A stretch of DNA of 28,203 nt from a virus, in the IMG/VR virus record IMGVR_UViG_3300036770_007775, positions 1 to 28,203 of that record. One strand, given 5' to 3'. Below the pieces are notes generated by a model that worked only from the letters and a program-made list of their open reading frames with translations, searched no databases and had not been told where the DNA came from. The first letter of the stretch is position 1; each line of letters begins with the position of its first letter. The translations under genes and the position numbers were made by a program. Below, piece after piece: positions 1 through 28,203 of the stretch.

Positions 1-481
1 ATTGTGCGATGCGTGTGTACTTGGAGAGTCCTATGAGTTTTTCTGCAGCCAGAATGCCAATATAAGCAACGCCAACAACGGGTTGGTGATGATGACTACA
101 CATACTGCGAATTTCACTGCGAACCACGAGCATGCCCTCATAGCGGTCCTCGCTGTCGTTAGGGAACGCTGTACAGTCGGGTGCTGGATCATATCTACCC
201 TCCATTATTTCGTTGAAGTACATCTTGGCCAAGCGGCGTGCTGTGCCTTGGCTGTTGGGATCTGTTTCTCTATCGATCAAGAGTCGATCCAGCACCAGTT
301 CAAATGCTTCGGTTGCTTCGTCGATGAGCACCTTTTTCATTTCCGGGTACACATAGTCTGAGACATTGTCTCCAGCCCAGAACCGTTTGCCTTGCTCTCG
401 CATGTTCTGCCGGATGGCATCACTGAGGTAGGTACCTTTGCTTTCTTTTGGCTGGGCGTATTCGTTAAATTTTGCTATCAT
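1..481 (-). CDS. folE: GTP cyclohydrolase I (FolE), C-terminus cut by window edge
   Basis: I translated the minus strand from ATG at 481 to the window edge, giving 160 open residues. FolE converts GTP to dihydroneopterin triphosphate, the first step towards folate and 7-deazaguanine (preQ0) bases. The segment SMCSHHHQP (about residues 126-134) matches the FolE zinc and active-site motif (SMCEHH in bacterial enzymes), with C128, H130 and H131 as ligands. It is followed by an IGLSKYTRI segment typical of the family. Upstream, TARRLAKMYFNEIMEG (about 80-95) matches the conserved TPxRVAK helix. The last third, including the second zinc cysteine, lies outside the window. The next gene upstream ends at 553, leaving a 71-bp gap with a promoter-like motif. 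With the QueD-like and DpdA-like genes in this window, a role in DNA-base modification is more likely than folate supply, but that is inference. Confidence 0.9.
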   Translation of the reverse strand, partial: MIAKFNEYAQPKESKGTYLSDAIRQNMREQGKRFWAGDNVSDYVYPEMKKVLIDEATEAFELVLDRLLIDRETDPNSQGTARRLAKMYFNEIMEGRYDPAPDCTAFPNDSEDRYEGMLVVRSEIRSMCSHHHQPVVGVAYIGILAAEKLIGLSKYTRIAQ

Positions 482-552
482 TTATCGTTCTCCGAGTTAT
501 GGCGGTGGATCGCCGTTGTTAAAAATGATTGTAGATGATATTTAGACCGTTG
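482..552 (-). promoter_or_regulatory. Intergenic leader of folE with CTAAATA late-type promoter motif
   Basis: This is the only clear gap in the left 13 kb. On the minus strand CTAAATA lies at 545-539, 58 nt before the folE start. The motif resembles the T4 late promoter TATAAATA and recurs in other gaps of this window. Between it and the start is GGCG-ATCCAC-CGCC, which could form a short 4-bp hairpin. CGGAGAACGATAA directly before the ATG supplies a GGAG-type ribosome site. Promoter function is inferred. Confidence 0.45.
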
Positions 553-1176
553 TCAAGAAACAATTTCGATTTCTCGGCAATCTGGATAATTGAAAAGTTC
601 AGCCGTCTGATAGCGGAAAACACCTGCACGCAATAGATTACTGCCAGCGATCGCATCCTCGGGCTTCATGTAGTAATGGAATCCCAATTCAAAAGTTTTT
701 TGTTGTATCCAAGGACTGAAATTGAAGATATCGCGTCCATCATATCTCATACGGTTGGCCCGATCTGCTATCTGCGGATCATCGGTCAGCAGGCATCCGC
801 CACGACCTATATCTAGAGGCTTGGTGCGTCCAAAACTCAGGCACTGTATGGTACCAGGTTGATACATGTCTCGATCCAGCCTGCGAGCCGAATCCCAGAT
901 GTTGGTATCCTCAAATTGATAGCACCCTTGCTGATACCAATCCAGGTCCGAGAGTTGATACTGTATGCCTAACTTATGCATGGTCATCAACACACTGAGA
1001 TAAGTGCGTGAAGGAAATCTGGTACGACGATGCCCTGTGATACGGAACGCTATTTCTATGGCATGCGTACAACAATCAGTGACTATGGCGTAAGGAGCAC
1101 CGGTCCATTCAGCTAACTCTTGCTCGAATTGTCTTATCGCTTCAAAGGGATTTGTGTAGTCTCTAAGAGATTTCAT
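553..1176 (-). CDS. Short DegT/DnrJ/EryC1/StrS-type aminotransferase-like protein
   Basis: The 207-residue product resembles the PLP-binding domain of sugar aminotransferases of the DegT/StrS class. WDSARRL (D95) sits where the family has its cofactor-contacting D-A-A motif. SFGRTKPLDIGRGGCLLTDD carries the expected Schiff-base lysine (K119) followed by the GEGG-like turn. An N-terminal TGAPYAIVTDCCTHAIEIA matches the phosphate-cup region. Family members are usually 350-400 residues, so the C-terminal domain is missing. No stretch before the next gene looks like a broken remainder, so this seems a genuine short phage form rather than a frameshift. It overlaps the DUF6165-like gene by ATGA and ends the sugar cassette. 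It may act on a nucleotide sugar made with the GalE-like enzyme. The substrate is unknown, and loss of the small domain may mean altered or no catalysis. Confidence 0.7.
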   Translation of the reverse strand: MKSLRDYTNPFEAIRQFEQELAEWTGAPYAIVTDCCTHAIEIAFRITGHRRTRFPSRTYLSVLMTMHKLGIQYQLSDLDWYQQGCYQFEDTNIWDSARRLDRDMYQPGTIQCLSFGRTKPLDIGRGGCLLTDDPQIADRANRMRYDGRDIFNFSPWIQQKTFELGFHYYMKPEDAIAGSNLLRAGVFRYQTAELFNYPDCREIEIVS

Positions 1177-1538
1177 CGTTGTTCACTGAGATGATCTTGT
1201 TTGATTTCTCTTACCGCACAGCCTAGTTTTTCGGCCATGGCATTTTTGAGATTGATCCTGATGTTGTTTTTGTCGCGTATCTGGATGGCCCTGCGACCGA
1301 TCTCCTCCAGTGGTAGTTCTTGCTCTTTTCCACTCTTGAGTTCTTTTTCCAGATCCCAGATCTCATCATGGATCTTTTGCAGACTGGATAATTCCTGGTG
1401 GATTTGCTGTAGATCTAGAACCTGTATCTGCTGATGATAGAAAGCCAGTTCATCTTGGTTGCCACCGTTGGTACGACGCCATTTCACTGTGGCGATGGCA
1501 TAACGATCCAGCAATTCTATCAAAGGAAAAACGATCAT
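1173..1538 (-). CDS. DUF6165-like helical protein
   Basis: The 121-residue, mainly helical protein opens with PLIELLDRYAIATVKWRR and closes with IQIRDKNNIRINLKNAMAEK followed by an acidic/basic tail. This follows the layout I recall for DUF6165 proteins: a (GEL)(I/L)DK..ILEIK opening, a glutamate-rich central helix, then NDxRxxIKxxIN near the end. That family is commonly found beside glycosyltransferases in bacterial and phage surface-sugar clusters, but no activity is established. The middle (about residues 45-75) is a likely coiled coil rich in Leu, Glu and Lys. The gene overlaps both neighbours by 4 bases and so is translated together with the aminotransferase and radical SAM genes. An accessory or scaffold role in the pathway is a guess. 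Confidence 0.6.
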   Translation of the reverse strand: MIVFPLIELLDRYAIATVKWRRTNGGNQDELAFYHQQIQVLDLQQIHQELSSLQKIHDEIWDLEKELKSGKEQELPLEEIGRRAIQIRDKNNIRINLKNAMAEKLGCAVREIKQDHLSEQR

Positions 1539-2563
1539 ACGTAGAGTTTTTCTATCTTCTTGGGATCGTCCAATATATCTTGGATGGTATTATTGGTAGC
1601 ATTGGGGCGACAAGGTTGGCACAGTGACACATTGGTCCGTGCGTATATATCATGATGATCAGCCGACATCCAGAGATCACGGAAATCTCCTTGATCCCAC
1701 CGTCCGATCGTAAATCTAGGATTGCCTTTGTTATCACAGCACACATAGATCATGCCATCGGCGCAGAATACCGGGAAATGATACATCTGATGGCATCTCT
1801 GATAGCGACGAGGTTGTGTTTTGTTGTCGTTGATCCAGTAAGGAACACCGGTACGATCACTGGCCTGCCGGATCCACTCACGCAGTTCTGCTGTGATGAC
1901 ATGTGCCTGGCCTTGATAGATCACCGGGCGGAAATACAGCATACGACCATGTATGTTTTTCACATAATCAAATAGATCATCCATGGCCTGTTGATTGTCG
2001 TTGTAGGGATTGATCAGGCATTTGAAATCCACATTGACCCCGGCCGCGATCAGTTCTCGGGCATTGTCTCGCACCCGCCCAAACAGACTCTTGGCCGTGA
2101 GGCTGCGCCTGATCTTTTCGTAGAGTTCTTCGGTACCAGCATCGATGTCGATCCCGATCCAGGCCAATTTCTGCAATTTAGCAGCCGGAACGGAGTCCAA
2201 TAATCGATCCAGTTTGCTGCCGTTGGTAGTGATTGATGTAAGGAACCCGTTGTCGATGGTATGCTCGATCACATGTTCATACCCTCGCAACACTGTGGGT
2301 TCGCCCCCACCGGGATAGGTTATGGTATGAGTGGTACCATAACTGTTGGGACTGTGAGACCTCCAACTGGCCAATTGATCTATTAGACGGATGTATTCGG
2401 TGTAGTGTTTTTGTACCGGAGCGATGCGTCGATGTTCTGCAGAATTACAGTAGTAACAATCTTGATTGCAGATATTGGTCAGATCGATATCGACCTGGGC
2501 GGGCAGCAGGATCTTGTGATCCTGGTTCCTCATCCAATGTACCAGTTCTGCTTCTCGATACAT
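1535..2563 (-). CDS. Radical SAM protein with C-terminal cysteine-rich (SPASM/twitch-like) region
   Basis: The 342-residue protein has the canonical radical SAM cluster motif CNQDCYYC (C32, C36, C39), then YPGGGEPT (about 83-90) for SAM binding and an ITTNGS turn near 111-116. These are the hallmarks of enzymes that cleave SAM to the 5-prime-deoxyadenosyl radical. Extra cysteines at 257, 267, 275, 276, 315 and 318 (CxDG..YVCC, CxxC) resemble the auxiliary-cluster domain of SPASM or twitch enzymes, which act on peptides or sugars. It starts one base upstream of the GalE-like stop and overlaps the next gene by ATGA. The context of epimerase, glycosyltransferase and aminotransferase suggests a sugar or glycoconjugate substrate. 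It lacks the short-domain layout expected of QueE. The exact reaction cannot be read from sequence. Confidence 0.85.
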   Translation of the reverse strand: MYREAELVHWMRNQDHKILLPAQVDIDLTNICNQDCYYCNSAEHRRIAPVQKHYTEYIRLIDQLASWRSHSPNSYGTTHTITYPGGGEPTVLRGYEHVIEHTIDNGFLTSITTNGSKLDRLLDSVPAAKLQKLAWIGIDIDAGTEELYEKIRRSLTAKSLFGRVRDNARELIAAGVNVDFKCLINPYNDNQQAMDDLFDYVKNIHGRMLYFRPVIYQGQAHVITAELREWIRQASDRTGVPYWINDNKTQPRRYQRCHQMYHFPVFCADGMIYVCCDNKGNPRFTIGRWDQGDFRDLWMSADHHDIYARTNVSLCQPCRPNATNNTIQDILDDPKKIEKLYV

Positions 2564-3517
2564 CTACTTGGTATACCATTGCCACGCATGACTGATCATG
2601 TCATCTAGACTGAAACGTGGTTTCCATCCGCTGAGCCTGGTCCATTTTTCTGCACTGGCCGTGAGCACGGCAGGATCTCCCGGTCGACGAGGCCCCACAG
2701 CGATTTTGACCTGACGACCTGTGATACGCTCGGCCGCGGTCACTATCTCGCGATTGCTGGCTCCTGCTGTAGTGCCAAGATTAAACACACCGGAAGGCAG
2801 AGCTCGGTCTATGGCCAACACGTGTGCATCAGCGATATCTTCCACATGCACATAATCTCTCACGCAGGTGCCATCGGAGGTTTCATAATCTTCGCCGTTG
2901 AGAGTGAACTCCTTGTCATCGCGCAGGCTTTCCAGCACTCGGGCAATGATGTGCGTGGCACCAGGTCTCTGTCCATGGCGGCCTCGGCTGTCGGCTCCGC
3001 AGGCATTGAAATATCGGAACGCCACGAAGTCCATACCATAAGCCCGCTGATAGGCCTGCAACATCCATTCGATCATGAGTTTGGTTTGGCCATAGGGAGA
3101 AATCGGTTCACAAGGATCCACTTCGGCGCAAGGCGTCATCACGGGTTCGCCATAACAGGCAGCACTGCTAGAAAAGATCACGCGGGTATCTAGTTTGAGA
3201 TCATGGATACGATCTAATAGGGTCTTGGTCTTGATGAAATTATTATGATAGTAATCTGCGGGCCGACTCATGCTGGGTCCTACTAGGCTGGTACCAGCAC
3301 AATGCATCACAGCATTGGGGCGTACCTCATCTAACAGTTTGAGTCCGCTGGGTTTGGCAAAATCTTCCTGATAGAATCGATCGCAAGTGGATCTTAGATG
3401 CACGGGCAATGCCACTGTGTCCACACCTACCACAGTGTAGCCAGCATCTTTCAATCGCAACGCAGTTTCGCCACCGATGTATCCTGACATTCCGGTGACC
3501 AGTATAGTCTTCTTCAA
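2564..3517 (-). CDS. NAD-dependent sugar epimerase, UDP-glucose 4-epimerase (GalE)-like
   Basis: The 317-residue protein is an extended short-chain dehydrogenase. TGMSGYIGG (8-16) is the NAD-binding glycine loop. The catalytic set is S118 in FSSSAACYG, then Y142 and K146 in SPYGQTK. FRYFNACGAD and the later VRDYVHVEDIADAH are strongly GalE-like, favouring UDP-glucose/galactose or the N-acetyl forms as substrate. Length is close to the usual 320-340. Translation appears to start at TTG (3517-3515), because AGGAG lies a few bases upstream and no better in-frame start is near. It follows the glycosyltransferase by 2 bases and precedes a radical SAM gene. A phage-encoded epimerase here probably makes an activated sugar for the adjacent transferase, used on phage or host surface structures (inference). 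Confidence 0.88.
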   Translation of the reverse strand: MKKTILVTGMSGYIGGETALRLKDAGYTVVGVDTVALPVHLRSTCDRFYQEDFAKPSGLKLLDEVRPNAVMHCAGTSLVGPSMSRPADYYHNNFIKTKTLLDRIHDLKLDTRVIFSSSAACYGEPVMTPCAEVDPCEPISPYGQTKLMIEWMLQAYQRAYGMDFVAFRYFNACGADSRGRHGQRPGATHIIARVLESLRDDKEFTLNGEDYETSDGTCVRDYVHVEDIADAHVLAIDRALPSGVFNLGTTAGASNREIVTAAERITGRQVKIAVGPRRPGDPAVLTASAEKWTRLSGWKPRFSLDDMISHAWQWYTK

Positions 3518-3519
3518 GA

Positions 3520-4731
3520 TTACTCCTCTATTTTGACTACATGATATTTGGCAGCCGCTACCTGATCTCTATAGCGATTACCGGCGCGATTCCATTGCTC
3601 TCCCTCACCTGTGATGATGTCAACGATGCGATCGATAGTGCCATCGTTCCAATCCGAGATCAGGCCCATGTTGTGATGTGGCTTGTCCAGCAAAAGTTCC
3701 AGTTTGGTGAATGCATCATCTATAGACCAAGGAACGTAAAGTCGGTTAGGGTCATTAGCAAAAGTCTCAGGGAAACTACGGTAAGCAGGGTATAGAACAT
3801 TACACCCAAGAGTATCTGCTTCCGAGACTGTGTTGGAAACCCAATCCTGGAGGGCGCAATTAAAGAGCACGCGAGTATCATTGAGCAGATTATAGTAATC
3901 ATTTTTCGTGAGATTTTCGTAGATGGTAAGTGCACCTAGATCAGCCAATGTACGGGCTTGATCTACGTAGTCAGGATTATTGGATCGCAATGGCCCACCC
4001 TGGAAGATAGCGAATTCGATATGATCTCGATGTCGTCCTTGATTACGATACATCTCGATCAGATCCATGAAAAAGCCCGGTTGTTTCTCTTGGTCGAACC
4101 TGGCAGCGAATCCCACACGCATCCGACGTTGATCGAAAGGTCGGACGTTATCGGCACCTCCGATACGCTCCAGCACCTCTGCCTTACCAAACGCCAGCCC
4201 TGAGATGTTGTAGATAGGAGCAGTCCAGCCCGCGATGCGCATGTGGGCTACCATCTCTTCATTGGTGGCCAATACCCGCACATTGGGCATGAGATTCACC
4301 ATCTTTTCAAAAGTCGACATCCAATGCGCCATACCCCATACATGAACAAAATCGTCAGGGTCAATGGCTTGAGCAAGACAACGCACAAAGATTTTAGGAC
4401 GAAGATCCAATGGGATTTGGTCCATGATATAAGCAAGGCTTTCAATGCCCGGCTGGAACATGTCTTCAAAGTAGACCACATCTTCACTGGTGACATCTCC
4501 CTGTTGCATGAGCCTCACGAGGTTCATCATCTGGCTCATGGCAAAATAACTGCGGCCGTGTGCATCGAGTACCTGGCCCACAGAAATCTTCTTGCTGTTA
4601 TCGAGATTCAGCCCGGGCACATACACAACATCAAGACCTCGGCGCTCAAACACACGCCGGTTCCATTCAGTGAGTTGAAGAGTGTATCGGGACTCGTATG
4701 ATTCGAGCCCCATATAAAATAACCGACGCAT
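3520..4731 (-). CDS. GT-B fold glycosyltransferase
   Basis: The 403-residue product looks like a two-domain GT-B glycosyltransferase. The C-terminal half begins at RVGFAARFDQEKQP (about 205-218), typical of GT4-type enzymes. It continues with EFAIFQGG, then LTIYENLTKNDYYNLLNDTRVLF (about 268-290) and NTVSEADTLGCNVLYP (about 300-314), the usual nucleotide-sugar pocket with its conserved acidic residue. The N-terminal half is a Rossmann-like acceptor domain without signal peptide or membrane segment, so the protein is cytoplasmic. A strong GGAGG ribosome site lies 7 bases before ATG. It directly precedes the GalE-like gene, suggesting that the epimerase supplies its donor. Acceptor unknown: DNA base, lipid or protein are all possible. 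Confidence 0.75.
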   Translation of the reverse strand: MRRLFYMGLESYESRYTLQLTEWNRRVFERRGLDVVYVPGLNLDNSKKISVGQVLDAHGRSYFAMSQMMNLVRLMQQGDVTSEDVVYFEDMFQPGIESLAYIMDQIPLDLRPKIFVRCLAQAIDPDDFVHVWGMAHWMSTFEKMVNLMPNVRVLATNEEMVAHMRIAGWTAPIYNISGLAFGKAEVLERIGGADNVRPFDQRRMRVGFAARFDQEKQPGFFMDLIEMYRNQGRHRDHIEFAIFQGGPLRSNNPDYVDQARTLADLGALTIYENLTKNDYYNLLNDTRVLFNCALQDWVSNTVSEADTLGCNVLYPAYRSFPETFANDPNRLYVPWSIDDAFTKLELLLDKPHHNMGLISDWNDGTIDRIVDIITGEGEQWNRAGNRYRDQVAAAKYHVVKIEE

Positions 4732-4735
4732 TTGA

Positions 4736-4942
4736 CTACCTCCGGTTGTCTAGATGCCACATGTCCTTGGCAAACTTGCCTTGCAAGAACTTGTTGAACT
4801 GTTGGTAAGCGTAGGATTTCCAGTTATAGAGATCCTTTTCGTCGTAACGATAACCAAAATCCTGGCAGAATCTCAGATATTGCTCGAGGTCATCAAATAT
4901 CTGGGTTACTCGATGGTTGGGTTTGAACGTGGGCTTGCCCAT
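4736..4942 (-). CDS. Small conserved phage protein of unknown function
   Basis: The 68-residue product is rich in aromatic and charged residues (IFDDLEQYLRFCQDFGYRYDEKDLYN), with no membrane segment. From memory, short proteins with this F-D-L-x-x-Y-x-x-F-C pattern and an FGYxYDExDLY core occur in T4-like cyanophages, but I cannot name a function. It lies 12 bases after the QueD-like gene and 4 bases before the glycosyltransferase, whose ribosome site overlaps its end, which supports real expression. Fold and partners are unknown. Confidence 0.6.
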   Translation of the reverse strand: MGKPTFKPNHRVTQIFDDLEQYLRFCQDFGYRYDEKDLYNWKSYAYQQFNKFLQGKFAKDMWHLDNRR

Positions 4943-4954
4943 GTTGCTGTCCTT

Positions 4955-5449
4955 TTAGATGTTGACGGAAAGATTGGGTCGGTGAGTTTCATACTTGATG
5001 AGGCAGCCGTTCTCACCATCTTCGGCCACTTCAATCCACACAGCACGACCGGGATACCGATCTGCTATCTGTATATATAGGTCGTCAGCCATCATCTCGC
5101 AACTTTTGAAGTCGAGACTCAGTACTGTATCTTGATTATGGGAAACGGGCCGATCACGCAGGCTTGTGGATCCTGCGGAGTTGGTGTACAGCGACAGGAG
5201 CCACCGCTTGAACTGGATGAACTCGATGTCCCGATCATTGTGGAACACATCGATCCACACCCGGAAATGGAAGATATGACGATGAGGATAACCAAGGAAC
5301 GAAACATCATATTGATCTCCAGTGGCCAATGATGGGTCTGTCAAGGCGGCTGGATATTTATGGATACCTTCCCGCTGGAACGTGACCCAGATCTTACGAT
5401 CTGCCGATTTCATGATACGTTCTGCTGTTTCTCTTTGTTCGTGATTCAT
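4955..5449 (-). CDS. QueD / 6-pyruvoyl-tetrahydropterin synthase (T-fold)-like protein
   Basis: The 164-residue protein aligns by eye with QueD/PTPS. A first strand ends in EGIH (H30). HRHIFHFRVWIDVF (H56, H58) corresponds to LHGHSF in QueD, together giving the three zinc histidines. DIEFIQFKRWL corresponds to the IIDFAELK segment. The C-terminal IEVAEDGENGCLIKYE lines up with the KETCTAGCIYRGE end of E. coli QueD, placing a glutamate at 143. QueD makes 6-carboxytetrahydropterin from the FolE product. The catalytic cysteine that QueD has between its first and second zinc histidines is absent: there is no cysteine between H30 and H56. The enzyme may therefore use another residue or have a different reaction. 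It overlaps the next upstream gene by ATGA. Together with folE and dpdA it supports a deazaguanine pathway. Confidence 0.55.
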   Translation of the reverse strand: MNHEQRETAERIMKSADRKIWVTFQREGIHKYPAALTDPSLATGDQYDVSFLGYPHRHIFHFRVWIDVFHNDRDIEFIQFKRWLLSLYTNSAGSTSLRDRPVSHNQDTVLSLDFKSCEMMADDLYIQIADRYPGRAVWIEVAEDGENGCLIKYETHRPNLSVNI

Positions 5450-5772
5450 GATTGCCTCATTGATTCCATGGTTATGATCTTGCCCAGTTCGGTGTTGAAA
5501 TCCTGCTCGTCCGTGATGATGTAGGCGCGATCATCTGAGCGATCCCGTACCCGGTCATAGATGCGAAAACTCACAACATAGCCTCCGATCATTTTCTTGA
5601 TACCAATGCGCAGGCCATCATTCCAAGGCGAGAGGTCTTCTTCTATGATGCCTCGCCCTGCCAGTTTGTTTATGGCCGTTGATGACTGCACAGCAACGAG
5701 ATCTGGCTGGTCCCTATTTTCCCAGGCCCACTGCCATTTGCGGAAAAACCATCGATCAATCCATTTCATCAT
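5446..5772 (-). CDS. Conserved hypothetical protein
   Basis: The 108-residue soluble protein begins MMKWIDRWFFRKWQWAWENR, a tryptophan- and arginine-rich helix. It continues with a mixed alpha/beta segment (GYVVSFRIYDRVRDRSDDRAYIITDE). No catalytic motif is recognisable. It overlaps both neighbours by ATGA, so it is made together with the QueD-like protein and the 189-residue unknown. Small proteins like this recur next to the T-fold gene in T4-like phages as I remember them, but that does not give a function. It could be a partner or regulator of the modification enzymes. Confidence 0.6.
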   Translation of the reverse strand: MMKWIDRWFFRKWQWAWENRDQPDLVAVQSSTAINKLAGRGIIEEDLSPWNDGLRIGIKKMIGGYVVSFRIYDRVRDRSDDRAYIITDEQDFNTELGKIITMESMRQS

Positions 5773-6338
5773 TCTCTCCAGTAGTTGTCGCCGTCGGGGT
5801 ATTGGCTATCTAGCACCTGATCTTCTCTGGCGCGAACCACTTCGTCTTTTTCATATTCACTCCAATCAGTGAATCGACCGCGTGGTATCAGATCTCTAAG
5901 TTCATGTACCCACACACCGGGATTAGTGGCTGCGAAATCCCGGTCATCGATCTTTACACAGGTGTTATAGTTCCAAAGTTTTACATATGGAATAGGTACC
6001 TTGATGATAGGTATAAATCGGTCCCGCTCGCAGAGACCGCCTTCGTGGAATTCTTCCACGTATCGGAAAGGAATATCCAGACTGCAAAAGAACCCACGAT
6101 CCAAGAACGTCTGGATCACTGATTCCCAGGCAGTGTAATCTGCTGCGGTCTTGGGCTTGTATGAGTCATTGGCACCAAAGAAAATATGCCGGATTCCTCG
6201 ATCGTATGTGAGATGCTGTTCGATCTCTTCCTGGGTGTGATATCCTATCACGAACAAGGTATCCATGCCTAGGGCCGGGGTATGTTCTACTTCCTTGCCA
6301 TAGAAAAAATCTGCTGACTCGTGTCCTGCTCTATTCAT
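5769..6338 (-). CDS. Conserved phage protein of unknown function
   Basis: The 189-residue protein has an alternating strand-helix N-terminal half. One part is HIFFGANDSYKP, another FLDRGFFCSLDIP, reminiscent of a small alpha/beta barrel or Rossmann layer. A second conserved stretch has KLWNYNTCVKIDD followed by FAATNPGVWVHEL. I recall similar sequences in T4-like cyanophages without assigned function. No cysteine cluster is present, so it is not a radical SAM QueE. It is coupled by ATGA to the 108-residue gene and overlaps the YdcH-like gene by 8 bases. Position between dpdA and the QueD-like gene makes a modification-pathway role possible but unproven. Confidence 0.6.
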   Translation of the reverse strand: MNRAGHESADFFYGKEVEHTPALGMDTLFVIGYHTQEEIEQHLTYDRGIRHIFFGANDSYKPKTAADYTAWESVIQTFLDRGFFCSLDIPFRYVEEFHEGGLCERDRFIPIIKVPIPYVKLWNYNTCVKIDDRDFAATNPGVWVHELRDLIPRGRFTDWSEYEKDEVVRAREDQVLDSQYPDGDNYWRE

Positions 6339-6537
6339 CGTCTATCTCCACAGATTCGTGATCATGTTCCCATTGCTTACGCTTCAGTTCTGAGATCTGG
6401 TCTTTGAGGCTCAATTTCTGTCGTTTCAGGGTCTGCATGGTGGCGTCCGTGAAGCGACCGGTACTTTCCATTCCTCTTATCTGTTTGTCCAGGCTTTCGT
6501 GCATGGTCTCTAGATGCCGGATGCGATTTTCGTACAT
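6331..6537 (-). CDS. YdcH / DUF465 family small coiled-coil protein
   Basis: The 68-residue helical protein has the DUF465 signature: RIRHLETMHESLDKQI at the start, then a short turn (TGRFTDATMQ) and LKRQKLSLKDQISEL. The two helices should pack as a hairpin or coiled coil. The family is frequent in alpha- and gammaproteobacteria and in some of their phages; its molecular role is not established. The start overlaps the dpdA stop by one base. A host-derived origin is plausible, giving a weak hint of a proteobacterial host. Confidence 0.75.
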   Translation of the reverse strand: MYENRIRHLETMHESLDKQIRGMESTGRFTDATMQTLKRQKLSLKDQISELKRKQWEHDHESVEIDDE

Positions 6538-8066
6538 TATACACTGTCCTCTAGGCTGTCAAGTCGAGATTGATCAAGTTCTTCTTGTGTGTCTGTTTGG
6601 TCTTCTTCCACATCAAAAAGCGTGTTAAACTGGGCATGGCTGTTCCATACACGCTTGCCGGTGAATCCCCGGGTACCTATCACTCTTTCCCATACTTTAG
6701 CATGATCGTCGATTATGGCCAAGGATTTTGAGCGATCTCGTGCAGCAAAGATTCGATCTACCACTTTGCGCACATCGTAGTCCGAATTGGTAGGATGCAC
6801 CATCATATCTGGACAGATGCCCTGATCATACTGGCGGTTAGCACGTTGCACTGCTTCGATGTGCATCCAGACATTGTGCCCCATCATGAGAGCATATGAA
6901 AAACTGTCCCAGGATGTGCGACCTTCTTTGCCGATCTTGTTGAGATCACCGGGTCGATATATGCACACATCGCGTATCTTCAATCTGGCAGAGACGGGAG
7001 AATTTTCAAACTGCGAGTGGATGCCATCCTGTGTGACAGCATCGCGGAACAGTCTGTTGTCTGTGGCATACTTCTTGTCGTCCGCGGTGGGGCTCATCTG
7101 ATAAGACCATTTTGATCGATTCTGGGTCACGATACTATGATACAACTGTCCATTGGCTGTGGCCAGGAACGGTGAAGCACAATCGAAACTGATGGTGAAA
7201 TGAGGGTTGGCATACTGTCTCACTGCTCGTTGTATGTCCGTGAGCAGCACTGCCCATTCCAGTTTAGAAGTGCCCAAGAAGTGCATCCAATCATGCACAC
7301 CTGGTTCCAGCAAGCCATCGTGTATGAGGTTCACCAGTCGCTTCAGCACAAGATGCACATCGCACATGTTCTGTCCGCCCATGCCCCAACCGTTGAAATG
7401 GCGGTCGGGATATCGATTGGGATCCGAGTAGTGTTTCATGAGATCATACCAGTGGTCGGCTTCGGCGTGATTGCCGCCCTGCAACACGTTCAGGATCTTG
7501 GTGTCACCATAGCGATTAGCGATCCAGTATTCGTTGTTGTATTTTGTAGCAGTTACAGCATCATCATAACTGAAGATACCACAGGCAGCAGCAGCCACAG
7601 GATCTCGGAATGTCCATGTGGGTATGTCCATGGTCATGCCATAGGTGGCAATACCCATCTGCCACTTCAGTACCTTCTCCCGCTGTGCCTCAGCTTTCCG
7701 GTCAGTGAAGTCAGCCCAACGCCCGGGCCACACACCCTTGGCGATCTGGAATCCACCCGAGTCCGCCAACATCACAGTGTTGGGATCACGGTTCCTGATC
7801 ATGTCTTCCTTTGGGTCCGGCTTGTTGAGATCTAGATTGGCATGACCTGCTGAATACAGACTCCAACGATAAGGAAACAGACCTTTCTGTGGATTCAGCC
7901 AGTTCATCATCTCCATGTCCGGTATACCTTGAGGCATGCGGCTCTGTTCTACATACTGGCTGGATCGCTGCCGACCTATGTAACTACCGTAGAATGAACT
8001 GATGGCCGGCAGGAAAATGGCATAATCCTGCTGTTTGGCTGTAAGATCGTCGCGGTCTTGTGCCAA
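6537..8066 (-). CDS. dpdA: DpdA-like tRNA-guanine-transglycosylase-family DNA base-exchange enzyme
   Basis: The 509-residue protein carries the motif series of tRNA-guanine transglycosylases. These are ADSGGFQ (101-107, general acid/base D102), a D147 segment after it, NVLQGG (193-198), WGMGGQNMC (227-235, like IGGLSVG) and HFLGTSKLEWAV (262-273, like MGVGTPEDL). FDCASP (294-299) gives nucleophile D295. I see no CxCxxC zinc site near the C-terminus, unlike bacterial Tgt, so this is a divergent member. DpdA enzymes of phages and islands swap guanine in DNA for a 7-deazaguanine such as preQ0. Its position directly after the sliding clamp, with polymerase upstream and QueD-like and folE genes downstream, fits action on replicating phage DNA and not on tRNA. 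Protection from host restriction is the expected benefit. The tRNA alternative cannot be excluded. Confidence 0.82.
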   Translation of the reverse strand: MAQDRDDLTAKQQDYAIFLPAISSFYGSYIGRQRSSQYVEQSRMPQGIPDMEMMNWLNPQKGLFPYRWSLYSAGHANLDLNKPDPKEDMIRNRDPNTVMLADSGGFQIAKGVWPGRWADFTDRKAEAQREKVLKWQMGIATYGMTMDIPTWTFRDPVAAAACGIFSYDDAVTATKYNNEYWIANRYGDTKILNVLQGGNHAEADHWYDLMKHYSDPNRYPDRHFNGWGMGGQNMCDVHLVLKRLVNLIHDGLLEPGVHDWMHFLGTSKLEWAVLLTDIQRAVRQYANPHFTISFDCASPFLATANGQLYHSIVTQNRSKWSYQMSPTADDKKYATDNRLFRDAVTQDGIHSQFENSPVSARLKIRDVCIYRPGDLNKIGKEGRTSWDSFSYALMMGHNVWMHIEAVQRANRQYDQGICPDMMVHPTNSDYDVRKVVDRIFAARDRSKSLAIIDDHAKVWERVIGTRGFTGKRVWNSHAQFNTLFDVEEDQTDTQEELDQSRLDSLEDSV

Positions 8067-8798
8067 TTACTTGCTCATCGCAGGAATGATATAGTTGTAT
8101 TCAGCGATACCAGAATTCACAGTGATCATGGCAGCACCATCGTCGGAAATGCGCACGGTTTTATCTCCAGTGAGATCCAAGATCGAGATCACTTGTTTTA
8201 CGGGCCATACCCATGCACGTTTGAGTTCTCCTGACACACCCGGATGGAAAACAAATTCACCGGCGTGAGTACTGTGATCTCCGAAGAAAAATTTGAGATT
8301 ACCGCTGTCGGTCCGAGCTTGAAACGTGGATTCTTCCACGTTGGCCTGGGCCTGCATCTTGAGACGCTGGATACCAGCCACTGTGGGCTCGAACTCGATG
8401 TTCCAGTTGGCACCACGGAACTTGGCCGTTTTCAGTTTCTCTGCCACGATTTCTGCGGTCATGAATCGGTAGTCGTTTTTAAAGTCGCCGGCAGCATTCT
8501 TGAAATGCAGGCCCACCGGAACCTGTTCACCATTGCGATCTTGGCGCGTGACCGTGATCTCGGCGTTCTCTCGATATTCCGCGAGATTCAGCAGGATCTT
8601 GAGTTTGCCCAGGTTCGGCATGCCAAAGGTACCTAGGAATTCTGGTACAGGTGCCAAGAACTTTCCTTGCACTACCACTGAACGATCTTCGGCGATACCG
8701 TCGATCACTGTTTCTTTTGTGTTGCCTGTGATCTTGACCAAGTCGATACAGCCAAGGTCAAAAGTGTGTTCTACCAGATCAAGTAGATGGTCTCTCAT
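8067..8798 (-). CDS. 45: DNA polymerase sliding clamp (T4 gp45-like)
   Basis: The 243-residue protein has the size and pattern of T4-type clamps (gp45 is 228 residues). It is a run of beta strands with few catalytic residues, beginning at a helix-strand unit (LDLVEHTFDLGCIDLVKIT) and ending with DLTGDKTVRISDDGAAMITVNSGIAEYNYIIPA, the outer-strand and C-terminal hook region. Three such subunits encircle DNA and tether gp43. In T4-like phages it is also the mobile activator of late transcription. It lies between the methyltransferase-like gene (20-base overlap) and dpdA, close to polymerase as in related phages. Identification is by pattern and context, not by a full alignment. Confidence 0.8.
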   Translation of the reverse strand: MRDHLLDLVEHTFDLGCIDLVKITGNTKETVIDGIAEDRSVVVQGKFLAPVPEFLGTFGMPNLGKLKILLNLAEYRENAEITVTRQDRNGEQVPVGLHFKNAAGDFKNDYRFMTAEIVAEKLKTAKFRGANWNIEFEPTVAGIQRLKMQAQANVEESTFQARTDSGNLKFFFGDHSTHAGEFVFHPGVSGELKRAWVWPVKQVISILDLTGDKTVRISDDGAAMITVNSGIAEYNYIIPAMSK

Positions 8799-10275
8799 TT
8801 TCTGCTCTCCATTTTTTGATTGCTCGTTTGAGTTCTTTCGCGGTGTACTTTCTCATTATAAGGTCTGTGCGATCTATTTTCAACCTCACTGCCTCCTTTC
8901 TGAGATAGTTGAGTTCTTTTGCTTCTTCGGCGTGCTGTACCCGCTGCTCCAGTTCGCCAAACTCCATGGTGTCACGATCGGGGATATTTAGATCGTTGGC
9001 CCGATCTCTGACAGATTTCCTATGCGCACGCCGCTGATCGATCTCGGCCAATTGCTGCTCTTTGGCCAATCGCTCCTGTTCTTGCTTTTGAGTTTCTTGA
9101 CCTGCACGTCTTTTTTCGCGAGCCTCCTGGATCTGCTCCTCCAGGGTTTTTACTTTTAGATCCAGTTTTTCATCCTCGGTCAGATGTCGCAATTCTTCTG
9201 CCCTGCGCTGTTCTTGTCTGCGCTGTTCTAAGGCTTCTTCCACTTGCTCTTCTAAGACATTGTAATTGATCGTCCTCGGATCGAAATCTATACCGAATTC
9301 GTTGGCCAGATCTCTGAGTTCTTTCATGCGCACTTTGCTATAGGGCTTGGCTGTGATAGTGGCGAGAGTCTGGCCGCCTCGCAGTGTAGCAAGTTCACCA
9401 GGCTTGACAGCTTCTAGGAAATTGAGATGATAATCTCCGTCGTGACGGCCAGTGATCTGGAAACCGATGGATTCCAACAGACTGATAACTGCCCAGTCTG
9501 GAGTAAAACTGGCAAAGGCATGCTCGCAGAGTATCACGGGCCTGCTCCGGCTGCAGTTATTGTAGGTAAACAGGAACTTGCCGCCTGGCCTGAGTACGTT
9601 GTAAATTTTCGCAAAGTATTTCTTTAATACTTCTATGGGACGGTAGTTAAAGAAGTTCCATGCAAACACGAATCCGATCTGGGCCACAGGTATACCCGGC
9701 AACAGTTGATCTGACTGTTCGTCGATCACTGCTTTGCGCAACCTTGCCCGATAGTTTGATGTCACCGTAGACAGGCATGGTTCCAATAGATCGTAGTCAG
9801 TGTCTAACAGATACAAAGGATCACTGTCTGTCATGTCTGTGTAGTAAGTTTCTTTTTGAGGACGGATCAACACTCCAGGAAACTTCCAATTGCTGTTGGA
9901 TTTGATCCGGTGCCTCAGCAGATTAGATCCTTCGTCGCTGACTCTCAGTTCACGATTGATGAGATTTTCCAGTGGTTCGTCTCTGATGCTTTCATAGTGC
10001 GTGTAACTGTCAGAGAAATATGCCTGTCCTCGTCGCACTATCTCCTGATCGAGATGTTTTTTGATGACATCGACCCCGCCCTGGAAATTTTCTAGATCTC
10101 TTTCTATGGCAGCATTGACTTCCTGTATGGCTGCGTGGTGCGAATCCAGATCGATGGGAGATTGCGAGAAAGTGTCCATGCAGATCCGTAGATCATGCTG
10201 TAGAGATGCCGCGGAATCCCGATAGGGCAGTTCCTCTAGGCTCTCTCGGAAGGCTATGATCTGGCTGAGTTTCAT
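8779..10275 (-). CDS. Methyltransferase-like protein with coiled coil and SAP-like C-terminus
   Basis: The 498-residue protein has three parts. Residues 1-150 are helical. About 150-310 look like a class I SAM methyltransferase: LLDTDYDLLEP, then FVFAWNFFNYRPIEVLKKYF, the strong motif IYNVLRPGGKFLFTYNNC, and a final strand near LLESIGFQIT. The glycine-rich SAM loop is not obvious, so activity is uncertain. From about 320 two SAP/Rho-N-like units (MKELRDLANEFGID and SVRDRANDLNIPD, with a third-like LRKEAVRLKID) flank a Glu/Gln/Arg coiled coil. Such units often bind nucleic acid. The gene overlaps polymerase by one base and the clamp by 20. Similar proteins sit between gp43 and gp45 in marine T4-like phages as I recall. 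A DNA-directed methyltransferase or replication accessory is plausible. Confidence 0.6.
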   Translation of the reverse strand: MKLSQIIAFRESLEELPYRDSAASLQHDLRICMDTFSQSPIDLDSHHAAIQEVNAAIERDLENFQGGVDVIKKHLDQEIVRRGQAYFSDSYTHYESIRDEPLENLINRELRVSDEGSNLLRHRIKSNSNWKFPGVLIRPQKETYYTDMTDSDPLYLLDTDYDLLEPCLSTVTSNYRARLRKAVIDEQSDQLLPGIPVAQIGFVFAWNFFNYRPIEVLKKYFAKIYNVLRPGGKFLFTYNNCSRSRPVILCEHAFASFTPDWAVISLLESIGFQITGRHDGDYHLNFLEAVKPGELATLRGGQTLATITAKPYSKVRMKELRDLANEFGIDFDPRTINYNVLEEQVEEALEQRRQEQRRAEELRHLTEDEKLDLKVKTLEEQIQEAREKRRAGQETQKQEQERLAKEQQLAEIDQRRAHRKSVRDRANDLNIPDRDTMEFGELEQRVQHAEEAKELNYLRKEAVRLKIDRTDLIMRKYTAKELKRAIKKWRAENERPST

Positions 10276-12932
10276 CAGAATTCAAACAGTGTCTGGAAGG
10301 TATTTTCTGTGTTGGTGGCAGATCCAAGATCCCAATCCAGCACACCCAACAAGTTGTCGATCTTCTGATCTACCACAGTGGCCTCCATCTCGGCATTGTC
10401 AAACGGCAGATCACGGAACCACTGTGGAAGATGCAATTCATCCGTGGGATAAGCGATGGACGTCCAGTTCAATGGATTCTGTTTGAGTTTGCACACGATC
10501 ACTTTCATACCATCCACGATCTGCATGCTATAGTTGTCTGAGTTCATCCTGCGCAGGGTATTCCAGTTGAGGCTGGCTCGTACATGACCGGGCATGTTGG
10601 CTCGGCCTTCGCGTTCTTCTTTCTTGGCGTACATCGTGATGTTGTTGGCACGCTTGGGAGAACCTTTTTCCCAGCCCGGGCGCTCTTTGAATTCATATTT
10701 GAACTCGCGTATGCGTTCTACGATCTGCTCACGAGATACCCCAGTCAGCACATCGTCCAATATGTTGCTGAGGAAATCCTGGATGACCTTGGGAGTATCA
10801 GATCGCTTGAGGTCTAGCCCCATGGCCTTGACTTTGCCGGCGCTGCCGTTGACATCTACGCGCCGACCTTCCTTGTCGATGATCATGACAGCATAGCGTT
10901 TCTTGGTAATGAACAGACCCCGGGACGCTACCACTTCTCGACCGCCGCGTATGACTTCTCCCATTTCCCTGGGCACATGGAATGCACGTTCCATGAAGCC
11001 GGGAAAACTCTGATTCACTTGTTCTGCGATTGAATCATACAAGGCGATGCAGATTTCCTTTGACCATTCCATGCGACCTTCTTCTACTTCTTTCTTTAAT
11101 GCCGGCCAAGCAGAGAAGTAACAACTGTCCGTGTCGCCATAGATGATGGACTCGCCTACATGATCGTAACGGCCGGTGATGCATTCGTTCACATGTGCAT
11201 CCATGTGCTGGGCGATGGCGCGTCCTGTGAGTGTGGTCGACTGACCGATACGTTTATCGAAAAACCTACAACCAGGATTTAAGATAGCACCATAGAGACT
11301 GTTGAGATTGATCTTCTTGACCAACTGGCGTTTATCCCAATATTCTTCATCTTCTCGGGTGGTGCACTCTTTGAGCCGGGCCTGCATTTCTTTGCGTTCA
11401 GCATACCAGCGTTTGAGAAGGCCCGGAATCACGGCCTCGGTCTCATAGGTGAATATGGTGCCATTGGCCGATATCATCCAGGGTTGATTGCTATCAAAAA
11501 TCATCTGCCATACTTCTGCTGCTGAGTGTATGGTCTCTGCACCGTCCTGCCAATCTATGGTGATCTCAGTACCACGTTGTTGATCCATCACGGCAGTGTA
11601 TTCTAGCGTACCAAACAGACCTTCCCAGGCTGCTGCAAAACTGGCGCCGCCCTGCATCTTGTCCTGGATGTAGCGATCTGTCATGATCGGCCGGAGTTGG
11701 CCAACGATGGTCTCGGGTCCCATGTTAAGAGCACGGATCGTGGATGGATACAGACTGTTGATGTCAATGGATCCGACCCAGTCGTGCATGCCTTTCTTGG
11801 GATAAGCAACATAGGCACCTGCGGCTTGTGTGTCTTCATCAGTGAGTCTCTCTTTCCTGACAGGTACTACCATTCCACGTTCGTGGGCTTCGTTGATGAT
11901 GGCCTGCTCTGTGACAGCTACCGCACCCATGGTAGTGGGCAACAGCACTGTGTTCTCATGTGCCAAGGTGTTGGCTAGATCCAGGAACCGGAGTTTCTTG
12001 TCGATCTGCGCGAGACCATTGACGTCTTGTCGGTTATACTCGATGAAGGTTTTGAAGTTTTGATTATAGAGTTGGTCGAGTGTACCTTCGAACTTGGTTT
12101 TTCCTTCCAGTCCTTCATATTCGAGGATGGCATCCAGACTATAGGAGTGTCGTTCTTCATAGGTATATTTCCTGTAGAGTTGCATGTAATCGAGGTGTAC
12201 ACGACCAACGAGATCAAAAGTGATATTTTCGGCACCGAATCTTTCAAAAGTGCGTTGCTTGGGAAACTGCCCCCAGAGGCAGAATCTCCTGGTATCATCG
12301 CGGCTTAGTACACGAGTGATCCGCTGGATGGTATACGGTATATCATACCCCTCGGAGTTCCAGCCGCTGAGCACATCCGCATCTTCGATGAGATTAAGGA
12401 AGGTATCTAATAGATCTCTTTCTTCCCAGAAAACAAAGGTGTTGGGAAATTCTGCAGCGATCTCGTCTGCAGTGGTCTGGCTCATGTGTCTTGGAGGTCT
12501 TACCAGTGTGACCAACTGATCCAACCAATCAAGATATACCGAGATAGCCGTTATAGCATTGAACGGATCGTCTGGGCGGCTGAACCCTCTTTCGGGATCG
12601 AAGTCTACTTCAATGTCAAAGAATGCTGTGTGCAGTCGAGGAGCGTCAATGCCCTTGTAGTTCTCTTCAAGGCAGCGAAAGATGGGATTGATATCGGCCT
12701 CGTAGAGGTTTTTACCCTTGTTGATGGCCATCTCCTTGCGGAACTCTTTGGAATTTCGTGCGGAGAATCTAGCGACGGGCGTGCCGTGGATGCTACGGAA
12801 CTTTCCTCGGGGATCATCATAATAAAAGATGTAGGTGGCGGGATGTTCTTCGTAGTAACGCTCGCCGCCACGGCGTCCTACGATGTGTATGCGATCGTGA
12901 TCACGATCAAAAAGCGCATCAATGTATGACAA
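10275..12932 (-). CDS. 43: Family-B replicative DNA polymerase (T4 gp43-like)
   Basis: This is the phage replicase with 3-prime proofreading. With the TTG start chosen here it is 885 residues, against 898 for T4. Exonuclease motifs are FDIEVDF (D106, E108), GWNSEGYDIPY near 190 and YNRQDV near 299. Polymerase motif A is DINSLYPS (about 390-397), motif B KKINLNSLYG (539-548) and motif C YGDTDS (598-603). The C-terminus QTLFEF resembles the clamp-binding tail of T4 gp43. A longer form starting ATG at 12959 is open. However, AGGAG lies 6 bases before TTG 12932, and the resulting N-terminus (SYIDALFDRD) is how I remember related phage polymerases starting, so I prefer TTG. All catalytic motifs are intact. 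Confidence 0.96.
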   Translation of the reverse strand: MSYIDALFDRDHDRIHIVGRRGGERYYEEHPATYIFYYDDPRGKFRSIHGTPVARFSARNSKEFRKEMAINKGKNLYEADINPIFRCLEENYKGIDAPRLHTAFFDIEVDFDPERGFSRPDDPFNAITAISVYLDWLDQLVTLVRPPRHMSQTTADEIAAEFPNTFVFWEERDLLDTFLNLIEDADVLSGWNSEGYDIPYTIQRITRVLSRDDTRRFCLWGQFPKQRTFERFGAENITFDLVGRVHLDYMQLYRKYTYEERHSYSLDAILEYEGLEGKTKFEGTLDQLYNQNFKTFIEYNRQDVNGLAQIDKKLRFLDLANTLAHENTVLLPTTMGAVAVTEQAIINEAHERGMVVPVRKERLTDEDTQAAGAYVAYPKKGMHDWVGSIDINSLYPSTIRALNMGPETIVGQLRPIMTDRYIQDKMQGGASFAAAWEGLFGTLEYTAVMDQQRGTEITIDWQDGAETIHSAAEVWQMIFDSNQPWMISANGTIFTYETEAVIPGLLKRWYAERKEMQARLKECTTREDEEYWDKRQLVKKINLNSLYGAILNPGCRFFDKRIGQSTTLTGRAIAQHMDAHVNECITGRYDHVGESIIYGDTDSCYFSAWPALKKEVEEGRMEWSKEICIALYDSIAEQVNQSFPGFMERAFHVPREMGEVIRGGREVVASRGLFITKKRYAVMIIDKEGRRVDVNGSAGKVKAMGLDLKRSDTPKVIQDFLSNILDDVLTGVSREQIVERIREFKYEFKERPGWEKGSPKRANNITMYAKKEEREGRANMPGHVRASLNWNTLRRMNSDNYSMQIVDGMKVIVCKLKQNPLNWTSIAYPTDELHLPQWFRDLPFDNAEMEATVVDQKIDNLLGVLDWDLGSATNTENTFQTLFEF

Positions 12933-13011
12933 ATCTTTCTCCTGTGGCTTATGGCCCACTGTGCCGTTCTACATGCCCGTGACGTGGGCGATCCGCTGGG
13001 TTAACGCAGTA

Positions 13012-13039
13012 ATTATAGTGTTTTGCCGACAGTGGTCAG
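13012..13039 (-). promoter_or_regulatory. Possible sigma70-type promoter for polymerase
   Basis: On the minus strand TATAAT (13017-13012) overlaps the stop of the dsbA gene. CTGACC, a 4/6 match to TTGACA, lies 16 bases upstream. The 80-bp gap from 13012 to the preferred polymerase start would be its leader. This would allow early polymerase expression by host RNA polymerase. It rests on the consensus match only. Confidence 0.35.
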
Positions 13040-13273
13040 GATTGTTTCTAGTAGGGCATGATCTTGTTGTTCTTTGCCAAATTCGGCCTTGTGTGCCAAC
13101 CGGATGGCCTTTTTCAGGATGTTGGGTTTGATTTCCAGTTCCTCGGCCACGGCCTTGATGGTATCATTGAGTCCGCCATTTAGGGTTTCTACTTCGTGCA
13201 TGACCTGCATGCCTTCGTTGATAATCTGGGTGAGTTTGGCTTTTTGTTCGGCTGAAAAATTACGGTTGTCCAT
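13013..13273 (-). CDS. dsbA: DsbA-like double-stranded-DNA-binding late transcription protein
   Basis: The 86-residue helical protein matches the T4 DsbA pattern: a glutamate-rich first helix, then LNGGLNDTIKAVAEELEIKPNIL and KKAIRLAHKAEFGKEQ, a compact helix-turn-helix-like basic unit. T4 DsbA binds double-stranded DNA at late promoters and modulates late transcription. A good AGGAG site lies 7 bases before ATG. It stands just upstream of polymerase, with a possible promoter overlapping its end, and follows a 47-bp gap carrying a small palindrome AGCACTGTGCT that could be an operator or part of a terminator. Identification is from memory of the family. Confidence 0.7.
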   Translation of the reverse strand: MDNRNFSAEQKAKLTQIINEGMQVMHEVETLNGGLNDTIKAVAEELEIKPNILKKAIRLAHKAEFGKEQQDHALLETILTTVGKTL

Positions 13274-13320
13274 GATATCTCCTGTTGGTAGTTGAGTTTA
13301 GCACAGTGCTGACTGGTTGT

Positions 13321-14160
13321 CTATTTGAATTTTACCGTTTTGGTGTGATCCAGCATGCTCCGGTGATCCTTCGTTGAAGGGCACTGTCTGCAGATAGCAT
13401 GTGGTTTTCCAAAGTTACCGATAAATGAATCCAAGTCATGATCACTGCAATCCGCGCCCAGTCCAGATGATAGATAATGCTGCCAGAGATCCGCATTGGG
13501 CGTTCCATACCTTTTCAGTATGTCCGGGGTCAGGCCGGCGGTGCCGCATTTATAGAGCCGCCCTTGATAGAGCAAAGGACATCTTTGTTGCACACAGATA
13601 TCAAATGCATCCTTGATATCATTGTCATGTGGTCGCATGTCATGATATTCGCCCTGGAAAGTTTTTAAAAAACGTGTAGGAGAGGCGATCTGGAAACGAA
13701 ACCCTGATGGTGATCGCCACCTGTCAATTCCATATTCTGTCACCGCTGTCCATTCCCGGCCACTGAAAACTTTATCTATAGCGGAATCTATACGCGGATC
13801 CTTCACGTGCTTGGATATCTTCAGTACTGAATTTCCTAGTTGATCCAGCAGATCCACCACCCACCAATGACGTTCCAGCAGCAGGCCATTGGTTATAAAT
13901 CGTATCTGCGTGTCTGGCATAAGATCTCGGATTCCGATGAGCCAAGCACGAAGATCTGGATTGATCAAAGGTTCTCCACCCATGAATCCAAATGCTTCGA
14001 GATCAAACCTCTCCAACCAAGGCTCGATCTGCTCACGGGCCTCTGACCACGGCATGTATCCTTGATGATATAAGTCTGAAAAAGTGGTACACCCAGCACA
14101 ACTAAGATTACACACATTGGTAGACATCATTTCCAAAAATGGCAATACTCGACGGGTCAT
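13321..14160 (-). CDS. Radical SAM protein with extra C-terminal cysteines
   Basis: I chose ATG at 14160 because it overlaps the preceding stop as ATGA, giving 279 residues; a longer form from 14211 would overlap by 55 bases. The motif is CNLSCAGC (C17, C21, C24), followed by GFMGGEPL (about 58-65) and FITNGLLLE. After the barrel come CVQQRCPLLYQGRLYKC, then a lone cysteine and a CRQC pair, resembling auxiliary iron-sulfur ligands of SPASM/twitch enzymes. The substrate is unknown. It is the last gene of a cassette with an amidinotransferase and a glycosyltransferase-like protein. It is distinct from the radical SAM at 1535-2563, sharing only the cluster motifs. Not QueE by layout. Confidence 0.82.
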   Translation of the reverse strand: MTRRVLPFLEMMSTNVCNLSCAGCTTFSDLYHQGYMPWSEAREQIEPWLERFDLEAFGFMGGEPLINPDLRAWLIGIRDLMPDTQIRFITNGLLLERHWWVVDLLDQLGNSVLKISKHVKDPRIDSAIDKVFSGREWTAVTEYGIDRWRSPSGFRFQIASPTRFLKTFQGEYHDMRPHDNDIKDAFDICVQQRCPLLYQGRLYKCGTAGLTPDILKRYGTPNADLWQHYLSSGLGADCSDHDLDSFIGNFGKPHAICRQCPSTKDHRSMLDHTKTVKFK

Positions 14161-15230
14161 GACAATACCTGCTGTATTAAGTCTAGAGATCTTAGATTTA
14201 TAGATTCGCAAGCATCATAAAAATCGCCCGAGATGATGTGTTCGCGATTGTGTCGGCGGCTTTGCCATGTGCGATCAAACCAATAATCAACGCCGTGATT
14301 GCCGAGACAAGCTATTAGATCTACCATGCCCACTGCGCGATCTATGTTGCCTGGTTCTGTGTCATGAGAAAGGTCTAGTCCATAATCAAATTCCATCCCC
14401 AGAGATTCTAGGGTCCTATAGGTATCAAACTGTCCATTGGCGATTATCGCAGTCTCGCTCAACAGACACTTCATGGTTTTTTCAGTGAGAAAAGGCCCTG
14501 GATATGTCCATCGTCGATCCGGAGTGTGTTTGAAACTGTAATGCCAACTTTCGTTGTTCACATTGAACACTGCATCTCGATAGGCACGAGACGTGTAGTC
14601 ATGATTGTTTGAGATACTCTGTCGATGATGATCAAAATCGTCGATCATCAGTGGCCGTCCTAATAAATCTCGCCGATATCTCTGTGTTAGGTCATCTAGT
14701 ACACGATTGTCTGTGAGTGTCCAGTCATGGACATTTTTCAGGTCAATCCGATCGCTGATTGATATCAATCTCTGATCTTCTGCCACGTGATCTAACAGCG
14801 CCATGGTACTCCAGATTTTGTTTTGTGTGACCCTGGCACTCAACGAACTGACTAGATGTGTACAATGGGTCTTTGGCATCCAACTGAATGCTGCCAACAT
14901 TTCTTTTGTCTGATAGTGCCACTCGACCCAGGGAACATATATCAGATCATCGCAATGATAACCGTATTGGTTGACCATGCCTAGCACGATCACGGGGGCA
15001 TCTATGCGTGCAGCCTGCTTTTCTAGCCAGGTTATTTCCGGTCCTTCGACCATGAGCACATATCCTCTATGGCCCAATGGCAACTGCCAATGTTGTTCTG
15101 GCCACCCCACATTGGCCCAGAACACATCTTGATCCACTAGATTCTTGAGCAAATGGAAGTGCTTGAGATCAGTGTCTTGGGATATCACTTCCCATGTAGG
15201 ACCACCTGCGAGATGATAAAAGGATGTCAT
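14157..15230 (-). CDS. Glycosyltransferase-like protein
   Basis: The 357-residue soluble protein is not obviously similar to anything in its N-terminal two thirds, except for strand-helix units such as PVIVLGMVNQYG and DLIYVPWVEWH. The C-terminal FLTEKTMKCLLSETAIIANG (about 247-266), then LESLGMEFDYGLD, matches the donor-site block (LTEKTxxxLxxxxPxIxxG....LxxxGF) of exostosin- and fucosyltransferase-like GT-B proteins seen in phages. It overlaps the amidinotransferase and radical SAM genes by ATGA at both ends. A modifying enzyme acting with these partners is likely; donor and acceptor are unknown. Confidence 0.55.
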   Translation of the reverse strand: MTSFYHLAGGPTWEVISQDTDLKHFHLLKNLVDQDVFWANVGWPEQHWQLPLGHRGYVLMVEGPEITWLEKQAARIDAPVIVLGMVNQYGYHCDDLIYVPWVEWHYQTKEMLAAFSWMPKTHCTHLVSSLSARVTQNKIWSTMALLDHVAEDQRLISISDRIDLKNVHDWTLTDNRVLDDLTQRYRRDLLGRPLMIDDFDHHRQSISNNHDYTSRAYRDAVFNVNNESWHYSFKHTPDRRWTYPGPFLTEKTMKCLLSETAIIANGQFDTYRTLESLGMEFDYGLDLSHDTEPGNIDRAVGMVDLIACLGNHGVDYWFDRTWQSRRHNREHIISGDFYDACESINLRSLDLIQQVLS

Positions 15231-16396
15231 CGCCTGCCCGGAAAAAGATCAGTAATAGTTCCTTGTCGGTCGAGATCGTTGGTCACACAGTGTATTCCGC
15301 AATCCCAGAAATACTTGTGGCGGAATGGACTCACATGTACTTCTATACCGTGCCGGGCACAGGCAGCCTCTACTCGATCATTGTGTGTGCTGACCACGAT
15401 GTTCTTGGGATCCACGATCAGGATATTGACGTCGAACACTGTTTCCGAGACCTGGCCGACCCACTCGTCGAAATAGTGATCCACCATGTGTTGGAGATTG
15501 ATGTCTTGTTCAAAGCCCGGCATGAACCACCGACCTTTGTTGCGCTTCATTGAGTATTCAAATTCTCGCATGTGGGAGTAGTTTGACGGTGGCAAGTATA
15601 TCACTTCCCAGCCAGGAAAAGTATCTGCGTAGGTTGGAATATCATTGAGGCTGATTATGAGCCCTGGTGCCACAGGGCAGTACACAGCATCACCGTGTCC
15701 ACCGGAATTGACCACATGATTCCTAGTGGCTGGGAATAAATCATTGACCTGGCGTAGGATTTCTTGCTTGTCATCGTGATAGGTCTGGGTAGCGAAATAA
15801 AGATCTCGACCGAGACGGCTTACAAAACATCCATTTATGAAATCGAGATCTGTGTACACGATCTCGTTGCCTTGCGACTGTATGTCAGCAAAAACATGAT
15901 CGTAGAATCCTAGTTTGGCATCCAGATGTTTTTGATCTACGCCGCAGAATTCGGCGAAACGCATCTGCATGTCGCTGGCAAATTCTGGTAAAGCAGCATA
16001 GAAATCTCCGGGACGCACGTAGTCTGGCCACCAAGGCTGTTTGTTTTGCCGATAGAACACAGACCATGCATGGCTGGCATTGGGTATCTCTGGGATCCAA
16101 AATCGATCTTGTATCATCAAGAAATAATCTCTGGGTGCAGTAGGCGGCTGTACCCACTTGCCATTGATATAGAGGCTGGCCAGGTCGTCTGGAAATTCCG
16201 GTCGCGATACCGTGACACCAAAACGATCGGTCAGTAGTCTGATCAGCCGCTGATAATCTTCTTCTGTTTCCTGGGCAAGATTTTCGAATCTTGTCCGAGT
16301 CTGTGGATCACTGATCCAGGAATAGAATTCTGGGGGATAGGTACGCCCCACCAAACAGGTCTGTAGTGGGTCCCAATGTTGATAAACTGAATACAT
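15227..16396 (-). CDS. Amidinotransferase (arginine:glycine amidinotransferase-like)
   Basis: The 389-residue protein aligns by eye with human AGAT over the whole catalytic core. NSGGHGDAVYCPVAPGLIIS (H234) matches the catalytic-histidine block. VNILIVDPKNIVV matches the NVLMLDEKRVMV strand, and DCGIHCVTNDLDRQG places C370 as the nucleophilic cysteine. AGAT-type enzymes move the amidino group of arginine to an amine through a covalent cysteine adduct. The aspartate of the triad (D254 in AGAT, in FEAAD) appears replaced by C190 in FINGC, so activity may be altered. It heads a three-gene coupled cassette with a GT-like and a radical SAM protein. CATAAATT lies just before the ATG. Possible products are guanidino-modified sugars, amino acids or metabolites. 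A phage auxiliary metabolic gene of this class is unusual. Confidence 0.82.
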   Translation of the reverse strand: MYSVYQHWDPLQTCLVGRTYPPEFYSWISDPQTRTRFENLAQETEEDYQRLIRLLTDRFGVTVSRPEFPDDLASLYINGKWVQPPTAPRDYFLMIQDRFWIPEIPNASHAWSVFYRQNKQPWWPDYVRPGDFYAALPEFASDMQMRFAEFCGVDQKHLDAKLGFYDHVFADIQSQGNEIVYTDLDFINGCFVSRLGRDLYFATQTYHDDKQEILRQVNDLFPATRNHVVNSGGHGDAVYCPVAPGLIISLNDIPTYADTFPGWEVIYLPPSNYSHMREFEYSMKRNKGRWFMPGFEQDINLQHMVDHYFDEWVGQVSETVFDVNILIVDPKNIVVSTHNDRVEAACARHGIEVHVSPFRHKYFWDCGIHCVTNDLDRQGTITDLFPGRR

Positions 16397-16484
16397 GCTT
16401 TAATTTATGCTCACTTCCGATCCTGGGGTAGCGAATCGCAGGATCTGAGGCAGCAGCCGCCCACTCACCGTAGCACTAACGGTC
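16397..16484. other. Intergenic spacer between virion-side and metabolic gene blocks
   Basis: These 88 bases contain no open frame that I trust. They hold a 7-bp inverted repeat (16419-16445) and a close copy of 23S rRNA helix 69 on the plus strand (16468-16491), each entered separately. There is no T-run after the hairpin on the minus strand, so a standard terminator is not clear. Confidence 0.5.
16419..16445. repeat. 7-bp inverted repeat (GATCCTG...CAGGATC)
   Basis: GATCCTG at 16419-16425 and CAGGATC at 16439-16445 are perfect reverse complements with a 13-base spacer. On transcripts of either strand this makes a hairpin 23 bp before the amidinotransferase start. It could slow RNA polymerase at the block boundary or process the message; without a following U-run it is not a standard terminator. 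Confidence 0.5.
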
Positions 16485-16491
16485 CTAAGGT
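16468..16491 (+). other. 23S rRNA helix-69-like sequence (includes 15-base exact match)
   Basis: TAACGGTCCTAAGGT (16477-16491) equals the universally conserved 23S rRNA segment 3-prime of helix 69, also the core of the I-CeuI target. Upstream CCGT (16468-16471), a 7-base loop and ACGG (16479-16482) rebuild the helix-69 hairpin with the same stem and loop length. The whole 24-base block differs from the E. coli sequence, as I recall it, at three loop positions. GGTAGCGAA, which follows in rRNA, occurs separately at 16427-16435. It lies on the plus strand, opposite all genes, and overlaps the last two codons of the 77-residue gene. Confidence 0.5.
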
Positions 16492-16718
16492 GAATTCTTC
16501 AATGCATGATATATTTCCACGCGGTCGATCATTTCTTGTAGCACAGGATCGGTCTCTGAAGCCAGGAAGATGTCTCTCCAGAGTTGGCTGCGCAGCATCT
16601 TCTGGCGCAAGGGACCTTCCTTTACCAGTTCTCGTTGATTGGATCCTTGCAGGCGGCGATAGATAGTCGTTCCTTGGTCAGGACTTTCGTAGATGTATGT
16701 TTCTATCCGGCCACTCAT
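16485..16718 (-). CDS. Small conserved phage protein
   Basis: The 77-residue product starts MSGRIETYIYESPDQGTTIY, a strand-rich opening around IYESPDQG-T-YxR that I recall from other marine phage genomes, followed by a helical half (WRDIFLASETDPVLQEMIDR). No catalytic motif, signal peptide or membrane segment is present. Its ATG overlaps the stop of the 25-residue ORF as ATGA. It ends the rightward block, and its last codons fall inside the helix-69-like sequence. Function unknown; a small structural or packaged protein is possible given its neighbours. Confidence 0.6.
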   Translation of the reverse strand: MSGRIETYIYESPDQGTTIYRRLQGSNQRELVKEGPLRQKMLRSQLWRDIFLASETDPVLQEMIDRVEIYHALKNSP

Positions 16719-16792
16719 GCAGGACTGTAGGGATTCACAGGGCAGTCGGTGCCATCATCATCGGGCCATACCGGATATTGATCTTCGTTCAT
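16715..16792 (-). CDS. Tiny coupled ORF, 25 residues
   Basis: ATG at 16792-16790 overlaps the stop of the tagged Cys/basic protein as ATGA, and its own TGA overlaps the next ATG as ATGA. The peptide is acidic and proline-rich (MNEDQYPVWPDDDG...NPYSPA) with one cysteine. Exact coupling on both sides without any untranslated gap argues for translation. It may be a real micro-protein, or only a way to carry ribosomes to the next gene. No homologue is known to me. Confidence 0.4.
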   Translation of the reverse strand: MNEDQYPVWPDDDGTDCPVNPYSPA

Positions 16793-17358
16793 TTACCTGC
16801 CGCGGCCAAGGCCGCTCCTTTGTTGAAACTGGGACTCCAGGAATTGGGGTTGCGTTGTTTTCTTTGGTACCATTCGTACCCGGCCTGATGTCCACTGCAG
16901 TCCACTGTACATTGGCTGCCTTTGAAAGTCAACTCGTCCAGTTGTTCTTCGTCTACTTTGGTAGACACACGCACTGGTTTGCGGCCGCCACCGCCTACAT
17001 CTCGGCCGGGCTTGCCGGCCTGGCTCTGTGCAGATCTTTTGCGACGCACAGCTGATGATTTTTCTTTGTCGGTCATGGCAGCGGCTTTGGCCGCAGGCAC
17101 GCACTTGGCATAGCCTTTCTTCTCCCCCGAAGTTCCACATTCAGGATGCCCTCCGCCTTTCTTTTTCTTTCCGATATTGACCCACTTCTGTCGGAACCAC
17201 TTGCGCAGCCCGCCTTGATACTCCTCGTCTACAGACTCCTGAGATTTTTTACGACCTTGGCAGTGAGCACGCTGACTGAATCCCTGCGGACGATCGCAGT
17301 TGATCGAACGCTTGTATTTTTCAGACCATTTTTCTGATACGAATTCGTGTGCCCTCAT
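16789..17358 (-). CDS. Tagged basic, cysteine-containing modular protein (putative internal head protein)
   Basis: I chose ATG 17358, 2 bases after the preceding stop, giving 189 residues; the longer frame adds an unlikely N-terminus. The protein is a mosaic. It has a leader MRAHEFVSEK (1-10) and a unit NCDRPQGFSQRAHCQGRKK (20-38). A third unit is LRKWFRQKWVNIG (51-63) with CGTSGEKKGYAKCVPAAKAA and SAVRRKRSAQ (74-112). A C-terminal unit QCTVDCSGHQAGYEW with SPSFNKGA closes it (149-183). It is very rich in Lys, Arg and Gly. I recall each unit in varying combinations in marine phage proteins. The leader resembles the T4 internal-protein capsid-targeting peptide. A DNA-binding protein packed in the head is my best inference; zinc binding by the paired cysteines is possible. 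Confidence 0.6.
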   Translation of the reverse strand: MRAHEFVSEKWSEKYKRSINCDRPQGFSQRAHCQGRKKSQESVDEEYQGGLRKWFRQKWVNIGKKKKGGGHPECGTSGEKKGYAKCVPAAKAAAMTDKEKSSAVRRKRSAQSQAGKPGRDVGGGGRKPVRVSTKVDEEQLDELTFKGSQCTVDCSGHQAGYEWYQRKQRNPNSWSPSFNKGAALAAAGK

Positions 17359-17360
17359 TG

Positions 17361-17771
17361 TCAGTCTCGGGTGATCGGACCACCTTCGACCCAGGCATCG
17401 CAGGTGCGTTTGGCAGCACATTTGAATTTTAGGAATTTGCAATAGCCAAGGTCTCCGGCATCGATGGTATCGTATGGGTCCGACCCAGGCTCGGCTCCGA
17501 TGCCCTTCGCGATGCAATCTAACATATCAGGTGAAACGTCGAAAGCGGCGCAATTGCCGCAAAGAGATGTCCGAGCCTGGTCGGGATCGTCTAGTTGCCA
17601 CATGTCGGCTTTGGCTTGCCAGAATTTCCGGTTGGGCTCGTTGGGATTCAGCGGACCATATCCATGCTCTTCGATTGCCTTCTGGCGATTTTTTAGATTG
17701 AGTTCGATGCTGCGAGTGGCCGGGGGGCAATCTTTGGCCACTGCCTCCAACAGATTCATGAGATCTCTCAT
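17361..17771 (-). CDS. Cysteine-motif protein, possible iron-sulfur or zinc protein
   Basis: The 136-residue protein begins MRDLMNLLEA, then has NLKNRQKAIEEHGYGPLNPNEPNRKFWQ... and a C-terminal half with cysteines in CGNCAAF, DMLDCI, GYCKF, KCAAKRTCDAW. The spacing recalls high-potential iron-sulfur proteins (CxxC..C..C) and I remember similar phage proteins; metal type cannot be decided. LLEA at residues 7-10 fits the (L/I)xE-A/G/S site cut by T4-type prohead protease, so it may be processed in the capsid. ATGA overlap with the upstream 43-residue gene. Likely virion-associated by context. Confidence 0.6.
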   Translation of the reverse strand: MRDLMNLLEAVAKDCPPATRSIELNLKNRQKAIEEHGYGPLNPNEPNRKFWQAKADMWQLDDPDQARTSLCGNCAAFDVSPDMLDCIAKGIGAEPGSDPYDTIDAGDLGYCKFLKFKCAAKRTCDAWVEGGPITRD

Positions 17772-17899
17772 GCCAGAGCTTTCATGGCCTCGCTCAACAT
17801 CTGTCGTGCCTCGGTCCAGTTATTAGCGTCGAACACATATTCTTTGCGTTGCGGTACTCCATCCACTGTCACTGTGATCCAGAATCGATACTGTTCCAT
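17768..17899 (-). CDS. Small protein, 43 residues
   Basis: GGGAGAT lies upstream of ATG 17899, so I take the short form beginning MEQYRFWITVTVDGVPQRKE, not the longer frame from 17965 that runs into the preceding gene. A beta hairpin (FWITVTVDG, KEYVFDANN) is followed by one helix (WTEARQMLSEAMKALA), the layout of a small ligand- or protein-binding unit. The stop overlaps the next ATG as ATGA. No function is recognised. Confidence 0.55.
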   Translation of the reverse strand: MEQYRFWITVTVDGVPQRKEYVFDANNWTEARQMLSEAMKALA

Positions 17900-17910
17900 G
17901 ATTGATCTCC

Positions 17911-19506
17911 CTAGTCTTTTTTGGGTTTGCCCATGCGCCAGCCGCCGCCGCGAGCTTTGTACCATTTGGCTGCCCAGGCATTGGCATAGGCCGATGGATA
18001 CACGTCAAACTTTGATCGAGCAGCACTCTTGGCACGCCCCCACAGTTCCGGTTTAGTGGGCTGAGGTTTCTTTTTAGATTCGTCCAGATCTGAACGCACA
18101 GAGTAGTCAACATCTATGTCGGTGACCTGGCGACCTTGTCGCTCAAAATGTTTTTCGATCCTGTCACGGAACCCTTCATCCGAAGTGATGCGCACTTTTT
18201 TCTTGGTGCCATCATCCAAGGTCACAGTGGCCACATGATATTCACCGTCGCGCAGGCTCTCTGTGGTCACGGCAGGTTCAGCGGCAGCACCACGGCGCCG
18301 GCGGATGAGGTCCAGCATGCGTTCCAGGCGCTGGATGTCTGCTTCTTCGGCATCGTTTTCCGCATCCAGTCTCGAGATATCAGAACGATCCTGGCTCTGC
18401 TGGCTGCGGAAGTCAAAGATCAAGGCTTCGAGATCATTTTCGGCCTGGGGGTGGCGAGCACGCAACATCTTCAAGATACGCTCGATACGGGCATTCTTTT
18501 TTTCGGATTCCGGTATGAACTCTATAGGGAGTTTTTTGGCCGCAGCGTAACGTTCGGCCTGTTTACGATCAGTGAAAGTAGCTGCTGGTCGAGATCCTTG
18601 GGGATCTTGTACGCGATATCTCTGTCGATCAGGTATGCCCTGGGGTTGCGGATCGATAGGCTCCACACGGCCACCTATGGCCCGGGCACGCTGTTCCGCT
18701 GCTGCTTGGTCCATGAAGTCGATCTGATCGCCTTGCGGTGTGACCACCCGGAAACGGAAAGCACCCTGGGGCCTCTCCGCTTCGATGTCTCGCATGGTGA
18801 GCCGATCGCGCATCCCGGGTGGGATGTCGCTGGGCTTCATGGCTTCCGCCATGTCTTGAGAGGCTGGTGTAGCAATGATCGCACCAGTGGATCGATTGAA
18901 CTCTCCACCGTGCGTGCGTATGAGATCCATCATCATCTCGAATGCCTGCTGTGCGGTCCTGCCATCCGGGAACACGGGGGTCACGATCTGGATGCCCATG
19001 CCATCACCTGCTATACTGTCATCACCTCTGATCTTGGCCTGATTACCGATAGCGGCCTGCAATCTTTTCACCGCTGATTGATCCGGCATCAGCACATCGA
19101 TGGCAAAGGCCTTGGGTTCTTGACCGGTTAGCAGCTTATACGCTTCTTCGGGCCTGACCATGGTTTTCTGGAATGACTTGCCCTTGACCGTATTTTCCGC
19201 CATGTCTTGCCGGCGTTGATCCAGATACCGCCGGCGTTCGGCCGCGATCTTCTTGGCAATGGCCCGTTGTTCTGCCGGCGTGATTCGATAGTGTCTTGCC
19301 TCACCGCTGCTCTGCACCCGTGCCAGGATTTCTTCGAAACTGGGGCTATCGGGATCGGGATTGTCCTCATCGCTTGGGAAATTGAAAAATATTACATCAC
19401 CGTTGATGACAAAACGATAACGCTCTTCACCGATGTCGTGGTCTGTGCCGCGGAATTTTACTCTCGAGGGTTGGTCGGTGTTTTCAAAAAGGTCAGTGAA
19501 TATCAT
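17911..19506 (-). CDS. Large charged protein with C-terminal DUF5872-like basic unit
   Basis: The 531-residue, strongly charged, soluble protein opens with MIFTDLFENTDQ. It contains two similar segments (FRVVTPQGDQIDFMDQAAAEQRARA near 255 and YRVQDPQGSRPAATFTDRKQAERYAA near 305), suggesting an internal duplication. An acidic/basic coiled coil follows (350-410). At the end KSAARSKFDVYPSAYANAW with WYKARGGGWRMGK (about 489-529) matches the small basic DUF5872-like unit I recall from phages and giant viruses. No enzyme motif is visible. It lies in the middle of the tagged small proteins. A scaffold, core or packaged protein is the best guess. Start is next to the upstream stop (1-base gap). Confidence 0.55.
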   Translation of the reverse strand: MIFTDLFENTDQPSRVKFRGTDHDIGEERYRFVINGDVIFFNFPSDEDNPDPDSPSFEEILARVQSSGEARHYRITPAEQRAIAKKIAAERRRYLDQRRQDMAENTVKGKSFQKTMVRPEEAYKLLTGQEPKAFAIDVLMPDQSAVKRLQAAIGNQAKIRGDDSIAGDGMGIQIVTPVFPDGRTAQQAFEMMMDLIRTHGGEFNRSTGAIIATPASQDMAEAMKPSDIPPGMRDRLTMRDIEAERPQGAFRFRVVTPQGDQIDFMDQAAAEQRARAIGGRVEPIDPQPQGIPDRQRYRVQDPQGSRPAATFTDRKQAERYAAAKKLPIEFIPESEKKNARIERILKMLRARHPQAENDLEALIFDFRSQQSQDRSDISRLDAENDAEEADIQRLERMLDLIRRRRGAAAEPAVTTESLRDGEYHVATVTLDDGTKKKVRITSDEGFRDRIEKHFERQGRQVTDIDVDYSVRSDLDESKKKPQPTKPELWGRAKSAARSKFDVYPSAYANAWAAKWYKARGGGWRMGKPKKD

Positions 19507-19507
19507 G

Positions 19508-20251
19508 TCAGGCTTCTTCTATGTAGTCTTGTGATTCCGCTGCGGATCTGCGACGAGCACAGAACATTTCTACGGCCATGGTTGCCTCGTCGAGATTGGC
19601 AAACTTGGTATTTGATTGTTTGTTCTTGATTGACACGCGGAAGCCGTCGTCTTCGTTGCCGGTGATCTTGATCTCGTGACCATCATCTGTGGTCAAGGTC
19701 TTTACGGATTTGATCTGATCTATGTCTTTTGGTATGCGATCCTTGAGGTCAGGATCCTTCTTTATAGCAGAAGCCACATCCTGCAGATAGTCACCCAAGC
19801 GACGTTTCATGGTCGCCAGCACGTCTTCCGTAGCCGTGTCTCGCGCTTCGGCGAATGGTTTCCTGTCCGCCATCTCCGATCTATCCCCACCGCGATCTCG
19901 CAGTTGATCATGCACCATGTTTACATAAGCACTCACATCCGATGATCCAATCTCTTCGAAATCATCTGCATCTTCTGTCACATCATCGATGACCTGCATC
20001 AGGAACTCCACACCGTATTTTACGATCCATTCTGGATGCTGGTTCACGATCCTGCGTGTCACGGCTCGCGCCATGGGGTTGTTTTCTTCCTCGCCTTCGC
20101 CCACGAGATAGCCCAAGGTGGCATTTTTTCCTGGGTAAGGTCCTGACAGTTGCGGAGATGTGTTGGCGGGTCGGAACAAGGCAGGCAACTGCTTGACAGA
20201 ACGTTGCGCAGCGTCTAGGTTCTCCAGGATGGTATAGATGTCGTGGCTCAC
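19508..20251 (-). CDS. Conserved hypothetical protein, probable late/virion-associated
   Basis: The 247-residue soluble protein begins MSHDIYTILENLDAAQRSVK, a helix followed by a proline-rich linker and KNATLGYLVGEGEE. The middle is acidic (DDVTEDADDFEEIG), and the end has a strand pair (GHEIKITGNEDDGFRVSIKN) before ANLDEATMAVEMFCARRR. It couples by ATGA to the Dps-like gene upstream. I remember related sequences from marine myoviruses but no function. High acidity plus helices would suit a prohead core protein; this is inference. Confidence 0.55.
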   Translation of the reverse strand: MSHDIYTILENLDAAQRSVKQLPALFRPANTSPQLSGPYPGKNATLGYLVGEGEEENNPMARAVTRRIVNQHPEWIVKYGVEFLMQVIDDVTEDADDFEEIGSSDVSAYVNMVHDQLRDRGGDRSEMADRKPFAEARDTATEDVLATMKRRLGDYLQDVASAIKKDPDLKDRIPKDIDQIKSVKTLTTDDGHEIKITGNEDDGFRVSIKNKQSNTKFANLDEATMAVEMFCARRRSAAESQDYIEEA

Positions 20252-20691
20252 TCTCGGTCCTCCTTGAGATAGGCCTTCATCATCCAGCCGTGTTTGCCCT
20301 GTGCATCGATGCGCGAAGCCAAGAAGTCCATGATACCTTGCTGATTCTCTGCTTCTGCCGAAGCGAAGCAGGTATTGAGAAGATCGATCAGGGTCTGGTT
20401 GTCGGCCAAGAGTTCTGTGAGCATGAGACGCGCCCGCGGCACGCGGGTCTGGCCCTGTATCTGTGTGAGTTCCGCAAACCTCTCGAAACTGCCCGGAGTG
20501 TAGTCGCCCAGGATGCGTATGAATTCTGCTGTCTGGTCGATGCCGTTCTCAAACACTTCGTCATAGATTTTACCAAAGAACCGGTGCAGTTGGCCAAAGT
20601 CTGACCCTTCCACGTTCCAATGGAAGAACTGGGCCTTGATCACGTAGGCATACTGTGTGGCCAATAGAGTTTTCAAATCATCCGCTAGCAT
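20248..20691 (-). CDS. Dps-like ferritin
   Basis: Starting at ATG 20691 (MLADDLKTLL), the 147-residue protein fits the Dps family. FFHWNVEGSDFGQLHRFFGKIYDEV carries H24 and H36, and GIDQTAEFIRILG carries D52 and E56. Together they match the inter-subunit ferroxidase ligands of Dps (H, H, D, E). The rest is a four-helix bundle ending KHGWMMKAYL. Dps proteins form 12-subunit cages that oxidise and store iron; bacterial ones also bind and protect DNA. No long basic N-terminal tail is present, so DNA binding is not indicated. The start lies 11 bases inside the upstream small gene. Presence among virion-type genes suggests protection of DNA, host or virion from peroxide, or an iron store. Alternative start at 20718 is less likely. 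Confidence 0.82.
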   Translation of the reverse strand: MLADDLKTLLATQYAYVIKAQFFHWNVEGSDFGQLHRFFGKIYDEVFENGIDQTAEFIRILGDYTPGSFERFAELTQIQGQTRVPRARLMLTELLADNQTLIDLLNTCFASAEAENQQGIMDFLASRIDAQGKHGWMMKAYLKEDRE

Positions 20692-20854
20692 GTTGTTTCC
20701 GTTTCTGTACAGGGGCACTGTTACGATATTTAGCAGGTTTTACAGATAGTTCTCTGGTTATCACAGCACCCAAAGGCTGCGCGATCGGTGCCATGCCACC
20801 GGCTACGCTGGCGCCTGTTGAAGCGTTTTCTCGTATGAATTCACTGGCTCTCAT
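20678..20854 (-). CDS. Tagged small protein MRASEFIREN..., 58 residues
   Basis: This ORF is short but well supported. Its ATG (20854-20852) overlaps the preceding stop as ATGA, and it overlaps the Dps-like start by 14 bases. It begins MRASEFIREN, the same leader as three other genes here, then a glycine/alanine-rich flexible stretch (STGASVAGGMAPIAQPLGAV) and a basic end (VQKRKQH). A leader plus flexible basic tail would suit a peptide packed into the head. The site EFIRE-N roughly matches T4 prohead protease consensus except for the residue after the cut. I recall similar tiny proteins with an IAQPLGA core in marine phages. Confidence 0.6.
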   Translation of the reverse strand: MRASEFIRENASTGASVAGGMAPIAQPLGAVITRELSVKPAKYRNSAPVQKRKQHASG

Positions 20855-21138
20855 GCCATGATCTCTAAGTCGTTAGTATCTAACCATCGCCCTGGACCAT
20901 ACTCTACTCGAGGGTTGGTCACTGCGAATTTTGCTAGGTTAGGTCGCACGGGTTGGATCTCCACACGATATCTACCGGGTTCTCCCAGTATCTGCAGCAT
21001 CTCTGAGAGGTAATGATCTTCCCATATCCAGGTGCGTTCTGTGAACAGTTCGCCATTGACATAGATCCTGTATACGGGAGGTAATCCTTCCCATTCACAG
21101 TCTAGATCAAACACAGCGCGAACGAATCTTTTTTCCAC
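20851..21138 (-). CDS. Conserved phage protein of unknown function, GTG start
   Basis: The 95-residue protein is mostly beta: RAVFDLDCEWEG, VYRIYVNGELFTERTW, GRYRVEIQP and FAVTNPRVEYGPG alternate as strands, suggesting a small beta-sandwich. FTERTWIWEDHYLSEMLQI is its clearest conserved-looking block. The start is GTG 21138, only 3 bases after a CTAAATAC motif, with no ribosome site visible. The stop overlaps the next ATG as ATGA. A minor virion protein is possible. No homologue with known role comes to mind. Confidence 0.6.
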   Translation of the reverse strand: MEKRFVRAVFDLDCEWEGLPPVYRIYVNGELFTERTWIWEDHYLSEMLQILGEPGRYRVEIQPVRPNLAKFAVTNPRVEYGPGRWLDTNDLEIMA

Positions 21139-21141
21139 GCA

Positions 21142-21149
21142 GTATTTAG
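21142..21149 (-). promoter_or_regulatory. CTAAATAC motif before GTG start
   Basis: CTAAATAC at 21149-21142 is followed by TGC and the GTG start at 21138. Flanking ACGC/GCGT (21137-21140, 21153-21156) could form a weak 4-bp stem. Motif, 3-base gap and start repeat the arrangement at 21357. If it acts as a T4-type late promoter the message would begin at about the start codon. Confidence 0.4.
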
Positions 21150-21156
21150 CGGGCGT

Positions 21157-21357
21157 TTAACTGGTGAGTTCGCGTGGTTGTCCCACGATGACGTTTTTGT
21201 TGTTGTATTGTTGGCGGATGATGCGCCTTGCCTGTTCGGGATTTCGGGCCAGCACAGTGGTATCCATCTGTTGCATATAACCCGGTTGACGTAGTTTCAC
21301 ACGTACTACATAGGTCTTGAGACGTGCTGAATGGGACAAGAAATCGCTGGCTCGCAT
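21157..21357 (-). CDS. Tagged small protein MRASDFLSHSA..., 66 residues
   Basis: I place the start at ATG 21357, where the leader MRASDFLSHSA matches the tags of three other genes; the longer frame to 21576 overlaps the membrane-protein gene in another frame. After the leader come a strand pair (KTYVVRVKLRQPGYMQQMDTTVLARN), a helix (PEQARRIIRQQYNN) and a last strand (VIVGQP). This is a compact, basic beta-alpha-beta unit. No ribosome site is seen: a CTAAATAC motif ends 3 bases before ATG, inside a 13-bp inverted repeat. Possible leaderless translation. Function unknown; small nucleic-acid or protein binder likely. Confidence 0.65.
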   Translation of the reverse strand: MRASDFLSHSARLKTYVVRVKLRQPGYMQQMDTTVLARNPEQARRIIRQQYNNKNVIVGQPRELTS

Positions 21358-21382
21358 CGAGTATTTAGCGCGAGCCAGCGAT
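21343..21382. repeat. 13-bp perfect inverted repeat around CTAAATAC and a start codon
   Basis: The arms at 21343-21355 and 21370-21382 are exact reverse complements (13 bp) with a 14-base spacer. On the minus strand the spacer contains CTAAATAC and the first two bases of the ATG at 21357. The downstream arm encodes the start of the MRASD leader. As DNA it can form a cruciform; as RNA a GC-rich hairpin that would hold the start codon at the loop edge. Confidence 0.85.
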
Positions 21383-21391
21383 CGGACCAGA

Positions 21392-21802
21392 TCAGAATAC
21401 TGGTTTTGTTGGGGGTGGAGGCGGAGGTGGGGTTGACCCAGCGGGTGCAGGTGGTGCAGGTGGTTTTGGAGCACTCGCAACAGGTGCAGCAGTGGTTCCT
21501 GGTTTGGCCACGCCAGCAGCAGCATCAATGGCTTTGCCACGCAGTTCTTTGTCATCTCCGGCCAGCATGATACCACTCAGGGTACCAGTCAAGAATGTGG
21601 CAATGGGTATGATCAGTTCAAAAAACTTGTTGTCCACAGGACTCATGCCGTTCATGGGCTGGGTGACGAATATGAGACTGTACAGTACCACAAAAACGAT
21701 GCCGAACAGTGTGAGTCCCAGCACGATGCCGATGAAGAATTTCAATCGTGCATTGAGTTCTTCGGTGGTGTATTTTTCGCCAGTGAATAAATTTCTTAAC
21801 AT
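21392..21802 (-). CDS. Two-span membrane protein with proline-rich tail, holin-like in layout
   Basis: AAAGGAGA upstream favours ATG 21802, giving 136 residues. After a short polar N-terminus (LFTGEKYTTEELNARLK) there is a first membrane span (FFIGIVLGLTLFGIVFVVLY), a loop (TQPMNGMSPVDNK) and a second span (FELIIPIATFLTGTLSGIML). A cytoplasmic or periplasmic tail rich in Ala and Pro follows, ending in seven consecutive prolines. Size and two spans suit a class II holin, and the lipoprotein beside it could be a spanin part, but the sequence does not match a holin family I know. A virion membrane-channel component or envelope protein is the alternative. Overlaps the lipoprotein gene by 7 bases. 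Confidence 0.6.
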   Translation of the reverse strand: MLRNLFTGEKYTTEELNARLKFFIGIVLGLTLFGIVFVVLYSLIFVTQPMNGMSPVDNKFFELIIPIATFLTGTLSGIMLAGDDKELRGKAIDAAAGVAKPGTTAAPVASAPKPPAPPAPAGSTPPPPPPPTKPVF

Positions 21803-22056
21803 TTGTTGCAATCTCCTTTATCTTGTGATGACCTTGGTGGCATCGGTATGCCCGGAACGGCTGCCGGCGGGCGGATTTCGTTTTTTTCATAATGACGCAG
21901 ATCTTCAGGGCATGTGCCGTTGGCGCTGCAATAAGGCTTTTGGCATTCTTGTTTGTGCCAGTTAACTGGATCTTGGCAGGGATATCGGTATCTTTCACCG
22001 CAACCTGCTAACACAACTACAATTGGCACTAAAAGCCATGCTAATCTGTGTTTCAT
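21796..22056 (-). CDS. Small lipoprotein
   Basis: The 86-residue protein has a clear type II signal peptide: MKHRLAWLLVPIVVVLAGC, with lipobox LAGC and lipidation at C19. The mature part has five more cysteines (YPCQD, ECQKPYC, GTCPED, then CNKC at the end) and a proline-rich segment (RPPAAVPGIPMPP). It would sit in the inner or outer membrane facing the periplasm. AGGAGCTAGG lies just before ATG and GTAAATAC 23 bases upstream. Next to a two-span membrane protein, it may be a spanin-type lysis protein, though surface exclusion or envelope modification are equally possible. Confidence 0.75.
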   Translation of the reverse strand: MKHRLAWLLVPIVVVLAGCGERYRYPCQDPVNWHKQECQKPYCSANGTCPEDLRHYEKNEIRPPAAVPGIPMPPRSSQDKGDCNKC

Positions 22057-22079
22057 CCTAGCTCCTTTTTGTGGTTCGT

Positions 22080-22087
22080 GTATTTAC
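22080..22087 (-). promoter_or_regulatory. GTAAATAC late-promoter-like motif
   Basis: GTAAATAC lies 23 bases before the lipoprotein ATG in a 46-bp gap, followed by AGGAGCTAGG as ribosome site. Spacing suits a promoter that makes a short leader. It is one base from the recurrent CTAAATA motif. Confidence 0.45.
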
Positions 22088-22102
22088 TCGATCTGATTGG
22101 AT

Positions 22103-22591
22103 TTAATTCATGACCCAGTACAGTGCGACCAGTACGCCAAACAGGACCAAGGCCAGCAGGCCGGTGCCCAGCGCATATTTCACGTCTGCCCGGAACTGTT
22201 CTCTGGCCCGGCGCTGTGCCTGCGCAGCCTGGATGCGTTCTATTTTCACTTGCAGCCTGATATCCAAAAATTCTTTGTACCCATCCATGCCCAGGTTATT
22301 CAAGGCACCATACAGGAACATGTGCCGTATCTCTGCCTCCATCTCTCGCAGCTTCACTTTGGCAGTGTAGAGATCAAATGCTTCTTTGGTTTCGCTCTTT
22401 TCGTATTTGATGATCGAAAAGATCGATGGCTTGCCTTCGCGATGGTTTATGACTTCATACACCTTGTTGGCCTGCTCAGCCCAGGCACCCAGTTGTCCAA
22501 ACACATCCTGCACTTCACGGCCCGCATCCACAGTGGCCTTGATACCGCTCCAGATCGCCGTGGCGGCTGCTAGAGCGGTGATGGGATCCAT
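22103..22591 (-). CDS. Tail-anchored helical protein
   Basis: The 162-residue protein starts MDPITALAAATAIWSGIKATVD, an amphipathic, alanine-rich helix. It continues with long helices (AFDLYTAKVKLREMEAEIRH, LDIRLQVKIERIQAAQAQRR) and ends with one membrane span (YALGTGLLALVLFGVLVALYW). No signal peptide is present, so most of it faces the cytoplasm or the virion interior. I recall marine T4-like phage proteins with the same DPIxA opening and C-terminal span, with no known role. Lies 2 bases from the coiled-coil membrane protein upstream; the two may interact. Ejected membrane-interacting protein is one possibility. Confidence 0.6.
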   Translation of the reverse strand: MDPITALAAATAIWSGIKATVDAGREVQDVFGQLGAWAEQANKVYEVINHREGKPSIFSIIKYEKSETKEAFDLYTAKVKLREMEAEIRHMFLYGALNNLGMDGYKEFLDIRLQVKIERIQAAQAQRRAREQFRADVKYALGTGLLALVLFGVLVALYWVMN

Positions 22592-22593
22592 GA

Positions 22594-23049
22594 TCAGTTG
22601 CTCAAGGGATTATCTAGGGCTTTTTTGATCTTGTCGTCGGTTTCTTTGCGCAGTTCACGCAGATCTCGATCAGTTTCGCGCTGGCTCTGTTTGCTGCTGC
22701 GCTCCACATCTTCCACGATCTTTTCGATCCTGCGGATGTCCTGCTTGAGATTGGTGTTGATGTCGCGCACATACTCTGTGCTTTTCTCTGAATTTTGTTC
22801 CAGCACAGCGATCTTTTGATTTATCTCACTCAGGTCCGGTGCCACATAGGTCTGGATCGCTTCTTTCATGCTTTGATAGTCTTTGTAAACTTCAAACGCC
22901 CCGTACAATCCACCCAGCACCGTGCTCAAGATACCGCCCACGATCATGAGTTTGGCCGGTGTGAAGTTGTAACCGCCGATGGCGATCACGGTGTTGGGAT
23001 CGACAGCGGCTTCTAGTTTGTCCACTTGTTCGTCGATGTTTTTAGACAT
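22594..23049 (-). CDS. Single-span membrane protein with long coiled coil
   Basis: The 151-residue protein has an N-terminal polar segment, one membrane span (LMIVGGILSTVLGGLYGAF, about 34-52) and then a long coiled coil (about 75-145) rich in Glu, Lys, Arg and Asp. An AAGGAGA ribosome site precedes ATG. The layout resembles phage t-holin/antiholin or spanin-like proteins with a periplasmic coiled coil, but no signature allows a choice. It follows a 36-residue membrane peptide gene and precedes the tail-anchored helical protein, together forming a membrane-protein trio. Confidence 0.6.
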   Translation of the reverse strand: MSKNIDEQVDKLEAAVDPNTVIAIGGYNFTPAKLMIVGGILSTVLGGLYGAFEVYKDYQSMKEAIQTYVAPDLSEINQKIAVLEQNSEKSTEYVRDINTNLKQDIRRIEKIVEDVERSSKQSQRETDRDLRELRKETDDKIKKALDNPLSN

Positions 23050-23062
23050 TTCTGACTTCTCC

Positions 23063-23173
23063 TTAAATGTTTTTTATAATCAGCACAGCACCAATGGTGC
23101 CCACCACTCCTAGACCCACGCCTAACAACAGGCTGGGTGTGTCTACCATGAATGAAAGTAAGTAGGGTCTCAC
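23063..23173 (-). CDS. Membrane micro-protein, 36 residues
   Basis: GTG at 23173 overlaps the preceding stop as GTGA, giving 36 residues. An ATG at 23149 would give 28. Both forms contain one hydrophobic segment rich in Gly, Val and Leu (LLLGVGLGVVGTIGAVLII) ending in KN. Coupling on the upstream side and a ribosome site for the next gene right after the stop support expression. Single-span peptides of this sort can be holin or toxin-like, or small subunits of a membrane complex. Missed by length cut-offs. Confidence 0.5.
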   Translation of the reverse strand: MRPYLLSFMVDTPSLLLGVGLGVVGTIGAVLIIKNI

Positions 23174-23331
23174 TGGGATTGCTCCTGCGATTCGCGACAC
23201 ATGGGGCATGCGCATTCAAAGCAATCACAGCCATCGGTCATGCAGCTCAATCCGCAGTGCTTGACACAGCCGCAGGTGCAGGCGGGTTTGAGCCTGGCAT
23301 AGGCCACGTTGTCGTCAATGAAGTTTTCCAT
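23170..23331 (-). CDS. Cysteine-rich metallothionein-like mini-protein, 53 residues
   Basis: AGGAG 7 bases before ATG 23331 fixes the start (MENFIDDN). Ten of the residues between about 18 and 45 are cysteines, arranged ACTCGC, HCGLSC, DGCDCFEC and ACPMC. The many C-x-C and C-x-x-C spacings and a histidine suit a metal-thiolate cluster, as in metallothioneins or zinc ribbons. No signal peptide is present, so it is cytoplasmic or packaged. The start lies within the end of the 54-residue gene upstream (17-base overlap). Zinc or copper binding, or redox buffering, is inferred. Confidence 0.6.
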   Translation of the reverse strand: MENFIDDNVAYARLKPACTCGCVKHCGLSCMTDGCDCFECACPMCRESQEQSQ

Positions 23332-23479
23332 CTTGAGTCTCCTGGTGTTTTTGTTGCCGATGCTGTTCGAGTCGTTGGCGATTCTCTTCGATCTCTCTGC
23401 GCAGGTCATCGTTCACAGGATGCTGCGGACGTGTTTTTTCTGCGTCGCGCAGGTGTGGCGTGCGTCGGAACCAACTCAT
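23315..23479 (-). CDS. Small charged helical protein, 54 residues
   Basis: ATG 23479 shares one base with the stop of the large repeat protein (TGATG), a standard re-initiation arrangement. The peptide begins MSWFRRTPHLRDAEKTRP and then forms a Glu/Arg/Gln helix (LRREIEENRQRLEQHRQQ), soluble and very hydrophilic. It ends 17 bases inside the next gene. It was below usual length limits. Function unknown; the chain of overlaps shows that it is transcribed with its neighbours. Confidence 0.5.
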   Translation of the reverse strand: MSWFRRTPHLRDAEKTRPQHPVNDDLRREIEENRQRLEQHRQQKHQETQDGKLH

Positions 23480-25095
23480 CACGGCATCCTTCCGTACTGT
23501 TGATCTACCATGTCTTGATGCATCCTATCGCTGGCACCTGAAAGTTGCCGCAGGGCCGAACGATTGTCTACTGTGGGCTGGTTATACTGTCGTGCCATCA
23601 CGGCAGCATTGGTATCGGGCACTATGGCATTCTGATATGCCGTGAACGCAGGGTTGAAACCCATGAGTCCCAGCACCAGGCTCTGCGCGGCCTGCTGAGC
23701 TTCTATAGTGGTAGCAGTGGCAGCATCTGCTATGGCCTCATCGGCTCGTTCAGCAGCGGCCTGAGCAGCGGCTCGACCAGTGGCACCGCGAGGTACGGCT
23801 CGAGCCACAGCCCGATCAGTTCGCTTTTGTTCGGACTTCTGTTCAGATGCCCGGGTCTCTTGTCGTGCAGATTCAGCAGACTGTGCGCGGTTGGAAGGTG
23901 CAGGCGCGGCTGGTGCAGGTGTTGGCCTCACGGCGCTGACCACCGCGGCTGGACTCACTGATGTGGGTGAAGTTGTAGAGGTGGTGGCAGTGGGCTCCGA
24001 TGCTGTTGCGACAGAGGCTGTGGTATCGGCCTGTGCTATCACAGTAGTGCTGGATTCTTCGGTTACAGGCGGTTGTGTGGCCGCGTATACCACGTTGTAG
24101 TTGGCACAGCCTGAATCGGAGAGTGGATTGGCCGCGCATTGTTGATCATAGTAGGCCTGGGCATAGCCTGGGCATTGGGTGTCGTAGAAAGGATCAAGAC
24201 TGCATTGCTGATCGTAATAGGCCTGTTGGTAACCAGGACAACCGGAATCATACAAAGGATCCGCGGCACACTGTTGGTTGTAGTATGCGGCCTGATATCC
24301 CGGGCATGTGCTGTCATACAGCGGATTTATCGAGCATTGCTGTGTGTAGTAGGCCTGCTGGTATCCTGGACAGCTAGTGGCATACAGCGGGTTGATCGAA
24401 CACTGCTGATCATGATAGGCCTGTTGGTATCCCGGACAGCTGGGCGATGACAGCGGATTGTTTACACAGGGATCCACTGGCACTGAGGTATAGTTAAGAC
24501 TGAGATCCACATTGCGCACCTGTGGGCCATAGTAGCCGGCCCAGAAGCCTGAATCCATGGAAGTAAACTGGATACCCACTTGTCCCACATCCGCCAGAGC
24601 ATAGGGCGACGCAGCGGTCACTGTGCCACCGTGCCAGTTCCATTCCTGTTTGGTGCCATAGGTTTGTGTGTCGGACAACAGCACTGAACCATTGGTGTGT
24701 TTGAGGAAAGTGGTGGCGGTGAGTTGGTCCACACTGCCCTGCCGGTCATCGCCGTTCATGTTACGCACTTCGTAGCCCCAGTTGTAACCGTTGATCTGGA
24801 TGCCAGAACCGCTCAAGGCTTGGTTTACGGCTATGATCTGGCTTACCGTGGCCTGCCCATAACTCCAGATGATCTGACCTGATTGCCCGTTGGGACTGCC
24901 AGTGCTGTTGTCTAGGAATGGCCCTGAACCAAATGATGTGGTGGGTCCCAGAACTGAGATAGGGTGCTGACCACCGAGACCACCGCTGACTGATATGCCA
25001 TTCCATTGATTGGTGATGAGATTGGGAGTTACATCAGCCCAGGATGCTGTGGCAAACACTGCGAACAAGATCGCTGACGCAGCCCTTGTCCACAT
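23479..25095 (-). CDS. Secreted protein with lectin-like domain and six 22-residue cysteine repeats
   Basis: ATG 25095, 1 base after the upstream stop, gives 538 residues beginning with a type I signal peptide (MWTRAASAILFAVFATASWA). Residues 25-205 look like a beta-sandwich (PNLITNQWNGISVSGGL, NWGYEVRN, FWAGYYGPQVRNVDLSLNY), possibly lectin- or jelly-roll-like. Residues 210-341 are six tandem 22-residue units with consensus C-x-x-N-P-L-Y-x-x-x-CPGYQQAYYDQQ. Each has two cysteines, likely disulfide-linked; the last is degenerate. A Ser/Thr/Ala linker (345-430), a charged Ala-rich helix (430-475) and an end near GFNPAFTAYQNA follow. It should be exported by the host Sec system. Roles could be host-surface alteration or blocking superinfection. 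I recall related repeats in marine phages, unassigned. Confidence 0.7.
   Translation of the reverse strand: MWTRAASAILFAVFATASWADVTPNLITNQWNGISVSGGLGGQHPISVLGPTTSFGSGPFLDNSTGSPNGQSGQIIWSYGQATVSQIIAVNQALSGSGIQINGYNWGYEVRNMNGDDRQGSVDQLTATTFLKHTNGSVLLSDTQTYGTKQEWNWHGGTVTAASPYALADVGQVGIQFTSMDSGFWAGYYGPQVRNVDLSLNYTSVPVDPCVNNPLSSPSCPGYQQAYHDQQCSINPLYATSCPGYQQAYYTQQCSINPLYDSTCPGYQAAYYNQQCAADPLYDSGCPGYQQAYYDQQCSLDPFYDTQCPGYAQAYYDQQCAANPLSDSGCANYNVVYAATQPPVTEESSTTVIAQADTTASVATASEPTATTSTTSPTSVSPAAVVSAVRPTPAPAAPAPSNRAQSAESARQETRASEQKSEQKRTDRAVARAVPRGATGRAAAQAAAERADEAIADAATATTIEAQQAAQSLVLGLMGFNPAFTAYQNAIVPDTNAAVMARQYNQPTVDNRSALRQLSGASDRMHQDMVDQQYGRMP
24073..24468. repeat. Six tandem 66-bp coding repeats
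   Basis: These encode the 22-residue cysteine repeats (residues 210-341) of the secreted protein. Units one to five keep CPGY(Q/A)xAY; unit six diverges (CANYNVVY). DNA copies differ at many third positions, so the array is old or under protein-level selection, not a fresh duplication. Not a CRISPR array: no spacers and a continuous frame. Confidence 0.9.
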
Positions 25096-25096
25096 T

Positions 25097-25441
25097 TTAC
25101 AAAGTACCTTTGTCCTGTTTTTGTTTAACGTCATCCTGTATTTCTCGCGGCACAGGTTCAAACCCACCACCCACGGCAAGGATGCAATAGACATCGGCTG
25201 CCACCTTTTCAACAATGGTAAAAGTGCCTGTTGTTGGATTCAAGAAAACAACCAGTGATGTTTTTGAATCTTGTTCGGCCAGCGGAGTGTTGATGCCACG
25301 AACATAAGGTATTTCTTTGAATTCATCAATGGTGCTGGTCAAATCTTTGCTGTCGAGACACATGGCCTGATAAGTTTTGATTTGAGGATTCGCAAACACC
25401 ATGGAAGGTAGCAGCAAACACATGGCGAGTAAGGTTTTCAT
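25097..25441 (-). CDS. Small exported protein
   Basis: ATG 25441 overlaps the upstream stop as ATGA and gives 114 residues; ATG 25447 is possible. It has a type I signal peptide (MKTLLAMCLLLPSMVFA), then a mature domain beginning NPQIKTYQAMCLDSKDL. TGTFTIVEKVAADVYCILAVGGGF closes the fold, so two mature cysteines probably form one disulfide. The tail is charged and disordered. I recall the same pattern in marine phage and SAR11-associated sequences, uncharacterised. It lies between two other exported proteins. Periplasmic location is the only firm statement. Confidence 0.65.
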   Translation of the reverse strand: MKTLLAMCLLLPSMVFANPQIKTYQAMCLDSKDLTSTIDEFKEIPYVRGINTPLAEQDSKTSLVVFLNPTTGTFTIVEKVAADVYCILAVGGGFEPVPREIQDDVKQKQDKGTL

Positions 25442-26034
25442 CGGCATTCCAATCTAGATTTCACAATAGGATCATCACCGGTGTAATCTGCACAATCAGA
25501 CGCCTTGACAGGTTCTTTGGCAGACTCCGGCCGGATATTGATAGGGGCAGCATAAAAACCAGTGTCACCGATTTTGTCAGCGCCTTCTACAACGGCAAGA
25601 TCACGCTGGTCCCACTCTTTGCGCGCTTCTGCACCGATCTTGCCGTTGATGGGGCAAGGTGTGCCTGCGTTCAGCATGGCCACAAACACCCGCTCGTCCT
25701 GGCACAGCGTGGCCACAGCAGCCACTTTCATGCCCATGTCATAGAGATTCTTGGCCAGCTTGAGGCGTTCGCAGTTCTTGTCGCGGAACGTTGATCCAAT
25801 GGCTATGCCCAGGATCTGTGTCTGGGCAGCACCGGACACACCTACAGCACAGAGATCGTTGTTCATGGTGTTGATACCGGGCGCTATCGCGGACGGTGGC
25901 GGTGAGTTAACCGTGGTCTCAGTGGTACTGCGCGTGGTGGAATTGCTGGTTGATTCCGTTACTATGGCTTGTGCCCAGGCGGAGGTCATAGTGATGGAGA
26001 ATGCTATGCCCGCCCAGAATTTTTTAGTTATCAT
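25438..26034 (-). CDS. Exported protein with conserved cysteine domain
   Basis: The 198-residue protein has a signal peptide (MITKKFWAGIAFSITMTSAWA), a Ser/Thr-rich low-complexity linker (STSNSTTRSTTETTVNSPPPSAI), then a compact cysteine-containing domain. That domain has LCAVGVSGAAQTQILG, KNCERLKLAKNLYDMGMKVAAVATLCQD and GTPCP, giving four cysteines. ASDCADYTG and the terminal ECR add two. I recall the CERLKLxxxLYDMGMKVAAV block as common in marine phages. It is likely periplasmic or on the virion. A CTAAATAC motif and GGGAGC ribosome site precede the ATG, so it heads a transcription unit of exported proteins. Confidence 0.65.
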   Translation of the reverse strand: MITKKFWAGIAFSITMTSAWAQAIVTESTSNSTTRSTTETTVNSPPPSAIAPGINTMNNDLCAVGVSGAAQTQILGIAIGSTFRDKNCERLKLAKNLYDMGMKVAAVATLCQDERVFVAMLNAGTPCPINGKIGAEARKEWDQRDLAVVEGADKIGDTGFYAAPINIRPESAKEPVKASDCADYTGDDPIVKSRLECR

Positions 26035-26116
26035 TGTTGTCTAGCTCCCAAGGCGACTTTGTATTTAGGTCGCCCTGCACTAGACTAATGCACTCAGTTT
26101 ATGTGTTCATGCACAA
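26035..26116 (-). promoter_or_regulatory. Promoter-like gap with CTAAATAC in an inverted repeat
   Basis: The 82-base gap before the exported-protein gene contains CTAAATAC at 26068-26061, about 27 bases before the ATG at 26034. It lies in the 11-base spacer of the 6-bp inverted repeat GGCGAC/GTCGCC (26052-26057, 26069-26074). GGGAGC near 26045 is a possible ribosome site. The rest of the gap shows no other signal I trust. Confidence 0.5.
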
Positions 26117-26362
26117 TCAGGGCAAGGGCAGACTTTTCAGGAGATCTATGCACTCATTGAATGCAATCTGCTGGTCCAGTTCGTCAGCGCTGAGTTGTAT
26201 CGCGTCCAGCCTCTTGAGATCTTCGAGCAATTCTTGATATTCACTGTCCGAAATATCACCGCGTGCTCTGGCATCACGCAGTTCCTGGGCGGCACGCACC
26301 CTGGCGCCGAGATTGTCCTCACGGGCTGAGAAGTTTGCTACTACCTGGTCAAGATTCATCAT
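26117..26362 (-). CDS. Small acidic helical protein
   Basis: The 81-residue protein is almost wholly helical and charged (REDNLGARVRAAQELRDARARG, DSEYQELLEDLKRLDAIQLSADELDQ), with no cysteine-rich or membrane part apart from a single Cys. Residues 35-50, GDISDSEYQELLEDL, resemble the SHOCT-like pattern of short oligomerisation helices, a weak similarity. ATGA overlap with the lipoprotein stop, with GGAAGGAGA upstream. Unknown function. Confidence 0.55.
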   Translation of the reverse strand: MMNLDQVVANFSAREDNLGARVRAAQELRDARARGDISDSEYQELLEDLKRLDAIQLSADELDQQIAFNECIDLLKSLPLP

Positions 26363-26742
26363 CGTGGTCTCCTTCCGCTGACATCCAGCATGGTGCGCGC
26401 TGCTTGGTTGATGTTTTTCATGCGCGTTTCACAGAAAAAACGGCTGGCCGCAGCATCGCCTTGATACCTTTTGGCAAGGTCTTGGGTCATGGTAACCATG
26501 TTGGTGTTCATGGCCTGTATCTTTTCGTTGTTGGGCAGGCTGCTGCTGTACACCTGCAACCATTCCGCACGCAGGTTGATGGCCTGTGCATGTGTGGCAA
26601 TCTCTGGAGTGCGACACAGTTCCGAGCGGCTCATGACCACGAGGTCTACTATGGCATTCTGCTCCTGAGCATCAAACTGGCTGGGGAATAGCGCACAACC
26701 CGTAAGCATGACGCTGACAAAAAATATCGAGAGTCGTTTCAT
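26359..26742 (-). CDS. Lipoprotein, 127 residues
   Basis: ATG 26742 overlaps the preceding stop as ATGA and opens a type II signal peptide (MKRLSIFFVSVMLTGCALFP) with lipobox LTGC, C16 being lipidated. The longer frame from 26847 lacks sense. The mature part is helical, with two further cysteines (LCRTPE, FFCETR) possibly bonded, and a basic end (SGRRPR). It would be anchored in the host membrane facing the periplasm. Superinfection immunity, lysis or envelope roles are all possible; the adjacent genes do not decide. Confidence 0.7.
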   Translation of the reverse strand: MKRLSIFFVSVMLTGCALFPSQFDAQEQNAIVDLVVMSRSELCRTPEIATHAQAINLRAEWLQVYSSSLPNNEKIQAMNTNMVTMTQDLAKRYQGDAAASRFFCETRMKNINQAARTMLDVSGRRPR

Positions 26743-27806
26743 TTTTTTCTTCCTGACTTCATATTTGCACACCAATGGTACATTTTGCCTCGCTCGCCAC
26801 CATATTTTTTTGCACGAGCACGCAGATCTGTCACACTTCCTTTGCATGACGCACCTGCACGTTTCACACGACCTGGTCGGCTCTTGCCCGACACCTTGCC
26901 ATCCGCGAAGTTTTCGTCTAAGTCATCCACAGGTCGCCACGCTGGAATATGGGTCATGCCAAGTTCTCTGGCGGCAAAGGCACGATGATTACCGTCAATG
27001 ATAGCACCAGCAGGATCTACTACTATGGGTGATTGATTGATCTTTCGCTCAGGATCGCGTTTGACAGCATCCACTTGATCAAGATCGATATCACTGTCTG
27101 TATAATCAGCGATGATAAGATTGCTCAATGGTATTTTAGTCAACTGCCAGCGTGGATACATCAAGACTTCGCGATTTATACGGAAATCATGATGTTTGCG
27201 CTTCACATAGTCTAACACAGCATCGGCCGGGGTGTGGCCATCGGCCAAGTTTTCTTCGATGTCTTGCTGATCGATGCCATAGATCTTTTTCAGTCGCTCT
27301 ATGGCAGATGCCACATTGTTCCAGCGGTATAGCACAGCGATGCCACCATCGGCCTGCCATGCGTTGATGTATTTTTTGAAGTCGTCTACCAACACATTGG
27401 ACTGCCCACCCGTGGTAGCGTAGCGTTGCTTCTCGCTGGTAAAGATAGCGTCCTGCGATGTGCCAGGATGATGCCGATCTAGCCAGATACGTTTGCCTTC
27501 GATGCTGGCTTCTTCGTTGCCGCGCAAAGGTGCAGACAGCACTGTGTAAGGTATTTGATTGTCGCGCAAGAATGCTATCAGTTCAGCAGCACCTGGCAAT
27601 ACCGGCAAAGTAGCAAAGAATCTGCGCACGAAATCAGGACCTCGTTGATTGAGATCTGAGATGCTGGCCTCACGGGCCGCGCGATCACCGATGTCCTTAT
27701 AGCGTTCTTTGCCAAACAATTTCGCCCAGGCAGTGAAGAAGTCAGCCTGCACTCCGTCCATGTCTAGATAGAGATGTGGTTTTGATATGAATTCTTTGGC
27801 TCTCAT
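26739..27806 (-). CDS. Fusion: tagged HAD-type nucleotidase + ParB-like motif + basic cysteine tail
   Basis: The 355-residue protein has four parts. Residues 1-10 are the leader MRAKEFISKP shared with other genes. Residues 11-175 form a HAD phosphatase like 5-prime(3-prime)-deoxyribonucleotidases. LYLDMDGVQADFF gives D15 and D17, VLSAPLRG is motif II, and VLVDDFKKYI holds the motif IV aspartates. Residues about 222-293 contain IIDGNHRAFAARELG, the ParB/sulfiredoxin-like nucleotide-binding motif. Residues 318-355 are a basic unit (GASCKGSVTDLRARAKK, MYHWCANMK) seen in other phage proteins. ATG follows GAGGTG and overlaps the upstream stop. A virion-packed enzyme that handles nucleotides or acts early in infection is an attractive inference. 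Confidence 0.72.
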   Translation of the reverse strand: MRAKEFISKPHLYLDMDGVQADFFTAWAKLFGKERYKDIGDRAAREASISDLNQRGPDFVRRFFATLPVLPGAAELIAFLRDNQIPYTVLSAPLRGNEEASIEGKRIWLDRHHPGTSQDAIFTSEKQRYATTGGQSNVLVDDFKKYINAWQADGGIAVLYRWNNVASAIERLKKIYGIDQQDIEENLADGHTPADAVLDYVKRKHHDFRINREVLMYPRWQLTKIPLSNLIIADYTDSDIDLDQVDAVKRDPERKINQSPIVVDPAGAIIDGNHRAFAARELGMTHIPAWRPVDDLDENFADGKVSGKSRPGRVKRAGASCKGSVTDLRARAKKYGGERGKMYHWCANMKSGRKK

Positions 27807-28203
27807 CGATCACCTCTCACTCGATCAAAGAAAGTGGGCTCGGGTCTACCCTGTACTCGACCATGACGCTGGTGCTGGCCTGCGTAGTCATAGAAGCGAT
27901 CCACCACGTCAAACGCAGGTTCAAAGAACACTGCCTGTGGATTCAGTCCGCCCTTCAATATGCCCACACGGCGCTGGCCTGGAGGTGCGTCTCGGACTTC
28001 ACGCGGATCTCGGTGACCGATAGGCTGCAGCCAAGCATCGTCGCGTTTTTTAACCAGCCACACATATGGAAAGTTTATGGCATACTGATCCTGGCCGCTT
28101 TGCCGTAGATACTCAGCCAAGGGATAGAACCACAGGGCTCTACGGCCGCTACCGCGACTGGCTGTGCCCAGCCCGCTCACAGTGAACTCGGGGTCATCTA
28201 CAT
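27803..28203 (-). CDS. Partial unknown protein, N-terminus outside window
   Basis: The frame is open from the window edge (reading VDDPEFTVSGLGTASRG) to the stop at 27803, 132 residues plus stop. Its true start lies beyond the window, so the internal GTG at 28180 should not be taken as the start. The visible part is rich in Arg, Gly and Pro, with AINFPYVWLVKKRDDAWLQPIG and PAFDVVDRFYDYAGQHQ as structured segments. No motif is recognised. The stop overlaps the fusion-protein ATG as ATGA, so both belong to one transcript. Likely a virion or packaging-related protein by position only. Confidence 0.55.
   Translation of the reverse strand, partial: VDDPEFTVSGLGTASRGSGRRALWFYPLAEYLRQSGQDQYAINFPYVWLVKKRDDAWLQPIGHRDPREVRDAPPGQRRVGILKGGLNPQAVFFEPAFDVVDRFYDYAGQHQRHGRVQGRPEPTFFDRVRGDR

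Follow-up and report, generated by a model that had tools for sequence, protein, structure and literature searches.

Bacteriophage T4 supplies a precedent for enzymes and small proteins that are loaded into a capsid and trimmed there. Its prohead protease, gp21, cleaves after L/I-x-E (PMC9026906); within the T4 leader, targeting depends on residues 4 and 7 and processing on residues 8 and 10, and a leader bearing Asp at position 10 was targeted without processing (PMC9026906). The packaged enzyme Alt is cut by gp21 at both ends (ITE-6 and LTE-619), with removal of a 63-residue C-terminal piece (PMC5694885). A second precedent is formed by the polyvalent proteins, injected chains of several unrelated domains, which Iyer et al. 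(2017) have already likened to polyproteins (PMC5512222).

Here we describe a minus-strand ORF of the IMG/VR virus record IMGVR_UViG_3300036770_007775 (28,203 nt, its full length referred to hereafter as the window), the product of which, P0001, is best explained as a capsid-targeted cargo polyprotein of a T4-like phage; we consider it probable that the prohead protease would cut such a chain and that its products would be ejected along with the DNA. A megablast search of the whole 28-kb window against cultured phages matched nothing.

Domain composition of P0001

P0001 runs from an ATG start to a stop codon and is ordered as a short leader, a 5'(3')-deoxyribonucleotidase HAD, a ParB/sulfiredoxin-fold domain and a basic tail. 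A slash marks actual or expected cut positions.

26739–27806, minus strand: whole ORF, 355 aa, its ATG overlapping the stop of the upstream ORF 27803–28201
27780–27806, minus strand: capsid-targeting-like leader MRAKEFISK, residues 1–9, by likeness to T4 ipIII/ipII
27273–27776, minus strand: NT5C-type HAD of the 5'(3')-deoxyribonucleotidase family, residues 11–178 (PF06941, phrog_2643, Foldseek, pLDDT >95)
27237–27260, minus strand: predicted prohead-protease site 1, IEE/NLADG, residues 183–190, cut after E185, in linker 180–220
26913–27251, minus strand: ParB/Srx-like module, residues 186–298 (fold about 220–292), IDGNHR at 270–275 (profile and model)
26898–26921, minus strand: predicted prohead-protease site 2, LDE/NFADG, residues 296–303, cut after E298, in linker 291–310
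26742–26912, minus strand: basic tail module, residues 299–355, NFADGK...MYHWCANMKSGRKK (IMG/VR matches; alone behind a leader elsewhere)

The initial annotation had proposed this four-part architecture, and all four parts were recovered, each beyond chance. The full-length AlphaFold2 model displays three confident blocks (about 11–178, 221–290 and 311–350) joined by weak linkers at 180–220 and 291–310, the confidence of which may be depressed by an alignment partly assembled from fragments. No NCBIfam family matched, and the Pfam matches of P0001 include no peptidase (an embedded release peptidase is a feature of some polyvalent proteins).

The assignment of the first domain as a deoxyribonucleotidase-type HAD, made earlier from its DMDG and DD motifs, stands: Pfam NT5C (PF06941) matches residues 12–171 at E=4.8e-8 (33.5 bits against a gathering cut-off of 24.8), phrog_2643 ('5'-3' deoxyribonucleotidase') matches at 9.5e-21, and HAD motifs I–IV are all present (DMDG 15–18, LSAP 90–93, GKRIWL 104–109 and LVDDF 139–143, supplying D, S, K and DD). 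The top Foldseek matches of this block are the human cytosolic and mitochondrial deoxyribonucleotidases (cdN and mdN, NT5C), which have the fold and the four motifs in common with the P0001 HAD at about 20% identity. We hold it somewhat more probable than not that the domain acts on nucleoside monophosphates.

PHROG ParB families match P0001 over about 212–300 at about 1e-5. Because phmmer searches of PDB chains with P0001 and with its ParB part returned only a chance-level HAD match (E 0.12 and 0.069), the PDB was searched with a profile of the module; built from 28 members, across which G-x-H-R is invariant, this profile matches chains of SbnI, SerK, ParB, Noc and Srx (best E=1.4e-5). An AlphaFold2 model of residues 186–298 (pLDDT 88, pTM 0.80) has ParB, Noc, PadC, SerK/SbnI and sulfiredoxin as its best Foldseek and VIA matches. 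The ParB-like domain first suspected from its motif is borne out by all three lines, and the possibility that the region folds as something else, raised at the outset as a check, found no support in the modelled structure. Both the fold and the G-x-[HR]-R motif that delimit the ParB/Srx superfamily are found in P0001, which has them in common with the free serine kinases SbnI/SerK, the CTPases ParB/Noc and sulfiredoxin. Two narrower identities were rejected. Sulfiredoxin carries its catalytic Cys in G-C-H-R, whereas P0001 has IDGNHR (270–275) without Cys; chromosome-partition ParB has a DNA-binding part, and the P0001 module is too short to hold one. A scan with the ParB module alone recovered only 3 close relatives.

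The tail (residues 299–355) is as basic as had been noticed earlier, with a pI of 10.9 and 17 K+R against 3 D+E, and the 57-aa protein that it would form probably binds DNA. It has at least 583 IMG/VR matches; the exact tail was not found in cultured phages at E<0.1.

The leader and its association with virions

The N-termini of T4 ipIII and ipII read MKTYQEFIAE/A, and MRAKEFI of P0001 agrees with them in charge and in EFI, which supports the packaging-type leader that had been proposed. In the related loci that we fetched, the leader motif [RK]x(1-3)[EQD][FLI][LIVM]xE occurs at 91 per 10^4 after Met against about 2 per 10^4 after other residues, a 45-fold enrichment. We regard the P0001 leader as very probably a capsid-targeting sequence. 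The L/I-x-E cut site is absent from its end (ISK/P), where Lys replaces the Glu of the cut position, so that P0001 may be targeted yet retain its leader on the HAD. A Glu cut site does end the leader in five other ORFs of the window (P3 being L/I in four and V in one), and the same holds for most leader proteins in the related loci. These five leader or leader-like ORFs lie between 16789 and 20854:

16789–17358, minus strand: leader ORF MRAHEFVSE/KWSEKYKRSINC..., 189 aa, with a DUF5872-like part
17361–17771, minus strand: leader ORF MRDLMNLLE/A..CPPATR module, a module also found within the polyprotein of relative L056
17911–19506, minus strand: leader ORF MIFTDLFE/N..., 531 aa; [LIVM]xE motifs recur inside it, and DLDE/ is followed by a basic C-terminal module
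19508–20251, minus strand: leader-like ORF MSHDIYTILE/N..., GTG start
20678–20854, minus strand: leader ORF MRASEFIRE/NASTGASVAGG..., 58 aa

The last of these belongs with small leader ORFs of three related loci (L003, L110 and L126), with predicted mature starts NATAGAT.SGS.ATV and NASTGASVAGG; these starts resemble the post-cut sequence predicted for the major capsid protein of a further locus (L163), LKE/NATAGSTAAGNVATL. Among the leader ORFs also lies a Ferritin/Dps-like protein (20248–20718; PF00210 E=7e-19, phrog_3636 'DNA binding protein'), which may be head cargo too. Elsewhere, the window encodes GTP cyclohydrolase I at the record's edge (2–481, PF01227) and a 509-aa ORF (6537–8066) with a DSGGFQ string like that of tRNA-guanine transglycosylases and no Pfam or PHROG match; together these suggest a possible 7-deazaguanine modification.

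The virion proteome published for cyanophage S-CREM2 (PMC10665884) connects the leader with particles. Across all annotated ORFs, with the long tail fibre excluded, the leader is carried by 6 of the 28 non-structural proteins detected by mass spectrometry; among undetected ORFs it occurs in 1 of 94 when the count is confined to those of at least 80 aa (Fisher p=5e-4) and in 3 of 167 when all lengths are admitted (p=3e-4). Enrichment under a looser definition of the leader is weaker (p about 0.01–0.02), and the authors of the proteome regard co-purification as possible (PMC10665884). The detected leader proteins include a SAM hydrolase, a kinase and a cytidylyltransferase. The last has a leader in four cyanophages (S-CREM2, S-SM1, P-SSM2 and P-SSM4), reading MK..F..FLxE/ in S-SM1, P-SSM2 and P-SSM4 and resembling MKKFSEIIE/ of Melnitz; it was detected in virions of S-CREM2 (PMC10665884) and of S-SM1 (PMC3037559). 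A cytidylyltransferase domain also stands behind the leader of a tail-bearing polyprotein among the related loci (L100).

Polyproteins of cultured cyanophages sit within the head/packaging gene cluster: chains that adjoin terminase or capsid genes and have several [LIVM]xE joints occur in S-SM2, Bellamy, DSL-LC02 and P-TIM68. We also observe hypothetical proteins of 600–700 aa in S-SM2, S-CAM9, Bellamy and DSL-LC02 (L184–L187), mostly adjoining terminase genes and built of basic modules with [LIVM]xE motifs between them.

By analogy with these phages, P0001 itself is likely to be packaged, and delivery with the phage DNA, as the initial annotation had suggested, is supported to the extent of a plausible route. 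P0001 might instead be a cytoplasmic fusion enzyme of nucleotide metabolism, in which a dNMP phosphatase is joined to a ParB-like domain that binds nucleotides and the leader has some other role or none; NT5C proteins without a leader are indeed common in phages (for example in Melnitz). We hold this improbable, given the strong tie of the leader to the N-termini of such proteins and to virion detection, and given a ParB partner that can be exchanged or absent.

Module exchange among related loci

P0001 has at least 592 relatives in IMG/VR. In the nearest (L001, 55%), the HAD and tail are kept and the middle is unrelated. The ParB module stands directly behind a leader in three loci (L084, L086 and L104) and the tail in two (L071 and L120), in one of which (L071) the HAD–ParB part is a separate ORF upstream of the leader–tail ORF. 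The fetched loci hold HAD, ParB and tail together in 11 cases, HAD and tail in 16, ParB and tail in 19, and the tail with other partners or alone in 64. Pfam-supported cargo in such chains comprises a zeta-toxin-type kinase, cytidylyltransferase, Cu/Zn SOD, CCA-type nucleotidyltransferase, GNAT and GH19.

Some of these loci deserve separate description. In L073 (2506–4056), as in L076 (2307–3857), a Cu/Zn superoxide dismutase module (PF00080 E=1e-44 on the L073 chain) is chained with two ParB-like domains and the basic tail. In L084, a 1503-aa leader-like ORF (395–4906), in which [LIVM]xE motifs are numerous and some segments look nucleotidyltransferase-like or metallopeptidase-like, lies upstream of the leader–ParB–tail ORF.

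This exchange bears on the earlier proposal that P0001 is one combined enzyme, which would dephosphorylate nucleotides and bind or cut a nucleotide signal, for example against host defence or for dNMP recycling. Both domain types belong to families that bind nucleotides, and 11 other tail-bearing ORFs, plus one that lacks the tail, likewise combine a HAD and a ParB-like domain; the ParB domains so paired are of differing subgroups, however, the order is swapped in L056 (ParB ahead of HAD), and many versions have the HAD only or the ParB only. The HAD, ParB-like and tail modules thus occur apart and recombined, the predicted linkers between them are of low confidence and the borders bear prohead-protease-type motifs. 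P0001 is probably misread as a single four-part enzyme, and the signal-directed form of that reading is very unlikely. As to whether the combination is a widely occurring, described family, the wide occurrence is real (at least 592 relatives) and a described family was not found; the open-access literature contains no description of such polyproteins, and their novelty is provisional, subscription papers and preprints being outside the scope of the search.

Predicted cleavage at the domain borders

P0001 contains only two L/I-x-E motifs, one at each domain border; of within-protein shuffles, 0.15% had a motif no more than 2 residues away from each border (a post hoc test). Comparison of the residues upstream of the tail in 52 dissimilar contexts reveals Glu at P1 in 52/52 and L/I/V/M at P3 in 42/52, against 5–17/52 in the remaining upstream columns. 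For a second, unrelated module (WSEKY; W-S-x-K-Y-K-K-S-I), 12 dissimilar contexts were compared, and in 11 of them [LIVM]xE and one further residue stand directly before it. When module starts were taken from an all-against-all comparison of 332 proteins, 140 of 665 had a nearby site against 87.6 +/- 8.6 at random positions, an enrichment that is significant yet only about 1.6-fold in a test noisier than that of the tail contexts.

A chain that is packaged via its leader and then stays intact, like the polyvalent proteins, would make these motifs chance occurrences or remnants of leaders that had become fused. Phage proteins with several domains are known to be injected (PMC5512222), long fusions are common among the relatives and the P0001 leader lacks a cut site of its own. 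We nevertheless judge this reading unlikely: of the upstream columns, only P1 and P3 are conserved, and a relic leader would be expected to have conserved Phe at P4 as well, which is not the case (ruling out mere leader relics); both motifs fall within linkers; and the modules also exist as separate leader proteins. We judge cleavage of P0001 at both sites fairly probable.

The protease that would perform it, of the S77 family, was not found in the 28-kb window, the record being a fragment. It is encoded on 11 of the 30 contigs of long relatives; the 19 without a match are probably explained by many of them being fragments. Of 12 contigs tested for gp23, 4 have it, the same 4 as have the S77 protease, and major capsid N-termini bear LKE/N and VAE/A motifs.

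Discussion

We favour the reading of P0001 as a capsid-targeted cargo polyprotein. The leader would bring the chain into the prohead core, where a prohead protease (S77, T4 gp21 type) would cut after E185 and E298, freeing inside the head three proteins: the HAD nucleotidase, possibly with its leader, the ParB/Srx-like domain and the 57-aa basic protein. All three would be ejected together with the genome, the HAD to remove phosphate from (deoxy)nucleoside monophosphates and the ParB-like domain to bind a nucleotide or turn one over.

More broadly, marine and freshwater T4-like phages may well possess a general means of delivery by shuffled capsid-targeted polyproteins that are each loaded into the prohead as a single chain, cut by its protease and then ejected into the host, with nucleotidase, ParB/SerK-like, zeta-like kinase, cytidylyltransferase, SOD, GNAT and other enzyme modules; we rate this as somewhat favoured. 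If true, the presence of a leader together with [LIVM]xE joints would serve as a sequence rule for telling which of the many unannotated proteins of the abundant aquatic T4-like phages are injected effectors, would mark the start of each mature protein and would yield a catalogue of cargo enzymes. It would also unite the T4 internal proteins with the polyvalent proteins, the prohead protease acting as the release enzyme.

P0001 and its kind have in common with T4 IPI, IPII and IPIII the N-terminal MK/MR..EFI leader, the L/I-x-E cut motif, a small basic mature product (here the predicted one, the tail) and variable cargo behind a conserved leader. The T4 proteins are single small proteins with one cut, whereas P0001 comprises several domains, including enzymes, and has its cut motifs at the domain borders. 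We do not claim strict membership for it, since the leader cut site is missing, and the resemblance lies in working like the internal proteins and Alt. T4 Alt, an ADP-ribosyltransferase, resembles our proposal as a packaged enzyme cut by gp21 at both ends. It has one cargo domain and an acidic C-terminal piece (pI 4.2) in contrast to the basic P0001 tail (pI 10.9), and homology between the two was rejected on this ground. The polyvalent proteins (PMC5512222; for example DdrB of P1) join several unrelated domains, including ParB-type and GNAT, in one injected chain; P0001 also has several domains in one chain, which would be delivered with the phage DNA. Those described belong to other phage groups and conjugative elements and have embedded peptidases for release; P0001 displays a T4-type leader and prohead-protease-type motifs instead.
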